Below, one piece after another: positions 1 through 64,000 of a stretch of DNA of 64,000 bases. The notes under the pieces are model-generated. The model was not told the origin of the DNA and ran no database searches. It saw nothing but the letters and a program-made list of their open reading frames with translations. Within the stretch, counting starts at the first letter, position 1. Each line of letters begins with the position of its first letter. The DNA is from Micromonospora rubida (GTDB taxonomy: Bacteria > Actinomycetota > Actinomycetes > Mycobacteriales > Micromonosporaceae): positions 558,001 to 622,000 of the forward strand of contig NZ_JAAALO010000001.1 in NCBI RefSeq assembly GCF_009908295.1. The letters are read 5' to 3'. The position numbers and the translations under genes are program-made.

Positions 1-217
1 GCTGCACACCAACCACACGGTGACCGGCAACCCGGACCGGTTCCGCACCGGGGCCACCGTCATCCGGGACCGCGACGACTCCTGGCGGCGCACCCTGTCC
101 CGGGCGGACCGGCTGGCCGCGACGGCCCTGGCCCAGCCGCTGTTCGCCCGCTACGGCTACCGGTCCGCCCCGCGCGGGGCGGACCGGGTGTCACCGACCA
201 GCGAATCAGGGAGGTAA
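1..217 (+). CDS. sulfotransferase family protein, C-terminal fragment (gene starts upstream of window)
   Basis: The reading frame is open from the first base and ends at TAA 215-217. The visible ~70 residues contain HTVTGNPDRFRTG followed by a WRRTLSRADR...LAQPLFARYGY ending. I recognise this as the C-terminal signature of actinobacterial PAPS-dependent sulfotransferases (HSVSGNPxRFR ... PLLxRYGY). The PAPS-binding P-loop would lie outside the window. The stop is 5 bp before the SDR start, and its last codons carry that gene's GGGAGG ribosome site, so it is the upstream member of the same operon. Sulfotransferases are known neighbours of natural-product encapsulins. Family call is fairly secure; substrate unknown. 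Confidence 0.72.
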   Translation, partial: LHTNHTVTGNPDRFRTGATVIRDRDDSWRRTLSRADRLAATALAQPLFARYGYRSAPRGADRVSPTSESGR

Positions 218-222
218 CGAGC

Positions 223-1050
223 GTGGATCTCGGGCTCAAGGGACGGGTGGTCCTCGTCGCGGGCGGGTCCAGCGGAATCGGGCTGGCCTGCGCGAAGGAG
301 TTCGCCGCCGAGGGCGCGCACGTGGCGATCTGCGGCCGCGACCCGGACCGGCTCGCCGCCGCCGAGCGGGAGCTGGCCGGGATGGCCGCCGGCCGGGTCA
401 GCGCCACCAGCGTGGACGTCACCGACACCGACGCGGCCCGCCGCTGGGTGGACGGGGTGGCCGCCGACCTCGGCGGGGCCCACGTCCTGCTGGTCAGCGG
501 CGGCAGCCCGCCGGTCGGCACGGCCGCGCTGTTCGAGGTGGCCGACTACCGGGCCGCCGTCGACCGGGTGTTGCTGCCGGCCGTGGGGCTGGCCCTGGCG
601 GCGCTGCCGCACCTGCGCACCGCCGGCTGGGGGCGGCTGCTCTTCGTCGCCTCCGAGACCGCGAGCGTGCCGATCGGCCCGCTGGTCCTCTCCGGGGTGA
701 CCCGGGCCGCGCTGGTCCGCTTCGCCCAGGGCCTCGCCGTCGACGTGGGCCGCGACGGGATCACCGTCAACGTGCTCGCCCCCGGCAGCGTGCGCACCCC
801 GCCGATGGAACGGGCCGCCGCGCGGCTGGCCGGCGACGGCGACGTCGAGGAGCAGCTCGCCGCCATGGGCCACCACAGCGCGCTGGGCCGGCTGGCCGAC
901 CCCGGGGAGGTCGCCGCCGTGGCCGCGTTCCTGGCCAGCGAGCGGGCCTCGTTCGTCACCGCGGGCGTGCACCTGATCGACGGCGGGGCCAGCGCCACCG
1001 GCCCGGAGCTGCCGCACCTGACCGGCGTCCGCAAGGACACCTACGCCTGA
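223..1050 (+). CDS. atypical short-chain dehydrogenase/reductase (SDR), catalytic Tyr and Lys replaced
   Basis: 275 residues, GTG start 5 bp after the sulfotransferase stop with GGGAGG upstream. The Rossmann dinucleotide motif AGGSSGIG lies at residues 13-20 and the typical TVNVLAPGSVRTPPM segment near 181-195, so the fold is a classical FabG-like SDR. The active-site region reads VASE (142-145) and then LSGVTRAAL: the positions of the YxxxK pair are Ser157 and Arg161, and NNAG is SGGS. It is either a non-canonical reductase, as known for a subgroup of FabG-like SDRs, or a cofactor-binding scaffold. It belongs to the encapsulin operon. Substrate unknown. Confidence 0.85.
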   Translation: MDLGLKGRVVLVAGGSSGIGLACAKEFAAEGAHVAICGRDPDRLAAAERELAGMAAGRVSATSVDVTDTDAARRWVDGVAADLGGAHVLLVSGGSPPVGTAALFEVADYRAAVDRVLLPAVGLALAALPHLRTAGWGRLLFVASETASVPIGPLVLSGVTRAALVRFAQGLAVDVGRDGITVNVLAPGSVRTPPMERAAARLAGDGDVEEQLAAMGHHSALGRLADPGEVAAVAAFLASERASFVTAGVHLIDGGASATGPELPHLTGVRKDTYA

Positions 1051-1111
1051 CCCCTCCCCCGACCCGGGCGGCGGCGACGCCGCCCGGCTGCACAGCACGA
1101 AGGAGTGCGCG

Positions 1112-1957
1112 ATGTCCACGACCAGCCCCACCTTCACCGAGCGGGACGTCTCCGAGTTCTTCGACGAGACCACCCAGACGTACCTCAGCTTCTGGGACAG
1201 CGAGGGCGTGCTGCACACCGGATACTTCGCCGACGACGCCGACACCGACTACCACGCCGCCGCCGACCGGACCTCCGACCTGCTCGCCACCGAGGCGGGC
1301 GTCGACGCCGGCTCGACCGTGCTGGACGTGGGCTGCGGCTGCGGCAACTTCCTGCTCCGGCTCGCCGGGCAGACCGGCTGCCGGGGCGAGGGGCTGGACC
1401 TGAGCATCGAGCGGATCCGGTTCGCCCAGGCCAAGTGCGCCGAGCGCGGGACGCCGGGGATCGCCTTCCGGCACGGGTCGGCCACCGCCCTGCCGTACTC
1501 CCCGGGCAGCTTCAGCCACGTGGTCAGCCAGGACGCGCTGTTCCTGGTGCCAGACAAGCCGCGCAGCCACGCCGAGATGCACCGGGTGCTCGCCCCCGGC
1601 GGGATCCTGGCGATCACCGACTTCCTCCAGCCGACCACCGAGATCGGCGAGGCCGCCCGCCGGCACGTCTACGACCGGGTGCGCTGGAGCAGCGGCTACT
1701 CCCTCGACGGGTACGCCGAGGCGCTGACCGGGGCCGGGTTCGAGGTGCTGGTCGCCCGCAACCTCGACGCGCACATCCGGCAGACGTACCGGGTGCTCGG
1801 CGAGACCGCCCGGCAGCGGGCCGCGTCCACCGACGACCCCACCGCCCGGGAGTGGATCCTCGGCTTCGCCGCGTCCTGCGGGGAGATCCAGGCCGCCATC
1901 GACCGGGGCGAGTTCGGCTGGGGCATGTTCGTCGCCCGCAAGCCCGCCGCGCAGTGA
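1112..1957 (+). CDS. class I SAM-dependent methyltransferase
   Basis: 281 residues, ATG start with AAGGAG 7 bp upstream. Motif I VLDVGCGCGNF (about 70-80) is followed by an acidic residue in GEGLDLS (motif II) and DALFLVPDK/HRVLAPGGILAITDF in the motif III-IV area, the layout of UbiE/small-molecule methyltransferases. The C-terminal part (YDRVRW...YAEALTGAGFEV) is usual for this fold. It would transfer a methyl group from SAM to a small substrate, probably the operon's product or an intermediate. It lies 61 bp after the SDR and 60 bp before the shell gene, all co-directional. N-, O- or C-specificity cannot be read from the sequence. Confidence 0.88.
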   Translation: MSTTSPTFTERDVSEFFDETTQTYLSFWDSEGVLHTGYFADDADTDYHAAADRTSDLLATEAGVDAGSTVLDVGCGCGNFLLRLAGQTGCRGEGLDLSIERIRFAQAKCAERGTPGIAFRHGSATALPYSPGSFSHVVSQDALFLVPDKPRSHAEMHRVLAPGGILAITDFLQPTTEIGEAARRHVYDRVRWSSGYSLDGYAEALTGAGFEVLVARNLDAHIRQTYRVLGETARQRAASTDDPTAREWILGFAASCGEIQAAIDRGEFGWGMFVARKPAAQ

Positions 1958-1997
1958 CCGTCCGACCAGTGATCCGCCGTGCGATGACCGTCCGACC
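1955..1997 (+). repeat. short direct repeat in the methyltransferase-shell spacer
   Basis: TGACCGTCCGACC occurs at 1955-1967 (overlapping the methyltransferase stop) and again at 1985-1997. The repeat fills most of the 60 bp spacer before the shell gene. It could be a slipped duplication or take part in mRNA structure. No function is evident. Confidence 0.6.
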
Positions 1998-2017
1998 CGA
2001 CCACGAGGTGTGAGGCC

Positions 2018-2893
2018 ATGCAACGAACCGACGTCATCAAGCGGACGATCGCCGAGGTCGTCGAGCACCGGAAGAAGCAGCTCTCGCCGGGGCAGGTCTT
2101 CGCCGACGCCTTCGCCGAGCAGGGCTTCGACACCTGCGTCGAGTACGACGTCACCATCACCGACTCGCTGACCAGTTCCCGGCGCAAGCCGCGCTACCCG
2201 TCGCGGAACGTGCTGAAGGTGGTGGACCTGTCCCGGGACCCGCAGGAGTTCTACTGGCACGAGAGCCGGGCCCTCCCGGACGACCCGGCGGTCGACGGCG
2301 CCGACCTGCGCCGGGAGGCGGCCAACCACTTCCACCGCTCCCCCATCCCGCCGCTGTTCACCACGAAGGCGTGGGTGCAGGTGCCGGACGGGCTGTGGGA
2401 CGACCCGACGAGCTTCGCGGAGTTCATCAACTACCGCCTCGTCGTGCGGCTGGCCACCGCCGAGAACGTCACCATCCTGCGCGGCGAGGGCGGGCTGCTG
2501 ACCATGCCGGAGATCGCCCGGCTCACCGACCCGGGCCCGTTCGGCTCCACCATCCTGTCCGCCTGCAACGAGGTGGAGCAGAACGGCAGCACCGCCGACG
2601 GGCTGATCATCAACCCGGCGGACTACTACCGGCTGCTCGGCTCCGGCACGCTGATGCGCGACGTCGAGGAGAACGGCGTGTTCATCGTCCGGACCCGGCT
2701 GGTCGACCCGGGCACCGCGATCGTCGGCGACTTCGGCCACGGCGCGCTGCTGTTCGACGCCGGCCGCTCGAAGATCGGTTTCGCCGAGCCGCCGCCCGGC
2801 ACGTTCGCCGACCCCGGCCTGGCGCTGACCGCCGAGATCTACGAGCGGGTGGTGCTCAACCTGCCCACCTGCTTCTTCGTCGTGAGCGTGTAG
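2018..2893 (+). CDS. HK97-fold capsid-like shell protein, probable natural-product (family 3) encapsulin
   Basis: 291 residues, ATG with GAGGTG upstream. The second half has the order seen in HK97 major capsid proteins and encapsulins: an FTTKAWVQVPDGLWDD strand/helix entry (114-129), a spine-helix-like AEFINYRLVVRLATAENVTILRGEG (134-158), the A-domain signature GLIINPADYYRLL (195-207), TRLVDPGTAIVGDFGHGALLFDAG (226-249), and a terminal EIYERVVLNLPTCFFVV strand (273-289). The N-terminal ~110 residues would form the N-arm and E-loop. No terminase, portal, protease or tail gene is nearby. Neighbours are instead a sulfotransferase, SDR, methyltransferase, flavin oxidase and racemase, matching the published context of family 3 encapsulins. 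Predicted to self-assemble into a protein compartment; size and cargo are unknown. A lone domesticated phage capsid is the alternative. Confidence 0.82.
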   Translation: MQRTDVIKRTIAEVVEHRKKQLSPGQVFADAFAEQGFDTCVEYDVTITDSLTSSRRKPRYPSRNVLKVVDLSRDPQEFYWHESRALPDDPAVDGADLRREAANHFHRSPIPPLFTTKAWVQVPDGLWDDPTSFAEFINYRLVVRLATAENVTILRGEGGLLTMPEIARLTDPGPFGSTILSACNEVEQNGSTADGLIINPADYYRLLGSGTLMRDVEENGVFIVRTRLVDPGTAIVGDFGHGALLFDAGRSKIGFAEPPPGTFADPGLALTAEIYERVVLNLPTCFFVVSV

Positions 2894-2903
2894 GGCGCGG
2901 GCA

Positions 2904-4256
2904 ATGTCGACGACGCCCGCGCCGCGCCCGAGCGGCGACGAACCCGCGCCGCGCCCGAGCGGCGACGAGCCCGACGTGCTGGTGGTCGGTGCGGGCATCG
3001 TCGGCCTGTTCTGCGCCTGGTTCCTGGCCCGCGACGGCCACCGGGTCACCGTCGTCGACCGGGGCGAGGTCGGCGACCCGGCGGCCTGCTCCTCGGGCAA
3101 CACCGGCTTCGTCGGCACCCAGGGCTCCGCGCCGCTCGCGGAGCCCGGCGTGCCGGCCAAGGGCCTGCGCTACCTGCTGAACCCGGAGAGCCCGTTCCAC
3201 ATCCGGCCCCGCTGGGATCCGGCCCTGCTCGCCTGGCTCTGGCACTTCCGCCGGGTCTGCACCGAACACGACGCCCGGGCCGCCTTCGACGTCCTGCTGT
3301 CGCTCAAGCAACGCAGCCTGGCCATCCTGCACGAGGTGTGCGCGGCGGGACCGCTCGCCGACACCCTCACCGCCCAGGGCATGCTGCTGGCCTGCAAGAC
3401 CCCGGAGGGCTTCGAGCAGGCCCGCCGCTCGGTGCCGGCGGCCGTCGCCCGGGGCGTGCCGCTGCGGGTGCTCGAACCCGGCGAGCTGGCCCGCCTCGAA
3501 CCGGGCGTCGAGTTCGACGTGGCCGGGGCGCTGCTCAACGCCGAGGGCGCCGCCCTGCGCATCCCGGCGTTCCTCGTCGAGTTCGCCCGGGTGCTGCGGG
3601 GCATGGGTGTGGACATCCGCACCCACACCGAGGTCCTCGACTTCGAGGTGGCCGGGGACCGGGTCCGGGCCGTGCGCACGAGCCGGGGGGACCTGCGCCC
3701 GGCCGAGGTGGTGATCGCCGCGGGGATCTGGTCCGTGGCCTGCGCCCGCAAGCTCGGCCTGGAACTGATGCTCCAGCCGGCGAAGGGCTACGCGGTCACC
3801 GTCGCCGCCCCGGAGACTCCGCCCCGGCTGCCGATCCTGCTCAGCGAGGGCAAGGTCGCCGTCATGCCGCTCGGCGACCGGCTGCGCCTCGCCGGCACCC
3901 TGGAGCTGACCGGAATGGACACCTCCGTCTCGCCCCGGCGGGTCGACGGCATCGCGCGCACCGTCCGGTCGTACCTGCCGGGGCTGGACACCGACCGCCG
4001 GGTGCAGGTGTGGAGCGGGCTGCGCCCCTGCACCCCGGACAGCCTGCCGCTGCTCGGCCGCGCCGGGGCGTACCGGAACGTCTGCGTGGCCGCCGGGCAC
4101 GGCCACATCGGGATGGGCCTGGCGCCGGCCGGGGGGCGGCTGATCGCCCAGCTCGTCGGCGGCGTCCGCCCGGAGCTGGACCTGGCCCCCTTCGCCGTGG
4201 ACCGCTGGCGGCGCCGCTTCCCGCGCCGCCGCCCGACCCCTGGGAGTACGCGATGA
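2904..4256 (+). CDS. FAD-dependent oxidoreductase, D-amino-acid dehydrogenase/oxidase type, with duplicated N-terminal tag
   Basis: 450 residues. The DVLVVGAGIVG dinucleotide-binding motif starts at residue 24, followed by an acidic residue after VTVVD and SSGNTGFVGTQGSAPLAEPG, which resembles DadA-type D-amino-acid dehydrogenases. The C-terminal VWSGLRPCTPDSLPLLGRA and GHGHIGMGLAPAGGRL segments are the second FAD contact of this family. Residues 5-13 (PAPRPSGDE) are repeated exactly at 14-22; this flexible, proline-rich extension precedes the fold and is a candidate shell-targeting tag (inference). A GTG at 2976 would exclude it. The stop overlaps the racemase ATG (ATGA), so the two are probably translationally coupled. 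Likely reaction: oxidation of a D-amino acid or secondary amine. Confidence 0.87.
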   Translation: MSTTPAPRPSGDEPAPRPSGDEPDVLVVGAGIVGLFCAWFLARDGHRVTVVDRGEVGDPAACSSGNTGFVGTQGSAPLAEPGVPAKGLRYLLNPESPFHIRPRWDPALLAWLWHFRRVCTEHDARAAFDVLLSLKQRSLAILHEVCAAGPLADTLTAQGMLLACKTPEGFEQARRSVPAAVARGVPLRVLEPGELARLEPGVEFDVAGALLNAEGAALRIPAFLVEFARVLRGMGVDIRTHTEVLDFEVAGDRVRAVRTSRGDLRPAEVVIAAGIWSVACARKLGLELMLQPAKGYAVTVAAPETPPRLPILLSEGKVAVMPLGDRLRLAGTLELTGMDTSVSPRRVDGIARTVRSYLPGLDTDRRVQVWSGLRPCTPDSLPLLGRAGAYRNVCVAAGHGHIGMGLAPAGGRLIAQLVGGVRPELDLAPFAVDRWRRRFPRRRPTPGSTR

Positions 4257-4954
4257 CCGACGACGCCCCGATCGGGGTGCTCTGCCTGGACACCTCGTTC
4301 GAGAAGATCCCCGGGCACATCCGCAACCCGGCCACCTTCGACTTCCCGGTGCGCTACCGGGTGGTCGAGGGGGCGACGCCGCAGCGCCTGGTCCGCGAGG
4401 CCGACCCGACGCTGCTGGAGCCGTTCATCGCGGCGGCGAAGGACCTGGAGGCCGCCGGGGTCGCCGGCATCACCGGCGCGTGCGGCTTCCTGGTGCTGTT
4501 CCAGGCCGAGCTGGCCGCCGCCGTGTCGGTGCCGCTGTGGTCGTCCAGCCTGGTCCAGCTCCCGATGGTGCACCGGATGGTCGGGCGGCCGGTCGGGCTG
4601 CTGGTCGCCGACGAGAACGCGCTGACCCCCCGCCACCTCGCCGCGATCGGCGCGGAGTCGGTGCCGGTGCGGGTCACCGGCATGGCCGGCCAGCCGGAGT
4701 TCCGCGAGGTGATGCTGGAGGGCCGCCGCGACGCCCTCGACGCCGACCGCCTCGGCCGGGAGGTCCTCGACCGCGTCGACCGACTCGTCGAGGCGCACCC
4801 GGACCTGGGCGCGCTGGTTATCGAGTGCACGGACCTGGTGCCGTTCGCGCACGCGATCCAGGCCCGGCTGGGGCTCCCGGTCTTCGACATCGTCACCCTC
4901 ACCACGATGCTGCACGCCACACTCACCCGCCGCCCCTACCCCCACCACCCCTGA
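4253..4954 (+). CDS. aspartate/glutamate racemase family protein
   Basis: 233 residues, ATG overlapping the oxidoreductase stop. Both expected catalytic cysteines are present: Cys77 in ITGACGFL and Cys192 in VIECTDLVPFA. The architecture is two similar alpha/beta halves as in the Asp/Glu/hydantoin racemase superfamily. PLP-independent racemases abstract the alpha proton with this Cys pair. Coupled to a D-amino-acid-oxidase-like gene, it could supply a D-enantiomer, or act as a decarboxylase or isomerase, which are alternatives in this superfamily. It is the last gene of the operon; a strong hairpin follows. Confidence 0.86.
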   Translation: MTDDAPIGVLCLDTSFEKIPGHIRNPATFDFPVRYRVVEGATPQRLVREADPTLLEPFIAAAKDLEAAGVAGITGACGFLVLFQAELAAAVSVPLWSSSLVQLPMVHRMVGRPVGLLVADENALTPRHLAAIGAESVPVRVTGMAGQPEFREVMLEGRRDALDADRLGREVLDRVDRLVEAHPDLGALVIECTDLVPFAHAIQARLGLPVFDIVTLTTMLHATLTRRPYPHHP

Positions 4955-5077
4955 CCCACACCTCCGCACCCCACACCCCACACCCCACACCCCCACACCT
5001 CCGCACCCCGCACCTCCGCACCTCCGCGCCCTGCGCCTCCGCGCCTCCGCACCTCCGCGCCCTGCGCCTGCTCGCAA

Positions 5078-5129
5078 TTTCACGGAAAGAGTGGTCATTC
5101 CGGCCGAGATGGCCACTCTTTCCGTGAAA
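5078..5129. terminator. bidirectional terminator-like hairpin
   Basis: Left arm 5078-5097 (TTTCACGGAAAGAGTGGTCA) pairs with 5110-5129 over 20 bp with a single G-T pair; the loop is 12 nt. It sits between convergent genes and can fold on either transcript. Actinobacterial terminators often lack a U tract, so stem strength and position are the support. Confidence 0.75.
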
Positions 5130-5131
5130 GA

Positions 5132-5330
5132 GCGGGCGGGCGGCGGGCGGCGGGCGAGCGGCGGGGCGGCGGGCGAGCGGGCGGGCGGGCGAGCGGGCGG
5201 GCGGGCGAGCGGGCGAGCGGGCGGGCGGGCGAGCGGGCGGGCAGGTGGGCAAGCGGGCGAGCGGGCGGGCGGGCGGGCAGGTGGGCAAGCGGGCGAGCGG
5301 GCGAGCGGGCGGACAGGTGGGCTGGCTGGA
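5132..5330 (+). repeat. G-rich low-complexity tandem repeat
   Basis: About 200 bp of GGGCGGGC/GAGCGGGC units with a longer internal duplication of GCGGGCGGGCAGGTGGGCAA near 5233 and 5267. The plus strand has many closely spaced G-runs and could form G-quadruplexes. The 3' end of the minus-strand synthetase mRNA would read the C-rich strand here. Confidence 0.75.
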
Positions 5331-5349
5331 CCCGCCGCGGCATGCGGGG

Positions 5350-7785
5350 TCAGGGACGGTGGGCGTACGGGGCGATGGGGTTGGCAAGGGTACCGGCGAA
5401 CTGGAGCGCCGCCGACGGGTCGGACAGGTCCACCATCTGCTCGTTGTTGCGCAGCTGGAGCCGGTTGAGGCAGGAGTGCGCGAACTCCGGGGCGAACAGG
5501 TCGTACCGGCGCAGCCGGTCGGCCAGGTGCGGCACCCGGCCGGCGTAGTCGGCCGCGCAGTCGGCGACCATGCGCCAGAACTCCTCCTCGGTGAGCAGCC
5601 CCGCGTCGGTGAACACGACGTTGAGGTGGCGCAGGAAGCAGGAGAACACGTCGGTGAAGATCGACAGCAGCTTCTCGTCCTCGGGGATGGCGGCCCGGAC
5701 GCGGTGCACCGCCTCGGGCAGGTCGGCGTCCGGGTCCATCACCACGATCTCCTCGGCGATGTCCTTAAAGATTGCCCGCTGCACCGCCCCGCCGCGCAGC
5801 ACCAGGATGACGTTCTCGCCGTGCGGCATGAACGCCAGGTCGTACGCGTAGAGGGAGTGCAGCAGCGGGACGAGGTACGCGTCGAGGTACTGGCGCAGCC
5901 AGGCCCCCGCCGGCAGGCCCGACTCGGCGACCAGCGCGGCGGCGAACGACTCGCCGGCCGAGTCGACGTGCAGCAGCGACGCCATGGTGGCCAGCCGACA
6001 CCCCGGCTCCAGACCGGGGACGGGGCTTTCCCGCCACAGCGCCGCCAGCATCTTCCGGTACGGGGAGTACCGGTCGGTTGCCGCCTCGAACCGGCGGTTG
6101 CGGTACCCGATCGCGGCCCGCTCCCGGATGATCGTCAGCCCGGTGGCCCGAAGCACCTCGTCGCGCTCGATCAGGTCGGCGAGCCAGTCGTTGATGGCCG
6201 GGGTGGCCTCCATGTACGCCGCCGACAGCCCTCGGATGAAGCCCATGTTCAGCACGGACAGCGCGGTCTTGACGTAGTGCCGTTCGGGGCGGGTGACGTT
6301 GAAGAAGGTGCGCACGGACTGTTGGGGAAGGTACTCGTCCGGGCCTGGGCCGACCAGGACGAGGCGGCGCTCGGCCACGTCGGCGGCGAACGTGACGGCG
6401 AGCCGGTTCCACCACTGCCACGGGTGCACGGGGATGAACAGGTAGTCGGCCGGGTCGAGTCCGAGCCTGGTCAGCGTGGCGGCGAAGCCGGCCAGCGCGT
6501 CCTCGCCCAGCTCCTCGCGCAGCAGGGCGTCGGCGTCGGTGTCCGTGGAGCAGGTGAAGGTGGTGTGGTCGCGGTGCGCGGCCAGCCAGAGCAGCCGCAC
6601 GGGCCGGCCGACCTCCGGGGCGTACCGGTGGTATTCGTCGATGCCGAAGCCGATCCGGCCGTTGTTGGCGACGAAGCCCGGGTGGCCCTCGGTCATCCGG
6701 GTCTCGATGGTCTGGAAGTCGGCGCGGGCCAGTTCGGCGGCGCCGATCTCCGGCCGGTCCAGCTTGTACGCCCACCCGGCCAGCGTGGAGGTGATCTCCT
6801 CCAGGTACACGGGCAGCACCCGGTCGGTGAGGCCGAGCGCGCCGCGCAGCTCCACGCACAGGTCGAGGGCGTCCAGGGGCAGCTCCGCGCCGTCGCGGCG
6901 GCGGGTGATGCTGTCCGGGTCGATCCGCCAGTGGTCGAGGGCGAGCCGGCGGGCGGCGAACCGGTAGGTCACCGTGCCGTCGTCGCTGGCCACCTCGTAC
7001 TCGGCCGGCTCACCGGGGGCGGGGGTGACGGGCTCGGGGGTGACGGGCTCGGGGGTGACGGGCTCGGGGGTGACGGGCTCGGGGGTGAGCAGCCGCTCGT
7101 GGGCGAACTCGGCGAGCGCCTTGCGGACCAGCAGCCGGTTGGCCCGCGCCCAGGTGTCGGGGGTGAGGTGGGCGACGGCGTCCTGGGGGTCCACGGTGGT
7201 CGGTCCTTCGCTGCTGGTCGGGGCCGGGCCGGTGGCGGCGGCGAACTGGGCGCGGGTGCAGAAGCTGAGCAGGGCCGTCTTGGCGGGCAGGGCGAGGGGC
7301 CCGGCGGGGACGAAGCCGACGGCCGCGTTCAGCGCGTGTACGGCGGTGTTGCGCACGTCCGGCTCGACCACCACCCGGCGGTGCGCCGGGTCGGCGAACA
7401 GCCAGTCCATGACGGTGGTGATGACGGCCCGGGTGAAGCCGGAGACCGGGGTGTCGGCGGGCGCGCAGAGGAAGTGCATGCCGACGTCGCCGGGGCGGGC
7501 CGGGTAGCGGCCGGCCAGCTCGACCCGCGCCGGGTCGTACCGCTCGACGAGGAAGGCCGGCTCGCCCCGCCACAGCCCGACGAACGCGTCGTGGTGCTCC
7601 TCGGCGGCGATGCGCGCGTACTCGGCGGCGACCCGGGCCAGGTCGGCGTCGGCCATCAGCCAGAACGCGGCCTTCGGGTGGGTCACCCAGGAGTGCAGCA
7701 GCGCGGCGTCGGCGACCGGGTCGAGGGTACGCAGGGCGAAGTCGCCCAGCCGTGGGTCGGTGCGGGTGTGCACGACCTCGGTCAC
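5350..7785 (-). CDS. fused GNAT acyltransferase-IucA/IucC siderophore synthetase (DesC-DesD-like)
   Basis: 811 residues, GTG start overlapping the hydroxylase stop (GTGA). Residues 1-180 are a GNAT-like acyltransferase of the RhbD/IucB/DesC type ([24 protein letters not shown]). The rest is an NRPS-independent siderophore synthetase with [14 protein letters not shown] and PVHPWQWWN, the ATP/substrate motifs of IucA/IucC. Streptomyces carries these as separate desC and desD, so this is a fusion. Residues 234-255 hold four PEPVT repeats (15 bp unit) inside the N-terminal part of the synthetase. Expected role: acylate N-hydroxycadaverine, then condense the hydroxamates ATP-dependently into a desferrioxamine-like product. 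Last gene of the iron-regulated minus-strand operon. Confidence 0.92.
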
Positions 7786-9077
7786 GCCCCCACCCCCGCC
7801 GGCACGCCGAACTCCTGGAACGCGATCCGCCGCTCGACCGGGTAGTGCTCGCGGCCGAGCAGCTCACGGATGATCACGGCGTTGCGGTACGGGCCCATGC
7901 CGAGGTCGGGCGAGGTGACGCTGTGGGTGTGGGTGCCGGCGTTCTGGAGGAACACCCGGCCGGCGTGGTCGACGCTGTAGTCGCGGGCCACGTCGAACCG
8001 GCCGTGGGTGTCGAAGCGCAGCAGGTGGCGCACCGGGTCGAGGAAGTCCGGCACCGCGTAGCGGTATCCGGTGGCCAGCACCAGGCCCTCGGTGGCCAGG
8101 GAGAACTCCCCCTCCTGCTCGACGTTGCGCAGCCCGAGGGTGTACTCGCCGGTGGCCGGGTCGTGCCGGGCGCCGGTCACCTCGGTGTTGGTGAGCAGCC
8201 GGGTGTCCACCGGCCCGGGCACGCTCTTGGCGTAGAGCAGGTCGTAGATCTCGTTGATCAGGTCGGCGTCGATGCCCTTGAACAGCCCCTTCTGCTCGGC
8301 CTCCAGCCGGTAGCGGGTGGGCTCGGGCAGGGCGTGGAAGTAGTCGACGTAGTCGGGGGAGGTCATCTCCAGGGTGAGCTTGGTGTATTCCAGGGGGAAG
8401 AACCGGGGCGAGCGGGTGACCCAGTTCAGCCGGTAGCCGTACGTGTCGATGTCGCCGAGCAGGTCGTGGTAGATCTCGGCGGCGCTCTGCCCGGAGCCGA
8501 CCACGGTGACGCTGTTCTTCTCCCGCAGGGCGGCCCGGTTCTCCAGGTACGCCGAGGAGTGCACCACGTCGCCGTCGAGCCCGGCGCAGGCGGCCGGGAC
8601 GTGCGGCGGGGTGCCGGTGCCGAGCACCAGGTGCCGGGCCCGGTGGGTGACGGTCTCACCGGTGGCGGTGACGGTCACGTGCACGGTGAACAGGTCGTCG
8701 GCCTCGTCGTGGGTGACGGCGGTGACCAGGTGGCCGAAGCGCACCCCGGCCAGCTTCGCCGCCGCCCACCGGCAGTATGCGTTGTACTCGCTGCGCAGCG
8801 GGTGGAACCGCTCGCGGATGTAGAACTGGTACAGCCGCCCGGTCTCCTTGAGCCAGTTCAGGAAGGAGTACGGCGAGGTGGGGTCGGCGAGGGTGACCAG
8901 GTCGGCCAGGAACGGGGTCTGCAACCGGACGGCCTCCAGCAGCATCCCGGGATGCCAGTCGAAGGAGTCCCGGGCCTCCAGGAACAGGCAGTCCAGGTCG
9001 GTCAGCGGCTCGGTGAGGCAGGCCAGGCCCAGGTTGTACGGGCCGAGTCCGACGGCGATGACGTCGTGCGTGGACAT
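7782..9077 (-). CDS. desB: lysine/cadaverine N-hydroxylase (flavin monooxygenase, DesB-like)
   Basis: 431 residues, ATG. FAD motif [10 protein letters not shown] near residue 9, the [16 protein letters not shown] segment typical of IucD/DesB, the NADPH motif [16 protein letters not shown] in the middle, and the C-terminal [12 protein letters not shown]. Members hydroxylate the terminal amine of lysine, ornithine or diamines using NADPH and O2. The neighbouring decarboxylase makes cadaverine the likely substrate. Overlaps the next gene by 4 bp and follows the decarboxylase by 44 bp. Confidence 0.92.
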
Positions 9078-9121
9078 GGGTTCGCTTTCTGCGCGGGGGC
9101 GGGGGGTGGGCACGTTCGCGG

Positions 9122-10660
9122 TCAGCCGACGGGACAGGGGGTGACGGCGGTGGCCCGCTCGTGCACGTACCGGCCGGCGTGGTCGGCGATGAGGTCGACG
9201 ACGTGCGCCACGTCGTCCAGCGTGGTCTCGGGGTTGAGCAGGGTGAACTTCAGGTACTGCCGGCCGTCGACCTTGGTGCCGGCGACGACGGCCGCGCCGG
9301 AGGCGGCGAGGGCCCGGCGGGCGTACCGGTTGGCGTCGTCGGCCAGCACGGCCGCCGGCCCGGTGGGCAGGTAGCGGAACACCACGGTGCTCAGCGCGGA
9401 CCGGGTGACCACCTCGAAGCGGGGGTCGCCGGCGAGCAGCCGCCACGCCCCGTCGGCCCGGTCGATCACCTCGTCGAAGAGCGCGCCGACCGCGTCGGGG
9501 CCCATCATCCGCAGGGTGAGCCAGAGCTTCAGCGCGTCGAACCGGCGGGTGGTCTGGAGGCTCTTGTCGACCTGGTTGGGCAGCTGTTCCCCCGTCGTCC
9601 GGGGGGCCGGGTTGAGGTAGTCGGCGTGGTAGGTGGCGTGCCGCAGCGCCTCGCCGTCGCGGACCAGCAGGGCGCTGGAGGAGACCGGCTGGAAGAAGGA
9701 CTTGTGGTAGTCGACGGTCACCGAGTCGGCGCGTTCGATGCCGGCGAGCAGGTGCCGCCGGGTGGGCGAGACCAGCAGCCCGCAGCCGTACGCGGCGTCG
9801 ACGTGCAGCCGGACCCCGGCGGCGGCGCACCGGTCGGCGATGGCGTCGAGGGGGTCGATGGAGCCGAAGTCGGTGGTGCCGGCGGTGGCGACGACCGCCA
9901 TCACGGTGAGCCCGTCGGCGTGGCAGCGGGCCAGCTCCGCGCGCAGGGCGTCGGGGCACATCCGGCGGTCGGCGTCGGTGGGCAGGGCGATCACCGCGTC
10001 GGCGTCGAGGCCGAGCAGGGTGGCCGACTTCTGCACGCTGAAGTGGCCGGCGCCGGAGGCGATCACCCGCAGCCGGGGCAGCAGGTCACGGCGGGGCGTC
10101 GCACTACGGGCGAACGCCTCCTCCCGGGCCAGCAGCAGGGCCTGGAGGTTGGACAGGGTGCCGCCGCTGGTGAACACCCCGTCGGCGGCGGGGCCGAGGC
10201 CGATCCGCTGGGCCGTCCAGTCGATCAGGCGGCGCTCGATGAGGGTGCCGCCGGCGCTCTGGTCCCAGGTGTCCAGGGAGGAGTTCACGGCGGTGAGCAC
10301 GGCCTCGCCGAGCAGCGCGGGGATCACCACCGGGCAGTTGAGGTGGGCCAGGTAGCGGGGGTGGTGGAAGTAGACCGCGTCGCGCAGGTACACGTCCTCC
10401 AGCTCGTCGAGGGCGGCGGCCGGGTCGGCGAGCGGGCGGTCCAGGTCGACGGCGGCGACGGTCGGCGCGAGCGCGGCCGGGGTGACGCCGGTGAACGGGC
10501 GGTCGGTGCGGGCGATCCGGGCGCTGACCCGGTCGATCCCCTCGGCCAGCACCCGCCGGTACTGCTCGGCGGTGCCGTTGGTCAACAGGTGGGCGCGGGG
10601 GCCCGCCGGAGCGCCGGTGGCGGGCGGCACGTCGGGAGCGGGACGACCCGGGATGCTCAT
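9122..10660 (-). CDS. desA: PLP-dependent amino acid decarboxylase (lysine decarboxylase, DesA-like)
   Basis: 512 residues, ATG start [10 protein letters not shown]. Group II decarboxylase fold: [29 protein letters not shown] (aspartate contacting the PLP nitrogen) and [21 protein letters not shown], in which the Lys of HKSFF binds [24 protein letters not shown] is typical of the DesA/L-2,4-diaminobutyrate decarboxylase branch. In the siderophore context it should convert lysine to cadaverine. It is the first of three tightly spaced biosynthesis genes. Confidence 0.9.
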
Positions 10661-10710
10661 GCGGTTCCTCGACGGTCGATGGGACTCGGGGCCGGCGGTG
10701 CTGCGGGGAC

Positions 10711-10796
10711 GGCCGGTGACCCCGGCGGGCGGGGCGCTCGGGGCCACGGTCGGACGGTCGGTGACCCCGGCAGGCGGGGCGCTCGGCGTCAAGGTC
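10711..10796. repeat. two-copy 45 bp tandem repeat between decarboxylase and reductase
   Basis: A segment beginning GGCCGGTGACCCCGGC is repeated with period 45 (second copy GGTCGGTGACCCCGGC) in the 134 bp gap upstream of desA. The second copy runs into the end of the reductase gene, so the repeat may have arisen from it. No promoter or iron box is visible in the gap, so desA is probably read through from upstream. Confidence 0.6.
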
Positions 10797-11652
10797 AGGC
10801 CGCCGCGGCGGCGGGGGCCTCGCCGCGCAGGGCGTCCTCGGACACGCCGCACCGCCAGTAGCCGGAGAAGGCCACCCGGCGGCGGTCGGTGCCGCGCTCC
10901 TGCACGAGGTGGCGGCGCAGTCCACGGACCGTGGCGGACTCCCCGGCGAGCCACGCGTACGGGACGACGCCGGGCAGCCGGGCCGCGCGGACGGCGTCGC
11001 GCAGCAGGCCGGAGCCGGGCGGGGTGGTGCCCCGGACCAGCCAGGTCACCTCTACCCCGGGCGGGGCGGGCAGGTCCTGGATGTCGGCGACGTGCGGGAC
11101 CTCGATCCAGGCGCGGGCGCGGGAGCCGGCGGGCAGCCACTCCAGGATGGACCCGACGGCCGGCAGCGCGGTCTCGTCGGCGGCGAGCAGCATCCAGTCG
11201 GCGTCGACGGGTGGCCGGAAGCAGACGGCACGGTTGTCGGCGACGGTCGGGCCGAGCAGCAGCACCTGGTCGCCGGGGCGGGCCCGGCCGGCCCACCGGG
11301 AGGCGGGGCCGGTGTCGCCGTGGCCGGCGAAGTCGATGTCCACCTCGCCGGCCTCGGGGCGCTGGGCGCGGACGGTGTACGAGCGCATCACCGCCCGTAC
11401 GGCCGGGTCGAGGGCCCGCCACCGCCCGAACCAGTCGTCACCGGCGTCGACCGGCACCACGGGGGCGCTCTGGCCGGGGTGGGGCAGGAAGAGGTTGACG
11501 CTCTGGTCGCGCCCGCCTCCGGCGAAGGCGGTGAGCTGCGGGCCGCCGAGGGTGATCCGGGTCATGGTCGGGCCGAGGGGGCGGGCGTGCACGACCTGCG
11601 CCTCGTAGAACCGGAATCGGGTGGCGACCGGGTCGAGGGTGGCGTTGGCCAC
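10795..11652 (-). CDS. siderophore-interacting protein (NAD(P)H ferric-siderophore reductase)
   Basis: 285 residues, GTG start 3 bp after the binding-protein stop. The N-terminal FAD-binding barrel contains TRITLGGPQL, DQSVNLFLP and the RSYTVRAQRP flavin motif. The C-terminal half has the SIP-type DWMLLAADETALPAVGSILE and the family's final SGYWRCGVSED. Members such as ViuB reduce ferric hydroxamates in the cytoplasm to release Fe(II). It links uptake and biosynthesis in the same operon. Confidence 0.93.
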   Translation of the reverse strand: MANATLDPVATRFRFYEAQVVHARPLGPTMTRITLGGPQLTAFAGGGRDQSVNLFLPHPGQSAPVVPVDAGDDWFGRWRALDPAVRAVMRSYTVRAQRPEAGEVDIDFAGHGDTGPASRWAGRARPGDQVLLLGPTVADNRAVCFRPPVDADWMLLAADETALPAVGSILEWLPAGSRARAWIEVPHVADIQDLPAPPGVEVTWLVRGTTPPGSGLLRDAVRAARLPGVVPYAWLAGESATVRGLRRHLVQERGTDRRRVAFSGYWRCGVSEDALRGEAPAAAAA

Positions 11653-11655
11653 GAC

Positions 11656-12687
11656 TCAGCTCACCTTCTTGGCGGTGGCGATCGCCTTGGCGAGGTTCTC
11701 CAGCAGCGGGGCCGCGCCGGCGTACGAGAAGCGCGGCACGGCGTCCCACGGGGTGACCTGGTTGGCCTTGACCGCCGGGAGCTGGGCCCAGGTGGGCTTC
11801 TTGGCCATGTCGGCCGGCTGCAGGGCGGTGGCGCGGTTGTCCAGCAGGATCAGGTCGGCCGGGAACTTGCCGGCGTTCTCCCAGCTCAGGGCCTCGAAGT
11901 AGTCGCCCTGCTCCAGCTTGGTCGGCACCACGATGTCGACGCCCAGCTCGGCGAAGTACATCAGGTCGGTGCTGACCTTCGGGTTGGAGGCGTAGAACAG
12001 GTCTGGGCTGCCGGACGCGGCGAGCACCTTGATCCCGGGGTTGGCCTTGACCGCCTGCCGGACGGACTCGGCGGCGGCCTCGAACCGGGCCTTCGCGTCG
12101 GTGACCTTCTTCGCCTTCAGGTCGGCGCCGAGGGACGCGGCCAGCTCGGCGTACCGCTCGATCGGGCGGTTCATCGGCACCCGGGCGGTCTTGATCGCGA
12201 CGGTGGGGGCCAGGCCGAGGATCTTGTCGCGGCTCTCGTCGGGGACGTACCAGAAGGCGCCCGGGTCGTACATGTGGGTGACCAGCAGGTCGGGGTTGAG
12301 CGCGGCGTACTTCTCGATGCTGAACTCGCCCCAGACGTTGCCGAGCACGCCCACCTTGGTCACGTCGAGGTCGCCGGCCTGCGGCTCCTTCGACCCGTCG
12401 GCGCGGGTGGTCTCGCCGAAGACCCCGACGATCTGGGCGTCGAGCCCGAAGTCGACCAGGGCGGCGGCGACGCCGGTGAAGGCGACGACGCGCTTCGGGG
12501 TGGCGTCCCGGGTGACCTTCTCGGGCCGGTCGTCGGTGAACGACCAGGGGCCGCTGTTGGCGGCCGGCGAGGAGGCTTCGTCGTCCTTGCCGCCGCAGCC
12601 GCCGAGCAGCGCGCCGAGGGCGAGGGCGCCGCCGGCGGAGAGCAGGCCTCGGCGGGTCAGGCGCGGACGGGACACGGGTACGGGCAT
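11656..12687 (-). CDS. iron-siderophore ABC transporter substrate-binding lipoprotein
   Basis: 343 residues from ATG 12687; a GTG at 12702 would add five residues. The leader has paired arginines (RPRLTRRG) followed by a hydrophobic stretch and a lipobox LLGGC, so it is probably a Tat-exported, membrane-anchored lipoprotein. RVVAFTGVAAALVDFGLDAQIVGVFG and the VGVLGNVWGEFSIEKYAALNPDLLV block are the FepB/FhuD class III binding fold. It delivers the ferric siderophore to the divergently encoded FecCD permeases. The promoter region with the iron box lies immediately upstream. Confidence 0.93.
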   Translation of the reverse strand: MPVPVSRPRLTRRGLLSAGGALALGALLGGCGGKDDEASSPAANSGPWSFTDDRPEKVTRDATPKRVVAFTGVAAALVDFGLDAQIVGVFGETTRADGSKEPQAGDLDVTKVGVLGNVWGEFSIEKYAALNPDLLVTHMYDPGAFWYVPDESRDKILGLAPTVAIKTARVPMNRPIERYAELAASLGADLKAKKVTDAKARFEAAAESVRQAVKANPGIKVLAASGSPDLFYASNPKVSTDLMYFAELGVDIVVPTKLEQGDYFEALSWENAGKFPADLILLDNRATALQPADMAKKPTWAQLPAVKANQVTPWDAVPRFSYAGAAPLLENLAKAIATAKKVS

Positions 12688-12732
12688 GACGACTTCTTTC
12701 ACTCCGGGGTGGTCTGATGACCAAGGGCGAGG

Positions 12733-12751
12733 TTAAGTTACCCTAACCTAA
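12733..12751. promoter_or_regulatory. iron box (DtxR/IdeR/DmdR-type operator)
   Basis: TTAAGTTACCCTAACCTAA matches the DtxR-family consensus TTAGGTTAGSCTAACCTAA at 17 of 19 positions. It is the only such site seen between the two divergent arms of the locus, 45 bp from the binding-protein start and directly before the first permease frame. Expected to repress both arms when Fe(II) is plentiful. Confidence 0.9.
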
Positions 12752-13864
12752 GTGCTTGTCAACAGCGTCGCCGGTCGATTTCCACCCACACAGGAGCTCG
12801 CACTGTCCGTCATCGACTCGTCGCCGACCGCCCTCGCTCCGGCGGCGACGCCCCCACCCCCGCCGCCCCGCCGCGGCCGGCCGGCGGCCCGCCTGGCCGG
12901 GCTGCTGGCCGCGTTCCTGCTGCTGGCGGCCGTGGCCGCGCTCAGCCTCGCGGTCGGCGCGAAGCAGCTCACCCTCGCCGAGGCCTGGCAGGGGCTGTGG
13001 GACGCCAACTCCCCCGAGCACGCCGTGGTGCGCCAGATGCGGCTGCCGCGCACCCTGCTCGGCCTGCTCGCCGGCGCGGCGCTCGGGGTGGCGGGCGCGG
13101 TCATGCAGGCGGTCACCCGCAACCCCCTCGCCGACCCCGGGCTGCTCGGCATCAACGCCGGCGCGTCGGCGGCCGTGGCCACCGCCGCCGCGTTCCTCGG
13201 CGTCACCGGCGTCGACGGGTACGTCTGGTTCGCGCTGGCCGGCGCGGCGGCCGTCACCGCCCTCGTGTACGCCGTCGGCGGCGGCCGGGGCGCCACCCCG
13301 GCCCGGCTGGCCCTCGCGGGGGCCGCGCTCAACGCGGCCCTCTACTCGTACGTCAGCGCGGTGATGCTGCTCGACGCGGCCTCACTGGAGAAGATGCGAT
13401 TCTGGACCGTCGGCTCGCTGGCCAGCGCCGACCTGGCGACCGTGGTCCGGGTGCTGCCGTTCGCGGCGGTCGGGCTGGTGATCGCCCTCGCTGCGGCCCG
13501 GCCGCTCAACGCCCTCGCGCTCGGCGACGACCAGGCGCGGTCCCTGGGCGCCCGGCCCGCCGCGACCCGGGCGGCCGTCGTCGTGGCGGTGACCCTGCTC
13601 TGCGGCGCCGCGACGGCCGCCTGCGGGCCGCTGGTCTTCGTCGGGCTGCTCGTGCCGCACCTGGTCCGCGCCCTGACCGGGCCTGACCTGCGCTGGCTGC
13701 TGCCGGCCTGCGCGCTGCTGGCGCCGGTGCTGCTGCTCGGCGCCGACGTGGCCGGCCGGGTGCTCGGCCGCCCCGGCGAGATCCAGGTGGGCATCATGAC
13801 CGCCGTGCTCGGCGGCCCGCTCTTCCTGCACCTGGTCACCCGCACCCGGGCGGTGCGGTCGTGA
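12752..13864 (+). CDS. FecCD-family iron-siderophore permease
   Basis: 370 residues from GTG 12752. After a proline-rich cytosolic tail (ATPPPPPPRRG) come about nine to ten hydrophobic segments and the FecCD signature MRLPRTLLGLLAGAALGVAGAVMQAVTRNPLADPGLLGINAGA. The start is uncertain: GTG 12752 abuts the iron box, which would need a leaderless transcript, while AGGAG at 12792-12796 precedes a possible CTG start at 12803. The stop overlaps the next GTG by 4 bp. It forms the membrane channel of the siderophore importer with the next gene. Confidence 0.9.
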   Translation: MLVNSVAGRFPPTQELALSVIDSSPTALAPAATPPPPPPRRGRPAARLAGLLAAFLLLAAVAALSLAVGAKQLTLAEAWQGLWDANSPEHAVVRQMRLPRTLLGLLAGAALGVAGAVMQAVTRNPLADPGLLGINAGASAAVATAAAFLGVTGVDGYVWFALAGAAAVTALVYAVGGGRGATPARLALAGAALNAALYSYVSAVMLLDAASLEKMRFWTVGSLASADLATVVRVLPFAAVGLVIALAAARPLNALALGDDQARSLGARPAATRAAVVVAVTLLCGAATAACGPLVFVGLLVPHLVRALTGPDLRWLLPACALLAPVLLLGADVAGRVLGRPGEIQVGIMTAVLGGPLFLHLVTRTRAVRS

Positions 13865-14886
13865 CCGTCGTACGGGTGCGCCACTGGTCGGTGCGGTTCC
13901 GGGCCCGGGCCCTGCTCGTCGGCGTCGGCTGCGCGCTGGCCGCGCTGGCCCTGGGCGTGCTGTCGATCGGCGGCGGCGACTACCCGATGAGCCCCGCCGA
14001 CGTGCTGCGCACCCTCACCGGGGGCGGCACCCCGGCCGAGGACTTCATCATCGGCGAGCTGCGGCTGCCCCGGCTGGTCACCGCCCTGCTGGTCGGGGCC
14101 GCCCTCGCCCTGGGCGGCGCGGTGTTACAGGCCCTCGTGCGCAACCCGCTCGGCAGCCCCGACATCCTCGGCGTCACCCAGGGCGCGGCCACCGGCGCAC
14201 TCGTCGTGGTGGTGGTCGGCGGCAGCACCCTCGCCCTGGCCGGCGCGGCCGTGGTCGGCGGCCTGGCCACCGGCCTGCTGCTGTGGGCGGTGGCCTGGGC
14301 GCGCGGCGCGCACGGCCACCGGCTGATCCTCGCCGGCATCGGCGTCGCCGCGATCCTCACCGGCGTCAACGGCTGGCTGCTCACCCGCGCGCAGCTCATG
14401 GACGCCGCCCGCGCCGTGCTCTGGCTCACCGGCAGCCTCGACGGGCGCGGCTGGGCGCAGGCCGTCCCGCTCGCCGTCACCCTGGCGGTGCTGGTCCCGG
14501 TGGTGCTGTTCGGCTGCGGGCCGGCGCTGCGGATGACCGAGCTGGGCGACGACACCTCCGCCGCGCTCGGCGTGCCGGTGCGGGGTCTGCGCACGGTGCT
14601 GCTGGTCGCGGCGGTGCTGCTGGTCTCCGTCGCCGCCGCCGCGGCCGGGCCGGTCAACTTCGTCGCGCTCACCGCGCCGCACCTGACCCGCCGGCTGACC
14701 CGCGCACCCGGCCCGAACCTGGCCGCCGCCATGGCGCTCGGCGCGGCGATGCTGGTCGCCGCCGACCTGGTCGCCCAGCGCGCCTTCACCGGCCACCAGC
14801 TCCCCGTCGGCGTGGTCACCGGCGCGCTCGGCGGCGGCTACCTGGTGTGGCTGCTGGCCACCGAACGCAAGGCGGGCCGGCTGTGA
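13861..14886 (+). CDS. FecCD-family iron-siderophore permease, second subunit
   Basis: 341 residues, GTG overlapping the upstream stop (GTGA). Contains LRLPRLVTALLVGAALALGGAVLQALVRNPLGSPDILGVTQGA, the same signature as its neighbour, and about nine hydrophobic segments. It should heterodimerise with the first permease. The downstream ATPase begins at or just after its stop, so the three genes form one import operon. Confidence 0.94.
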   Translation: MTVVRVRHWSVRFRARALLVGVGCALAALALGVLSIGGGDYPMSPADVLRTLTGGGTPAEDFIIGELRLPRLVTALLVGAALALGGAVLQALVRNPLGSPDILGVTQGAATGALVVVVVGGSTLALAGAAVVGGLATGLLLWAVAWARGAHGHRLILAGIGVAAILTGVNGWLLTRAQLMDAARAVLWLTGSLDGRGWAQAVPLAVTLAVLVPVVLFGCGPALRMTELGDDTSAALGVPVRGLRTVLLVAAVLLVSVAAAAAGPVNFVALTAPHLTRRLTRAPGPNLAAAMALGAAMLVAADLVAQRAFTGHQLPVGVVTGALGGGYLVWLLATERKAGRL

Positions 14887-14915
14887 CCGGCGACCTGAAG
14901 ACTGGAGCACCCCTG

Positions 14916-15728
14916 ATGCAGCCCGGCACCCCACGGCTCAGCGGCGACGGCCTGACCCTCGCGTACGACAAGCGGACCATCACCGAGGGGCTCAGCGTCG
15001 CCGTCCCCGACCGGTCGTTCACCGTCGTCATCGGACCCAACGCCTGCGGCAAGTCCACCCTGCTGCGGGCCCTGGCCCGGATGCTGAAGCCGGCCGCCGG
15101 CACGGTGCTGCTCGACGGGCGGGACATCCACGCCCAGCCGGCCCGCAAGGTCGCCCGCACCCTCGGGCTGCTGCCGCAGTCGTCCACCGCCCCCGACGGC
15201 ATCACGGTCGCCGAGCTGGTGGCCCGGGGCCGGTACCCGCACCAGGGTCTGCTGCGACAGTGGTCCCGCGACGACGAGCGGGTGGTCGACGAGTCGATGG
15301 CCGCCACCGGAGTGGCCGACCTCGCCGACCGGCTGGTCGACGAGCTGTCCGGCGGGCAGCGGCAGCGGGTGTGGATCGCCATGGCCCTGGCCCAGCAGAC
15401 CGAGCTGCTGCTGCTCGACGAGCCGACCACGTTCCTCGACATCGCCCACCAGGTCGAGGTGCTCGACCTGTGCGCGACCCTGCACGAGGAGCAGGGGCGG
15501 ACGCTGGTCGCGGTGCTGCACGACCTCAACCAGGCCGCCCGGTACGCCAGTCACCTGATCGCGATGCGCGACGGTGCCGTGGTGGCCGCCGGGGCGCCCC
15601 GGGACATCGTCACGGCCGAGCTGGTGGAGCGGGTGTTCGGGCTGCCCTGCCGGGTCATCGACGACCCGGAGACGGGCGGGCCACTCGTCGTCCCGGCCGC
15701 CCGGCGACCGGCGGCGGCACGCCGCTGA
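14916..15728 (+). CDS. iron-siderophore ABC transporter ATP-binding protein
   Basis: 270 residues from ATG 14916, which has GGAG 8 bp upstream; an in-frame GTG at 14883 overlapping the permease stop is possible and would add 11 residues. Walker A GPNACGKST, Q-loop LLPQSS, signature LSGGQRQRV, Walker B LLLLDEPTTFLD and H-loop VLHDLNQAARYA are all present, in the FepC/FhuC pattern. It powers ferric-siderophore import. Confidence 0.94.
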   Translation: MQPGTPRLSGDGLTLAYDKRTITEGLSVAVPDRSFTVVIGPNACGKSTLLRALARMLKPAAGTVLLDGRDIHAQPARKVARTLGLLPQSSTAPDGITVAELVARGRYPHQGLLRQWSRDDERVVDESMAATGVADLADRLVDELSGGQRQRVWIAMALAQQTELLLLDEPTTFLDIAHQVEVLDLCATLHEEQGRTLVAVLHDLNQAARYASHLIAMRDGAVVAAGAPRDIVTAELVERVFGLPCRVIDDPETGGPLVVPAARRPAAARR

Positions 15729-16003
15729 GCAGTCGCCGGTCGCCGCCCGCGACGCCGCTCCACGCCCCCGGGCGAGGATGTGCGAATACCAACCCCTTGT
15801 CAGGCTGGCTGATGTCTCCGACCACCGCGCCGGCAGTTCGCGTGCCCTGCGGTGAATGTGGGGCGATTCCGGCTGGATACGGTTCGCGACGAGCCCGGGA
15901 AGGCATGTGGGGTGACTCTGGCTTCAGCGCGGCCGGCCGAACCCTGACGCTGGAGACTTCGGGCAAGTCACTTCCCGGGCCCGCAGCCAACCAGGCTGAA
16001 GCA
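15729..16003. other. gene-free stretch after the siderophore importer
   Basis: 275 bp between the ATPase stop and the opposing membrane-protein stop. I see no convincing gene, RNA or strong hairpin. Base composition falls towards the right end, where the lower-GC gene begins. Confidence 0.5.
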
Positions 16004-16702
16004 CTACTCTCCCCCGCCCCCATTTAGCACAGAAGGGTGCCTGCTCAGTCTGGCGAACCACAGGTAGGCGGCGACAAATAACATCAGAGTCACCGATATG
16101 CCCAGAGAAGCGGCGGCCGTGATGGTCGAAATTCTCGGATCCTTGAACAGGATGACGAATATGTATATTTGAAAGCCCGCGAGAGCGGCGGTGCCTGCCC
16201 AAGCGTCAACCATTCTCACCGCCTGATGCAAGCGGTCAACTCCAGGATGCTCATTCACGTCGAGACGTGTTGGGCTGGCATGAGTCGACATCGGGCCTCT
16301 CCATGGGCTGAGCAGAGGTATCAGCCCGGAGTCCTGCCAGCTCGGCAGGTGCCTACCGACCACCTCGTGGAAGATGCGGCGATAGAAGGTGGAGAGCCGC
16401 AGGACGGTGACGGCGCGAAGAACCATCAGCATCATGGCGACTGGGATAATGAGCCTCAGGGGTGAGATGTCATGGATTTTCATTCCCAGCAGCTCGGCTT
16501 CCAGGAGCTTGCTGTGCGTCAGGATGATAAATAGAGCCCCGAGGCCGGCTCCACGTAATACTGCTCGGCTGGCGTCTCGCCCCTGGTCCTCCTGAATCTG
16601 CAAGAGGCGCGACAAGAAGAAGCGTAGATCATCTTTGTCAACGTCATCACCATCAAGGAGCTTTGCCGCCCGCTGCTCAATCGAAAGTTCATCCACAGAC
16701 AT
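16004..16702 (-). CDS. membrane protein of unknown function, lower GC than surroundings
   Basis: 232 residues from ATG 16702 (MSVDELSIEQ); a longer frame upstream lacks coding character. The N-terminal ~55 residues are soluble and charged. Then come two hydrophobic pairs: AVLRGAGLGALFIILTHS/LRLIIPVAMMLMVLRAV near 60-110 and AGTAALAGFQIYIFVILF/AAASLGISVTLMLFVAAYLWF near 170-220, giving four predicted membrane segments. No family recognised. Codons are clearly more A/T-rich than in neighbours, suggesting recent acquisition. Confidence 0.62.
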   Translation of the reverse strand: MSVDELSIEQRAAKLLDGDDVDKDDLRFFLSRLLQIQEDQGRDASRAVLRGAGLGALFIILTHSKLLEAELLGMKIHDISPLRLIIPVAMMLMVLRAVTVLRLSTFYRRIFHEVVGRHLPSWQDSGLIPLLSPWRGPMSTHASPTRLDVNEHPGVDRLHQAVRMVDAWAGTAALAGFQIYIFVILFKDPRISTITAAASLGISVTLMLFVAAYLWFARLSRHPSVLNGGGGE

Positions 16703-16892
16703 GCATGTTATCGGGTGCGGACAACGGTAGGGCACGGCGCGCGCCTGCGATCTAGGCTGCGTTCCGCACCCCGTAACCGTAGGCACCGTTGGACTGGCCG
16801 CCGTCACCAACCAACACACCAACGATCATCCATCAGACCATCCACCCATCGGCATGACAGCGCTCTCGACTGGCCGCTGCCGGGCGGGGGCG

Positions 16893-16928
16893 TTGGGAGC
16901 AGATTGGGAGCAGCGGGGCGCTCCCAAT
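16893..16928. repeat. direct and inverted TTGGGAGC repeats
   Basis: TTGGGAGCAG at 16893-16902 is followed by ATTGGGAGC (16903-16911) and its inverted copy GCTCCCAAT (16920-16928), separated by 8 nt. Short GGGAGCA repeats of this kind resemble tyrosine-recombinase arm sites left beside integrative elements. No integrase gene is present, so this would be a remnant. Confidence 0.45.
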
Positions 16929-17051
16929 CGGCGCTGAATGGCGTTCAACCCGCGTGAGCTGCTCCGATTCCCGAACCCTGAGCCCTCCGGCGCGACTCCC
17001 AGCTGGAACCCAGCAGCGCGAGCCTTGACGCCACCCGCCCGCCGCGTTCTA

Positions 17052-17067
17052 TAGTCCTACGAGACTA
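17052..17067. promoter_or_regulatory. inverted-repeat operator of the GntR/ABC operon
   Basis: TAGTC-N6-GACTA lies 16 bp before the GntR start, inside the AT-richer promoter. Position and symmetry fit autoregulation by the YtrA-type repressor encoded next. Confidence 0.6.
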
Positions 17068-17083
17068 GAGGAATGCGGGAGAC

Positions 17084-17470
17084 ATGATCGAGTTTCATCT
17101 GGACGGTCGCTCCGGCGTCGCGCCCTACATGCAGCTGATCCGGCAGGTGCGCCACGCCCTGCGCCTCGGACTGCTGCGCGAGGGTGACCGACTCCCGACG
17201 ATCAAGGACGTGGTCGCCTCCGTCGCGATCAACCCGAATACGGTGCTCAAGGCCTACCGGGAGCTTGAGTACGAGGGCCTGGTAGCCGCCCGCCCCGGTG
17301 TCGGCACCTTCGTGGCCCGCACGCTCAACGACGAGGCCGCCGCGGTCGAGCCGCTGCGCGAGGAACTGCGGGCCTGGCTGCGCCGGGCGCAGGCGGCCGG
17401 GCTCGACGCGGAGAGCATCGAGGCGTTGTTCGCGACCACCTTCCGCTCCCAGTTTCAGGAGTCCGCATGA
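17084..17470 (+). CDS. GntR-family transcriptional regulator, YtrA subfamily
   Basis: 128 residues. Winged helix at the N-terminus: PYMQLIRQVRHALRLGLLREGDRLPTIKDVVASVAINPNTVLKAYRELEYEGLVAARPGVGTFV, followed by only ~45 helical residues, the short form typical of YtrA regulators that control an adjacent ABC transporter. Its stop overlaps the ATPase ATG by 4 bp. Likely represses its own operon through the upstream inverted repeat. Confidence 0.93.
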   Translation: MIEFHLDGRSGVAPYMQLIRQVRHALRLGLLREGDRLPTIKDVVASVAINPNTVLKAYRELEYEGLVAARPGVGTFVARTLNDEAAAVEPLREELRAWLRRAQAAGLDAESIEALFATTFRSQFQESA

Positions 17471-18357
17471 CCGACCCGGTGTTGCAGGCCGACGGCCTGA
17501 CCAAGCGCTACGGGCGCCGCGTGGCGTTGGCCGACTGCACCGTCGACGTGCCGCCCGGCCGGGTCGTCGGGCTGGTCGGCCCGAACGGCGCCGGCAAGAC
17601 CACCCTGCTCCAACTCACGGTGGGCATGCTCACGCCCACCGCCGGACGGATCACCGTGCTGGGCGGCCGCCCCGGCGACGGACCGGGCCAACTGGCGAAG
17701 GTCGGCTTCGTGGCGCAGGACGCGCCCACCTACGCCGGCCTCTCCATCGCCGACCACCTGCGCTTCGGCGCCCGCACCAACCCGCGGTGGGACCAGGCGC
17801 TGGCGGATGAGCGAATCGCCCAGCTCGGCCTGGACCCGGCGCAGAAGGCGGGCCGACTCTCCGGTGGCCAGCGCGCCCAGTTGGCGCTGACCATGGCCGC
17901 AGCGAAGCGTCCCGAGCTGCTGATCCTGGACGAGCCGGTGGCCAGCCTCGACCCGATCGCCCGGCGGGAGTTCCTGCGCGGCCTGATGGCGCACGCCGCC
18001 GAGCACGGCAGCAGCGTGATCCTCTCCTCTCACCTGGTGTCCGACCTGGAGCGGGTCTGCGACTACCTGATCGTGCTGACCGCGTCCCGGGTCCGCGTCG
18101 CCGGCGACATCGAGGAGCTGATGGGCAGCCACTACCGGCTGACCGGCGCCCGCCGGAACGCCGCGGACCTGCCCGCCGGCGCCGAGATGATCGAGCACAG
18201 CTTCACCGAACGGCAGTCCACGTTCATCGTGCGCAGTGTCGTGCCGATCGAGGACACCTCGCTGACCGTCGAACAACTCACCCTCGAAGACGTGGTCCTG
18301 GCCTATCTGTCGCGCTCCATCGAGGCGCACCGGCCCGAGTTGGAGATCTCCCGATGA
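17467..18357 (+). CDS. ABC transporter ATP-binding protein
   Basis: 296 residues, ATG within the regulator's stop. Walker A GPNGAGKTT, Q-loop FVAQDAPTYAGLS, signature LSGGQRAQL, Walker B LLILDEPVASLD and a switch His in SSHLVSDLE. The ~80 residue C-terminal extension is usual for YtrB/antibiotic or lipid exporter ATPases. Partner is the next gene (4 bp overlap). Confidence 0.94.
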   Translation: MTDPVLQADGLTKRYGRRVALADCTVDVPPGRVVGLVGPNGAGKTTLLQLTVGMLTPTAGRITVLGGRPGDGPGQLAKVGFVAQDAPTYAGLSIADHLRFGARTNPRWDQALADERIAQLGLDPAQKAGRLSGGQRAQLALTMAAAKRPELLILDEPVASLDPIARREFLRGLMAHAAEHGSSVILSSHLVSDLERVCDYLIVLTASRVRVAGDIEELMGSHYRLTGARRNAADLPAGAEMIEHSFTERQSTFIVRSVVPIEDTSLTVEQLTLEDVVLAYLSRSIEAHRPELEISR

Positions 18358-19349
18358 TCTGGTTCACCTGGCGCCAGTTCCGCACCCCGGCTGCTGTCGC
18401 CGCGGTCGCTCTGGCCGTTCTCGCCGCCGTGCTGCTGGTCAGCGCCAACACCATCACCGACCTGTACGCGGGCGTAGCCGCCTGCCAGGGCGACTGCGGC
18501 AACGCCATCGAGGCCTTCCTCACCCGGTTCGACAACAGCGCCGGCGGCACGATCTACTACGTCACGCTGGCGATCATGTACGCCGCACCACCGCTGATCG
18601 GCATCTTCTGGGGCGCGCCGCTGGTCGCCCGCGAGATCGAGGCCGGCACCCACCGACTGGCCTGGAACCAGTCGATCACCCGGTCCCGCTGGCTCGCCAC
18701 CAAGCTCGGCCTGGTCGGTGCCGCCACCGCCGCCACGACCGGCCTGCTGAGCTGGGCGGTCACCGCCTGGGCGAGCCGGGTCGACAGCGCTGCGGCGGAC
18801 CGGATCACGCCGCTGGTGTTCGGCGCCCGCGGCATCGTGCCGGTCGGGTACGCGCTGTTCGCCTTCACCCTCGGCGTCACCGTCGGGATGCTGATCCGCC
18901 GCACAGTCCCGGCGATGGCCGGCACGCTGGCGGTCTACACCGCCACGGTGGCCGCGATGCCGCTGTGGCTGCGTACCCACCTGGCGCCGGCCCGGCACGA
19001 GACGCCGCCACTGGACATGGACAACCTGGACGCGCTGATGATCGACCGGAGCCGCAACATGGTGATCGAGCCGAACGACGTGACCAACGCCTGGACGATC
19101 ACCAACCGCCCGATCACCCCGAGCGGCCAGGTCTTCACCGGGCCGTCCGACCCGGCCCGGTGCAGCCCCGACGCGCCGCACGGTTCGTGCGCCGACTGGG
19201 TCGGCACGCTCGGCCTGCGCCAGGACGTCGTCTACCACCCGGACAGCCAGTACTGGACGCTGCAGCTGGCCGAGACCGCCGTCTTCGTGGCCCTCGCCGC
19301 CGCGCTGGCGATCGTCAGCTTCTGGTGGCTCCGCCGCCGGCTGTCCTGA
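18354..19349 (+). CDS. ABC-2-like transporter permease
   Basis: 331 residues with about six hydrophobic segments (near 10-32, 65-90, 115-140, 155-180, 185-205 and 300-320) and a large extracytoplasmic loop before the last one. WFTWRQFRTPAA at the start and REIEAGTHRLAWNQSITRSRWLATKLG are characteristic of actinobacterial transporters of this operon type. Exported substrate unknown. Confidence 0.9.
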   Translation: MIWFTWRQFRTPAAVAAVALAVLAAVLLVSANTITDLYAGVAACQGDCGNAIEAFLTRFDNSAGGTIYYVTLAIMYAAPPLIGIFWGAPLVAREIEAGTHRLAWNQSITRSRWLATKLGLVGAATAATTGLLSWAVTAWASRVDSAAADRITPLVFGARGIVPVGYALFAFTLGVTVGMLIRRTVPAMAGTLAVYTATVAAMPLWLRTHLAPARHETPPLDMDNLDALMIDRSRNMVIEPNDVTNAWTITNRPITPSGQVFTGPSDPARCSPDAPHGSCADWVGTLGLRQDVVYHPDSQYWTLQLAETAVFVALAAALAIVSFWWLRRRLS

Positions 19350-19463
19350 CCGAGGGACCGGGTCACACCGTCCTGACCGGGGGCCGGGTCGCGAGCTCCG
19401 ATCCGGCTGACACCGCCGGGTGAGCCACCAAGACGCGCATCCGCAATCGCTCCCCGGCCCGCA

Positions 19464-21207
19464 TCAGCGCTCGACTGTCTCCGGGAGCCACCCTGTCCGG
19501 ATGAAGTACCCGACGCAGGCACCGAACAACGCCTCGTCCACCTCCGGGCGGGACACGCCGGAGCCGGCCAGGGCGGCGTCGGTGGCGCTGGGGTCGAAGA
19601 CCAGGCCGCCCTCCGAGCCGGCTCCGGTCAGCTCCGCGGCCAGCGTGCCCAGCAGCGGGAACGCCGCGTTGCCCGCGTCGGCGCCGATCCGGTCTAGCCA
19701 CTCCCCCGGGTCGACCTCGGGCAGCGCGTAGCCTCTCGACCGCAGCCAGCCCAGCGCGGTGTCCAGCCGCAGCAGCCGCCCGGCGGCCAGGTGGAAGGTG
19801 CGGCCGGCCGCCGCAGGCTGCCGGGACAGGGTGACGATGGCGTCGCTGACGTAGTCCACGGGCACCAGGTCGAAGGCGGCGTCCACCCCGGCGGGCGCGG
19901 CCTGGGCCTGGACGCAGCCCTTGAGCAGCAGCCACAGGTACTCGCCGCGCTGACAGGCGCCGGTGCGGCTGTGCCCGGCGATCCGGGTGGGCCGGTAGAC
20001 GGTGGCGGGCAGGGACCGGGCGCGGCGGCCTCGATCAGCCCTTCGGCCACCCACTTGCTCTGCGGGTAGCCGTGCTCCAGGGCCTCCGCCGGACCGGTGG
20101 GATGCTCCGGACCGATCGGGTGGTCCCCGTTCCCCGGGTACACGCCGACGGTGGAGACGTGGTGCACCGGCACGCTGCGGTGCCGGGCCGCCAGCCGCAG
20201 AATATCCCGGGTATCCGGCGTGCGGCGCTCTCGATCTCGCCCGGCTCGATCCGGTGTCCGGCGATCTTGACCTGGAAGTCGGTCCGGCCCCGGAAGTGCA
20301 GCACCCCGGCGGAGTCCAGGAAGCCCAGGTCCCCCGTCCGGTACACGCGCACGGGCGCCCCGCCGAGCGGGACGAGGGTGAAGGCGGCGGCAGTGGCATC
20401 GGCGTCACCGACGTAGCCGAGGGCCAGCCCCGCACCGGCGAGGCAGATCTCACCCACCGCCCCCGGCGCGGCGACCTGGTCCCCGTCCAGGATGTGCACG
20501 GTGGTCTCGGGCACCGGGACGCCGAGCGGGATGCCGCCCGGGCGATCGCAGTCCGCCGCGCTGACCCGGTGGGTGGTGGCGAAGACACAGCTCTCCGCCG
20601 GCCCGTAGCCGTTGATCAGGGCGCAGTCCGGGTACCGGGTCAGGAATCGCTCCACATGGGTGGGTGAGAGCCGCTCGCCGCCGGTGATGACCTGGCGCAG
20701 GCCGGCGAGGCAGGGGCGATCCGGGTCGTCCTCGTCGACGAGGAAGTTGAACAGCGAGGAGGTCAGCCAGGCGGTGTCCAGCCCGGTCGCAACGACGAGG
20801 TCGGCGAGGTCGGCGGGGAGGAGATAGTCCGCGTCCGCGATGACGCAGGTGCCACCGCTGGTCAGCGGGCCCCACAGCTCCAGGCTGAAGGCGTCCCAGG
20901 AGACCGGGGCGGCCTGCAGCACCACCCGGCCGGGCCCGAAGTCCGCGAAGCCGCGCCCGGGGAAGAGCCGGGTGGTCGCGTGGTGCGGGGAGAGGACGCC
21001 CTTGGGTACGCCGGTGCTGCCCGAGGTGAAGAAGACGGTGGCGGCAGCGGCGCTGTCGACGTACGCCGACGGGGGTGCGGCGTCGAGGGTCGCGTAGTCG
21101 ACGCGCTCGTCGCGGTGGGCGAGCGCGATGGCGGAGGGACGCAGGCGAGCCTGGTGGGCCACCGCTTCGTGGATGAGCCGTGGAGCTGCGGGCAGGGGGT
21201 GCGGCAC
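19464..21207 (-). pseudogene. decayed NRPS-like gene: adenylation domain and thioester-reductase remnants
   Basis: The first part from GTG 21207 encodes adenylation motifs FFTSGSTGVPKGV, NGYGPAESCVFATTH, GELCLAG-like GEICLAGAGLALGYV and YRTGDLGFL. About 100 residues before the first motif are missing (YATLDA joins SAYVDSAAAATVFF). After RIEPGEIESAARRIPG near 20207 the frame changes and sequence jumps to a reductase domain, DILRLAARHRSVPVHHVSTVGVYPG...YPQSKWVAEGLIEAA. A second frame change near 20030 continues with PATVYRPTRIAGHS through GYFIRTGWLPETVER. The end of the A domain, a carrier domain and the NADPH-binding half of the reductase have been deleted, so the product cannot be functional. 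Confidence 0.85.
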
Positions 21208-21266
21208 GAAGTTGACTCCCGAACGTCCGACAGGGATGGGGCGTCGCGCGAGATGGGGTGCGGTGC

Positions 21267-21512
21267 TCAGGCCCCGGTCGCCGAGATGACGTCGGCCAGG
21301 GTGTCGCTGTCGAACAGGACCTCCGGGCTGATGCGCACGCCCAGTTCCTTGCCGATCCGGGCGCAGATCCGCATGGCCTGCAGGGACGTGCCGCCGAAGT
21401 CGTAAAAGCTGTCGGCCGCCGCGACATGCGGCACCTTCAGCACGTCGGCGACGATGCGGAGGACGGCGTCGTGGCTACCGGTGCGCGGTGCGGGGATGTG
21501 CTGCTCGGTCAA
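21267..21512 (-). CDS. free-standing acyl/peptidyl carrier protein
   Basis: 81 residues from TTG 21512; the frame is open to GTG 21596 and the true start is unclear. The phosphopantetheine site is intact in DSFYDFGGTSLQAMRI (Ser of GGTS). Length is that of a single carrier domain. It precedes the NRPS relic on the same strand by 60 bp and probably belonged to it; with its partner broken it may be an orphan. Confidence 0.75.
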   Translation of the reverse strand: MTEQHIPAPRTGSHDAVLRIVADVLKVPHVAAADSFYDFGGTSLQAMRICARIGKELGVRISPEVLFDSDTLADVISATGA

Positions 21513-21628
21513 CGTCCTGTGCCCACTCTCGCCTCGGATGGGGGTCTCGCCGGAGCGATGCTCGAAAGCAACCGTAGTCAACCCTGCCGACCCCACGTCA
21601 ACGAGCCCGCCGGCCTTACCCTCGCACC

Positions 21629-21982
21629 ATGGCCAGGATTCGCAAGCGGATGATTCGCGTCGACGGCGTCGATTACCAATGGGTGGTCCGGCACGTCGAC
21701 GCCGGTCACGTCGCAGTCATGGTCCGGCACATCGCGACCGGACGAGGCACGCAGTTGGAGGTCCAGGTGGCCTTCGACGACCCGTGGCTCAACTATGGAC
21801 CGATCATCACCGCGCCGCCGGACCGGGTGGCCGAGGTCTTCGCCCTGGCCCCGGTCACGCCGCAGTTGGTCGCGGAACTGATCCAGGCGGCGCTCGCCGC
21901 AGGCTGGCAGGTTGATGGGGTCGGCGGGCCACTACGCTTCACGCTCAGCCGGGACCATGACCGGCTGGAGCCCGTGTCCTGA
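21629..21982 (+). CDS. conserved hypothetical protein
   Basis: 117 residues, no signal peptide or membrane segment. It starts MARIRKRMIRVDGVDYQWVVRHVD and ends in a WQVDGVGGPLRFTLSRDHDRL segment, resembling small uncharacterised actinobacterial proteins of about 110-120 residues. Divergent from the carrier protein gene. No function proposed. Confidence 0.65.
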   Translation: MARIRKRMIRVDGVDYQWVVRHVDAGHVAVMVRHIATGRGTQLEVQVAFDDPWLNYGPIITAPPDRVAEVFALAPVTPQLVAELIQAALAAGWQVDGVGGPLRFTLSRDHDRLEPVS

Positions 21983-22014
21983 CGACTACCAAACTGACAG
22001 GTACGGGTCCGGAG

Positions 22015-22070
22015 GCCGTTACGGCGCTTTTCGACTGGGGGTTCGGCGAGCTCGGGCTGCGCCGGATCTC
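22015..22070 (+). pseudogene. GNAT acetyltransferase fragment
   Basis: The plus strand encodes [19 protein letters not shown], closely matching AVTALLDWGFDEFGLHRV of the intact GNAT gene at 25739-26311. Nothing upstream or downstream continues the domain. The IS630 element begins two bases later, but the pre-insertion sequence reconstructed across the IS also does not continue the gene. Confidence 0.65.
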
Positions 22071-23161
22071 TAGTGTCCTGCGCCGGAAATTCGCCTACAA
22101 AATTGTGCGGCTGATTCGAGGATCTCTTCGGCGGTCTTGGTCCAGGTGAACGGCCGTGGGTCGCGGTTCCAGTCGGCGATCCAGGAGCGGATGTCGGCTT
22201 CCAGGGCTTGGACGCTCTTGTGTGCGCCGCGGCGGATCTTCTGCTCTGCGAGGTGGCCGAACCAGCGTTCGACCTGGTTGATCCAGGACGAGCCGGTCGG
22301 GGTGAAGTGCATGTGGAACCGGGGATGTTTCGCCAGCCAGGCCCGCACGGTCGGGGTCTTGTGGGTGCCGTAGTTTTCGCAGACCAGGTGCACATCCAAC
22401 TCGGCCGGCACCGCCTTGTCGATCGTGGTCAGGAACTTCCTGAACTCGACGGCGCGGTGCTGGCGATGCAACTCGCCGATCACGTGACCGTCGGCGATGT
22501 TGAACGCGGCGACCAGGCTGGTGATCCCGTTGCGGGCATAGTCGTGGGTACGCCGTTCGGGCATGCCGGGCATCATCGGCAGGACCGGCTGGGACCTGTC
22601 GAGGGCCTGGATCTGGCTCTTCTCGTCAACGCAGAGCACGACGGCCCGCTCGGGTGGGTTGTGGTAGAGGCCGACGACGTCGACGACCTTCTCGATGAAC
22701 AGCGCGTCCGTGGACAGTTTGACGGTCTCGCTCCGGTGTGGCTTGAGGCCGAAATCCCGCCAGATTCGTCCGATCGTGGACTTCGACAATCCCGACTTCT
22801 CGGCCATCAACGTGCGTGACCAGTGGGTGGCGTTGCGCGGAGTCCGCTCCAACGTCGTCACCACCACGTCCTCGACCTGGTCGAGGCTGATCGACGGTGG
22901 GCGCCCTGGTCGCTGCTCGTCCACCAGCCCGTCCAGCCGTAGCTTCAGAAACCGCCGCCGCCACTTGCCCACCGTGGACAAATGCACCCCGAGATCCCCT
23001 GCGACATCGGTGTTCGACGCACCTTCAGCACAGGCCAGGACGATCCGTGAACGCATCGCCAGGACCTGCGACGACTTCGCCCGCCGTGACCACCGCGTCA
23101 ACGTCACTCGCTCTTCGTCGGTCAGCGTCAGGGGCGCAGTGGGACGCCCGGTTCTCGGCAT
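22070..23161 (-). CDS. IS630-family transposase
   Basis: 363 residues, ATG. N-terminal HTH ([26 protein letters not shown]) and a second HTH/linker ([22 protein letters not shown]) precede the DDE domain. First Asp in [16 protein letters not shown]; the second motif, normally DNYGTHK, reads VCENYGTHK with GAA for Glu; the third acidic residue is in [13 protein letters not shown]. Full length, but the Asp-to-Glu change may impair catalysis. The stop TAG is formed by the target TA plus the first base of the left end. Confidence 0.95.
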
Positions 23162-23207
23162 CCCACCACCCTGCCCACTTATCAGGCGAACTTCAGGCGC
23201 AGGGCAC
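22073..23207. mobile_element. IS630-family insertion sequence with terminal inverted repeats and TA duplication
   Basis: Ends are GTGTCCTGCGCCGGAAATTC (22073 onward) and, reversed, GTGCCCTGCGCCTGAAGTTC (from 23207): 21 of the first 24 positions match. TA flanks both ends (22071-22072 and 23208-23209), the target duplication of IS630/Tc1 elements. Length 1135 bp. Removing the IS and one TA restores a TAG at the end of the marR gene, so the insertion sits exactly on that stop codon. Confidence 0.92.
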
Positions 23208-23629
23208 TAGCGTGTGGCGAGCCGCTCCAGCAGGGCCGAGCTCCGTCCCAGCAACGCCCGCTCCTCATCCGTGAGTTCGGCCTCGATAGCCTGCGCGAGC
23301 CAACCGGCCCGGCGACCGCGCTCCGCTTCGAGCGCGGCCCGGCCCGCGTCCGACAGCTCGATCAGCGACTTGCGGCCGTCCGTGGGGTGCGCCCGGCGCG
23401 TAATCAGATTCTGTTCCATGAGCAGCCCCACCGCCCGGGCCATCGACTGGGGGCGTACGCGCTGATCGGCGGCGAGATCGCTGGTGGTCATGGCGCCGTC
23501 GCGGTCGAGTGCACCGAGCACGGCAACCTGGCCCAGCGGGATGCGGTCCTCGTGTTTGACGCGTCGGGTGAGCTTGCCCATCGCGGTGCGCAGTTCGGCG
23601 GCGATGGCGGCAGCTTCCGAGGTGGGCAT
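23207..23629 (-). CDS. MarR-family transcriptional regulator
   Basis: 140 residues from ATG 23629 ([14 protein letters not shown]). Winged helix: [71 protein letters not shown]. Divergent from the enolase gene with a 150 bp intergenic region containing two inverted repeats, so it probably controls itself and the enolase. Its stop codon is at the IS630 insertion point but the protein is not truncated. Confidence 0.93.
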
Positions 23630-23659
23630 AGGGCACTTTACCCCGTTGGTCAGCAAACC

Positions 23660-23700
23660 TGTGCACCTGACCTGCACAGCAACACTGAACAGCATTGCTG
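23660..23700. promoter_or_regulatory. candidate MarR operators
   Basis: Two overlapping palindromes lie between marR and the enolase gene: TGTGCA-N7-TGCACA (23660-23678) and CAGCAA-N12-TTGCTG (23677-23700). The first is close to the marR start, the second nearer the enolase. Candidates for the MarR protein's sites; either could be fortuitous. Confidence 0.5.
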
Positions 23701-23779
23701 TATGGTTTGGCGTCGTCGGGTTCAGCGCCAGCGTTGTCGCAGCCGGGGCCACGGCACACGACAACGGGAAGGAACTCCC

Positions 23780-25087
23780 ATGTCCGCAAAGGCAGTCGGA
23801 ACCGTCAACGCCGCCATCGAGACCGTCACCGCCCGCCGGATCATCGACAGCCGGGGCAACCCCACGGTCGAGGTCGACGTCGTCCTGGCGGACGGGTCCC
23901 TGGGGCGCGCGGCTGTCCCCTCCGGCGCCTCCACCGGCGCCAGGGAGGCCGTGGAACTGCGCGACGGAGACTCCGCGCGCTGGCACGGCAAGGGCGTCGA
24001 CCGCGCGGTGGCCCACGTCAACGGGGAGATCGCGGCGTCCGTGCGCGGCCGGGACGCGGCGGATCAGGCGGGTCTCGACGCCGCGCTGGTCGCCCTCGAC
24101 GGCACCGCCACGAAGTCTCGGCTCGGCGCCAACGCGATCCTCGGCGTCTCCCTCGCCGCCGCCAAGGCCGCCGCGGCGGCCCACCGCCAGCCCCTCTACC
24201 GCTACCTAGGCGGCGCCGACGCCCACCTCCTGCCGCTGCCGATGATGAACATCATCAACGGCGGCGCCCACGCCGACAATCCGCTGGATTTCCAGGAGTT
24301 CATGATCGCGCCCGTGGGCGCGGACACCTTCGCCGAAGCCGTTCGCATGGGCAGCGAGGTCTTCCACACCCTGCGCCGCGATTTGCTGGCCTCCGGGCAC
24401 TCCACGGGCGTCGGCGACGAGGGTGGCTTCGCGCCCGCGCTGCGTACCGCTGAGGAGGCGCTCGACTTCGTGATGACCGCCATCGAGCGCACCGGCTACC
24501 GCTCCGGCACGGACATCGGCCTGGTCATGGACCCGGCGTCGTCGGAGTTCTTCCGCGACGGGATGTACGACTACGCGGGCGAGGGGGTGCGCCGCACCCC
24601 CTCCGAGCAGGCCGACTACCTGGCCAAGCTCATCGACGCCTACCCGGTCGTCTCCATCGAGGACCCGATGGCGGAGAACGACCTGGACGGCTGGCGCGAG
24701 CTGACCGCCCGCGTCGGCGACCGCTGTCAGCTCACCGGCGACGACGTGTTCTGCACCAACGAGACGCTGCTGCGCGAGGGCATCCGCACCGGCGTCGGCA
24801 ACTCGGTCCTGGTCAAGGTCAATCAGATCGGGACACTGACCGAGGCGCTGACCGCGGTGGCCACGGCCCATCAGGCGGGCTGGACTGCTGTCATGTCGCA
24901 CCGCTCGGGCGAGACGGAGGACACCACCATCGCGGATCTGGCGGTGGCGACCGGCTGCGGTCAGATCAAGACCGGCTCGCTCTCCCGCTCCGACCGCACG
25001 GCGAAGTACAACCAACTGATCCGGATCGAAGAGGAGTTGGGCGACTCGGCGCGCTTCGCGGGCCGCTCCGCACTCCGTCGGGCGTGA
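23780..25087 (+). CDS. enolase (phosphopyruvate hydratase), probable second copy
   Basis: 435 residues, ATG with GGAAGGA upstream. Complete enolase: loop [27 protein letters not shown], catalytic Glu in GDEGGFAP, metal ligands in [23 protein letters not shown] and [10 protein letters not shown], catalytic Lys in [10 protein letters not shown], and [24 protein letters not shown] replaces the usual DxAASEF. It converts 2-phosphoglycerate to phosphoenolpyruvate. The normal actinobacterial eno is linked to ftsB/ppx-type genes; here it stands alone beside marR, which suggests a regulated paralog. Not essential-gene context. Confidence 0.93.
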
Positions 25088-25114
25088 ACAGCGGGCAGAG
25101 GTAGAGACCATGTG

Positions 25115-25142
25115 GGGCCCCCCGATCACGATCGGGGGGCCC
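25115..25142 (+). terminator. hairpin terminator after enolase
   Basis: GGGCCCCCCGATC (25115-25127) and GATCGGGGGGCCC (25130-25142) form a perfect GC-rich stem with a minimal loop, 28 bp after the enolase stop and before the convergent VOC gene. Confidence 0.85.
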
Positions 25143-25155
25143 GGCGTGCGGCCAC

Positions 25156-25590
25156 TCAGTCGAGGCAGAACTCGTTGCCCTCGATGTCCTGCATCACGAG
25201 GCACGACTCGTTCTCGCCATCGGCACGCAGCAGTCGCACGCGTGCCGCGCCGAGCGCGATCAGCCGTGCGCATTCGGCCTCAAGTACGGCAAGCCGCTCC
25301 TCACCCACGAGCCCGGTGCCGACCCGCACGTCAAGATGCAGCCGATTCTTGACGACCTTGCCTTCGGGAACGCGCTGGAAGTACAGTCGCGGGCCCACGC
25401 CTGAGGGATCGTTGCATGCGAAAGCTGCGCCCTGTCGCTCAGGCGGCTGCGCGCGATCGAAATCGTCCCAGGTAGCAAACCCCTCCGGTGGCGGCGGTAC
25501 GACGTACCCCAACACCTCGCACCAGAATCGAGCGACGCGCTCGGGTTCCGCGCAGTCGAAGGTGACTTGGATCTGCTTGACCGATGCCAT
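25156..25590 (-). CDS. VOC (glyoxalase/dioxygenase-fold) family protein
   Basis: 144 residues from ATG 25590 (MASVKQIQVTFD); a longer frame starts at 25623. Pattern FDCAEPERVARFWCEVLGYVVPPPP, LYFQRVPEGKVVKNRLHLDVRVG and a C-terminal VMQDIEGNEFCLD are typical of the single-domain VOC proteins that resemble bleomycin-resistance/glyoxalase folds. Possible metal ligands are the His of RLHLDV and Glu of GNEFCLD. Substrate unknown. Confidence 0.88.
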   Translation of the reverse strand: MASVKQIQVTFDCAEPERVARFWCEVLGYVVPPPPEGFATWDDFDRAQPPERQGAAFACNDPSGVGPRLYFQRVPEGKVVKNRLHLDVRVGTGLVGEERLAVLEAECARLIALGAARVRLLRADGENESCLVMQDIEGNEFCLD

Positions 25591-25738
25591 CGGTCCACCA
25601 TAGAGGCGCTTCGTCGTCTCCACGGGCCCACCCCTGGCTGGGTTGGTGGCGCATGCGGCCGACTCGTGAAGATGAGCGGGACCTTGAGCCGCGGGATATC
25701 GAGAGGCCAGCAGGCTCCGGCTCCCCTACGATCGCGTG

Positions 25739-26311
25739 ATGTTCCGGCCGACGTACCCGATTCGCACCGCGCGGCTCACCCTGCGCCCGGTCACGCTGGA
25801 CGACCTCGACGACGTGTACGCCTATCAGCGCCGCCCCGACGTCGTGCGCTGGATGCTCGGCGCGGAGCCGCGTACCCGCGAGCAGTCACGCTCGTCGGTG
25901 CTCGCCATGGCCGGCGAGGACGCGCTGCGCGCGGAGGGCGACTGCCTGACCCTGGCCGTGTCCACCGACGCCGGGGTGATCGGAACCGTGGAGCTGGTCT
26001 GGCGCAGCCGGCTCGACCGCACGGCCGAACTCGGGTACGTCTTCCACCCCGACCATGGGGGACGGGGGCTGGCGACGGAAGCCGTGACGGCGCTCCTGGA
26101 CTGGGGGTTCGACGAGTTCGGGTTGCACCGGGTCTACGGCCGGTGCCACGGCCGCAACGAGGCGTCCGCCCGCCTGATGACCCGGATCGGCATGCGCCAG
26201 GAAGCGCGCCATGTCGAGAGCTACCTGCTCCGGGGCGAGTGGGCGGACCGACTCGTCTTCGCCGTCCTGGCCCACGAGTGGCGGTCCCGCGCGGCGACAG
26301 CAGAGGGCTGA
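25739..26311 (+). CDS. GNAT-family N-acetyltransferase (RimJ/RimL type)
   Basis: 190 residues from ATG 25739; a GTG immediately before is possible. RTARLTLRPVTLDDLDDVYAYQRRPDVVRWM is the RimJ/L start, and GYVFHPDHGGRGLATEAVTALLDWGFDEFGLHRV contains the acetyl-CoA loop (GGRGLAT). NEASARLMTRIGMRQEAR is the typical C-terminal motif. Two broken homologous fragments lie at 22015-22070 and 29712-29836. Substrate unknown. Confidence 0.92.
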   Translation: MFRPTYPIRTARLTLRPVTLDDLDDVYAYQRRPDVVRWMLGAEPRTREQSRSSVLAMAGEDALRAEGDCLTLAVSTDAGVIGTVELVWRSRLDRTAELGYVFHPDHGGRGLATEAVTALLDWGFDEFGLHRVYGRCHGRNEASARLMTRIGMRQEARHVESYLLRGEWADRLVFAVLAHEWRSRAATAEG

Positions 26312-26357
26312 CGCCCCTGGGCCGCACTCGACGCCCCGCTCCACGAGGTCAGCACAC

Positions 26358-26400
26358 CCGGCGGCGAGACCGTTCCTGCTGGTGAACGGTTCGCCGCCGG
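26358..26400 (+). terminator. hairpin downstream of the GNAT gene
   Basis: CCGGCGGCGA plus ACCGTTC (26358-26375, one bulged G) pairs with GAACGGTTCGCCGCCGG (26384-26400) across an 8 nt loop, 47 bp after the GNAT stop. Confidence 0.75.
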
Positions 26401-26472
26401 TGTGGGCAGGGGCCAAGGCATGATCAGGAGATGCTGCTCTCTCTGCGGTTCCGAGGCCGCCCTGCGGCTTGC

Positions 26473-26500
26473 AAACTTTACCGACTGGTCAGTACAGTTT
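26473..26500. promoter_or_regulatory. 28 bp palindromic operator upstream of the MFS pump
   Basis: Halves AAACTTTACCGACT and GGTCAGTACAGTTT agree at 11 of 14 positions when inverted. The site ends 10 bp before the MFS start, overlapping its promoter. Size and symmetry suit a TetR dimer pair, and a TetR gene follows the pump. Confidence 0.75.
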
Positions 26501-26510
26501 CGAGGTGGCC

Positions 26511-28013
26511 ATGACCTCCTCGCCTACCTCTGCCCTGTCGCCGACGCGTCGCTGGGCCGCGCTCGGCGTGCTCTCTGCCGCCGTACTGCTGCTCGCGATC
26601 GACGGCACGGTCCTCGCCCTCGCGGTGCCGTCGCTGACCGAGAGCCTCTCGCCGACCGCCGAGCAGATCATCTGGATCGGCGACGTCTACTCCCTCGCCC
26701 TGGCCGGCCTGCTCGCCCTGATGGGCAACCTCGCCGACCGGCTCGGCCGCAAGCGCATCCTGCTGGCCGGCTCGGCCCTGTTCGGGTTGGCCTCGCTGCT
26801 CGCGGCGTTCGCCACCAGCGCGGAGTCGCTGATCGTGGCCCGGCTGCTGCTCGGCGTCGCCGGCGCGACGCTGATGCCGTCGACGCTCTCGCTGATCCGC
26901 AACATCTTTCCGGACGACGCGGAGCGCACCCGGGCGGTCGCCGTCTGGTCGGCCGCCTTCGGCGCCGGCTCCGCCGCCGGGCCGATGATCGGCGGCTTCC
27001 TGCTCGAACACTTCTGGTGGGGCTCCGTCTTCCTGATCAACCTGCCGGTCATGGTCGTCGTGGTGATCTCCGGTGTCCTGCTGCTGCCCGAGTCCAAGGA
27101 CCCGAACCCGGGCCGCTTCGACGGCCTCTCCGCCGTGCTGTCGATGCTCACCGTCGTGCCGATCGTCTACGCCATCACCCACCTGGCATCCTCCGGCGTC
27201 AGCCCGATCATCGTGGCCGGCGTCGTGATCGGCCTGGTCGCCGGCACGCTCTTCGTGCGCCGGCAGCGCCGCCTGCCCAATCCGATGCTCGACGTCGACC
27301 TGTTCCGCAGCCCCGCCTTCTCCGGCGCGGTGGCCGCCAACGTCGTCTCGATCTTCGGGCTGGTCGGCCTGCTCTTCTTCTTCTCCCAGTACCTCCAGTT
27401 CGCCCGCGGCTTCTCCCCGCTCCAGGCAGGTGTCGCCGAGCTGCCCGCGACCATCGCGTCGGTCGTCGTGGTGGCCCTGGTCGGCGTCGCCGTCGCCCGG
27501 CTCGGCCGGGGCCGCGCGATCGCCGTCGCCCTCACGGTCGCCGCCGCGGGGCTGGCACTCGTCGCGCCTGCGGCGGGCCAGGCATCGTACGTGTGGCTCG
27601 CGCTCTGCCTCGCCCCCGTCGGTCTCGGCGTCGGCCTGTCGATGACCCTGGCCGGCGACGCGATCCTCTCCGCCGCGCCGCCCCGCAAGGCGGGCTCCGT
27701 GTCGGCCGTCACCGAGACCGCCAACGAACTCGGCGTCGTGCTCGGCATCGCCGTGCTCGGCTCGCTGGTCACGGCCGTCTACCGCTCGAAGCTCACCCTG
27801 CCCGAGACGCTCCCGGAGACGGTGCGGGCCCGCGCTGAGGACTCCCTCGGCTCCGCCCTCGCCGTCCTCGAACCGGGCAGCGCACCCGCCCAGGCCGCCC
27901 GGGACGCGTTCGTCACCGCCATGCAGACCACCTCGCTGGTCGCCGCCGGCCTCACCCTCGCCGCGGCGGCCCTCGCCTGGTGGCTGATCCCCTCGCCGCG
28001 CGGCTCCCGATAG
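26511..28013 (+). CDS. MFS drug efflux transporter, DHA2 (14-TM) family
   Basis: 500 residues from ATG 26511 with GAGGTGG upstream. MFS motif A GNLADRLGRKRILL near 70-85 and motif C-like GSAAGPMIGGFLLEHFWWGSVFLINLP. The SLTESLSPTAEQIIWIGDVYSL start is typical of QacA/Stp-like DHA2 pumps. About 14 hydrophobic segments. Probable multidrug export, regulated by the TetR gene 39 bp downstream through the upstream palindrome. Confidence 0.92.
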   Translation: MTSSPTSALSPTRRWAALGVLSAAVLLLAIDGTVLALAVPSLTESLSPTAEQIIWIGDVYSLALAGLLALMGNLADRLGRKRILLAGSALFGLASLLAAFATSAESLIVARLLLGVAGATLMPSTLSLIRNIFPDDAERTRAVAVWSAAFGAGSAAGPMIGGFLLEHFWWGSVFLINLPVMVVVVISGVLLLPESKDPNPGRFDGLSAVLSMLTVVPIVYAITHLASSGVSPIIVAGVVIGLVAGTLFVRRQRRLPNPMLDVDLFRSPAFSGAVAANVVSIFGLVGLLFFFSQYLQFARGFSPLQAGVAELPATIASVVVVALVGVAVARLGRGRAIAVALTVAAAGLALVAPAAGQASYVWLALCLAPVGLGVGLSMTLAGDAILSAAPPRKAGSVSAVTETANELGVVLGIAVLGSLVTAVYRSKLTLPETLPETVRARAEDSLGSALAVLEPGSAPAQAARDAFVTAMQTTSLVAAGLTLAAAALAWWLIPSPRGSR

Positions 28014-28052
28014 CCTGTTCCCCCGCCACCACCACCGAGGAGGCCACCGCAC

Positions 28053-28655
28053 ATGGGACGAACCGCCGGCCGGTCACCCGGGGACACCCGGCGGGCGCTC
28101 CTCGACGCCGCCGGCGAGGCCATCCGCACGCGCGGCGTCAACGCCACCCTGGACGACATCGCCCGCCAGGCCGGCGTCTCCAAGGGCGGCCTGATCTACC
28201 ACTTCGCCAGCAAGGACGAGCTGATCCTGGAACTCGCCCGGGACCTGCTGGCCGCGTACCGTGCTGACATCGAAAGCCGGCTCGACCCGGCGGACCACGA
28301 GCCCGGCCGCCTCACGCGGGCGTACGTCCGGGCCTGGCTCGCCCCCGCCGAGGACGAGATCACCACCCGCAGGACCATTGCCCTGGTCGCCCAGCTGACG
28401 ACCATTCCGGCGGTCGCCGAACTGGTCGACGCCGACACCCAGCAGCTCATCGCCGAGCTGCGGGCCGACGGTCTCCCCATCGACGTGATGACCGTGGTGA
28501 CCGCCGCAGCCGACGGCATGAGCAGCGCGCCGCTCTGGGGCGGAGCCGGGCGCGATGCCGAGTTCCGACGACTGGAACGGCGGCTCATCACGCTCACCCG
28601 TCACCCCGAACTCTGGCAACAACTGCCCTGGGGCAACGAGGACGAAGAGCGGTAA
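28053..28655 (+). CDS. TetR-family transcriptional regulator
   Basis: 200 residues, ATG. N-terminal HTH DTRRALLDAAGEAIRTRGVNATLDDIARQAGVSKGGLIYHFASKDELI (about 10-58) is canonical. The C-terminal ligand domain matches TetR_C regulators of QacA-like pumps. Same operon as the MFS gene; likely repressor relieved by pump substrates. Confidence 0.93.
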   Translation: MGRTAGRSPGDTRRALLDAAGEAIRTRGVNATLDDIARQAGVSKGGLIYHFASKDELILELARDLLAAYRADIESRLDPADHEPGRLTRAYVRAWLAPAEDEITTRRTIALVAQLTTIPAVAELVDADTQQLIAELRADGLPIDVMTVVTAAADGMSSAPLWGGAGRDAEFRRLERRLITLTRHPELWQQLPWGNEDEER

Positions 28656-28732
28656 CGGATTGCCGGGCCACCACGGGTGCCGTGGCGCTGCCCCTGAGGC
28701 CGTCCGTCGATGGCGTTCGTGACAGGATCCGT

Positions 28733-28751
28733 TGTCAATGTAACGTTGACA
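28733..28751. promoter_or_regulatory. palindrome TGTCAA-N7-TTGACA at the start of the HTH-like gene
   Basis: TGTCAATGTAACGTTGACA ends one base before ATG 28753. Binding here would block transcription or translation initiation. An identical-architecture site overlaps the stop codon of the same gene. Confidence 0.75.
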
Positions 28752-28752
28752 G

Positions 28753-29235
28753 ATGACACCCGAGGTGACTGAGCTGGCCGGCGTCACGGCCGACCGGGCA
28801 CGGCTGGACGAGCGTGAGCTGGAACTGATCGACCGCGCGCGGCACGCGGGTGCGACCTGGGTACAGATCGCCGCCGCGCTCGGCCTCGGCAGTCGGCAGG
28901 CCGCGGAGCAACGCCGGCAACGCCTGGCGGTCGTACGACGATCGCGGCGGCACGAACGCGACCTGGGGTACTCGGCGCGGATCGCGGCGATACGGGGTGC
29001 GGTGTCCGACCTCCAGCGCTGGATCGACACCGACCGGCGGTGGGACGCCCGGTTCGGGCGGGCGACTCTCGTCCGCAAGACCGCGGAGGCCGCCCTCGAC
29101 GCCGACCCGAGTCCGCTCTATGCGCTGGCAACGCTGCTCGCGGTCGACCTGCGCCAAGCGGACGGCGAACGGTTGCCGGCTCCGGTGCGGGCCATCGCCG
29201 CACGGCTCGACGACCTTTTGTCAACGAAACCTTGA
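28753..29235 (+). CDS. small HTH-like protein, probable regulator
   Basis: 160 residues, soluble. Residues 33-58 (HAGATWVQIAAALGLGSRQAAEQRRQRL) look like a helix-turn-helix of the sigma-70-region-4/HTH type, followed by basic RRSRRHERDLGY and a helical C-terminus. No close named family. The gene is bracketed by two TGTCAA-N7-TTGACA palindromes, one at its start and one over its stop, so it probably binds them. A broken MFS gene follows, which may have been its target. Confidence 0.7.
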   Translation: MTPEVTELAGVTADRARLDERELELIDRARHAGATWVQIAAALGLGSRQAAEQRRQRLAVVRRSRRHERDLGYSARIAAIRGAVSDLQRWIDTDRRWDARFGRATLVRKTAEAALDADPSPLYALATLLAVDLRQADGERLPAPVRAIAARLDDLLSTKP

Positions 29236-29237
29236 CA
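29219..29237. promoter_or_regulatory. second TGTCAA-N7-TTGACA palindrome
   Basis: TGTCAACGAAACCTTGACA overlaps the end of the HTH-like gene and lies 74 bp before the MFS relic. The arms are identical to the site at 28733-28751 while the 7 bp centres differ, as expected for an operator rather than a duplication. Confidence 0.75.
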
Positions 29238-29280
29238 GCTCTGGAAGAGCTTGCCTGAGCCTCGCTCAACATCAAGGATC

Positions 29281-29297
29281 TGAGTCATCTCGACTCA
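29281..29297. promoter_or_regulatory. inverted repeat before the MFS relic
   Basis: TGAGTC-N5-GACTCA lies 14 bp before the MFS ATG, next to its ribosome site. Could be an operator or a small hairpin. Confidence 0.4.
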
Positions 29298-29311
29298 ACC
29301 TTGGAGGGCTC

Positions 29312-29697
29312 ATGCGCCGGAACGCCGGGCTGTTCGTGGCGATCTCGCTGCTGTCCGGCTTCGGCAGCAGCGCCATGTCGCTGGTGGCCGGGATCTGGAT
29401 CCTGGACCTCACGGGTTCCACCGGCCTCGCCGCCCTCGCCGGGCTCTGCGTGTACGCCCCGGTCCTCGCCGGCCCGTGGCTGGGCGGCCTGCTCGACCGA
29501 GCGCCGAGGCGAACGCTGGTCATGGCGGTCAACCTCGCTCTGGCCGCTGCTCTACTCAGCCTCCTCACGGTTCGCGGACCAGGTCAGACGTGGCTCATCT
29601 TCCTGGTTTCCTGCGCGTACGGCGTCAGCTACGTACTGATCGACGCGGGCGAGACGGCGCTGCTGCCCTCCGCGCTGTCGCCTACCGCCCTCGAAGG
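29312..29697 (+). pseudogene. 5' part of an MFS transporter, truncated
   Basis: The frame starts well: ATG after TTGGAGGG and MRRNAGLFVAISLLSGFGSSAMSLVAGIWILDLTGS, which is typical of MFS_3/enterobactin-exporter-like permeases. It continues for about 128 residues (four membrane segments) to VLIDAGETALLPSALSPTALEGG. Beyond ~29697 the sequence is unrelated and includes a GNAT gene fragment. The frame stays open to 29881 but the added residues are not MFS. Confidence 0.85.
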
Positions 29698-29711
29698 CGG
29701 CGGGAAGAGAA

Positions 29712-29836
29712 ACGTATGTCGGAATCAGGGCTGTCCACCGGGGAGGCACGTCATGTTTAGAGCACCTGTTCCGGGGAGACTGGGCCGACCGACTCGTCTT
29801 CGCCATCCTGGCCCACGATTGGCAGTCACGGCCCAA
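29712..29836 (+). pseudogene. GNAT acetyltransferase C-terminal fragment
   Basis: EARHV (before an in-frame TAG near 29757) and, one frame over, EHLFRGDWADRLVFAILAHDWQSR match the C-terminus of the intact GNAT at 25739-26311 (EARHVESYLLRGEWADRLVFAVLAHEWRSR). The fragment is frame-shifted and fused to the MFS relic. Confidence 0.75.
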
Positions 29837-29843
29837 GTGGATA

Positions 29844-30746
29844 TCACCTCGGGCGTCTACCACCGAGCCCGAACGCTGTAGCGAGCTGGTCGAGCAGGGG
29901 CGCTGCTGATGGGTGCGGGTCGTGGCGGGGTGTGATCGTGTAGATGCCGCGGGTCGGAGCATCGACGAGTGCCACTGTGGTGACGTCGGTCCGCAGCGCG
30001 CACGTCAGCACTCCGGGTATGAGCGCGATGGCATGACCGGTGGCGACCAGGGCCACCTTGCTGGGCAGGTCGGCCGCGGCGAGGTCGATGCGGGCGGTGA
30101 CTCCGGCGCGGGCGGCCTGCTGTCGCAGCAGCGCCGCCGATCCGTCGTTGTCCTCGACCCAGGTCTGGTCAGCCAGCTCCTGAATGCGCACCGGCCCGGG
30201 CCCGGCCTGCGGATGGCCCACGGGTAACACGACGACCATCTCGTCCATCCCCAGGAACCGGTGGTCGACGCGCGGGTCGTGGTGCAGCCCCGGTGGCGCG
30301 TCGGTGACGACAGCGACGTCGAGACTGCCGGCGAGTACGCGGGCGTGCAGCTCCGGACTGAGCCCGGGTGACAGGCTCCAGCGGAGGGGGGCGGCCGTCT
30401 CCAGCAGGCGGCGGATTGCCGCGGGCACGATCCCGGCGGCCAGAGAGGGTGTCGCGCCGACGGTCAGCGGTCGGCTGGGCACCCCGTCACGAACGTCTCG
30501 TACGGCGCGGACGGCGCGGTCGACCTCGTTGAGCGCAGTCAGGGCGTGGTGACGGAACACCTCGCCGGCCGGCGTCGGACGCACTCCGCGCGCATGACGC
30601 TCCATCAGGGGTACGCCGAGCTGCCGCTCCAGCCCGGCGATCTGTCGGGAGATGGCCGACTGCGAGTGGTTGAGTTCGGCGGCCGCTGCCGACAGTGACC
30701 CGAGCCGGCACACCGTCACGAACGTCCGCCACGCGGTCAACTCCAT
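29844..30746 (-). CDS. LysR-family transcriptional regulator
   Basis: 300 residues from ATG 30746. N-terminal winged HTH: FVTVCRLGSLSAAAAELNHSQSAISRQIAGLERQLGVPLMERHARGVRPTPAGEVF, then a periplasmic-binding-like effector domain (PLTVGATPSLAAGIVPAAIRRLLE...). Divergent from the dehydrogenase fusion with 95 bp between starts, the usual arrangement for a LysR activator and its target. Confidence 0.94.
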   Translation of the reverse strand: MELTAWRTFVTVCRLGSLSAAAAELNHSQSAISRQIAGLERQLGVPLMERHARGVRPTPAGEVFRHHALTALNEVDRAVRAVRDVRDGVPSRPLTVGATPSLAAGIVPAAIRRLLETAAPLRWSLSPGLSPELHARVLAGSLDVAVVTDAPPGLHHDPRVDHRFLGMDEMVVVLPVGHPQAGPGPVRIQELADQTWVEDNDGSAALLRQQAARAGVTARIDLAAADLPSKVALVATGHAIALIPGVLTCALRTDVTTVALVDAPTRGIYTITPRHDPHPSAAPLLDQLATAFGLGGRRPR

Positions 30747-30753
30747 GGCGCAA

Positions 30754-30772
30754 GTATGCCGAGGCGGTATGC
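30754..30772. promoter_or_regulatory. direct repeat in the LysR/dehydrogenase promoter region
   Basis: GTATGC-N7-GTATGC lies just upstream of the LysR start in the divergent intergenic region. It could be part of the LysR recognition or activation site; weak evidence. Confidence 0.35.
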
Positions 30773-30841
30773 GTGTCCCGCATGGCTGCCCTGTGGAATC
30801 TGCGCTTGTCGCAGCCATCACGGTGCACCACTCTGGCATGC

Positions 30842-32005
30842 ATGACCACGCCACACACGGTCGCCGTCCTCGGTTTGGGCCGCATGGGCACCGCGATCGC
30901 GACACGACTCGCCGACCACGGCTGGGACGTCGTCGGTTGGACACGATCCGGGCGCACGGCAGGCACCATCGAGACGGTCGGTGACCCGAACGACGCCGTT
31001 GCGAAGGCCGACCTCGTTCTCCTGGCGTTGTTCGACGGCCAGGCTTGCCAGCAGGTCGTCAACCACGTCCGCGACTCGCTGCGAACGGACACGATCGTGC
31101 TGAACACCAGCACCATCGCCCCCGCCGAAGCATCGGGGCTGGCCCGGCAACTCGGCCCGTCTTACGTGCATGCGCCCGTGCTCGGCTCCGTGCCAGCAGC
31201 CGCCGCCGGCACGCTGCAGATTCTCGCCGCTGCCGACCACGACGCGCTCGACCGGGTCCGACCGATTTTGGAAGCGCTCGGCACCGTGCAGCGCGTCGAC
31301 GACGCTGCCACTGCTGCCGCACTCAAGCTGGTCGCCAACAACAGTCTCGCCGGCGCCGTCCTCGCGCTGCGCGACTCGTTGCGGCAAGCCGACGCCCTGG
31401 GCCTGCCCCGCGCCCAGGTGCTGGACGTCCTCGAACTCGGCCAGCTCGGCGGGCTCGTGGCCCGCAAGCGACCCTTCCTCACCAACCAGGCGCCCGCCAC
31501 CACGGCCACGGCCGAGTTCACGATCGGTGCGCTGGCCAAGGACATGGCGCTGCTGGCCGCCGCGTCAAACACCCCTCTGCGCAGCGCCGCCGACCTGGCC
31601 GACATCCCTGCCGACCCTGAGGCCGACATCGCGGTTGCCGCCACCGTCCCCGTGGAGGGTGACGCCGTGCTCGAACCGCTGCGCGCCTACCTCCGCGGAC
31701 ACGCTACCGGCGATCCCGCCCACTTCCGCGACGCGTTCCTGCCCACCGCCCACATCGAGGGAGTCCGGGATGGCGCATTCGTCTCGTGGCGCCTGGACGA
31801 GTACTGCGCTCTCTTCCACGGCCGGCCAGCCCCGGACGAACCAACCCGCTCCCGCCGCATCGACGCCATCGACGTCCACGGCACCGTCGCGGCCGCAACC
31901 ATGACGCTCTGGCACGGCGCGGACACCTTCACCGACATTTTCCTGCTAATCCAGGTCGACGACACGTGGCGCATCGCCAACAAGGCCTACCACCGACACT
32001 CCTGA
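30842..32005 (+). CDS. 3-hydroxyisobutyrate dehydrogenase-like reductase fused to an NTF2/lumazine-binding-like domain
   Basis: 387 residues, ATG. Residues 1-~260 are an NAD(P)-dependent beta-hydroxyacid dehydrogenase/imine-reductase-like fold: VLGLGRMGTAIATRLADHGWDVVGW, LNTSTIAPAEASGLA, VHAPVLGSVPAAAAGTL and the catalytic-Lys helix ALKLVANNSLAG. Residues ~265-387 (LEPLRAYLRGHATGDPAHFRDAFLPTAHIEG...TDIFLLIQVDDTWRIANKAYHRHS) match the putative lumazine-binding/SnoaL-like NTF2 superfamily. The two domains are normally separate proteins. Substrate unknown; controlled presumably by the divergent LysR. Confidence 0.88.
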   Translation: MTTPHTVAVLGLGRMGTAIATRLADHGWDVVGWTRSGRTAGTIETVGDPNDAVAKADLVLLALFDGQACQQVVNHVRDSLRTDTIVLNTSTIAPAEASGLARQLGPSYVHAPVLGSVPAAAAGTLQILAAADHDALDRVRPILEALGTVQRVDDAATAAALKLVANNSLAGAVLALRDSLRQADALGLPRAQVLDVLELGQLGGLVARKRPFLTNQAPATTATAEFTIGALAKDMALLAAASNTPLRSAADLADIPADPEADIAVAATVPVEGDAVLEPLRAYLRGHATGDPAHFRDAFLPTAHIEGVRDGAFVSWRLDEYCALFHGRPAPDEPTRSRRIDAIDVHGTVAAATMTLWHGADTFTDIFLLIQVDDTWRIANKAYHRHS

Positions 32006-32341
32006 GATGACGGGATACACCGGATGGGCTGTGGTCCGAAGCCGACCTTGCGCGGGTTGCGCTCGACGATCTCGACGCCGATGTCGTAGTACGACTACTG
32101 GGTACGGGCGGTCCGGGCGTCGTGCGTCGTGCGTCGACCCGATCTTCGCCTGGCACGAGGGCCGGACGCAGCCAGCGGCTCCCGAGCAGCGGGAATAGCG
32201 AGCCGTTGATGCCCTATCGACCCACCCGCAGTCCGATTTACTCATCTAATCCACATTTTTCGGCTCAGAACCCCCTACTGCACCCGCGTCCACTTGGGGT
32301 TCCTAGATCACCAACGCTCCGTGGGTCAATCAGCCGCGGCT

Positions 32342-32449
32342 TGCCGACACGTCGAAGGCACCCGCGCGAAGCTGAAACGCATGGTCAACCGCCAAGTCCT
32401 CACCGAAGAAAAGCCCGGAGTATTCACCCTCGCCCCGAAACGAACCTAA
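32342..32449 (+). pseudogene. C-terminal fragment of an unidentified protein
   Basis: The frame encodes CRHVEGTRAKLKRMVNRQVL and continues to TLAPKRT and TAA 32447-32449. The charged, helix-turn-wing-like character suggests the end of a winged-helix or transposon-associated protein, but I cannot name it. No start is present. Confidence 0.4.
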
Positions 32450-32488
32450 TCCTCCAATGTGGGAGGCGCGTCGCCCTCGTCGACCGCC

Positions 32489-32596
32489 GGCCACATCGGG
32501 CACCTGACGCCCTGGGACGCCTTCTGGGGCCAGCGCTACGCCGTCGTCCACGACCCCGACGGCAACAGCGTGGAACTCTTCGCCACCCTCGGCTAA
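32489..32596 (+). pseudogene. VOC-family C-terminal fragment
   Basis: GHIGHLTPWDAFWGQRYAVV followed by HDPDGNSVELFATLG and TAA 32594-32596 is the conserved last strand-helix pair of VOC proteins (WGQRYAxVxDPDGNxVxLFA). The N-terminal two thirds are absent. Confidence 0.8.
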
Positions 32597-32750
32597 CCCC
32601 GGCGGGACCCCGGGCGCCACCCGCACCTCCCTGCGCTGCGGTGGCCGCCCGGTCGGCGTACCGGCTGCGATCGGTGACCTCGGTGGCGGCAGGGTGGGGC
32701 GCACGAGCCCGGCGTACACTGCCGCCACCTGATCCGGTCGCCCGGCGGCC

Positions 32751-33011
32751 CTACCCCGGCAGCCAAGCCCGGAAGTACCAGCCGTTGTATTCGCTGTTGG
32801 GCAGGGTGCGGTATTCGCAATTGCCGCTCACCTCACCCCAGTAGCTGGCATCGATGCGGTGGAGCTCGCACTCGTCGTAGGTCACGAAATAGCCGTTCCA
32901 GTCGAATTGAACGGCGGCGGCCGGGGCCGGCTGGACGGTGAAGCTGACGGCTGCCGCGGCGGCGGCGACAACCGCGAGGCGGGCGAGCCGGCGGCGGAGC
33001 GGCTGGGGCAT
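32751..33011 (-). CDS. small secreted protein of unknown function
   Basis: 86 residues, ATG. Arg-rich n-region (MPQPLRRRLAR), alanine-rich h-region and a probable signal-peptidase I site around PAPAAA (residue ~34). The mature ~52 residues contain two Cys (CELHR, NCEYR), likely one disulfide, and are rich in Tyr, Trp and Asn (FDWNGYFVTYDEC). No family recognised. Resembles short secreted actinobacterial proteins. Confidence 0.65.
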   Translation of the reverse strand: MPQPLRRRLARLAVVAAAAAAVSFTVQPAPAAAVQFDWNGYFVTYDECELHRIDASYWGEVSGNCEYRTLPNSEYNGWYFRAWLPG

Positions 33012-33189
33012 GGCGAGTCCTTCCGGAGTGGTGACGAACCTGCCCGGCCATCATAAATCCACGGTCACCGATTGATGATCCGCCATACGGACAGCCCGGA
33101 CCCACCAACATCGACGGATGCCACCGTCACTGCCAGCCTGTTGCGCGGCCCTAGCCAGGCCGGTGCCTAGCAGTCGACTGCGCGGCCCC

Positions 33190-33410
33190 CTACGCTGGCG
33201 GCTCATCCACGACGTACACCCCGCTGCCGGCGCGACCCACGGTGAACCCTCGCTCGCGGGTCAACTCCAACGCGCGCTGAATGGTCGACACGCTGACCGA
33301 GTACATGTCGGACAGCTCCCGCAGCGACGGCAGCTTGGTGCCGGGCCTGTACTCCCGAGCAGTGATGCGGTCGGTCAGGTCGTCTGCGATCTGCCTCGAC
33401 GACAGACCTC
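33190..33410 (-). pseudogene. GntR winged-helix fragment lacking its start
   Basis: The minus strand encodes RQIADDLTDRITAREYRPGT and continues LPSLRELSDMYSVSVSTIQR through GSGVYVVDEPPA with stop TAG 33192-33190. This is a nearly complete GntR DNA-binding domain. A TGA lies three codons before RQIADD and no start codon intervenes, so the beginning has been lost. Confidence 0.75.
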
Positions 33411-33656
33411 ACCCAGCGATGGGCTTAGAAGGGTGGCGCAGGTCCGGGGTGCAGTTGTAGCGGATCTTCGCTGCGAGCGTGCATCAACCAAGCCCTCGGC
33501 CTTGAGCACCAGCATGGCTCCACGGATCGAGCCGTAGGACACGCGGTGCTGGGTCCGCAGCGCACTAGTCGAGGGCAGCTTGTCCCCAACGGCCAGTTTG
33601 CCGGCGCGAATTTGCTCGCGGATGGCCTCTGCCACCCGCTCGTACTTCGCGGTCAT
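33375..33656 (-). CDS. mini-GntR winged-helix protein, C-terminus altered
   Basis: 93 residues, ATG with GAGGGG upstream. MTAKYERVAEAIREQIRAGKLAVGDKLPSTSALRTQHRVSYGSIRGAMLVLKAEGLVDARS is a standard GntR domain. The usual wing (QGxGTFV) is missing, replaced by SQRRSATTAPRTC..., and the tail overlaps the next GntR fragment in another frame. Possibly a fusion scar between two tandem mini-GntR genes, so function is doubtful. Confidence 0.6.
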   Translation of the reverse strand: MTAKYERVAEAIREQIRAGKLAVGDKLPSTSALRTQHRVSYGSIRGAMLVLKAEGLVDARSQRRSATTAPRTCATLLSPSLGEVCRRGRSQTT

Positions 33657-33863
33657 CTCCACCCCTCGGGTCGCAGCCTCAGAGATTACTTCGAGACACC
33701 GCCAGCAGCCGTCCCGTGGACCTCGCGCTACTACAAGAGACACAAAGATGGCCGCCGATGTCGGCAGCCCGGCCATCGTCGCCGCCACGCCGATCCTCAC
33801 GCTCCCCGTTTCCGGCGAAGGTGACAACCTCCGATAATCCACCTCTGCCGCCTGCCGCCGCGC

Positions 33864-34511
33864 CTATCTCAAGGGGAGGGTGGTCACGGTACGCCACTCG
33901 TACATCTGGTGGTCGCGGTGCATCTCGATCAGGTCAACCTGCCTGATAGCCACGTGAGCGGGCTGAATCTCCGCACGGGCCGTGGCCCTGATGTAGGGGT
34001 CGGCAGGCCCACCGGCGGTGATATAGGCGACGCTCACATGTGGACGAAACCGATCCGGGTCTTCGCCAACCTCGTCGGGGCCCAAGACTCGGCCGATAGC
34101 CTGCCGGGTTAGGTGGCGTAGCTCGTGGATTCGCTCGGCGGGCTCGGCTGGCATCAAGATCGCCTCGTCGGCCACGACGATTGGCCCGAACTTGACCTGG
34201 AACGCTGGAACGGCGGCGAGCAGCGAGCGCGCTTCGACGGCGATGTCCTGGACAACGTCTTGGGCGAGTTCATCGGCGAAGCCGATGCCCTGCATGGTGA
34301 GGTGCAACCATCGATCCGGGATCAGGGTGAGGCTCGGCATCCCTGCCAGAGCTGTTCGGTAGGCCGTCGCGGTGTCGCAGAGTTGGTGTTGGTTCTCGAA
34401 GGTGATGTGGAAGGCGTAGAAGCGCCTGCCGGCGCGCCACCCTGGACGCCACCACCAATGGTTACGGACTTCGTCTGCGTGCTGGCCCGGGGCAAGGTCA
34501 AGAAGCGACAT
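33864..34511 (-). CDS. 2H phosphoesterase / 2'-5' RNA ligase-like protein
   Basis: 215 residues, ATG. The two signature motifs are WLHLTMQ (HLT, about residue 68) and RPHVSVAY (HVS, about 158), the paired HxT/S of the 2H superfamily. No membrane segment. Family members hydrolyse cyclic phosphodiesters or ligate RNA; specificity unknown. It lies 9 bp downstream of the GntR/UTRA gene and is presumably co-regulated. Confidence 0.85.
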   Translation of the reverse strand: MSLLDLAPGQHADEVRNHWWWRPGWRAGRRFYAFHITFENQHQLCDTATAYRTALAGMPSLTLIPDRWLHLTMQGIGFADELAQDVVQDIAVEARSLLAAVPAFQVKFGPIVVADEAILMPAEPAERIHELRHLTRQAIGRVLGPDEVGEDPDRFRPHVSVAYITAGGPADPYIRATARAEIQPAHVAIRQVDLIEMHRDHQMYEWRTVTTLPLR

Positions 34512-34520
34512 ACGGCTCCC

Positions 34521-35306
34521 TCAAACTTCGGACGGAGCATCGGGCTGAGATGGCTCTGCCTCTACGGGGTAATCGTCGATGACGACGATCCGGTCTGCGG
34601 GCCAGACGGACTCCGACACCTCCAGGACTGTTCCGTCATCGGCCCTGGCGACGTGGATCACCTGCATGACGGGGGCGCCGGTCGGCAGCTCCAGCGCGGC
34701 TGCTTCCTCTGCCGTGGGCAGGCGAGAGAACCAGTGATCGCGGGCCGTTGCGTAGCGCTTGCCGCTGAGTTCCTCAATGCAGAGGAAGAGAGCTTTGGGC
34801 ACCACCCTGGGCTCTTCCAAGTACGTCCCGTCAGCAAGATCGATCGGGATGTAGCTCGCGCCGATCTCTTCGGGCTTGCCGGTCTCCTCGTCATGGAGGT
34901 GCCGCCGTCGAACTACCACGTCGGTTCCAGCCGGCACGCCCATCGCGGCAGCGATCTCACCCTGGACCTGTGCCTTGCCGGCGAACACGATGTCGTGTCG
35001 CAGGTGCGCTGTCAGCAACTTGAGGTCGCTACGAGCGCGCCCGTAGCGATGCCGAGAGAGGCGTTGCAGCCGCCGGCTCTCGCGCACGAAGGTTCCTACA
35101 CCGTGGCGGGACTCGATCAATCCCTCAGCGCGGAGGACACCCATAGCATTACGCAAGGTAATCGGACTGACCCGAAACCGTCCAGCTAAGGCTGTCTCCG
35201 CTGGCAGTTGCTCGCCCGCCTGCAACTCCCCGTCACGGATGCTACGTCGCAACTTCGCCGCGATTTGAAGGTACTTCGGTGCTTTTGTGCCTAGCTCGTC
35301 CGTCAT
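34521..35306 (-). CDS. GntR-family regulator with UTRA domain (HutC type)
   Basis: 261 residues from ATG 35306; a GTG at 35318 is possible. Winged helix PKYLQIAAKLRRSIRDGELQAGEQLPAETALAGRFRVSPITLRNAMGVLRAEGLIESRHGVGTFV (about 10-75), then a UTRA effector domain (VVRRRHLHDEETGKPEEIGASYIPIDLADG...VMQVIHVARADDGTVLEVSESVWPADR). A GTCCTCTCTAGGAC palindrome lies 20 bp upstream, and a related site lies before the divergent operon. Confidence 0.92.
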   Translation of the reverse strand: MTDELGTKAPKYLQIAAKLRRSIRDGELQAGEQLPAETALAGRFRVSPITLRNAMGVLRAEGLIESRHGVGTFVRESRRLQRLSRHRYGRARSDLKLLTAHLRHDIVFAGKAQVQGEIAAAMGVPAGTDVVVRRRHLHDEETGKPEEIGASYIPIDLADGTYLEEPRVVPKALFLCIEELSGKRYATARDHWFSRLPTAEEAAALELPTGAPVMQVIHVARADDGTVLEVSESVWPADRIVVIDDYPVEAEPSQPDAPSEV

Positions 35307-35325
35307 CGCCGCCCTCACTCAGGTA

Positions 35326-35339
35326 GTCCTCTCTAGGAC
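35326..35339. promoter_or_regulatory. operator GTCCT-N4-AGGAC next to the GntR start
   Basis: GTCCTCTCTAGGAC, a perfect 5 bp-armed palindrome 20 bp upstream of the GntR/UTRA start. Paired with the related site at 35455-35468. Confidence 0.65.
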
Positions 35340-35454
35340 AACCCCTCCGCACCACCACTGTACGGCCACCTCTCGCCTGACGCAGACCGGCCAATCTTCA
35401 ACATTCGCCAACACGCTGGTCGGGGGCTTGCGCGCGGGCAGCCCAAAGCCTACG

Positions 35455-35468
35455 GTCCTATATAGGTC
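35455..35468. promoter_or_regulatory. operator/promoter GTCCT-N4-AGGTC before the DivIVA-like operon
   Basis: GTCCTATATAGGTC shares both arms (one change) and spacing with the site at 35326-35339; its centre CCTATATAGG is itself a perfect palindrome and could overlap a -10 element. It lies 112 bp before ATG 35580. Confidence 0.65.
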
Positions 35469-35579
35469 TACAGGAGTTGCCAGGCGTCGGACCTGATCAG
35501 CCCAGCGGGCCACCCCGCACCAGCTCGTTCCAGCAGCCGGACAGGGGCAGCGCTGTCCGACAGCCCAGGACGGAGGCAC

Positions 35580-35999
35580 ATGGAGCCCAGCACAGACGCG
35601 GTTGGGAACGGGCCCGCTATCGATGTCGGCGGCACCCGCGAGGGCGGCGCGGTCTATCAGTCCAGGCGGAACCTGCTGACCCCGGCCGAGATCCGGTGGC
35701 AAGACTTCCCGATGACCAAGCTCGGTCGGCGTGGCCTCGACCCGGAGGCGGTCGGCAGGTTTCTGCGTCGGGTCGAGGCCGACCTGGACGCCCTGTACCA
35801 GGAGGTCGTGACCGCTCGGGACGAGGCGCGCTACCACCGGGACACCGTGACGGAGCTGCGCGCGGAGCGCTGGCGTCCCCGCGAGCCGTGGGCACAGCGA
35901 CCACGCGGCGAGTACCGACGCCCACCCATGTGGCCGCCCTACTCCCCCCGCCGGCAGGGCTGCCACCGTCAGCCGGGAGACGACGGCGGCGATGACTGA
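35580..35999 (+). CDS. DivIVA-like coiled-coil domain protein
   Basis: 139 residues, ATG with GGAGG upstream. LTPAEIRWQDFPMTKLGRRGLDPEAVGRFLRRVEADLDALYQEVVTARDEARYHRDTVTELR (about 37-98) has the DivIVA N-terminal pattern (F-x-x-x-x-x-GYd-extending helix). The tail is Arg/Pro-rich and disordered. First gene of an overlapping four-gene set; its stop overlaps the next start by 8 bp. Confidence 0.7.
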   Translation: MEPSTDAVGNGPAIDVGGTREGGAVYQSRRNLLTPAEIRWQDFPMTKLGRRGLDPEAVGRFLRRVEADLDALYQEVVTARDEARYHRDTVTELRAERWRPREPWAQRPRGEYRRPPMWPPYSPRRQGCHRQPGDDGGDD

Positions 36000-36333
36000 C
36001 TACCCGGCGATCCACGGCCCGTCTAGGCCGGACTGGACCTGCCTCGCCTGCGGCAACCCCTGGCCCTGCCTGACCCGCAAGCGCCAGCTCAAGGAGCTGT
36101 GCCAGTGCAACATCCGGACCCTCGTCCGCTACATGACCGCGTATCTACCGGACGCCCACAAAGAGATCGACGGCATGAGCACCGCCGAGGTCACCGAACG
36201 CATCGTCGGATGGTGCGGCAGACCGTTGGAGATGTGGACGGTCCAGGAGCCCTCGACCGACGCAAAAGATCAAGACCGGCAACGGCGGTACGAACCCAAC
36301 CAGAAGGCAGGGAGATATGGACGGCACGAGTAG
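35992..36333 (+). CDS. small Cys-rich conserved hypothetical protein
   Basis: 113 residues. The N-terminal WTCLACGNPWPCLTRKRQL is a recurrent actinobacterial motif with a CxxC...C arrangement that may bind a metal. Similar short proteins are often labelled flavin reductase without evidence. Overlaps both neighbours, so it is part of the 35580-37397 operon. Confidence 0.72.
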   Translation: MTDYPAIHGPSRPDWTCLACGNPWPCLTRKRQLKELCQCNIRTLVRYMTAYLPDAHKEIDGMSTAEVTERIVGWCGRPLEMWTVQEPSTDAKDQDRQRRYEPNQKAGRYGRHE

Positions 36334-36487
36334 CGACCCGGGGCAGAGCCGGAGTGAGCGGGCCGAGGCCGCCGAGCGGCAGGCGGCGAGGCGACGCCTG
36401 CTGGAGCAGGCCGAGGCGGACCGGGTGCCGGTGGACGACACCACGAGGGCGGTGCCCGATCGGCGGTGGCGTCGTGACCACCCATGA
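36317..36487 (+). CDS. small hypothetical protein between the Cys-rich and XRE genes
   Basis: 56 residues (MDGTSSDPGQSRSERAEAAE ... DRRWRRDHP), ATG 36317 with GGGAG 4-8 bp upstream, stop TGA 36485-36487. Rich in Glu, Arg and Ala, probably one long helix. It overlaps the previous gene by 17 bp and the XRE start by 14 bp, the compact spacing of a real operon member. No family recognised. Confidence 0.55.
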   Translation: MDGTSSDPGQSRSERAEAAERQAARRRLLEQAEADRVPVDDTTRAVPDRRWRRDHP

Positions 36488-37397
36488 TCTGCCGATAGGC
36501 CGCCGGGTCGCGCGGTTGCGGGTCCGGCGGCGGATGACCCAGCAGATGCTGGCCGACCGGCTCGGCAAGTCGAAGAGCTGGGTGGACAAGGTCGAGCGGG
36601 GTACCCGCGCCCTGGACAGGTTCACCGTCATCCGGGACCTCGCCGACGCGCTCCGCGTCGACCCGGTGGCGCTGCTCGGCCGGGATGCCCGGCCGCCGGC
36701 TGCCGCCGGTGCCGCCGTGGACGGCGTCGACGGGGTGCGGGCCGCCCTGGCGCGCTACGACACCGTCCTGGCCGGGCCGGTCGGCCGGGTGGCACCGCCG
36801 GCCGGTGAGCTGGGCCGGCGGGTGGGGCACGCCTGGCTGACGTACCAGCATGCCGACTATCCGCAGTTGCTGCGGATGTTGCCGGAGTTGCTCGGCGACG
36901 CCCAACGCGTCCATGCCGGCGGCGGCGGGCACGGCGCGGCGGAGCTGCTGGTGCAGGCGTACCGGATCATGTCGTCGGTGCTGGTGAAGCTCGGCGAGGG
37001 CGATCTCAGCTGGCTGGCCGCCGACCGGGCGATGTCCGTGGCCAGGGGTGACGCGCTGCTGGTGGCGGCGGCCACCGTGCCGCTGGGGCAGGCGCTGCGT
37101 GCCCTCGGCCGGGCCCGGCCGGCCCTGGCCGTCACGGTCGCCGCCGCAGACCGCATCGCCCCCACGGCGGTGTGCGTCGGCCCGCCGCGCGAGCCGGCGC
37201 TACGCGGGACGCTGCTGGTCCAGGCCGCCCTGGCCGCCGCCGCGTGCGGCGACGCGCGGAGCGTACGGGAGCTGGTCGACCGGGCGGCCGGGCTCGCCGA
37301 GCGGGCCGGCGGCCCTGCCCGGAACTTCGCAGCTGACGGTTCCAGCTCGGCCACCGCCGCCCACCCCCCGGGAATCCCGTTCCGCTTTATGGGATAG
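36474..37397 (+). CDS. XRE-family helix-turn-helix regulator
   Basis: 307 residues from GTG 36474. IGRRVARLRVRRRMTQQMLADRLGKSKSWVDKVERGTRALDRFTVIRDLADALRVDPVALLG (about 7-68) is a Cro/CI-type HTH. The remainder is an alpha-helical repeat-like region (LGRRVGHAWLTYQHADYPQLLRMLPELLGDAQR...) typical of actinobacterial XRE regulators that are usually about 400 residues. It ends in an atypical FAADGSSSATAAHPPGIPFRFMG just before a hairpin, so the C-terminus is probably truncated. Confidence 0.87.
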   Translation: MTTHDLPIGRRVARLRVRRRMTQQMLADRLGKSKSWVDKVERGTRALDRFTVIRDLADALRVDPVALLGRDARPPAAAGAAVDGVDGVRAALARYDTVLAGPVGRVAPPAGELGRRVGHAWLTYQHADYPQLLRMLPELLGDAQRVHAGGGGHGAAELLVQAYRIMSSVLVKLGEGDLSWLAADRAMSVARGDALLVAAATVPLGQALRALGRARPALAVTVAAADRIAPTAVCVGPPREPALRGTLLVQAALAAAACGDARSVRELVDRAAGLAERAGGPARNFAADGSSSATAAHPPGIPFRFMG

Positions 37398-37399
37398 CC

Positions 37400-37453
37400 G
37401 GAGATCTTGGCGCGAATCGGCCCCTCCACGGGCCAGTTCCTTCCAAGATCTCC
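37400..37453. terminator. two-tier hairpin between convergent genes
   Basis: GGAGATCTTGG (37400-37410) pairs with CCAAGATCTCC (37443-37453); an inner stem GGCCC-N6-GGGCC lies within the loop. It starts 3 bp after the XRE stop and faces the convergent DUF6194 gene. Confidence 0.7.
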
Positions 37454-37629
37454 CACGCGGCAGTCGTGGCGTCGGGTGGGATCGCTTTGATCAGGACGTC
37501 TCGGGGGGCCTGGCGTGGGGGCCGCTCGACGGCAGGTATGCCTCCCGGCGCCCATGGAGGCTGAGTCGGATACGGCATCAGCCACGCTCCGCGAACGACG
37601 ACCCGACGGGGCGGTGGGGGCACGCCGGG

Positions 37630-38154
37630 TCAGCGGGAGTCGTGCTGCTCCCCGCGTGCCCGCCGGTGTTCGCCGGACGCCCGGCCGTGTGCGTGGGCGA
37701 GCAGCCGGTCAACCTCGGGCAGCCGTCGGACGCCGGGGTTGAGCACGCACGCCCAGCCGTACGTGCCGTAGGCGGGGTGGGGCAGGACCTCGTCGCACCG
37801 GGTGAAGTCGACTCCCGACCGATGGTCGGGCAGTTCTGCGGGCGGATAGCCGAACCGGCGCTGGAACTCCTCGCGGCCGACGTGCACGTTGAGGCGGAAG
37901 ATCCCCGGCCGATCGAGGCGCGAGTCCTCGTCGAACCCGGGGACGTCGTGTTCCACGATGGTGGCGAACGGCCGGCGGCGGTCGGACCCGACGAAGAAGA
38001 ACCGGTCGCCCCAGCTCGCCTCCGGCGCACCGGACCGCTCGTCGGCCTGCACCTGGGTGACGTGCGGCAGCGCGACGATCCGCTCGACGAGTTCGGCCAC
38101 GGCGGCGGCGACGTGCGGCACGGCGTCGTCGGAGGGCTCAGGCAGAGAAGTCAT
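37630..38154 (-). CDS. DUF6194 family protein
   Basis: 174 residues, ATG. Recognisable by ASWGDRFFFVGSDRRRPFATIVEHDVPGFD, GIFRLNVHVGREEFQRRFGYPP and VLPHPAYGTYGWACVLNPG. This is a widespread actinobacterial family of unknown function, often next to MerR/TioE-type regulators. Divergent from the TioE-like gene with 62 bp between starts. Confidence 0.85.
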   Translation of the reverse strand: MTSLPEPSDDAVPHVAAAVAELVERIVALPHVTQVQADERSGAPEASWGDRFFFVGSDRRRPFATIVEHDVPGFDEDSRLDRPGIFRLNVHVGREEFQRRFGYPPAELPDHRSGVDFTRCDEVLPHPAYGTYGWACVLNPGVRRLPEVDRLLAHAHGRASGEHRRARGEQHDSR

Positions 38155-38216
38155 GACCTTTACCGTATCGTTGACTCGCCCTGTGAAGGTTTGACGCTAT
38201 CTGCTGCTGGGAGACC

Positions 38217-38987
38217 GTGCTGAAGTCTCAAACGCAAGAACGTGTGCGATCGTACCGTCCCACAGACCTCGCCCGGGAGCACGGCATCTCCACCCAGGCG
38301 GTCCGCAACTACGAACGCGACGGGGTGCTGCCGCCGGCCCCGCGCACGCCGAGCGGCTACCGCGCCTACTCGGCCCTGCACGCGCACGCGCTGCGCGCCT
38401 ACCTCGCGCTCGTTTCGGCGCACGGCTACGCGACCGCCGGCGAGATCATGCGCGCCGTCAACGCCGGCGACGTGGACACCGCACTGCGGGCGATCGACCG
38501 CAGCCACGCCCTACTGCTCCGCGACCGCGAGACGCTCGACGCCGTCGAGGCGGCCGTCGGGGTCCTGGCGGTCACCGGCGTCCCCGCCGGGGCCGCACCG
38601 GCGACACCGCCGGCCACGGGCCGGGCCGACCGTCCGCTGACGATCGGCCACCTCGCCCACCGGATCGGCGTTACGCCGGCCACCCTGCGCAAGTGGGAGC
38701 GGGCCGGCGTCCTCGTGCCGCAGCGCGGTCCCGACACCGGCCACCGGCTGTACCGGGTCGACGACGTCCGCGACGCCGAACTGGCCCACCTGCTCCGGCG
38801 CGGCGGCTACCGGCTCGACCACATCGCCACGGTCCTGCGCCAGGTCCGCGCCGCCGCCGGCCCCGAGGCGCTGGCCGGCTCGCTGGAGGGCTGGCGGCGG
38901 CGGCTCACCGACCGGGGGCGGGCCATGCTCACCGCCGCCGCGCGGCTCGCGGACCACCTGTCCCCGCCGGACGGGCCCCGGGGCTAG
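38217..38987 (+). CDS. TioE-type transcriptional regulator with two MerR HTH domains
   Basis: 256 residues from GTG 38217 (a GTG at 38241 is an alternative). First MerR-like HTH YRPTDLAREHGISTQAVRNYERDGVLPPAPRTPSGYRAYS (about 13-52), second LTIGHLAHRIGVTPATLRKWERAGVLVPQRGPDTGHRLYRVDDVRDAELAHLL (about 141-195). Double-MerR architecture is that of TioE in the Micromonospora thiocoraline cluster. Probably controls itself and the divergent DUF6194 gene. Confidence 0.9.
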   Translation: MLKSQTQERVRSYRPTDLAREHGISTQAVRNYERDGVLPPAPRTPSGYRAYSALHAHALRAYLALVSAHGYATAGEIMRAVNAGDVDTALRAIDRSHALLLRDRETLDAVEAAVGVLAVTGVPAGAAPATPPATGRADRPLTIGHLAHRIGVTPATLRKWERAGVLVPQRGPDTGHRLYRVDDVRDAELAHLLRRGGYRLDHIATVLRQVRAAAGPEALAGSLEGWRRRLTDRGRAMLTAAARLADHLSPPDGPRG

Positions 38988-39000
38988 GGGACCGCCGGGG

Positions 39001-39036
39001 CGCGCGTCCCGGCCCGTCGATGGGCCGGGACGCGCG
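39001..39036. terminator. bidirectional terminator hairpin
   Basis: CGCGCGTCCCGGCCC (39001-39015) and GGGCCGGGACGCGCG (39022-39036) form a perfect 15 bp stem with a GTCGAT loop between the convergent TioE-like and lipoprotein genes. Confidence 0.85.
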
Positions 39037-39041
39037 GCCGG

Positions 39042-39668
39042 TCACTTCGGCAGGTTCGCGCTCGACTTGGCCAGCTGGTACGCCGGGAGCATCGCCTCGA
39101 ACTCCTCGTCGTCCAGGCCGCCGAGGGTGAGCATGAGCCGGCCGTACAGGGTGGAGACCACGATCGCCCGCTTGCGGCTACCGTCCTCGGTCCAGGTCGC
39201 CTCGAACGAGTCCAGCGGACCGGCCTTGGTCCGGCGGTACTCCGAGTTCTCGGCCTTGCTGCTGTACTCGTTGAGGAACTTGTCCACAGTGAGCTGCGGG
39301 TTCAGCGGAGTGGCTCCCTCGATCTTCCAGACCCGCAGGAAGCCGATGTGCCCGGCCGGCTTCGCGTCGATCTCGCAGAGCAGCAGGGCGGGGCCGGCCC
39401 GGTAGTCCGTCCCGGACTTCATTGCCTTCACCTTCCACTCCGCCGGCACCGAGAAGGTCATCGACAGCGGGCAGACGCTGCCCTCGGGGCCGACCGTGGT
39501 GCCGGCCGCCGCCGGGGTGACCTCGTCGTACCAGGGCGGGCCGGCCACGACCGGCGACGCGGTCGGGCCGGCCGACGACGGGGGCGCCACCGTGGGCGTC
39601 GCCTTGTCGGCGCAGCCGACCGTCGCGGTGAGGGTGAGTGCGGCCAGTACGGCCACCCGTCGGAACAT
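39042..39668 (-). CDS. lipoprotein of unknown function
   Basis: 208 residues, ATG. Signal peptide MFRRVAVLAALTLTATVGC with the lipobox cysteine at 19, then a Pro/Ser/Thr-rich spacer and a globular domain (CPLSMTFSVPAEWKVKAMKSG ... ATWTEDGSRKRAIVVSTLYGRLMLTLGG). Expected on the outer face of the membrane. No named family recognised. Confidence 0.82.
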   Translation of the reverse strand: MFRRVAVLAALTLTATVGCADKATPTVAPPSSAGPTASPVVAGPPWYDEVTPAAAGTTVGPEGSVCPLSMTFSVPAEWKVKAMKSGTDYRAGPALLLCEIDAKPAGHIGFLRVWKIEGATPLNPQLTVDKFLNEYSSKAENSEYRRTKAGPLDSFEATWTEDGSRKRAIVVSTLYGRLMLTLGGLDDEEFEAMLPAYQLAKSSANLPK

Positions 39669-39792
39669 CTGTCGTTGCCCCCGTCGTGGTTCGCGCCGCC
39701 GGTGTCGCGGCGACGGATGCTAACCCGTCCCCGCCCCGCCGCGCTGCCCGCGCCGCCCCCGGGGCGGGGTCAGGCTCGGGTCCCCGGGGCCG

Positions 39793-40101
39793 TCAGGCGG
39801 CCTCCCGACCGGCGCGGGACCGCCGCTGGGGCGGGGCCGGTGCGGCGGACTGGGCGCGGGGTGCGGTCCCCCGGGATTCGACGGCCCCGGCCCCCCGGGC
39901 CAGTTCCATGGCGCGCTTCGCGTTGTGCAGCGTCTCACACGGGGCCTGCTGGCCCGCGCAGAGCAGGCTGCGGCAGCGGCCCGTCTCGTCGGGTTGGTGG
40001 GCCTCGGCGACGTCGTACGCCAGGCGCCACAGCAGCGGGTCCGTCACGTCGCTCGGTGCGGTTGCGGCGTGACTGGACCGGTGGTGCGTTGTGCCGGACA
40101 C
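39793..40101 (-). CDS. conserved hypothetical protein with Cys motif
   Basis: 102 residues from GTG 40101, which has GAGGGG upstream; a longer frame to 40188 exists. The core DPLLWRLAYDVAEAHQPDETGRCRSLLCAGQQAPCETLHNAKRAMELAR resembles a common actinobacterial family with a GRCR...PC Cys pattern. The C-terminus is Arg/Ala/Pro-rich and disordered. Function unknown. Confidence 0.7.
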   Translation of the reverse strand: MSGTTHHRSSHAATAPSDVTDPLLWRLAYDVAEAHQPDETGRCRSLLCAGQQAPCETLHNAKRAMELARGAGAVESRGTAPRAQSAAPAPPQRRSRAGREAA

Positions 40102-40203
40102 GCGGGGACCCCTCTCGTCGTCGCTGTCCCTGAACGTTGACCGCCCCCGGGGTCCGCTAAACCTGTGCCGGGGCGGGGCGTCGGTCACACCCGCGCGGCG
40201 GCG

Positions 40204-41445
40204 TCAGATGACGAAGTGGGTCCAGTAGGTCAGCCAGACCACGAACAGGGCGCCCTGGAGCAGGGCCAGGGCGGCGGTGAGCCAGGTGTCGACGGTGGCG
40301 CGGCGGGCCCACCGGGCGAGGACCAGGGCGACCGGGAACGCGGCGAGCAGGTAGCGCAGCAGGCTCTTGTACACCGGCGGCCCCATCGAGAGCGGCACCA
40401 GCACCACGATCAGGGTGTAGACCAGGTAGGGCAGCTCGGCGCGGCGGAACCCGGCGACCGCCACCGCCACGACGGCCAGGGCCAACCAGACCCGCGCGGC
40501 GTCGGCGGCCGAGCCGCCGGTCAGGCCGTGGTACGCCACCCAGAGCGGGTTCTGCACCCGGATCCCCCAGCCGCGCTCCTGGGCGTGCTGGTAGGCGAAC
40601 CAGTCCCCCGTCTGCCATGCGGCGACCGCCATGAACGCGAGCCACCCGGCCGGCAGGAGCAGCAGCGGCCAGCCGAGCCGCAGGTACCGGCCGAGCGTGC
40701 GCGGGTCCAGCCGGTACGCGTGCTGGCGCAGCAGGACCAGGGCGAGCGGGACGACGACGAGGAAGCCGACCGACCGGCTCAGCGCGAGGAAGAAGCCGAC
40801 GACGCCGACGAGCAGCCACCGCCGCCGCTCGGCGTGGTAGAAGGCGGCGAGGGCGAGGCAGAGGAAGAGCGACTCGGTCAGCGCCGCCTGGAACAGGAAC
40901 GCGGCGGGCAGCAGCAGCAGGTACCGGACGAAGCGCCGGGCCGACGCGTCGTCGCCGCAGAGCCGCTCGCCGAGCCGGTGGGCGTAGTAGAGCTGGAACA
41001 GGAACGCGACGTTGGCGACCAGCAGCAGCGCCCCTGCGGTGTTCCCGCCCAGCAGCGCGGCGACCGGCCGGGCCAGGAACGGGTAGAGCAACGGGAAGGC
41101 GAACTCGCTCCACCCGCCGGTGAGCGGCAGCCGGGCCAGGTGGTCGTAGAGCAGGCCGTCCCAGGCGAACCAGAGGGAGAGCCACCGGTGCGGCGAGATG
41201 GCGTCCTGCTGGGCGCGCATCGTCGCCTCGTCCGCCGGGGGCGCCCCGGGGACCCCGTCCCAGGCGGTCAGCGCGGTCACGGCGACCAGCGACAGCACGA
41301 GCTTGGAGCCGACGAAGACGGCCAGCACGAACCCCCACGGCGCGGGTATCCGGGCAGCGGAACGGGCCGCCCCCCGGGTGGCCCGGCCAGGCCAGGCCCG
41401 TACGCCGGTCGGCCGGTCGTCGGCGGCTCCGTGCCCCTCGCTCAT
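40204..41445 (-). CDS. polytopic membrane mannosyltransferase-like protein (PIG-V/GT-C type)
   Basis: 413 residues from ATG 41445. Hydrophilic ~35 residue N-terminus, then about ten hydrophobic segments. SLWFAWDGLLYDHLARLPL in the first loop carries the Asp expected of GT-C enzymes, and SEFAFPLLYPFLARPVA, ALTESLFLCLALAAFYHAER and RYLLAAFPVALVLARW are typical of actinobacterial PIG-V-like mannosyltransferases. It would transfer mannose from a polyprenyl phosphate donor at the outer membrane face. Acceptor unknown. Divergent from the GLF-like gene. Confidence 0.8.
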   Translation of the reverse strand: MSEGHGAADDRPTGVRAWPGRATRGAARSAARIPAPWGFVLAVFVGSKLVLSLVAVTALTAWDGVPGAPPADEATMRAQQDAISPHRWLSLWFAWDGLLYDHLARLPLTGGWSEFAFPLLYPFLARPVAALLGGNTAGALLLVANVAFLFQLYYAHRLGERLCGDDASARRFVRYLLLLPAAFLFQAALTESLFLCLALAAFYHAERRRWLLVGVVGFFLALSRSVGFLVVVPLALVLLRQHAYRLDPRTLGRYLRLGWPLLLLPAGWLAFMAVAAWQTGDWFAYQHAQERGWGIRVQNPLWVAYHGLTGGSAADAARVWLALAVVAVAVAGFRRAELPYLVYTLIVVLVPLSMGPPVYKSLLRYLLAAFPVALVLARWARRATVDTWLTAALALLQGALFVVWLTYWTHFVI

Positions 41446-41583
41446 CTGGTGGTCCCCCGGCTCGTCCGCGACCGGCCGGGTTTCCCCGCTCCCGGCCGGC
41501 TCACACCCGGACGGCAGGTGAATTCGGCGGCGGACCGGGTAAGGGCGCTGCCTCATTCGGCAAGTACGGGGGGCGGCACGGGC

Positions 41584-43188
<1,605 letters not shown>

Positions 43189-43221
43189 CGGGTTGATGTG
43201 GTGGGGGACACACTGCACCGC

Positions 43222-43944
43222 ATGGCCTTCGTTCCCGCCCCCCGCGCCTCCGTGTCCGACCACGTCTTCGGGCAGCTGCGCGACGCGGTGGTCAGCGGGA
43301 CGTACCGGCCCGACGACGCGCTGCCCGGCGAGCGGGAGCTGGCCGCCGCCTTCGAGGTGAACCGGCACGCCGTCCGGGAGGCGCTGCGCCGGCTGCAACA
43401 GCTCGGCCTGGTCCGGGTCAGCCAGGGCGGCGCGACCCGGGTGCTGGACTGGCGGGTGCACGCCGGGCTCGACCTCGCGCTGTACCTGGTCCGCTCCGGT
43501 GACGTCCTGCCCGTCGACACGCTGGTGCGGGACATGCTGGAGATGCGGGCCTGCATCGGCGTCGACGCGGCCCGGCTCTGCGCCGAACGGGCCGACGCGG
43601 CGACCCGCGAGACCGTCACCCGCGCCGCGCGGGAGTACGCCGGGCTGGCCCCCGACCTGCCCCGGATGGCCGAGGCCAACATCGCCCTGTGGCGGCACGT
43701 GGTGCGCGGCTCCGGCAACACGGCGTACCTGCTGGGGTTCAACAGCCTGGTGGCCGGCGCGCTCGCCGTCGGCCGCGTGCCACCCGAGCGGCGGGCCGCC
43801 GAGCTGCTCGACGTGGCCGGCCACCACCGGCTCGCCGAGGCCGTCGCCGCCGGCCGGGGCGACGCCGCCGCCGAGCAGGCCCGGTCCCTGCTCACCGCCG
43901 CCCTCACCCCCACCACCCCACCCGGAAGGGAATGCCGAGCATGA
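43222..43944 (+). CDS. GntR-family regulator, FadR subfamily
   Basis: 240 residues from ATG 43222 (GTG 43198 possible). HTH: VSDHVFGQLRDAVVSGTYRPDDALPGERELAAAFEVNRHAVREALRRLQQLGLVRVSQGGATRV. All-helical FCD-like C-terminus with LEMRACIGVDAARLCAERAD and HHRLAEAVAAGRGDAAAEQAR. Stop overlaps the next ATG. Probably senses a lipid-type acid and controls the two genes that follow. Confidence 0.92.
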   Translation: MAFVPAPRASVSDHVFGQLRDAVVSGTYRPDDALPGERELAAAFEVNRHAVREALRRLQQLGLVRVSQGGATRVLDWRVHAGLDLALYLVRSGDVLPVDTLVRDMLEMRACIGVDAARLCAERADAATRETVTRAAREYAGLAPDLPRMAEANIALWRHVVRGSGNTAYLLGFNSLVAGALAVGRVPPERRAAELLDVAGHHRLAEAVAAGRGDAAAEQARSLLTAALTPTTPPGRECRA

Positions 43945-44768
43945 TCCCCGCCGTGCTCTACGCCGTACCCGCGTTCCTGCTGCTCATCGTCGTGGAGGCG
44001 CTGTCCTACCGGTTCGCGCCGGACGACGACGAACGCGGCTACGAGCTGCGCGACACCACCACGAGCCTCACCATGGGCGCGGGCAGCCAGGTGATCGGCT
44101 TCCCGTGGAAGCTGCTCACCGTCGGCCTCTACGTCGCGCTGTGGACGGTCGCGCCGGTCCACCTCTCCCCCACCAGCGTCTGGACCTGGGTGCTGCTGTT
44201 CTTCGCCGACGACCTGGCCTACTACTGGTTCCACCGCGCCCACCACGAGGTACGGCTGTTCTGGGCCGGTCACGTCGTGCACCACTCCAGCACGTTCTAC
44301 AACCTGTCGACGGCGCTGCGGCAGAGCTGGACGCCGATGACCTCGCTGCCGTTCTGGCTGCCGCTGGCCCTGCTCGGCGTCCCGCCGTGGATGATCTTCC
44401 TTCAGCAGTCGGTCAGCCTGTTGTACCAGTTCTTCCTGCACACCGAGCGGGTCCGGGTGCTGCCCCGGCCGGTCGAGTGGCTGTTCAACACGCCGTCGCA
44501 CCATCGGGTCCACCACGGCGTCAACGCCGAGTACCTGGACCGCAACTACGGCGGGATCCTCATCGTCTGGGACCGGCTGTTCGGCACCTTCGAGCCGGAG
44601 CGCGCCCCCGCCCGGTACGGGCTGACCAAGAACATCGGCACCTACAACCCGCTGCGGGTGGCCATCCACGAGTACGGGTCGATCTGGGCCGACGTGCGCT
44701 CCGCCGCGTCCTGGCGGCACCGACTCGGCCACGTGTTCGGCCGTCCCGGCTGGCAGCCCGCCCGATGA
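43941..44768 (+). CDS. fatty-acid hydroxylase superfamily protein, alkylglycerol-monooxygenase-like
   Basis: 275 residues from ATG 43941 overlapping the regulator stop; ATG 43932 is also in frame. Histidine boxes HRAHHE, HVVHHSS and HHRVHHG bind a di-iron centre, and the HHSSTFYNLSTALRQSW stretch closely follows animal alkylglycerol monooxygenase (TMEM195), more than sterol desaturases. About five membrane segments. Predicted to hydroxylate the alpha carbon of an ether lipid or another lipid. The adjacent lysoplasmalogenase strengthens the ether-lipid reading. Confidence 0.88.
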   Translation: MIPAVLYAVPAFLLLIVVEALSYRFAPDDDERGYELRDTTTSLTMGAGSQVIGFPWKLLTVGLYVALWTVAPVHLSPTSVWTWVLLFFADDLAYYWFHRAHHEVRLFWAGHVVHHSSTFYNLSTALRQSWTPMTSLPFWLPLALLGVPPWMIFLQQSVSLLYQFFLHTERVRVLPRPVEWLFNTPSHHRVHHGVNAEYLDRNYGGILIVWDRLFGTFEPERAPARYGLTKNIGTYNPLRVAIHEYGSIWADVRSAASWRHRLGHVFGRPGWQPAR

Positions 44769-45439
44769 GGCGCCTCATCCCGTTCGGCGTGGCCGCCGCC
44801 GTCGAACTCGTCGGCGTCGCCACGGACAACGCCGTCCTCCAGTGGCTGGCCAAGCCGCTGCTCGCCCCGCTGCTGCTGCTCTGGCTGCTGCGCTCCGGCC
44901 GACGCTTCGACGGGTTCGCGCTGGGGCTGATCTTCGCCACCGCCGGGGACGTGGCGCTGCTGCTGCACGGCGAGCCCGCGTTCCTGGCCGGAATGGGCTT
45001 CTTCCTCTGCGCCCAGATCAGCTTCATCGTGACGTTCGCCCGGCGCAAACGGCCGCCGGTGCCGGTGGTGGCCGGCTACCTCGTGCTGTGGGCGCTGGCC
45101 AACGTCGTGCTCTGGGGTCCGCTCGGGGAGCTGCGGCTGCCCGTGCTCGGCTACAGCCTCGCCCTGTGCCTGATGGCCGCGGCGGCGGCCGGCGTGTCGG
45201 CTCGCGCGGCGGTCGGCGGGGCGTTCTTCCTCGTCTCCGACCTGCTGATCGGCCTGGACGCGGCCGGCACCACCCTGCCCGGCCACGGCCTGCTCGTGAT
45301 GAGCACCTACATCACGGCGCTGCTGCTGCTCACCACGGCGTGGGCGGCGGCCGGTGGGCCCGACGCCGCGCGCCGGCCGGACCGGCGTACCGACGACGGG
45401 GGCCCGGCCACCCTGGCTGGCGAGCCGGCCACGCACTGA
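44765..45439 (+). CDS. YhhN/TMEM86-family membrane protein (lysoplasmalogenase-like)
   Basis: 224 residues, ATG overlapping the upstream stop (ATGA). Seven or so hydrophobic segments with the family motifs LAKPLLAPLLLLWLL, ATAGDVALLL (Asp) and FLVSDLLIGLD (Asp), the residues conserved in YhhN/TMEM86 enzymes that cleave the vinyl-ether bond of lysoplasmalogens. C-terminal ~30 residues are polar. Forms a three-gene operon with the FadR and AGMO-like genes. Confidence 0.87.
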   Translation: MRRLIPFGVAAAVELVGVATDNAVLQWLAKPLLAPLLLLWLLRSGRRFDGFALGLIFATAGDVALLLHGEPAFLAGMGFFLCAQISFIVTFARRKRPPVPVVAGYLVLWALANVVLWGPLGELRLPVLGYSLALCLMAAAAAGVSARAAVGGAFFLVSDLLIGLDAAGTTLPGHGLLVMSTYITALLLLTTAWAAAGGPDAARRPDRRTDDGGPATLAGEPATH

Positions 45440-45440
45440 C

Positions 45441-45484
45441 GCCGGCCGCCGGCCCGCCCTGAGCAGGGCGGGCCGGCGGCCGGC
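45441..45484. terminator. strong GC hairpin terminator
   Basis: GCCGGCCGCCGGCCCGCCCT (45441-45460) is perfectly repeated in inverse at 45465-45484 with a GAGC loop, directly after the lysoplasmalogenase stop and facing the convergent GlsB gene. Confidence 0.9.
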
Positions 45485-45529
45485 GAGGCGAGCGCCGACG
45501 GCGGCGGGGCGGCCGTCGGGCGCGGCGGG

Positions 45530-45799
45530 TCAGTGTCGGCGGCGGCCGTAGGCGCCGGCGGCGAGCGACACGCCGATCGCGGCGAAGATGACCTGGATCA
45601 GCAGCTCGATCCAGTCGATGCCGGCGGTGTCGTCCACCCCGAACGCGCCGGCCACGAGGGTGCCGAGGATCGCGGCGACCACGCCGATCAGCAGGGTGAG
45701 CCAGATCGGGATGCTCTGCTTGCCCGGTACGACCAGCCGGCCCAGCGCGCCGACGATCAGGCCGATGATGATGGCGGTGAAGAACCCGGTTACTTCCAC
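45530..45799 (-). CDS. GlsB/YeaQ/YmgE family stress-response membrane protein
   Basis: 89 residues, GTG with AAAGGA upstream. Three hydrophobic segments with FFTAIIIGLIVGALGRLVVPGKQSIPIWLTLLIGVVAAILGTLVAG, the transglycosylase-associated protein signature. Function in the family is unclear beyond stress association. Confidence 0.93.
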   Translation of the reverse strand: MEVTGFFTAIIIGLIVGALGRLVVPGKQSIPIWLTLLIGVVAAILGTLVAGAFGVDDTAGIDWIELLIQVIFAAIGVSLAAGAYGRRRH

Positions 45800-46065
45800 G
45801 GTGGGCCGTTCCTTTCAAGAGGGTTGTCGCCTGCCCCACCACGGTGCCCCCGGAGACCGGCCGGCCAAACCGCCGAATCCCCGACCAGCGCATTCTTCAC
45901 GGAACTGTCACAGTCCCGCGCGGAAACCGTCACAGCCCACGGCCGATCCGGGGGGTCAGCCGGCGCAGTGGGCGTACCTGGCGGCCCGCTCGGCGAGCCA
46001 CAGCCAGCGGCGCTGCGTCTCCCCGGCGCAGGTAGGTCGGTTCGGATCTCACGCGATCCTGGCCC
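45800..46065. other. intergenic region upstream of GlsB
   Basis: 266 bp between the GlsB start and the GGDEF-like regulator stop. It contains two GTCACAG repeats near 45907 and 45931 that may belong to the GlsB promoter. No gene seen. Confidence 0.45.
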
Positions 46066-47433
46066 TCACCGTCCCGGCTGGCTCGGCTCGGCCGCCCCGG
46101 GGGCCGGCGGAGACGCCTCGGCTCCGATGGCGCCGAGCAGTCGCCGCATGGCGACCCGGTAGACGGTCTGCGGGCGGCCCGCTCCGGTGCTGACGTGCAC
46201 CCCGACCTCCTCGGCGAAGCCGGCCGCGCGCAGCGCCTTGAGCAGCCGGCGGGCCGAGCGCGCCTCCACCCCGTACGCGTCGGCCAGCCCCCGGGCGGTG
46301 ACCTCGTCGGGGTCCATCTGGTGCAGGGCCTCCAGCAGCCGCCGGGTGGACAGCGGCCCGATCCCGAGCTGCTCGGAGACCCACAGGACGCCCGGGGCGG
46401 TCTCCCGCAGCCGGGGCCGGACGGTGGTCTCCCGGCTGGAGTAGACCTCGCCGTCGGGGAACACCACGTGGGTGTCGCCGCCGTGCCGGCCCAACGCGAG
46501 GGCCTTGCGGGCGTTGTCCTCGGCGGCGGCGATGGTGGTGCCGGCGCCGAAGCCGACGGCGTGCTCGACGTCGACCCCGCGCAGGGTGAGCAGGGAGGCG
46601 TGCCCGTCCCGGTGCCGGGCGATGGCGCTCTCCACGGTGCCCCGGGTGGTGGTGATCAGCAACGTCCGGTCGTCCACGGTGGCCAGCCGGCCGCGCATCC
46701 GCTCGGCGTGCTCCAGCAGCGCCTCGCGCACCCGAAGCCGCTGCCGCTCCGCCTGGTACGGGTCCTGCGCCCGGGTTGTCGACACACCCAGGTCGACCAT
46801 CATCACGGCGATCTGGGTGGCCCGGGACTGGCGGATCTCGGCGGCGAGCCAGGCCCGGCGCAGCGCGTCGCGCACCGAGGCGCGGGTGTGCTCGACGCGC
46901 CACACCGGGACCCCGCTGTCGGCGAGGTCCCGGTGCACCGCGCCGAGGCAGGTCAGGCACGCCTCGACCGCGCCGGAGGCGTACCGCTCCCGGTGGTAGG
47001 CGGTGATCTCGTCGAGGCCGGTGAAGAGCAGCCCGGAGGAGTCGGCGATCGGCAGGATCTCCGTGGGCGGGGCGACCTCGATGTCGTGGTACGTCTCGCG
47101 GACGGTCTCCGCCTCCATGGTGTCCACGCTGACCCGGGGCAGCTTCCCGCCGGTGGCCAGCAGCATCCGCGACAGCGTCCGGTACAGGTCGATGCCGGCG
47201 TGCGGGACGTAGTCGATCTCCGCCCGCAGCTCGCCGGCCGCGCTGGCGAACGCGTGCGGGATGCGCCCGGTGAACAGCAGCACCTGGCACACCTCGTCCA
47301 GCTCGCGGGCCAGCTCGGGGGCCTGCTCGGGGCGGGTGTACACGCGTGTGGTCACCGCCTCCGCGCGGCCCTCCCCGGCCGCCACCTCCTGCACGAGCCG
47401 GATCGAGTCCTCCGGGCCGATGATCCCGATCAC
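46066..47433 (-). CDS. transcriptional regulator with degenerate GGDEF-like and C-terminal winged-helix domains
   Basis: 455 residues, GTG with GGAGG upstream. N-terminal ~170 residues start MIGIIGPEDSIRLVQEVA and look like a receiver/PrpR-N-like sensing fold. The middle (about 210-330) has IAVMMVDLGVS...VEHAVGFGAGTTIAAAEDNARKALALGRHGGDTHVVF, the pattern of GGDEF/GTP-cyclohydrolase-III-like domains in PucR-type regulators, without a GGDEF active site. The C-terminal ~85 residues (VTARGLADAYGVEARSARRLLKALRAAGFAEEVG...GRPQTVYRV) form a winged helix. Regulatory target unknown. Confidence 0.72.
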   Translation of the reverse strand: MIGIIGPEDSIRLVQEVAAGEGRAEAVTTRVYTRPEQAPELARELDEVCQVLLFTGRIPHAFASAAGELRAEIDYVPHAGIDLYRTLSRMLLATGGKLPRVSVDTMEAETVRETYHDIEVAPPTEILPIADSSGLLFTGLDEITAYHRERYASGAVEACLTCLGAVHRDLADSGVPVWRVEHTRASVRDALRRAWLAAEIRQSRATQIAVMMVDLGVSTTRAQDPYQAERQRLRVREALLEHAERMRGRLATVDDRTLLITTTRGTVESAIARHRDGHASLLTLRGVDVEHAVGFGAGTTIAAAEDNARKALALGRHGGDTHVVFPDGEVYSSRETTVRPRLRETAPGVLWVSEQLGIGPLSTRRLLEALHQMDPDEVTARGLADAYGVEARSARRLLKALRAAGFAEEVGVHVSTGAGRPQTVYRVAMRRLLGAIGAEASPPAPGAAEPSQPGR

Positions 47434-47478
47434 GATGCTGCCTCCACGTGTGTCCCGCTGGCCTAGAGGGTGGGGTGC

Positions 47479-47841
47479 TCAGCCCGTGCAGACCGTGCCG
47501 ACCAGGCCGGCGCTGACCGGCGATGCCAGCAGCACCAGCACCGAGGCGACGTCCTCGGGGCGGCCCAGCGCGGCCTCGATCGCGGCGACCCGCCCGCCGT
47601 CGGTGCCGTTGACCCGCGCCTCGTCCAGCGGCCTCCGCATCAGCGGCGTGTCGATGTCTCCCGGGCAGAGCGTGTGCACGCAGGTCCCCTGTGGACCGAG
47701 CTGTCAGGCCAGCGTGAGCGCCAGACCGTGCAACCCTCCCTTACTCGCGCCGTAGGGTACCGAGCCGGAGCCGGTCTGGACGCCCGCCTTCGAGCCGACC
47801 AGCACGAGCACCCCGTCGCCGGGGCTCAGGTGCCGGGCGGC
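47479..47841 (-). pseudogene. SDR dehydrogenase relic
   Basis: The minus strand encodes ARHLSPGDGVLVLVGSKAGV, then VPYGASKGGLHGLALTLA with the YxxxK pair, then TGA, then QLGPQGTCVHTLCPGDIDTPLM and the usual SDR C-terminus. The first ~120 residues including the cofactor-binding loop are missing and an in-frame stop interrupts the rest near 47702-47704. Confidence 0.87.
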
Positions 47842-47873
47842 GTGGTGGGGCGGCTGCGCGGCGCGGGGCGGGG

Positions 47874-47908
47874 CGCGGGGCGGGCGGATCGCGTCCGCCC
47901 GCCCCGCG
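47874..47908. terminator. hairpin terminator of the PhoD gene
   Basis: CGCGGGGCGGGCGGA (47874-47888) and TCCGCCCGCCCCGCG (47894-47908) form a perfect 15 bp stem with a 5 nt loop, 7 bp beyond the PhoD stop on the minus strand. Confidence 0.85.
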
Positions 47909-47914
47909 ACGGGG

Positions 47915-49543
47915 TCATGCCGGGGGCGCGGTCTCCCGGCTCAGCTTCGACGAGCCGGGCGCGACGGACCAGCCGGCCGCCCAACGGCTGGCGCTGCCCG
48001 GCCGGGTCCGGTCGGCCAGGTGGTACCAGTCCATCCGGCAGCGCTGCCGGGTCACGTCCAGCACGCCGTAGCCGTGGCCGTCCAGCTCCGTCCAGCGCAC
48101 GTGGTTGTTGGTCGCCCGCAGCAGCGACGCCCCGAGGCCGCTGAGCGCGTTGCCCTCCGGCAGGCGGAGGAAGTCGTTGATGTTGTCGCTGGTCACCGAC
48201 GGAACGACGAACTCGGCGGCGATCGGGGCGGACCCGCCGGTGGCCCGGGTGGTCACCTCGTTGGCCCAGGAGGTGTGGATGTCGCCGGTCAGGAAGACCA
48301 CGTCGCGGGTCGCGGTGGCGCGCAGATGGTCGACGAGCTCGTTGCGGTCGGCGTTGTAGCCGTCCCACTGGTCGACGCTGAGCGCCGCGCCGTTCTCGGG
48401 GATGCCGAGCAGCTTGGCGAGCGGGCCGAGCAGCCAGGCGGGGAGCGTGCCGACGTCGAGCCGGGCGATCATCACCGGATTGCCGACGAGCTTCCACCGG
48501 GCGGTGGAGGCGGCCAGGCCGTTCTTCAGCCAGGACATCTGCGCGTCCCCGGTGATCGTCCTCGCCGGATCGTCGACGGCCGTGCCCGACGCCTGCTTCG
48601 ACCGGTACGTCCGCAGGTCCAGCATGGACAGCTCGATCAGCTTCCCGAAGCGCAGCCGACGGTAGATGGCCCCGTCGACGCCGGTGCGCACCGGCATCCA
48701 CTCCGCGTACGCCCGCTTGGCGGCGGCCACCCGGTCGGCGTAGTCGCCCTCGGTGCCCGGGGTGTGGTTGCCCGCGCCGTCGGACCACTGGTCGTTGGCC
48801 ACCTCGTGGTCGTCCCAGGTGATCACCCAGGGCACCGAGGCGTGCAGCGCCTGAAGGTCCGGGTCGGTCTTGTACAGCGCGTGCCGGATCCGGTAGTCCG
48901 CGAGGGTCAGCGCCTCGTGCGCCGGCAGGACCGGGCGCACCACCGTGCCGCCGGCGTCGAACTCGCCGGTGCCGTACTCGTAGAGGTAGTCGCCGAGGTG
49001 CACGACGAGGTTGAGGTCGCCCCGGTCGGCCAGCCTCCGGTAGGCCGAGAAGTAGCCCGCCTCCCAGTTCGCGCAGGAGACCACTCCGAGGCGGAGCCGG
49101 TCGATGTCGGCGTCGGCCGGCGGCGCGGTCATCGTCCGCCCGGTCGCCGACCACGCCCCCGCGTACCCGAACCGGTACCACCAGGTGGTGGCGGGGGCCA
49201 GGCCGGTGACCGCCACCTTCACGGTGTGGTCGCGGGCCGGTCCCGTGGTCAGCGTGCCCTGCGCCGTCACCGTCGAGAAGTTGGGGTCGGCGGCGACCTG
49301 CCAGGTCACCACCGCCTCCGGGCCGACGCCGGAGCCGGGCTGCGCCGCGTCGGTCGGGGTCAGCCTGGTCCACAGCAGAATGCCGTCGGGCAGCGGGTCG
49401 CCGGAGGCCACCCCGTGCCGGAACGCGCCGCCGGCCGCGCCGGCGGGAGCCGGGGCGGACAGCGCGGCTCCGGCGAGCACGGCCGTGCCGGCGGACGCGC
49501 CGGCCATCCGCAGGATGGCACGACGGTCGATGGTGTTCGTCAT
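47915..49543 (-). CDS. phoD: alkaline phosphatase D (PhoD-like), Tat-exported
   Basis: 542 residues, ATG. Twin-arginine leader DRRAILRMAGASAGTAVLAGAALSAPAPAGA. An N-terminal fibronectin-like domain (AFRHGVASGDPLPDGILLWTRLTP...WYRFGYAG) precedes the metallophosphoesterase core with CANWEAGYFSAYRRLADR, HLGDYLYEYG, ITWDDHEVANDQW and LTGDIHTSWANE, the Fe/Ca ligand motifs of PhoD. Acts outside the cell on phosphodiesters and phosphomonoesters. No Pho box recognised upstream. Confidence 0.93.
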   Translation of the reverse strand: MTNTIDRRAILRMAGASAGTAVLAGAALSAPAPAGAAGGAFRHGVASGDPLPDGILLWTRLTPTDAAQPGSGVGPEAVVTWQVAADPNFSTVTAQGTLTTGPARDHTVKVAVTGLAPATTWWYRFGYAGAWSATGRTMTAPPADADIDRLRLGVVSCANWEAGYFSAYRRLADRGDLNLVVHLGDYLYEYGTGEFDAGGTVVRPVLPAHEALTLADYRIRHALYKTDPDLQALHASVPWVITWDDHEVANDQWSDGAGNHTPGTEGDYADRVAAAKRAYAEWMPVRTGVDGAIYRRLRFGKLIELSMLDLRTYRSKQASGTAVDDPARTITGDAQMSWLKNGLAASTARWKLVGNPVMIARLDVGTLPAWLLGPLAKLLGIPENGAALSVDQWDGYNADRNELVDHLRATATRDVVFLTGDIHTSWANEVTTRATGGSAPIAAEFVVPSVTSDNINDFLRLPEGNALSGLGASLLRATNNHVRWTELDGHGYGVLDVTRQRCRMDWYHLADRTRPGSASRWAAGWSVAPGSSKLSRETAPPA

Positions 49544-49665
49544 GGCTCATGTATCTACCTCCTTCAGTGCCCTTCCCGCTGCCCCGTCCCGCGAATGTTC
49601 GCCGGGCCCTCACCGGCCGTCCACCGGCCCGCCCGCCGGGCCGGGCGGAGATAGGGTCGGCACCC

Positions 49666-50595
49666 ATGCGGACGAAGCAGGAGCTGGGCGCGGCCATCCG
49701 GCACGAGCGGCGGGCGGCGCTGGTGGTCAACGCCCGCTCGCGGCAGGGCCGCCAGCTCTACGAGCACGCCCGGTCCCGCCTCACGGAGGCCGGCTTCGGC
49801 CTGCTCGGCTGCTACCCGGCCGACCGGCCCGGCGAGCTGGAACGCAGCCTGGCCGACGCCCTCGCGCTCGGGCCGGACCTGCTCATCGCGGGCGGGGGCG
49901 ACGGCACGCAGAGCGCCGCCGCCCGCCTGCTCGCCCACCGCGACGTCGCGCTGGGCCTGCTGCCGCTGGGCACCACCAACAACTTCGCCCGCACCCTCGG
50001 CCTACCGCTCGACCTCGACGCCGCCGTGGCCGTCCTGGCCGAGGGCAAGGTGATCGACGTCGACCTGGGGCTGGCCGGGGACGTGCCGTTCGCCAACCAC
50101 GTCGGGGTGGGGCTGTCGGCCGACATCATGCTCCGGACGCCCCCGGCGCTGAAGCGGGTCACCGGGCGGCTGGCGTACCCGGCCACCGCGCTGGCGCTGC
50201 TGGCCCGGCACCGGGCGCTGCGGGCCACCGTCCGCGCCGAGGGCACGACCCACGAGTTCCACACCCACCAGCTCTACGTGGCCAACGGCGGCTTCCACGC
50301 GGGCCGGCCGATCACGTCGGACACCGACGCCGACGACCGGCTGCTGGTGGCGTACCCGGTGGGCGGGCCGACCCGGCGCGGGTTGCTGCGGGACACGGCC
50401 CGCAACGCGGCGACGGGTCACCGCCGCACGCTGGCCGAGACCACGTTCCTCGCCGTCGGCGAGCTGTGGCTGGAGACCGACCGACCGGCGCGCGTCGAGG
50501 TCGACGGCGAACTGTGCGGCCACACCCCGATCCGGATCGGCCTGGCCCCCAACGCGCTGCGCGTGATGGCCCCCACCGACAGCAAGGATCGCTAA
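49666..50595 (+). CDS. diacylglycerol/lipid kinase family protein
   Basis: 309 residues from ATG 49666. ALVVNARSRQGRQLYEHARSRL and the catalytic glycine loop DLLIAGGGDGTQSAAARLL (about 70-88), LGLLPLGTTNNFARTLGLPLDLDAA and the C-terminal VEVDGELCGHTPIRIGLAPNALRVMAP are standard for DAGK-catalytic-domain proteins. Phosphorylates a diacylglycerol or related lipid with ATP at the membrane. Divergent from PhoD. Confidence 0.92.
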   Translation: MRTKQELGAAIRHERRAALVVNARSRQGRQLYEHARSRLTEAGFGLLGCYPADRPGELERSLADALALGPDLLIAGGGDGTQSAAARLLAHRDVALGLLPLGTTNNFARTLGLPLDLDAAVAVLAEGKVIDVDLGLAGDVPFANHVGVGLSADIMLRTPPALKRVTGRLAYPATALALLARHRALRATVRAEGTTHEFHTHQLYVANGGFHAGRPITSDTDADDRLLVAYPVGGPTRRGLLRDTARNAATGHRRTLAETTFLAVGELWLETDRPARVEVDGELCGHTPIRIGLAPNALRVMAPTDSKDR

Positions 50596-50824
50596 CCCCC
50601 ACCCACCCCCGCCCCCAACCCCCAACCCCCAACCCCCACCCACCCCCACGCCCTCCGCCCACACGCCCCCAGGCGGTGATCAAGAGGTTTGCGTCAGGTT
50701 TGCGCCCCGAATCCGACGCAAACCTCTTGATCACCGCGCTGGGGGCGGGGTGGGGGGTGGCCGGGGTCGGCGGGGTGCGCCGACCCCGGCCGGGGTGGGG
50801 GTGGGGTGGGGTTGGGGTTGGGCG
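50596..50824. repeat. C-rich / hairpin / G-rich convergent junction
   Basis: Between the convergent kinase and snapalysin genes. 50597-50650 is CCCCAACC/CCCACCC repeats, 50673-50737 a long hairpin, and 50741-50822 is GGGGTGGGG/GGGGTTGGGG repeats. The outer tracts are roughly complementary, so the whole region can form one extended inverted repeat; both strands carry runs able to form G-quadruplexes. Confidence 0.75.
50673..50737. terminator. 23 bp perfect hairpin between convergent genes
   Basis: Left arm 50673-50695 begins GCGGTGATCAAGAGGTTTGC and is the exact inverse of 50715-50737. The 19 nt loop repeats part of the stem (AGGTTTGCG). Serves as a likely bidirectional terminator; short repeats of this kind recur in related genomes (recollection, not checked). 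Confidence 0.85.
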
Positions 50825-51391
50825 TTAGCGCTGGGCGCCGGCGGTTGCCGGGGCCGGCCAGCTGCCGGTGAAGACCTCGGCGCCGGTTGCGGTCAGGGGT
50901 GCGAAGCCGAAGAGCGTGTCGACCCTGGCAGCCTCGGCGGAGCTCGGGTACGGGTTGGTGCAGGAGGTGCCGGCGCTGCCGCCGGACATCAGGATGGCGC
51001 AGTTGCCGTTGTAGTTGTCCGGCAGGCCGAGGATGTGCCCGATCTCGTGGGTCATGATCCGCAGCGGGCTGTACTGCTGGGCCTGGACGGTGTCGATGAC
51101 CACGCGGCCGTTGCCGAGGCTCGTGCGCTGGGCGTACGAGCCGCCGCCGGTGGTGTAGGAGATCACCAGGTTGGAGCCGCACTGGGCCATGTTGATGTTG
51201 TTGGTGTAGTTGTTCCAGATCGCGGCGGCCTGGACCGCGTAGCTGGCGAAGGGGCCGGCCTGGCTGGTGGTGTAGCAGACGTTGCGGACGGCGGCGGAGG
51301 CCGGCGCGGCCTGCACGGCGGTGAGGCCGAGCGTCGCCATCGCGGCGGCGGCGAGGGTGGCGAGGATCCGGGACACCTTGGACAGACGCAT
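50825..51391 (-). CDS. snapalysin family zinc metalloprotease (secreted)
   Basis: 188 residues, ATG. Signal peptide MRLSKVSRILATLAAAAMATLGLTAVQAAPASA, then the small neutral protease domain. Zinc motif HEIGHILGLPD (HExxHxxGxxD) near 115-125, CYTTSQ and NCAILMSGGSAGTSC with probable disulfide cysteines. Length matches snapalysin (SnpA). Extracellular protein degradation. The usual adjacent LysR activator is not present. Confidence 0.94.
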   Translation of the reverse strand: MRLSKVSRILATLAAAAMATLGLTAVQAAPASAAVRNVCYTTSQAGPFASYAVQAAAIWNNYTNNINMAQCGSNLVISYTTGGGSYAQRTSLGNGRVVIDTVQAQQYSPLRIMTHEIGHILGLPDNYNGNCAILMSGGSAGTSCTNPYPSSAEAARVDTLFGFAPLTATGAEVFTGSWPAPATAGAQR

Positions 51392-51443
51392 GGGTCACGC
51401 TCCACTGGGTGACGGGGTGAGCGGGGACCGGGTCAGCGTATTC

Positions 51444-51459
51444 ATCGATATAGATCGAT
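51444..51459. promoter_or_regulatory. AT-rich divergent promoter with ATCGAT palindrome
   Basis: ATCGAT-ATAG-ATCGAT lies in a ~70 bp AT-rich island (about 51440-51500) between the divergent snapalysin and chitinase genes, the most AT-rich stretch nearby. Probably contains promoters for both; the palindrome may be an operator. Confidence 0.5.
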
Positions 51460-51525
51460 AGCAATGCCTCTTTATATTTAAGAAACTTTACTGATACGCT
51501 CCGGCCATCGACGAGAGGAGATGTC

Positions 51526-52881
51526 ATGAGACTTCGACGCGGGGCCACCGCCCTGCTGGCGGGGGCGACGCTGGTCGTCGCCACCGGGGCCCTCACCGCC
51601 ACCGGCGGTCTCGCCGCGGGCGCCACCGGCCCGGCGACCGCCGCCGCCGTGGCCTGCTCCGCCCCCGGCTGGGCCGAGGGCACCAGCTATCCGGCGGGCA
51701 CCCGGGTCAGCTACGCCGGCCGGCTCTACCAGGCCCTCGTGACGCACACCCCGCCGGCCGGCGCGGGCTGGAACCCCGCCGCCACGCCCGCGCTGTGGAA
51801 GGACCTCGGGGCCTGCGACGGCACCCCCACCCCCACGCCCACCGCGACCTCGTCGCCCTCCCCCACCGCGTCGCCGACCGCACCGCCCACGCCCACGCCG
51901 ACCACGACACCCCCGCCGGGCACGGAGACCTGCGCGGTCAAGCCGAGGCCCGCCGGCAAGGTGCTCCAGGGGTACTGGGAGAACTGGGACGGCGCGGCCA
52001 ACGGCGTGCACCCGCCGCTGGGCTGGATCCCGATCACCGACTCCCGGATCACCGCCCACGGGTACAACGTGGTCACCGCCGCGTTCCCGGTGATCCGCTC
52101 AGACGGCACCGCGCTGTGGGAGGACGGCATGGACGTCACCGTGAAGGTGCCCACCCCGGCGGAGATGTGCCGGGCCAAGGCCGCCGGCCTGACCGTCCTG
52201 CTGTCCATCGGCGGCGCGGCGGCCGGCATCGACCTCGGCTCGGCGACCGTCGCCGACCGGTTCGTCGCCACCGTCGTGCCGATCCTCAAGCGCTACAACT
52301 TCGACGGCATCGACATCGACATCGAGACCGGCCTGACCGGCAGCGGTAACATCAGCCAGCTCTCGGCGTCGCAGGCGAACCTGATCCGCATCATCGACGG
52401 CGTGCTCGCCCAGATGCCCGCCGGATTCGGCCTCACCATGGCGCCGGAGACCGCGTACGTCACCGGCGGCAGCGTCACCTACGGCTCGATCTGGGGCGCG
52501 TACCTGCCGATCGTCAAGAAGTACGCCGACAACGGCCGGCTGTGGTGGCTGAACATGCAGTACTACAACGGCAGCATGTACGGCTGCCACGGCGACTCGT
52601 ACTCCGCCGGCACCGTGCAGGGCTTCACGGTCCAGACCGACTGCCTCAACACCGGCCTGGTCGTGCAGGGCACCACCATCCGGGTCCCGTACGACAAGCA
52701 GGTTCCCGGCCTGCCCGCCCAGCCCGGCGCCGGCGGCGGTCACCTCGGGCCGGCGGCGGTGGCGCAGGCGTGGAACACCTACGGGGGCGGCCTCAAGGGC
52801 CTGATGACCTGGTCGCTGAACTGGGACGGGTCGAAGGGCTGGACGTTCGGCGACAACGTCCGGGCGCTCCAGTCGCGCTGA
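51526..52881 (+). CDS. GH18 chitinase with N-terminal CBM5/12
   Basis: 451 residues, ATG with GAGGAG upstream. Signal peptide to about residue 41; chitin-binding domain 43-97 (CSAPGWAEGTSYPAGTRVSYAGRLYQALVTHTPPAGAGWNPAATPALWKDLGAC); Thr/Pro linker 99-133; GH18 domain from ~140 with SIGG (LLSIGGAAAG) and the catalytic FDGIDIDIE (Glu acid/base), and MTWSLNWD at the end. Secreted; cleaves chitin. Confidence 0.95.
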   Translation: MRLRRGATALLAGATLVVATGALTATGGLAAGATGPATAAAVACSAPGWAEGTSYPAGTRVSYAGRLYQALVTHTPPAGAGWNPAATPALWKDLGACDGTPTPTPTATSSPSPTASPTAPPTPTPTTTPPPGTETCAVKPRPAGKVLQGYWENWDGAANGVHPPLGWIPITDSRITAHGYNVVTAAFPVIRSDGTALWEDGMDVTVKVPTPAEMCRAKAAGLTVLLSIGGAAAGIDLGSATVADRFVATVVPILKRYNFDGIDIDIETGLTGSGNISQLSASQANLIRIIDGVLAQMPAGFGLTMAPETAYVTGGSVTYGSIWGAYLPIVKKYADNGRLWWLNMQYYNGSMYGCHGDSYSAGTVQGFTVQTDCLNTGLVVQGTTIRVPYDKQVPGLPAQPGAGGGHLGPAAVAQAWNTYGGGLKGLMTWSLNWDGSKGWTFGDNVRALQSR

Positions 52882-53033
52882 CCCGCCCCGCGGTGTCCGG
52901 CCCGGTTCAGGCCGGCCACCGTGGACGGGGGTGCGCGTCACTGGGCCAGCTCGGCGACCGACCCGCGGAGCTACGGCCCGGACCACCCCCATCCATATTG
53001 ACAACCGCCGCTCCCTTCGGTTCTCCTGGGAAG

Positions 53034-53049
53034 TGAGAGCGCTCTCACC
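53034..53049. promoter_or_regulatory. LacI-type palindrome before the DUF1996 gene
   Basis: GTGAGAGCGCTCTCAC is a perfect 16 bp palindrome 68 bp upstream of the start. It shares the GAGCGCTC core with the CebR consensus TGGGAGCGCTCCCA but differs in the outer bases. Confidence 0.75.
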
Positions 53050-53116
53050 CCCATTCGTCCCGTTGATCGCCCGGCGGTCCCGGGCCGGTGCTCGGTGCGC
53101 CGGGCGAGGAGGAAGC

Positions 53117-54115
53117 ATGCGGTTCACCCGAGGGCGCGGCGGCGCCGATCCGACCGGACACCCGCTCCCGCGCCGGGCCGGCGCGCTGGCCGTCGCCCTG
53201 CTGGCCCTGGTCGCCGGCGGGGTGCTGGCCGGCCACGACGCCGTCGACGCGCAGGCAGCGCCCGACGGCCACGCCGACCACGCGTACGTGCTCAGCCCGG
53301 AGCAGGAGCGGGCAGCCCTGGAGCTCCAGCTCGCCCCGGTGCGCGGCTCGGAATTCCGGGCCGACTGCCCGAGCAAGGGACGCGCCAACGACGACCCGAT
53401 CGTCCGGCCGGGCCAGCCGGGCGCTTCGCACATGCACGAGTTCTTCGGCAACACGACGACGAACGCGTTCTCCACCCTCACCTCGCTGAGGGCCGGTGCG
53501 ACGACCTGCGACCCGGTGACCGACAGGTCCGCGTACTGGGTGCCGACGCTCTACCAGAACGGCACGGCGGTCACGCCGCAGAGCGTCCGGATCTACTACC
53601 AGGGGATCACCGACCGGGCGAACGTCCAGCCGTACCCCCAGGGCCTGCGGATCGTGGTGGGCAACCCCCTCGCGGCCAACCCCGACCAGAACCCGGCGGC
53701 CCGGTGGAACTGCGTCGGCATCCCCCAGGCCAGCCGCGACTTCCCGGTCTGCCCGGCCGGCTCCAGGCTGGAGACGTACCTCGACTTCCCGACCTGCTGG
53801 GACGGGAGGAACCTGGACAGCGCCGACCACAAGAGCCACATGGCGTTCGGCCTGGGCGGCGTCGGCGGGACGTGCCCGACCAGCCACCCGGTGCCCGTGC
53901 CCCGGCTGGAGTTCCTCATCACCTACGACGTGCGCGGGACCGGGCTCACTCTGGGCGGCACCCGCGACGGGGCCAACGTCACCACAGCCCCCGGCTACAC
54001 CTTCCACGGCGACTTCTTCAATGCCTGGGACGAGCAGGCCCTCGCCGACCGGGTGCGGCAGTGCGTCGTCGACGGCTACGTCTGCGGCAACGACGGCAAG
54101 CCCATCCAGCAGTGA
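53117..54115 (+). CDS. DUF1996 domain secreted protein
   Basis: 332 residues from ATG 53117 with GAGGAGGA upstream. Arg-rich N-terminus and hydrophobic ALAVALLALVAGGVLAGHDAV (about 23-43) form a signal or anchor. DUF1996 signatures: DPIVRPGQPGASHMHEFFGNTTTNAFST, YWVPTLYQNG, WNCVG, FPTCWDGRNLDSADHKSHMAF and YTFHGDFFNAWD. Six or more Cys. The family is found in fungi and actinomycetes, often fused to carbohydrate-binding modules; function is not established. Confidence 0.92.
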   Translation: MRFTRGRGGADPTGHPLPRRAGALAVALLALVAGGVLAGHDAVDAQAAPDGHADHAYVLSPEQERAALELQLAPVRGSEFRADCPSKGRANDDPIVRPGQPGASHMHEFFGNTTTNAFSTLTSLRAGATTCDPVTDRSAYWVPTLYQNGTAVTPQSVRIYYQGITDRANVQPYPQGLRIVVGNPLAANPDQNPAARWNCVGIPQASRDFPVCPAGSRLETYLDFPTCWDGRNLDSADHKSHMAFGLGGVGGTCPTSHPVPVPRLEFLITYDVRGTGLTLGGTRDGANVTTAPGYTFHGDFFNAWDEQALADRVRQCVVDGYVCGNDGKPIQQ

Positions 54116-54142
54116 TCCGCAGCGGGTCAACCCCGGCTCCGC

Positions 54143-54898
54143 TCAGCTGCGGAAGGTGCGGTCCAGCAGGTCGAACAGGGCGGCCCAGTGCCGCTCGGCG
54201 GCCCGCTCGTCGTAGGCGGCGGTGTCGGCCATGGTGAACCCGTGGGCGGCGCCGACGTACAGCTCGGAGCGGTGCCGGACCCCGGCCGCGTCGAGCGCCG
54301 CCTCCAGCGTCGCGATCTGCTCGGGCGTCATGGACCCGTCCTGGTCGGCGTGGGCGAAGTACAGCTCGCCGGTCACGGAGCCGACGCCCAGGTGCGGGCT
54401 GTCCGGCGCGTCGGTGACGACCCGGCCCGCGTGGAAGCTGGCCACCGCAGCAATCCGGTCGGGATGCGCCTCGATGGCGCGCAGGGCGTTCGTGCCGCCC
54501 ATGCAGTAGCCGGTGACGACCACCGGGCCGGGCGCGACGTCGTCCCGACCGGCCAGGAAGTCCAGGTACGCCGCCGTGTCCCCGGCCACCACCTCCGGGG
54601 TCAGCGCGGCGACGAGCGGCATGATCCGCTCGAAGGCCCGGGCGCGCTCCTCCGGGTCGTCCAGGCGGGAGAGGTCGAACAGCGGGGCCCTGCCGGCCCG
54701 GTGGAACAGGTTGGGCACCAGCACGACATGCCCCCGGGAGGCGATCCGCTCGGCCATCTCGACCAGCCGGGGCCGCAGGCCGAACGCGTCCATGAAGAAC
54801 AGCACGGCCGGGAACGGGCCGTCGCCGTCCGGTCGGGCCAGGATCGCGTCGGCGACCCCATCGCCCACCGGCACATCCACCGTCGTCGTACGCGCCAC
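54143..54898 (-). CDS. dienelactone hydrolase family protein
   Basis: 251 residues, GTG. Alpha/beta hydrolase with the nucleophile Cys in VVTGYCMGGTNALR (about 115-128), Asp in YFAHADQDGSMTPEQ and His in GAAHGFTMADTAAYDERAAERHW, the Cys-Asp-His triad of dienelactone hydrolases. The FPAVLFFMDAFGLRPRLVEMAERIA segment is typical. Soluble; substrate unknown. Confidence 0.93.
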   Translation of the reverse strand: MARTTTVDVPVGDGVADAILARPDGDGPFPAVLFFMDAFGLRPRLVEMAERIASRGHVVLVPNLFHRAGRAPLFDLSRLDDPEERARAFERIMPLVAALTPEVVAGDTAAYLDFLAGRDDVAPGPVVVTGYCMGGTNALRAIEAHPDRIAAVASFHAGRVVTDAPDSPHLGVGSVTGELYFAHADQDGSMTPEQIATLEAALDAAGVRHRSELYVGAAHGFTMADTAAYDERAAERHWAALFDLLDRTFRS

Positions 54899-54971
54899 GT
54901 CATCCTCCGTCGGGTCGTCGTCCGACCCGCACCCTATCCGTCCGGGCAGCGGCCCGGTTCCGGCGCCCGGG

Positions 54972-55907
54972 TCACCCCGGGTCGCGGCGCGGTCGGGGTG
55001 GCCGGTCGTCCCGGTCGATGCGCAGCTCCCGCTCCAGCTCGCCGATGACGGCCCGCAGGTCGTCGAGCCGCTGGGTGAGCGCGATCCGGTCCACCTCGTC
55101 GGGCACGCCGTCGCCGTCCTCGTCGTAGTCGGGCCCGAGCCGCTCGGTCATCTCCAGCCGGCGGGCCTCCTCCATCGAGTTGACGATGACCGCGATCAGA
55201 ATGTTGAGCAGCAGGTTCACGGTGATGATGACGTAACTGACGTAGTAGACCAGGGTCCACGGGGACAGGGCCATGCCCTGCTCGACGAGGTCCGGCAGCG
55301 TCTCCAGGGACAGCAGCACGAACAGGGTCAGCAGCGACCGTCCGATGTCGCCGTACTGCTCCGGCTGGGCCCTGCCGAAGATGAGCCAGCCGGCCATCCC
55401 GTACACGTAGAGGGTCACCCCGGCCAGCGCGAGGAAGCCCGCGACGCCCGGCAGGCTGCGCCACAGCGCCGCGACGATGGTGCGCAGCCCGGGCGAGAAC
55501 CGCACGAGCCGCACCATCCGGACGACCCGCACGACGCGCAGCAGCGCGGAGTCGCCGTGCAGACCCGGGACGAAGATCGCCGCGATCACCAGGAAGTCGA
55601 CGACGTTCCAGCCGTGCCGGAAGAAGTCCAGCGGCCGCCGACCGTACGCCGCCATCCGGACGGCGATCTCGGCCACGAAGGCGGCCCGGAAGACCCACTC
55701 CAGCCAGAGCAGCACCGGCCGCGCCGGCCCCAGCTCGGGGTACGTCTCGACGCCGAGCACCACCCCGTTGGCCAGGATGACGACGACGATGGCGACCTCG
55801 AAGGGGCGCGACCCGGCGATCCGGGCGCACCGGCCGGCCAGCCCTGGCGGCCCGGCCCGGCGCACCGGCCGATCCTCGGTCGACGTCGGCCAGGGTACGT
55901 CGAGCAT
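54972..55907 (-). CDS. voltage-gated-like ion channel with C-terminal acidic Ca-loop-like motif
   Basis: 311 residues, ATG. Six hydrophobic segments; S4 LRVVRVVRMVRLVRF has Arg every third residue. Between S5 and S6 the pore segment reads LFVLLSLETLPDL, comparable to TLESW/TLEGWPD of bacterial sodium/calcium-type channels but with Leu for the usual Trp. After S6 (VIVNSMEEARRLEM) comes YDEDGDGVPDEVD, an EF-hand/TSP3-like run of Asp, then a helix RLDDLRAVIGELERELRI that could form the tetramer coiled coil. Plausible Ca-modulated cation channel of the plasma membrane. Confidence 0.88.
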   Translation of the reverse strand: MLDVPWPTSTEDRPVRRAGPPGLAGRCARIAGSRPFEVAIVVVILANGVVLGVETYPELGPARPVLLWLEWVFRAAFVAEIAVRMAAYGRRPLDFFRHGWNVVDFLVIAAIFVPGLHGDSALLRVVRVVRMVRLVRFSPGLRTIVAALWRSLPGVAGFLALAGVTLYVYGMAGWLIFGRAQPEQYGDIGRSLLTLFVLLSLETLPDLVEQGMALSPWTLVYYVSYVIITVNLLLNILIAVIVNSMEEARRLEMTERLGPDYDEDGDGVPDEVDRIALTQRLDDLRAVIGELERELRIDRDDRPPRPRRDPG

Positions 55908-56339
55908 GGCCCCACCCTACCGAGGGCACCGACGGGCGACGCCGCGCGCCAGGGCGGGCGTACGCAAGCCGCGTCGAACGACGACCGCCACCGACGGGGC
56001 CAGGCCTCGTATCAAGCCGCCACGCCGTCAACAACGCTCATGGTCACTACAGCTAGTCACCGCGCCCAACCCTGCCGACCCCGCCCGCGGGTGCTGCGCT
56101 GCCGACGCCGACGGTGCCCGACGGTCAGCCACAAAGATCGTCTGTCACGTACCGGCGTCCCACCCGGCGTGTCGCGCCGGTGACCAGCAGACGATCAAGG
56201 GGCGGCCCATGAGGAAGCGTGCGGGGCGGGACGGGGCGGGGCGACGAAGGACGGCAGGGAACGCCGCGCACCGCGCACGTTGCACAGGGGGCAGCAAACC
56301 ACCCATCACCCGCGTCAACAACGGTGCTGGGCATTACAA
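55908..56339. other. intergenic region with two related 30 bp repeats
   Basis: 432 bp upstream of the channel gene and downstream of the efflux gene. A 44-codon frame MRKRAGRDGAGRRRTAGNAA... (56209-56343) is open and ends in VNNGAGHYN, but lacks a clear ribosome site. Otherwise nothing recognised. Confidence 0.45.
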
Positions 56340-56343
56340 CTAG
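56027..56343 (+). repeat. imperfect 30 bp direct repeat, copies 287 bp apart
   Basis: Copies at 56027-56056 and 56314-56343 begin GTCAACAACG and end CTAG, with 24 of 30 positions identical. Both can be read as V-N-N-x-x-G-H-Y-x-stop, and most differences are conservative in that frame. The second copy ends on the stop codon of the efflux gene on the other strand. Meaning unknown: duplicate gene ends or recombination sites. Confidence 0.55.
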
Positions 56344-57554
56344 CCGTTCGGCCGGGTTGCGGGGTCGAGGGCCGCATCAGATCGCCCGGCCGATGCGGGG
56401 ACGATGAATCGCCGGAGCGGCAGGCCGATGAGCAGTGCGACCGCGACCAGGAGGCCACTGATCCACACCGGGCCGAGGTCGCCAGCGTTGGCGCCGAGGG
56501 TAGCTGCTGCAACGACGGGGCCGCCGGCAGCACCGATGTTGAGCGCCGCGGTCGCGTACGACCCTCCCATGGTGGGGGCGCCTGCTGCCTCATGGAGCAC
56601 CCTGGCGATCAGGGTGCCGCCCAACGCGAAGGAGAGCGTGCCCTGCACGAACGCGAGGAGCAGAAGCGCCACCGGCTGGGCAGCCAGGGTCGCCAACGCG
56701 ACCCAGCCGAGCAACAGCAACGGGCCACCGACTGCGATCACGATGCCGGGACGCCGATCGGAGAGCCGTCCCGCGAGGGTGACGCCGACGAAGGACCCGA
56801 CACCGAAGAGCACCAGCACGACCGGGACCCACAGCTCGCCCAGGCCTGCGGTGTCGGTCACGATCGGTGTCAGGAAGGTGAACGTGGCGAAGGTGGCGGC
56901 GTTGACCAGGGCGCCGAGCAGCATGACCAGGACCAGCCTGGGCATCGCGAGCTGGCCGATCTCGCCCCGAAGAGACGAGCCGGCCGAAGTGTCCCGAGGG
57001 GTTGTTCCGGCACGGGCCGGAATGCCCTTCACGACGCCGAAGGCAGCGGGAAGGCAGAGCAGTGCGATCGCCCAGAAGGTTGCCCGCCAGTTGAGCACCG
57101 TGCCGAGCACCGCGCCCCCGGGAACCCCAGCGATGGTGGCCACCGTCGTACCCGAGAGCAGCACCGCCAGCGCGCGCCCTTTCTGATCAGATGCGACGAG
57201 CGTGGCCGCCGTGCTCAGTGCCACAGCCAGGAAGCCCGCGTTGGCCAGGGCGGCGATCACCCGGGTGACGAACAGCACCGCGAAACTCGTCGTGAGGGCG
57301 CCCGCGACGTGGGCCACGGCGAAAGCCAGCACGAAGCCCAGCAGGCTGGCCCGGGCAGGCCACCAGCGCGCAAGCGCCGCCATCAACGGCGCGCCGACGA
57401 TCATCCCGACAGCGAACGCCGAGGTCAGAAGCCCGGCGGACCCGACCGACACGTCGAGGCCGATGGCGATGTCCGGCACCAAGCCGGCGAGCATGAACTC
57501 CGAGGTGCCCATGGCGAAGACCGCCACGGCAAGCAGGTAGAGCGGCAGAGGCAT
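56340..57554 (-). CDS. Cmx/CmlR-type chloramphenicol efflux MFS transporter
   Basis: 404 residues, ATG, 12 hydrophobic segments. MPLPLYLLAVAVFAMGTSEFMLAGLVPDIAIGLDVSVGSAGLLTSAFAVGMIVGAPLMAALARWWP closely follows the actinobacterial Cmx/CmrA chloramphenicol exporters, as do FVTRVIAALANAGFLAVAL and AVLLSGTTVATIAGVPGGAVLG. Probable phenicol or related drug/proton antiporter. A perfect 16 bp palindrome lies 26 bp upstream. Confidence 0.86.
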   Translation of the reverse strand: MPLPLYLLAVAVFAMGTSEFMLAGLVPDIAIGLDVSVGSAGLLTSAFAVGMIVGAPLMAALARWWPARASLLGFVLAFAVAHVAGALTTSFAVLFVTRVIAALANAGFLAVALSTAATLVASDQKGRALAVLLSGTTVATIAGVPGGAVLGTVLNWRATFWAIALLCLPAAFGVVKGIPARAGTTPRDTSAGSSLRGEIGQLAMPRLVLVMLLGALVNAATFATFTFLTPIVTDTAGLGELWVPVVLVLFGVGSFVGVTLAGRLSDRRPGIVIAVGGPLLLLGWVALATLAAQPVALLLLAFVQGTLSFALGGTLIARVLHEAAGAPTMGGSYATAALNIGAAGGPVVAAATLGANAGDLGPVWISGLLVAVALLIGLPLRRFIVPASAGRSDAALDPATRPNG

Positions 57555-57579
57555 CAGGAACTCCGAGGTGAGAGGAAAC

Positions 57580-57595
57580 GACGAGACGTCTCGTC
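57580..57595. promoter_or_regulatory. perfect palindrome upstream of the efflux gene
   Basis: GACGAGACGTCTCGTC, 16 bp with no mismatch, 26-41 bp upstream of the efflux start. A likely repressor operator; no TetR/MarR gene is adjacent. Confidence 0.65.
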
Positions 57596-57871
57596 ACCGC
57601 GGCCAGCACCCCAAGGGCGCGCGCACATGTCCCATGCAGCGAGACTGCTGGGAAGCGGGCGATGAACTCAGCGGTTCAGGGGGCTGACGGCGTGACCGAA
57701 AGCCCCCACCTTGGATGCCTCAGGGCTCGACATGACGCGAACACTACCGGCTCTCGATGTCCATGCGCGACGCCGGGCGACCGGAGTTTTCGGAGATGTT
57801 TCGGCTGCCGGGCGGTGGTGGAGACGGCCGGGACGGCTGGAGCGGCACCGGTTCCGGGAGTGCCCGACCGT
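57596..57871. other. remainder of the efflux/LacI divergent intergenic region
   Basis: Between the two palindromes listed separately, about 275 bp without a convincing gene. CGGAGTTTTCGG and GATGTTTCGG near 57780-57805 resemble half sites of the LacI operator. Confidence 0.4.
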
Positions 57872-57882
57872 CGAAAGTTTCG
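57872..57882. promoter_or_regulatory. LacI autoregulatory operator candidate
   Basis: CGAAAGTTTCG, a perfect 11 bp palindrome 40 bp before the LacI start, matches the CGAAAN TTTCG-type sites of actinobacterial xylose/xyloside LacI/XylR regulators. Confidence 0.6.
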
Positions 57883-57922
57883 GGATATGCTGCGGCCGGG
57901 CTGGCCTCGTGAGGGAGACGAC

Positions 57923-58936
57923 ATGGAGCAGCGACGGGCGACGCTGGCGGAGATCGCGGATGTCGCCGGCGTGTCGGTCCCCACCGTCTCGAAGGTGCTC
58001 AACGGCCGCCCCGACGTCGCGCCGGGCACCCGTCGGCGGGTGCAGTCGCTGCTCGACGAGCGTGGCTACACCGCGCGCGGGGCCGGCCGGCCGGCGGCCC
58101 GGGCCGGTTTGATCGACCTGGTACTGCGGGACCTGGGTAGCCCGTGGGCGATGCAGATCATCGACGGGGTGGAGGAGTTCGCCTACCGCGCCGGGTTCGG
58201 CGTGGTCGTCTCCGCGGTGCACGGCCGGCACCGCAACCGCCCCGACCGCCGGTGGACCGAGCAGCTCGCCGCCCGGCGCTGCGACGGCGTGCTCCTCGTA
58301 CTCTCCGACATCTCGGCCGGCCAGCGCGGGCAGCTCGACGAGCTGGGCATCCCGGTGGTGATCATCGACCCGGCCGGGCAGCCCGAGGCGGACATCCCCT
58401 CGGTCGGCGCCACGAACTGGGCGGGCGGGCGCGCCGCCACCGAGCACCTGCTCGGCCTCGGGCACCAGCGGATCGCCGTGATCTGCGGGCCGGCCGCCGT
58501 GCCGTGCAGCCGGGCCCGGGTCGACGGGTACCGGGCCGCCATGGACGCCGCCGGGCGGCGGATCCCCGCCGGGTACGTCCGCGCCGGGGACTTCACCTCG
58601 CCGTCGGGCTACCGGGAGACGAACGCCCTGCTCGACCTGACCCGGCCGCCCACCGCGATCTTCGCGTGCTCCGACGAGATGGCCTGGGGTGCGTACGAGG
58701 CCCTCTACGAGCGCGGGCTGCGGGTGCCCGACGACATGAGCGTCGTCGGCTTCGACGACCTGGACGCCGCGCGGTGGGCGGTGCCGCCGCTGACCACCGT
58801 CCGCCAGCCGCTGACCGAGATGGCGGGGATGGCCGCCCGGATGCTGCTCAACCTGATGGACGGCGAGGAACTGGGCAGCCACCGCATCGAGCTGGCCACC
58901 CCGCTGATCGTCCGGCACAGCACGCGCGCCCGCTGA
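57923..58936 (+). CDS. LacI-family transcriptional regulator
   Basis: 337 residues, ATG with GAGGGAG upstream. HTH TLAEIADVAGVSVPTVSKVLNGRPDVAPGTRRRVQSLLDERGY (about 6-49), then a periplasmic-binding-like sugar domain (LIDLVLRDLGSPWAMQIIDGVEEFA ... FDDLDAARWAVPPLTTVRQPLTEMAGMAARMLL). Upstream of the cellulase gene. SVPTVSKVLNGR suggests the XylR/BxlR branch rather than CebR itself, so the effector is probably a xylo- or gluco-oligosaccharide. Confidence 0.94.
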   Translation: MEQRRATLAEIADVAGVSVPTVSKVLNGRPDVAPGTRRRVQSLLDERGYTARGAGRPAARAGLIDLVLRDLGSPWAMQIIDGVEEFAYRAGFGVVVSAVHGRHRNRPDRRWTEQLAARRCDGVLLVLSDISAGQRGQLDELGIPVVIIDPAGQPEADIPSVGATNWAGGRAATEHLLGLGHQRIAVICGPAAVPCSRARVDGYRAAMDAAGRRIPAGYVRAGDFTSPSGYRETNALLDLTRPPTAIFACSDEMAWGAYEALYERGLRVPDDMSVVGFDDLDAARWAVPPLTTVRQPLTEMAGMAARMLLNLMDGEELGSHRIELATPLIVRHSTRAR

Positions 58937-59057
58937 CCGCCCGGCACCGCACGAGGCCCACCGACGCCCCCGCCGGGTCCCCGGCCGGGCCGCCGGCTCC
59001 CAAGGCTTCGATGTATCGACATGTTGCGTGATGGTTCCGAACGCCCCTAAGCTGCCA

Positions 59058-59071
59058 TGGGAGCGCTCCCG
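59058..59071. promoter_or_regulatory. CebR-like operator before the cellulase
   Basis: TGGGAGCGCTCCCG matches the CebR consensus TGGGAGCGCTCCCA at 13 of 14 positions, 99 bp upstream of the cellulase start. Implies cellobiose-inducible control by a CebR encoded elsewhere or by the adjacent LacI protein. Confidence 0.85.
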
Positions 59072-59169
59072 AGGCTTCCCCGATGCCCGCAGCGGATGCG
59101 CGCCGGCACGCCCCGCACCACACACCCCCCGGGCCTCGCCCCACCACCCCCGACGGAAGAGACGGTCCG

Positions 59170-60609
59170 ATGAAGAGATTCCCCCGCCCGTCCCGACGAC
59201 ACCTGGCCGTGGCAGGAGCCGTCGGCGCGCTGACCCTGGGCGCGACGGCGACCCTGCCGGCCACCAACGCCATGGCGGCCACCGGCTGCGCCGTCACCTA
59301 CACGACCAACAGCTGGGCCGGCGGGTTCACCGCCTCGGTCACCATCAAGAACCTCGGGGACGCGGTCAACGGGTGGACCCTCGGCTTCGGCTTCCCCCAC
59401 TCCGGGCAGCGGGTGGTGCAGGGCTGGTCGGCCACCTTCAACCAGACCGGCAGCGCCGTCACCGCGCAGAGCCTGAGCTACAACGGCTCGCTGGCCACCG
59501 GAGCGAGCACCAACATCGGCTTCAACGGCTCCTGGACCGGCAACAACCCGGCACCGACGTCGTTCGCGCTCAACGGCACGGTGTGCACGGGCGGGACGAC
59601 GCCCACCACCGCCCCGCCCACCACCGCCCCGCCGACGACGCCCCCGCCCACCACGCCCCCGCCGGGCGGCACGACGCCGGTGGCGATCAACGGCCAGCTC
59701 CGGGTGTGCGGAGTCAACCTGTGCAACCAGTACGGCAAGCCGATCCAGCTACGGGGCATGAGCACCCACGGCCTCCAGTGGTTCTCCCAGTGCTACAACG
59801 ACGCGTCCCTCGACGCGCTGTCCAAGGACTGGCTGGCCGACCTGCTCCGCGTCTCGATGTACGTGCAGGAGGACGGCTACGAGACCGACCCCGCCGGCTT
59901 CACCAACCGGGTCAACACCCTGGTGGACGAGGCCACCGAGCGAGGCATGTACGCGCTGGTCGACTTCCACACGCTGACCCCCGGTGACCCGATGTTCAAC
60001 CTGGCGCGGGCCAAGACGTTCTTCGCCGCCGTGTCGGCCCGGCACGCCAGCAAGAACAACGTCATCTACGAGATCACCAACGAGCCCAACGGCGTGAGCT
60101 GGTCGACCATCAAGAACTACGCCGAGCAGGTCATCCCGGTCATCCGCGCCAACGACCCGGACGCGGTCGTCGTCGTCGGCACCCGCGGCTGGTCCTCGCT
60201 CGGGGTGTCCGAGGGCGGCAACTCCACCGAGGTCGTCAACAGTCCGGTGAACGCCGGCAACATCATGTACGCGTTCCACTTCTACGCCGCGTCGCACCGG
60301 GACAACTACCGCGCCGAGCTGGAGCGCGCCGCCGCCCGGCTGCCCATGTTCGTCACCGAGTTCGGCACCGTCACGTACACCGGCGGCGGCGCCGTGGACG
60401 CGGCCAGCAGCACCGCCTGGCTGGACCTGCTGGACCGGCTGAAGATCAGCTACGCCAACTGGACGTTCTCGGACGCCGACGAGGGCAGCGCCGCGTACCG
60501 CCCGGGCACCTGCTACGGCGGGACGTACACCGGCACCGCCGTGCTGACCGAGTCAGGCACCTTCATGCGCAACCGGATCCGCACCCCGGACAACTTCCCC
60601 ACCAGCTGA
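59170..60609 (+). CDS. GH5 endoglucanase with N-terminal CBM2
   Basis: 479 residues from ATG 59170. Signal peptide MKRFPRPSRRHLAVAGAVGALTLGATATLPATNAMA; CBM2 about 38-138 (CAVTYTTNSWAGGFTASVTIKNLGDAVNGWTLGF...TSFALNGTVC); Thr/Pro linker about 140-170; GH5 domain to the end with catalytic acid/base in YEITNEPNG and nucleophile in FVTEFGT. Secreted cellulase; degrades beta-1,4-glucan. Confidence 0.95.
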   Translation: MKRFPRPSRRHLAVAGAVGALTLGATATLPATNAMAATGCAVTYTTNSWAGGFTASVTIKNLGDAVNGWTLGFGFPHSGQRVVQGWSATFNQTGSAVTAQSLSYNGSLATGASTNIGFNGSWTGNNPAPTSFALNGTVCTGGTTPTTAPPTTAPPTTPPPTTPPPGGTTPVAINGQLRVCGVNLCNQYGKPIQLRGMSTHGLQWFSQCYNDASLDALSKDWLADLLRVSMYVQEDGYETDPAGFTNRVNTLVDEATERGMYALVDFHTLTPGDPMFNLARAKTFFAAVSARHASKNNVIYEITNEPNGVSWSTIKNYAEQVIPVIRANDPDAVVVVGTRGWSSLGVSEGGNSTEVVNSPVNAGNIMYAFHFYAASHRDNYRAELERAAARLPMFVTEFGTVTYTGGGAVDAASSTAWLDLLDRLKISYANWTFSDADEGSAAYRPGTCYGGTYTGTAVLTESGTFMRNRIRTPDNFPTS

Positions 60610-60623
60610 GCCCGCCACCCGCA

Positions 60624-60660
60624 CCCGGTGGGGCCACCCGCGTTCGGCGGCCCCACCGGG
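60624..60660. terminator. hairpin terminator between convergent genes
   Basis: CCCGGTGGGGCC (60624-60635) pairs with GGCCCCACCGGG (60649-60660), 12 bp perfect, 13 nt loop, 15 bp after the cellulase stop and 7 bp before the convergent DUF3103 stop. Confidence 0.85.
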
Positions 60661-60667
60661 TGAACGG

Positions 60668-61807
60668 TCAGAGCGGCTGCACGAAGTACGGGGAGACGTC
60701 GAACCAACCGTTGCCGGCCGCGCCGCTCAGCCGGCCGCTGCTGGCGGTGGACAGGGTGTACCAGGAGTCCACGTAGTCCGGGTCGTCGGTGTACCAGGAG
60801 GTCGGGATGGCGTCGAGGATCGCGCTCACCAGCGGCTGGTACACCCCGCCGTCCACGATCACCAGCAGCGCGCCGACGATCGCCTGGACCAGGGCCTTGT
60901 AGTTGGTGTCGCCGTCGTCCTCCATCATCACCACGTCGGCCAGGTTGTACTTGTAGGCCGAGAAGTGCACCAGGAGCTGGTTCGGGCGGTAGGTGGTGCC
61001 ATCGTGGTCGAGGTAGGGCATCTGGACCAGGTCGACCGTGGGCTTGCCGTCGAGCCCGAATCCGGCCACGAGGCTGTAGATCTCCGCGTCGCCCTTGAGC
61101 CACGGCTCCTTGTCGTCGTTGAGCCGTACCGCGTCGACCTTGGTGGCCCAGTAGCCGGACGCCGCCGTCGCCCGCGCGGTGGTCGCCGCCCGCGCGGCGG
61201 CGGTGTCGGTGACGCCCCGGCGGGCCAGCTCGCCGCGCATCAGCTCCAGGCCGGCGGACAGCGCCCGGCCGGTGTCGACCTCCACCAGCAGCACCGGGCG
61301 GGCGGGAGCCCGGGAGGCGTCCAGCCGCACCGGCCGGGCACCCCGGTCGTAGGCGGTGACGTTGGTCAGGGCGTCGTCGGTGGGGGTCGCCGCCACCAGC
61401 GCAACCGCGCCCCGGGTCGCCGCGGCGCGCATGTCCGGGGTGGCCCAGCGCAGCCGCAGCAGCGACCCGGCCGTTGCCGGCAGGCCCTTGGCCGCGAGCA
61501 CCCGCCGGTTCGCGGCCCGAGCCTCGCCGGACAGGCCCGGCGCCGCGAGCGGGACGGCGAGCAGGTCGGCCGGGCCGTCGGCGGTGGCCGCGAGGACGGC
61601 CCGGGTCGCCGCCGGGTCGGCGAGCGCCCCGGCGAGCCGGCGGGCCAGCCCGTCGGTGACCGAGAGGACGGTCCCGGCCGGGGCGGCGGCGGGCGCGGGG
61701 CCCCGGTGCTCGGGGCGGGCGTACGCGGGGGTGGCCACCGGGGCGGCCAGGACGGCCGCCGCGAGGCCGGCCGCAAGCGCGGCGCGGCGGAGGGTGGAAG
61801 TGTGCAC
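60668..61807 (-). CDS. DUF3103 family secreted protein
   Basis: 379 residues from GTG 61807, chosen because AGAGGAG lies 5 bp upstream; a longer frame reaches 61882. Signal peptide STLRRAALAAGLAAAVLAAPVATPAYA. The C-terminal ~200 residues (YWATKVDAVRLNDDKEPWLKGDAEIYSLVAGFG...NLADVVMMEDDGDTNYKALVQAIVGALLVIVDGG) match DUF3103. Acidic metal-binding-like DDGDTN. Function unknown; extracellular. Confidence 0.85.
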   Translation of the reverse strand: MHTSTLRRAALAAGLAAAVLAAPVATPAYARPEHRGPAPAAAPAGTVLSVTDGLARRLAGALADPAATRAVLAATADGPADLLAVPLAAPGLSGEARAANRRVLAAKGLPATAGSLLRLRWATPDMRAAATRGAVALVAATPTDDALTNVTAYDRGARPVRLDASRAPARPVLLVEVDTGRALSAGLELMRGELARRGVTDTAAARAATTARATAASGYWATKVDAVRLNDDKEPWLKGDAEIYSLVAGFGLDGKPTVDLVQMPYLDHDGTTYRPNQLLVHFSAYKYNLADVVMMEDDGDTNYKALVQAIVGALLVIVDGGVYQPLVSAILDAIPTSWYTDDPDYVDSWYTLSTASSGRLSGAAGNGWFDVSPYFVQPL

Positions 61808-61913
61808 GCGGGCTCCTCTGCATGGTCCGACCGCCGGATCGTGGCGACGGTGCAGAGAAGATATACATCTAGACTCTTGCACTTATCAATGCCCAGGGTC
61901 GACGCGTGAGGCG

Positions 61914-62978
61914 TCAGTGGACGGTTTCCTCGCCCACCGTCCCGGCCCGCATCGCGCGGACGGCCTCCCCCGCGTACCGGCAGGCGGCCCACTGGCCGGC
62001 GGCGACCTCGACCAGCACCGGGTCGACCTCGGCGCAGTCGGGGCGGGCCTGCGGGCACCGGGTCCGGAACCGGCAGCCGCTCGGCGGGTCGACGGGGCTG
62101 GGGATGTCGCCGCTGAGGATGATCCGCCGGCGGTGCCGCTCCACCTTCGGGTCGGCCACGGGGATGGCCGACAGCAGCGCGGCGGTGTACGGGTGGGCGG
62201 GCTGGCCGTACAGCTGCTCGGGCGTGCCGGTCTCCACGATCCGGCCCAGGTACATCACGGCGACCCGGTCGCTCATGTGCTCGACGGCGGCCAGGTCGTG
62301 CGCGATGAACAGGTACGTCAGCCCGAGGTCGCGCTGGAGCCCGCGCAGCAGGTTCATGATCTGCGCCTGCACGCTCAGGTCGAGCGAGGCGATCGGCTCG
62401 TCGAGGACGATCAGGTCGGGTTCCCCGGCCAGCGCCCGGGCGATGCCGACCCGCTGGCGCTGGCCGCCGGAGAGCTCGTGCGGGTGCCGGTCGGCGAGGT
62501 CGGCGCGCAGGCCGACCATCTCCAGCAGCTCCGCGACCCGCCGACGGCGGGCGTCCGCGGAGTCGACGAGCCGGTGCACCACCAGCGGCTCGGCGACGCT
62601 CGCGCCGATCGTGCGGCGGGGATCCAGTGACGCCTGCGGGTCCTGGAACACCATGGCCACCCGGCGGCGCAGGCCGCGCAACTGGCGGCGGGACCACCAC
62701 GTCACGTCCCGGCCACCGACCCGGACCGACCCGCAGGTCGCGTCGACCAGGCGCAGCAGCGCCAGGCCGGTGGTCGACTTGCCGCTGCCCGACTCGCCGA
62801 CCAGCCCGAGCGTCTCGCCCCGTCGGATGCCCAGCGACACCCCGTCGACGGCGCGGACGGCGGCGCCGCCGGGCGCGGGAAACCACACCCTGAGGTTGTC
62901 CAGCTCGGCGACGATCTCCCCCGGGTCGGCGACGGTCTCCCCCGGGTCGGCGGCCGGGGCGGCGGGGTCGGCGGTCAT
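61914..62978 (-). CDS. oligopeptide/dipeptide ABC transporter ATP-binding protein (OppF/DppF type)
   Basis: 354 residues, ATG overlapping the upstream stop (ATGA). Walker [11 protein letters not shown]-loop [14 protein letters not shown], signature LSGGQRQRV, Walker [14 protein letters not shown]-loop [14 protein letters not shown]. The C-terminal oligopeptide/dipeptide extension [16 protein letters not shown]...[15 protein letters not shown] holds Cys residues typical of the family. Pairs with the next ATPase to energise peptide or nickel-type import. Confidence 0.94.
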
Positions 62979-63940
62979 GCGTCCTCCGAGAGCGGGTAGA
63001 AGGTGCGCACCCGGTGACCGGGGGCGACCGGGACCAGGGGCGGCAGCTCGTGCTCGCAGCGGGCGTCCCCCCGCACCGGGCAGCGGGGCCAGAAGGCGCA
63101 GCCGGCCGGCAGGTCCAGCGGGCTCGGCGGCGACCCCTGGATCGCCGGCAGGTCCCCGTCCCGGACGCCGGGGCCGGGCCGCGCCGCCAGCAGCGCCCGG
63201 GTGTACGGGTGCGACGGCGCGTCGAACACGGCGTCGACCGGGCCCTGCTCGACGATCCGCCCCCCGTACATGACGGCGACGGTGTCGGCGACCCCGGCGA
63301 CCACGCCCAGGTCGTGGGTGATCCAGACGACGGCGGTGCCGAGCCGGCGGCGCAGGTCGGCGATCAGCTCGACGATCTGCGCCTGGGTGGTGACGTCGAG
63401 CGCGGTGGTCGGCTCGTCGGCGATCAGCAGGTCCGGCTCGCAGGACAGCGCCATGGCGATGACGACCCGCTGGCGCATCCCGCCGGAGAACTGGTGCGGG
63501 TACGCGTCCACCCGCTGCCGCGGCGATGGGATGCCGACCAGGTCGAGCAGCTCCACCGCCCGTTCCCGGGCCTGGCGGCGGGTCATGCCCAGGTGCTCCT
63601 CGCACGCCTCGGTCACCTGCCGGCCCACGGTCAGCACCGGGTTGAGCGAGGTCATCGGGTCCTGGAAGACGAAGCCGACGTGCCGGCCCCGCAGCCGACG
63701 GCGGCGCGGCTCGGGCAGCGCGGTCAGCTCCTCGCCGAGCAGCCGGACCCGGCCGGTGACCCGGGCCGTGCGGGGGGCGAGGCCGGTCGCGGCGAGCACG
63801 GTCAGGCTCTTGCCGCTGCCGGACTCGCCGACCAGGGCGAGGGTCTGACCGGCCCGCACCGACCAGTCGACGCCGGCGACCGCCCGGGCCGGGCCCCGGC
63901 GGGTGCCGATCGTCACCGTCAGGTCCTCAATGGCCAGCAC
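62975..63940 (-). CDS. oligopeptide/dipeptide ABC transporter ATP-binding protein (OppD/DppD type), start near window edge
   Basis: At least 321 residues from GTG 63940; the frame stays open to the window edge ([13 protein letters not shown]), so the true start may lie further out. Walker [24 protein letters not shown], signature FSGGMRQRV, Walker [14 protein letters not shown]-loop [10 protein letters not shown] and the C-terminal [16 protein letters not shown] cluster. The permease genes of the operon should lie beyond 64000. Confidence 0.92.
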
Positions 63941-64000
63941 CGGCTCGGCAATGTCAGGGCCGGCGGGCTCGTGGCGGTCCGTCGCGCCGGCGCGGCCCGG

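Follow-up and report, generated by a model that had tools for sequence, protein, structure and literature searches.

Family 3 encapsulins are the natural product encapsulins of Andreas and Giessen (2021, PMC8346489). The main text of this survey sorts them into six classes, filters out loci with neighbouring phage genes, and describes NRPS, PKS or amino-group carrier protein genes as common near the shell gene without being required; it leaves the role of the shell open and refers to no solved structure at that time. The only experimentally studied family 3 cluster in the same text is the chloromyxamide cluster of Myxococcus sp. MCy10608, which is set against our locus by its description there only and which makes chlorinated pipecolic-acid-containing peptides, a product with a modified amino acid.

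Here, we analysed a 64,000-nucleotide stretch of Micromonospora rubida DNA (the window), whose 5' edge cuts an operon around a shell gene of this family. As far as the main text of the survey describes family 3 (PMC8346489), the locus resembles it in passing the equivalog cut-off, in its sulfotransferase and SDR neighbours and in its actinobacterial host, and the biosynthetic setting with these two enzymes was found in an operon of eight genes. It differs in that NRPS, PKS and amino-group carrier proteins are absent from the eight operon genes, while a DegT aminotransferase, a DAO-family oxidase and a racemase-like protein are present; that main text mentions neither "Micromonospora" nor "racemase". 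The family 3 type is already known, and the operon is a new, well-bounded member of it with a testable cargo hypothesis.

Organization of the operon

When the DNA upstream of the window was included, the genes were found in the order DegT aminotransferase, MFS transporter, sulfotransferase, SDR, methyltransferase, encapsulin, FAD amine oxidase and Asp/Glu racemase-like protein, and they very probably form one functional operon. The sequence-only reading had proposed a six-gene set; the genes that it named are there, but the number is eight, with the DegT aminotransferase and the MFS transporter as two additional genes 5' of the sulfotransferase gene with overlapping stop and start codons. Only the 3' end of the sulfotransferase gene (1..217, stop codon 215-217) falls in the window, its start codon lying about 736 bp upstream; the complete protein has 317 residues and matches Sulfotransfer_3 at 34.7 bits (cut-off 27). 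It is followed, all on the + strand, by the genes for the SDR (223..1050, 275 residues), a SAM-dependent methyltransferase (1112..1957, 281 residues) whose nearest solved relatives are MitM and a D-glucose O-methyltransferase, the shell protein (2018..2893, 291 residues), an FAD-dependent amine/D-amino-acid oxidase or dehydrogenase of the DAO family (2904..4256, 450 residues), and an Asp/Glu/hydantoin racemase-family protein (NF005679; 4253..4954, 233 residues), in which we take Cys77 and Cys192 to resemble the catalytic pair of the family. The shell reading frame lies where it had been placed and contains the peptides quoted for it, and the SDR, methyltransferase, oxidase and racemase-like genes are co-directional and tightly spaced, as had been claimed: 61 bp between SDR and methyltransferase, 60 bp between methyltransferase and encapsulin, 10 bp between encapsulin and oxidase, and a 4-bp overlap between oxidase and racemase-like gene.

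Identity of the shell protein

We have practically no doubt that the product of 2018..2893 is a family 3 encapsulin. It matched the NCBIfam encap_f3 equivalog NF041188 at 314.3 bits (cut-off 180) over model positions 1-266 of 266, and a profile of 8 family 3 proteins matched HK97 gp5 in the PDB at E 7.5e-18; the profile-search matches in a 2026 copy of the PDB comprised phage capsids and family 1 encapsulins, and no family 3 shell was among them. A structure prediction, set in advance as a test of the family 3 claim, gave an HK97 fold (pLDDT 72.9, pTM 0.70), though from an alignment composed mostly of phage capsids, with 56 of the 64 rows. The model aligned with HK97 prohead I (Foldseek E 2.3e-14, VIA Z 19.2) and with family 1 and family 2 encapsulins (VIA Z about 13-16), where the family 1 labels of the matched structures are partly our presumption. 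A prediction from an encapsulin-only alignment (A1) was uninformative (pLDDT 37.2) and was discarded. The identity claimed from the letters thus holds by family model, by homology to phage major capsid proteins and by modelled fold.

In the shell tree, the shells of the operon type of the window (type M) group into a single clade (27 rows, support 100/100); the branches between two of the three groups are long, and the monophyly of type M is independent of that join. The sister clade comprises CAR-type loci from the same genus and relatives, whose shells are 37-50% identical to that of the operon; one of these loci (L108) was annotated, and the others were assigned by clade and gene layout. 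L108 shares with the operon a sulfotransferase and an MFS gene, which there adjoin the shell gene, but an adenylation-thiolation-reductase protein and an aldo/keto reductase replace the SDR, and the sulfotransferase belongs to a different family, Sulfotransfer_5.

Distribution across genomes

All eight genes occur in the same order and on the same strand in 23 of the 26 other loci examined, which indicates that the set is more than a chance assembly. Two of the exceptions lack the aminotransferase gene because the contig ends there, and one lacks the methyltransferase gene. Genome-wide searches covered the SDR, methyltransferase, racemase and sulfotransferase. In these searches, which scored the best first-look candidates per genome (for the SDR, 15 within the genus and 6 across the class; 17 for the racemase, 15 for the methyltransferase and 14 for the sulfotransferase) and may therefore miss distant paralogs, the type M shell and close orthologs of the methyltransferase and racemase shared a single set of 23 genomes out of 160 in the genus. 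The SDR subfamily (E<=1e-35) was present in 29, and in each of these an encap_f3 gene lay no more than about 2 kb away when positions were compared by eye. Sulfotransferase matches of at least 200 bits fell in the same 29 genomes as the SDR, and 11 of the 40 family 3 genomes in the genus carry a shell of the sister (CAR-type) clade and no such SDR. Matches to encap_f3 below the cut-off were left out of these counts, which within the genus concerned the genome G134 and the second matches of G054 and G099; at one such match (L080), no shell gene was found among the labelled genes of the locus. The flanks of the type M loci fell into 11 groups upstream (25 loci) and 11 groups downstream (26 loci), after omission of the upstream stretches of L073 and L116 on short contigs and of the downstream stretch of L116; because diverged flanks also separate, the loci represent at most 11 genomic sites.

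The SDR and its C-terminal tail

The operon SDR does not have the classical catalytic YxxxK, which is replaced by SxxxR (S157 and R161). The same SxxxR was found in all 42 encapsulin-linked SDRs aligned and also in two sister SDRs from genomes without a shell, whereas a control SDR of the same genome (n=1) has YSTSK at this site. Two solved SDRs, 2z1n and 1o5i, are homologous to the operon SDR and have the same Ser and Arg in place of Tyr and Lys, but their alignments end at the SDR core, short of its tail. To our knowledge, neither has a link to a shell or a known reaction, and among the papers listed by our literature search on SxxxR SDRs, nothing was relevant.

In the tail (residues 258-275, consensus ATGPxLPHLTGVRKDTYA), the mean majority-residue fraction is 0.96, compared with 0.92 in the SDR body. 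Over their final 18 residues, the aminotransferase, sulfotransferase, oxidase and racemase average 0.50-0.79. However, conservation alone does not single out the SDR tail, because the end of the methyltransferase is similarly conserved (0.93) and 57 of 257 other 18-residue windows of the SDR equal the tail in conservation. The SDRs of type M operons conserve the tail, but all 15 SDRs of other types that were compared lack it, and it cannot therefore be a family-wide signal. It could be a structural element; judged from the sequence comparisons, it is the best candidate for cargo loading that we found.

Discussion

We consider it probable, on balance, that this locus is a self-contained eight-gene operon around a family 3 encapsulin whose shell encloses an operon enzyme. 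In this reading, the 291-residue protein would form icosahedral shells, with one or more of the operon enzymes working in the interior on an intermediate that is a reactive carbonyl or imine; that the shell holds some operon enzyme is, taken by itself, likely. We picture the oxidase and the racemase-like protein as working on an amine-bearing centre, and the aminotransferase and the SDR as setting the amine/carbonyl state. The product, capped by the methyltransferase and the sulfotransferase, would be a small sulfated, methylated amino compound that leaves the cell through the MFS protein. Judged by their families, the operon enzymes have a small sulfated amino compound as their probable product; the earlier suggestion that the shell houses steps of an amino-acid-derived pathway agrees with the gene content, its substrate class being a guess from the same families. 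The best single guess at the cargo would be the SDR, docked via its conserved C-terminal tail in type M operons. That the SDR is the enclosed enzyme seems to us conceivable rather than probable, docking by the tail is rather doubtful, and the full proposal of a dedicated cargo, a non-classical SxxxR dehydrogenase-like enzyme loaded by its own C-terminal peptide, is a little more doubtful still.

The capsid-like gene might instead be a remnant of a decayed phage that happens to sit within an enzyme operon, but this reading is already contradicted and has a negligible probability in our judgement. The shell is homologous to major capsid proteins in 196 phage records (tblastn, E<=0.1), the best with about 29-30% identity and E down to 5e-8, but no phage record covers at least 80% of it. 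The homology to HK97-type capsid proteins (Microbacterium phages, HK97 gp5) spans shell residues 79-291 with the same predicted fold, but the shell has 291 residues against 395 for the Lahqtemish capsid protein, and the capsid gene of that phage adjoins portal, protease and tail genes, which the operon lacks. The sequence-only reading had noted no phage packaging or tail genes nearby, and this agrees with a test set in advance: no phage structural gene was seen by eye in the filtered list of ORFs in the 18 kb upstream, and searches of the whole genome for portal and Phage_capsid gave no match at E<=0.001, while 4 of 14 control genomes matched in each search. Furthermore, PHROGs gave no match to the shell protein and no phage structural family for seven operon proteins, and the shell gene is under purifying selection (median dN/dS 0.41 over 22 comparisons). 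A first scan of viral contigs with the family alignment as query picked out 54 candidate stretches, none of which was confirmed as a relative; relatives were then found by starting from a phage capsid protein, and the profile of 8 family 3 proteins matched a capsid-like ORF in 84 of 84 viral-contig loci, with E-values (3e-23 to 3.5e-6) that were computed over only a few hundred ORFs on 83 contigs (L139 and L218 share one), several of them near copies. Among plasmids, matches were confined to five Klebsiella records, and all five contain a phage capsid gene.

With a genuine shell accepted, its role may still be other than enclosing operon enzymes: it could be a surface scaffold, could store or sequester a product or metal, or could have a role unrelated to the pathway, which we consider possible though unlikely. 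No tail motif common to family 3-linked SDRs or sulfotransferases was seen when different types were compared, and for the one studied shell the main text of the survey gives the role as unknown and active encapsulation as merely suggested (PMC8346489). However, among the 160 genomes we found no type M shell that was not accompanied by methyltransferase, racemase and SDR, and no close orthologs of these enzymes in a genome lacking the shell, and this co-occurrence suggests direct involvement of the shell. Another reading, to which we give still less weight, makes the flavin oxidase rather than the SDR the main cargo, with confinement containing hydrogen peroxide or a reactive imine. Its gene lies directly 3' of the shell gene and is present in all 26 other type M loci, its family comprises both oxidases and dehydrogenases, and six CAR-type loci (L041, L048, L109-L111 and L127) have distantly related DAO-family proteins (26-32% identity) nearby. 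Nevertheless, in the 20 tested loci that belong to other family 3 types, tblastn at E<=1e-10 detected no close oxidase homolog, and the N-terminal extension of the oxidase varies freely (first 18 residues 0.63 conserved); this N-terminal tail, with its repeat-like PAPRPSGDE, was ruled out as a loading peptide, as it differs between species.

If the SDR is indeed cargo loaded by its tail, it would give family 3 its first assigned cargo and its first loading signal, as far as our searches show, with the shell serving an atypical SDR reaction in place of an ordinary ketone reduction ahead of sulfation. The proposal in the main text of the survey that an SDR acts and then a sulfotransferase (PMC8346489) must accommodate an SDR in which the catalytic Tyr and Lys of classical SDRs are missing. 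The cargo question is narrowed to a few enzymes and one named peptide, and a short, complete and repeatedly conserved unit without giant synthetases is a practical system for whole-operon expression. Downstream of the operon, a long inverted repeat (5058..5149) with 46-nt arms that are 80% complementary lies between convergent operons and is a possible shared terminator of the two.

Results

The ORF check of the window confirmed the arrangement described in the sequence-only reading, in which a capsid-like gene (2018-2893) sits in a biosynthetic operon, and domain searches identified its neighbours as an SDR, a methyltransferase, an FAD oxidase (DAO) and a member of the Asp/Glu racemase family. 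The shell protein matched NCBIfam NF041188, the equivalog model of family 3 encapsulin shells, over all 266 model positions with 314.3 bits (cut-off 180); with Pfam Phage_capsid it reached 18.3 bits, under the 24.2 cut-off, and a PHROGs search with the protein gave no match. By tblastn at E<=0.1, 196 phage records matched the shell, all at <60% identity and none spanning 80% of the query, and the top-ranked rows were Microbacterium phage capsids with ~29% identity across shell residues 79-291. In PDB searches, HK97 gp5 was matched at E ~1e-3 with the single shell sequence and at E 7.5e-18 with a profile built from eight shells of family 3, to which family 1 encapsulins were faint additional matches (E 0.05 and above). 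In all 84 viral-contig loci the same profile matched a capsid-like ORF (best E 3e-23, small set); these loci came via phage capsid queries and are evidence of homology rather than a census. Profile-profile comparison of the shells with seven viral-contig capsids gave 98.7% probability.

Structure prediction from seven close shells, including that of the window, failed (pLDDT 37.2); prediction from an alignment of eight shells with 56 phage capsids gave pLDDT 72.9 and pTM 0.70, with residues 2-19, 46-75 and 93-101 at pLDDT <50. Against this model the HK97 prohead ranked first (Foldseek E 2.3e-14; VIA-align Z 19.2, 3.1 A over 231 residues), and encapsulins of families 1 and 2 came next, at Z ~13-16. 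Because its alignment leans to phage capsids, the model can serve as supporting evidence only; the profile evidence is independent of it.

The 5' end of the operon is cut by the window edge, and the remainder lies in the upstream DNA (L002), where the sulfotransferase gene is completed (317 aa whole) and genes for a 401-aa MFS transporter and a 463-aa DegT-family aminotransferase (start codon picked by comparison) are found, with overlapping stop and start codons among the three. Beyond this upstream end, the next gene-like ORF was judged by eye to be on the opposite strand. At 6110-10729 of L002, on the minus strand, the DNA encodes what is, judged from its sequence alone, a hybrid histidine kinase-like protein of 1539 aa with many near-identical repeats of ~90 residues. 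Downstream of the operon, a long inverted repeat separates it from a convergent IucA/IucC siderophore-type gene on the minus strand (7785 to 5350). The product of that gene is a single 811-aa protein that combines a GNAT acetyltransferase domain with an IucA/IucC siderophore synthetase, has a repeated TPEPV linker and is possibly a DesC-DesD-like fusion. Imperfect GC-rich tandem repeats, GGGCGAGC-like by eye, lie between the convergent operons at 5149-5340.

Of the 160 genus genomes, 40 exceeded the cut-off of the encap_f3 model, as did 55 of 350 sampled from the family (a sample that overlaps the genus set) and 9 of 394 sampled from the class. The 40 genus genomes comprise 23 with the eight-gene operon of the window (type M), 11 with sister-clade shells (CAR type, one of them a truncated contig) and 6 of other types; outside the genus, four more type M loci were found in three families, one of which is the genus's own. 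Type M shells form a single clade in the shell tree (27 rows, support 100/100), and the full eight genes are present in the same order in 23 of the 26 type M loci besides the window. The aminotransferase is missing from L039 (the same sequence as L073) and L116, where the contig ends, and L126, from another family of the order, has no methyltransferase gene between those for the SDR and the shell; the methyltransferase of L038 (the same as L074) is split between frames. The DNA flanking type M operons falls into up to 11 groups (25 loci upstream, 26 downstream), an upper bound as diverged flanks also separate, and the type M unit thus appears, from these comparisons, to have moved as a block.

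Several genes of the operon are also linked in their occurrence across the genus set. The methyltransferase was found at E<=1e-60 in 23 of 160 genomes (one as a fragment) and the racemase at E<=1e-30 in 24, at 79-100% identity in 23 of them and at 39% in G141; the 23 genomes with the methyltransferase and the 79-100% racemase are exactly those with the type M shell. The 39%-identical homolog lies at G141:C1:6922739-6923416, and this genus genome gave no match to the family 3 shell. The SDR was detected at E<=1e-35 in 29 of 160 genomes (23 type M and 6 'other' types), where every match was within ~2 kb of the shell gene when positions were compared by eye. Sulfotransferase matches of >=200 bits were in the same 29 genomes, and further matches of <=154 bits were widespread (71 of 160 genomes at E<=1e-20). 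In the class sample, SDR matches of >=200 bits occurred in eight genomes, all shell-positive, and the ninth shell-positive genome was of the CAR type; the next SDR matches were <=162 bits, mostly in genomes without a shell.

Alignment of the window SDR to sorbose reductase (3ai3) showed that Ser157 and Arg161 replace the catalytic Tyr and Lys, a replacement shared by 2z1n and 1o5i. SxxxR was present in every encapsulin-linked SDR of the alignment (42 of 42: 27 of type M, counting that of the window, and 15 of other types); the sole control, an ordinary SDR from the window's genome, has YSTSK. Two sister SDRs (L137 and L138), whose genomes gave no shell match, also carry SxxxR, so the motif is not confined to SDRs linked to a shell. 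All 23 type M SDRs of the genus have a tail of ~18 residues after the last SDR motif; among four type M SDRs outside the genus it is recognisable in three and diverged in the fourth, and it is absent from all 15 SDRs of other types and from both sister SDRs. Its mean majority-residue fraction was 0.96 vs 0.92 for the SDR body, and 57 of 257 other 18-residue SDR windows were conserved at least as well. For the last 18 residues of the other proteins, computed from 16 to 23 rows per protein, mean conservation was 0.66 in the aminotransferase, 0.50 in the sulfotransferase, 0.79 in the oxidase, 0.74 in the racemase, 0.64 in the MFS transporter, 0.93 in the methyltransferase and 0.95 in the shell.

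Discussion

A capsid-like gene might be read as the remnant of a prophage, and the shell is related to phage capsids; a prophage remnant is very unlikely here. No phage structural genes were seen by eye among the ORFs listed over 18 kb upstream, and searches of the whole genome with Phage_portal and with Phage_capsid gave no match at E<=0.001, where each model was positive in 4 of 14 control genomes. In PHROGs, the seven other operon proteins either had no match or matched aminotransferase, unknown-function, FabG-like and methyltransferase families. Compared with its orthologs in the genus, the shell had a median dN/dS of 0.41 (22 comparisons).

In PMC8346489, family 3 is defined from 132 systems in six classes, the role of the sole studied family 3 shell is described as unknown, and confinement of reactive aldehydes or ketones is suggested as the shell function. 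No paper treating encapsulin and Micromonospora together was found in a search without most subscription papers, and later work may exist. The nearest solved relatives of the aminotransferase are sugar and cyclitol aminotransferases, with 8-amino-Kdo transaminase as the best of them, those of the methyltransferase are MitM and a D-glucose O-methyltransferase, those of the oxidase belong to the glycine oxidase family, and that of the racemase-like protein is, weakly, hydantoin racemase. Sulfation genes also accompany the shell in the other family 3 contexts examined (L113, L108 and L118), and in L113 lysine-type carrier-pathway genes stand beside the sulfotransferase and SDR. The theme common to these family 3 contexts is a carbonyl-handling enzyme and a sulfotransferase adjoining the shell; on this basis, and judging from the enzyme families, we favour as the product of the operon a small amino compound that is sulfated and methylated and would be made partly within the shell.

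The L113 cluster (4210-14309) has genes for a LysX-like ATP-grasp protein, a semialdehyde dehydrogenase, an amino acid kinase-M20 fusion and a split transketolase, and its sulfotransferase and SDR genes are adjoined by PAPS-reductase-domain and EF-Tu-like GTPase genes, which we take to serve sulfate activation. A second type of family 3 locus, found in the genus and in relatives, comprises L041-L050, L108-L112 and L127, of which all besides L108 were assigned from the clade of the shell and, in part, from layout; in L108 an adenylation-thiolation-reductase protein, an aldo/keto reductase, Sulfotransfer_5 and an MFS transporter are encoded beside the shell. L118, L119 and L120 are divergent: the shell gene lies on one strand and those for the aminotransferase, sulfotransferase and SDR lie on the other, and in L118 the shell is followed by genes for ATP-grasp, AMP-binding and MFS proteins.
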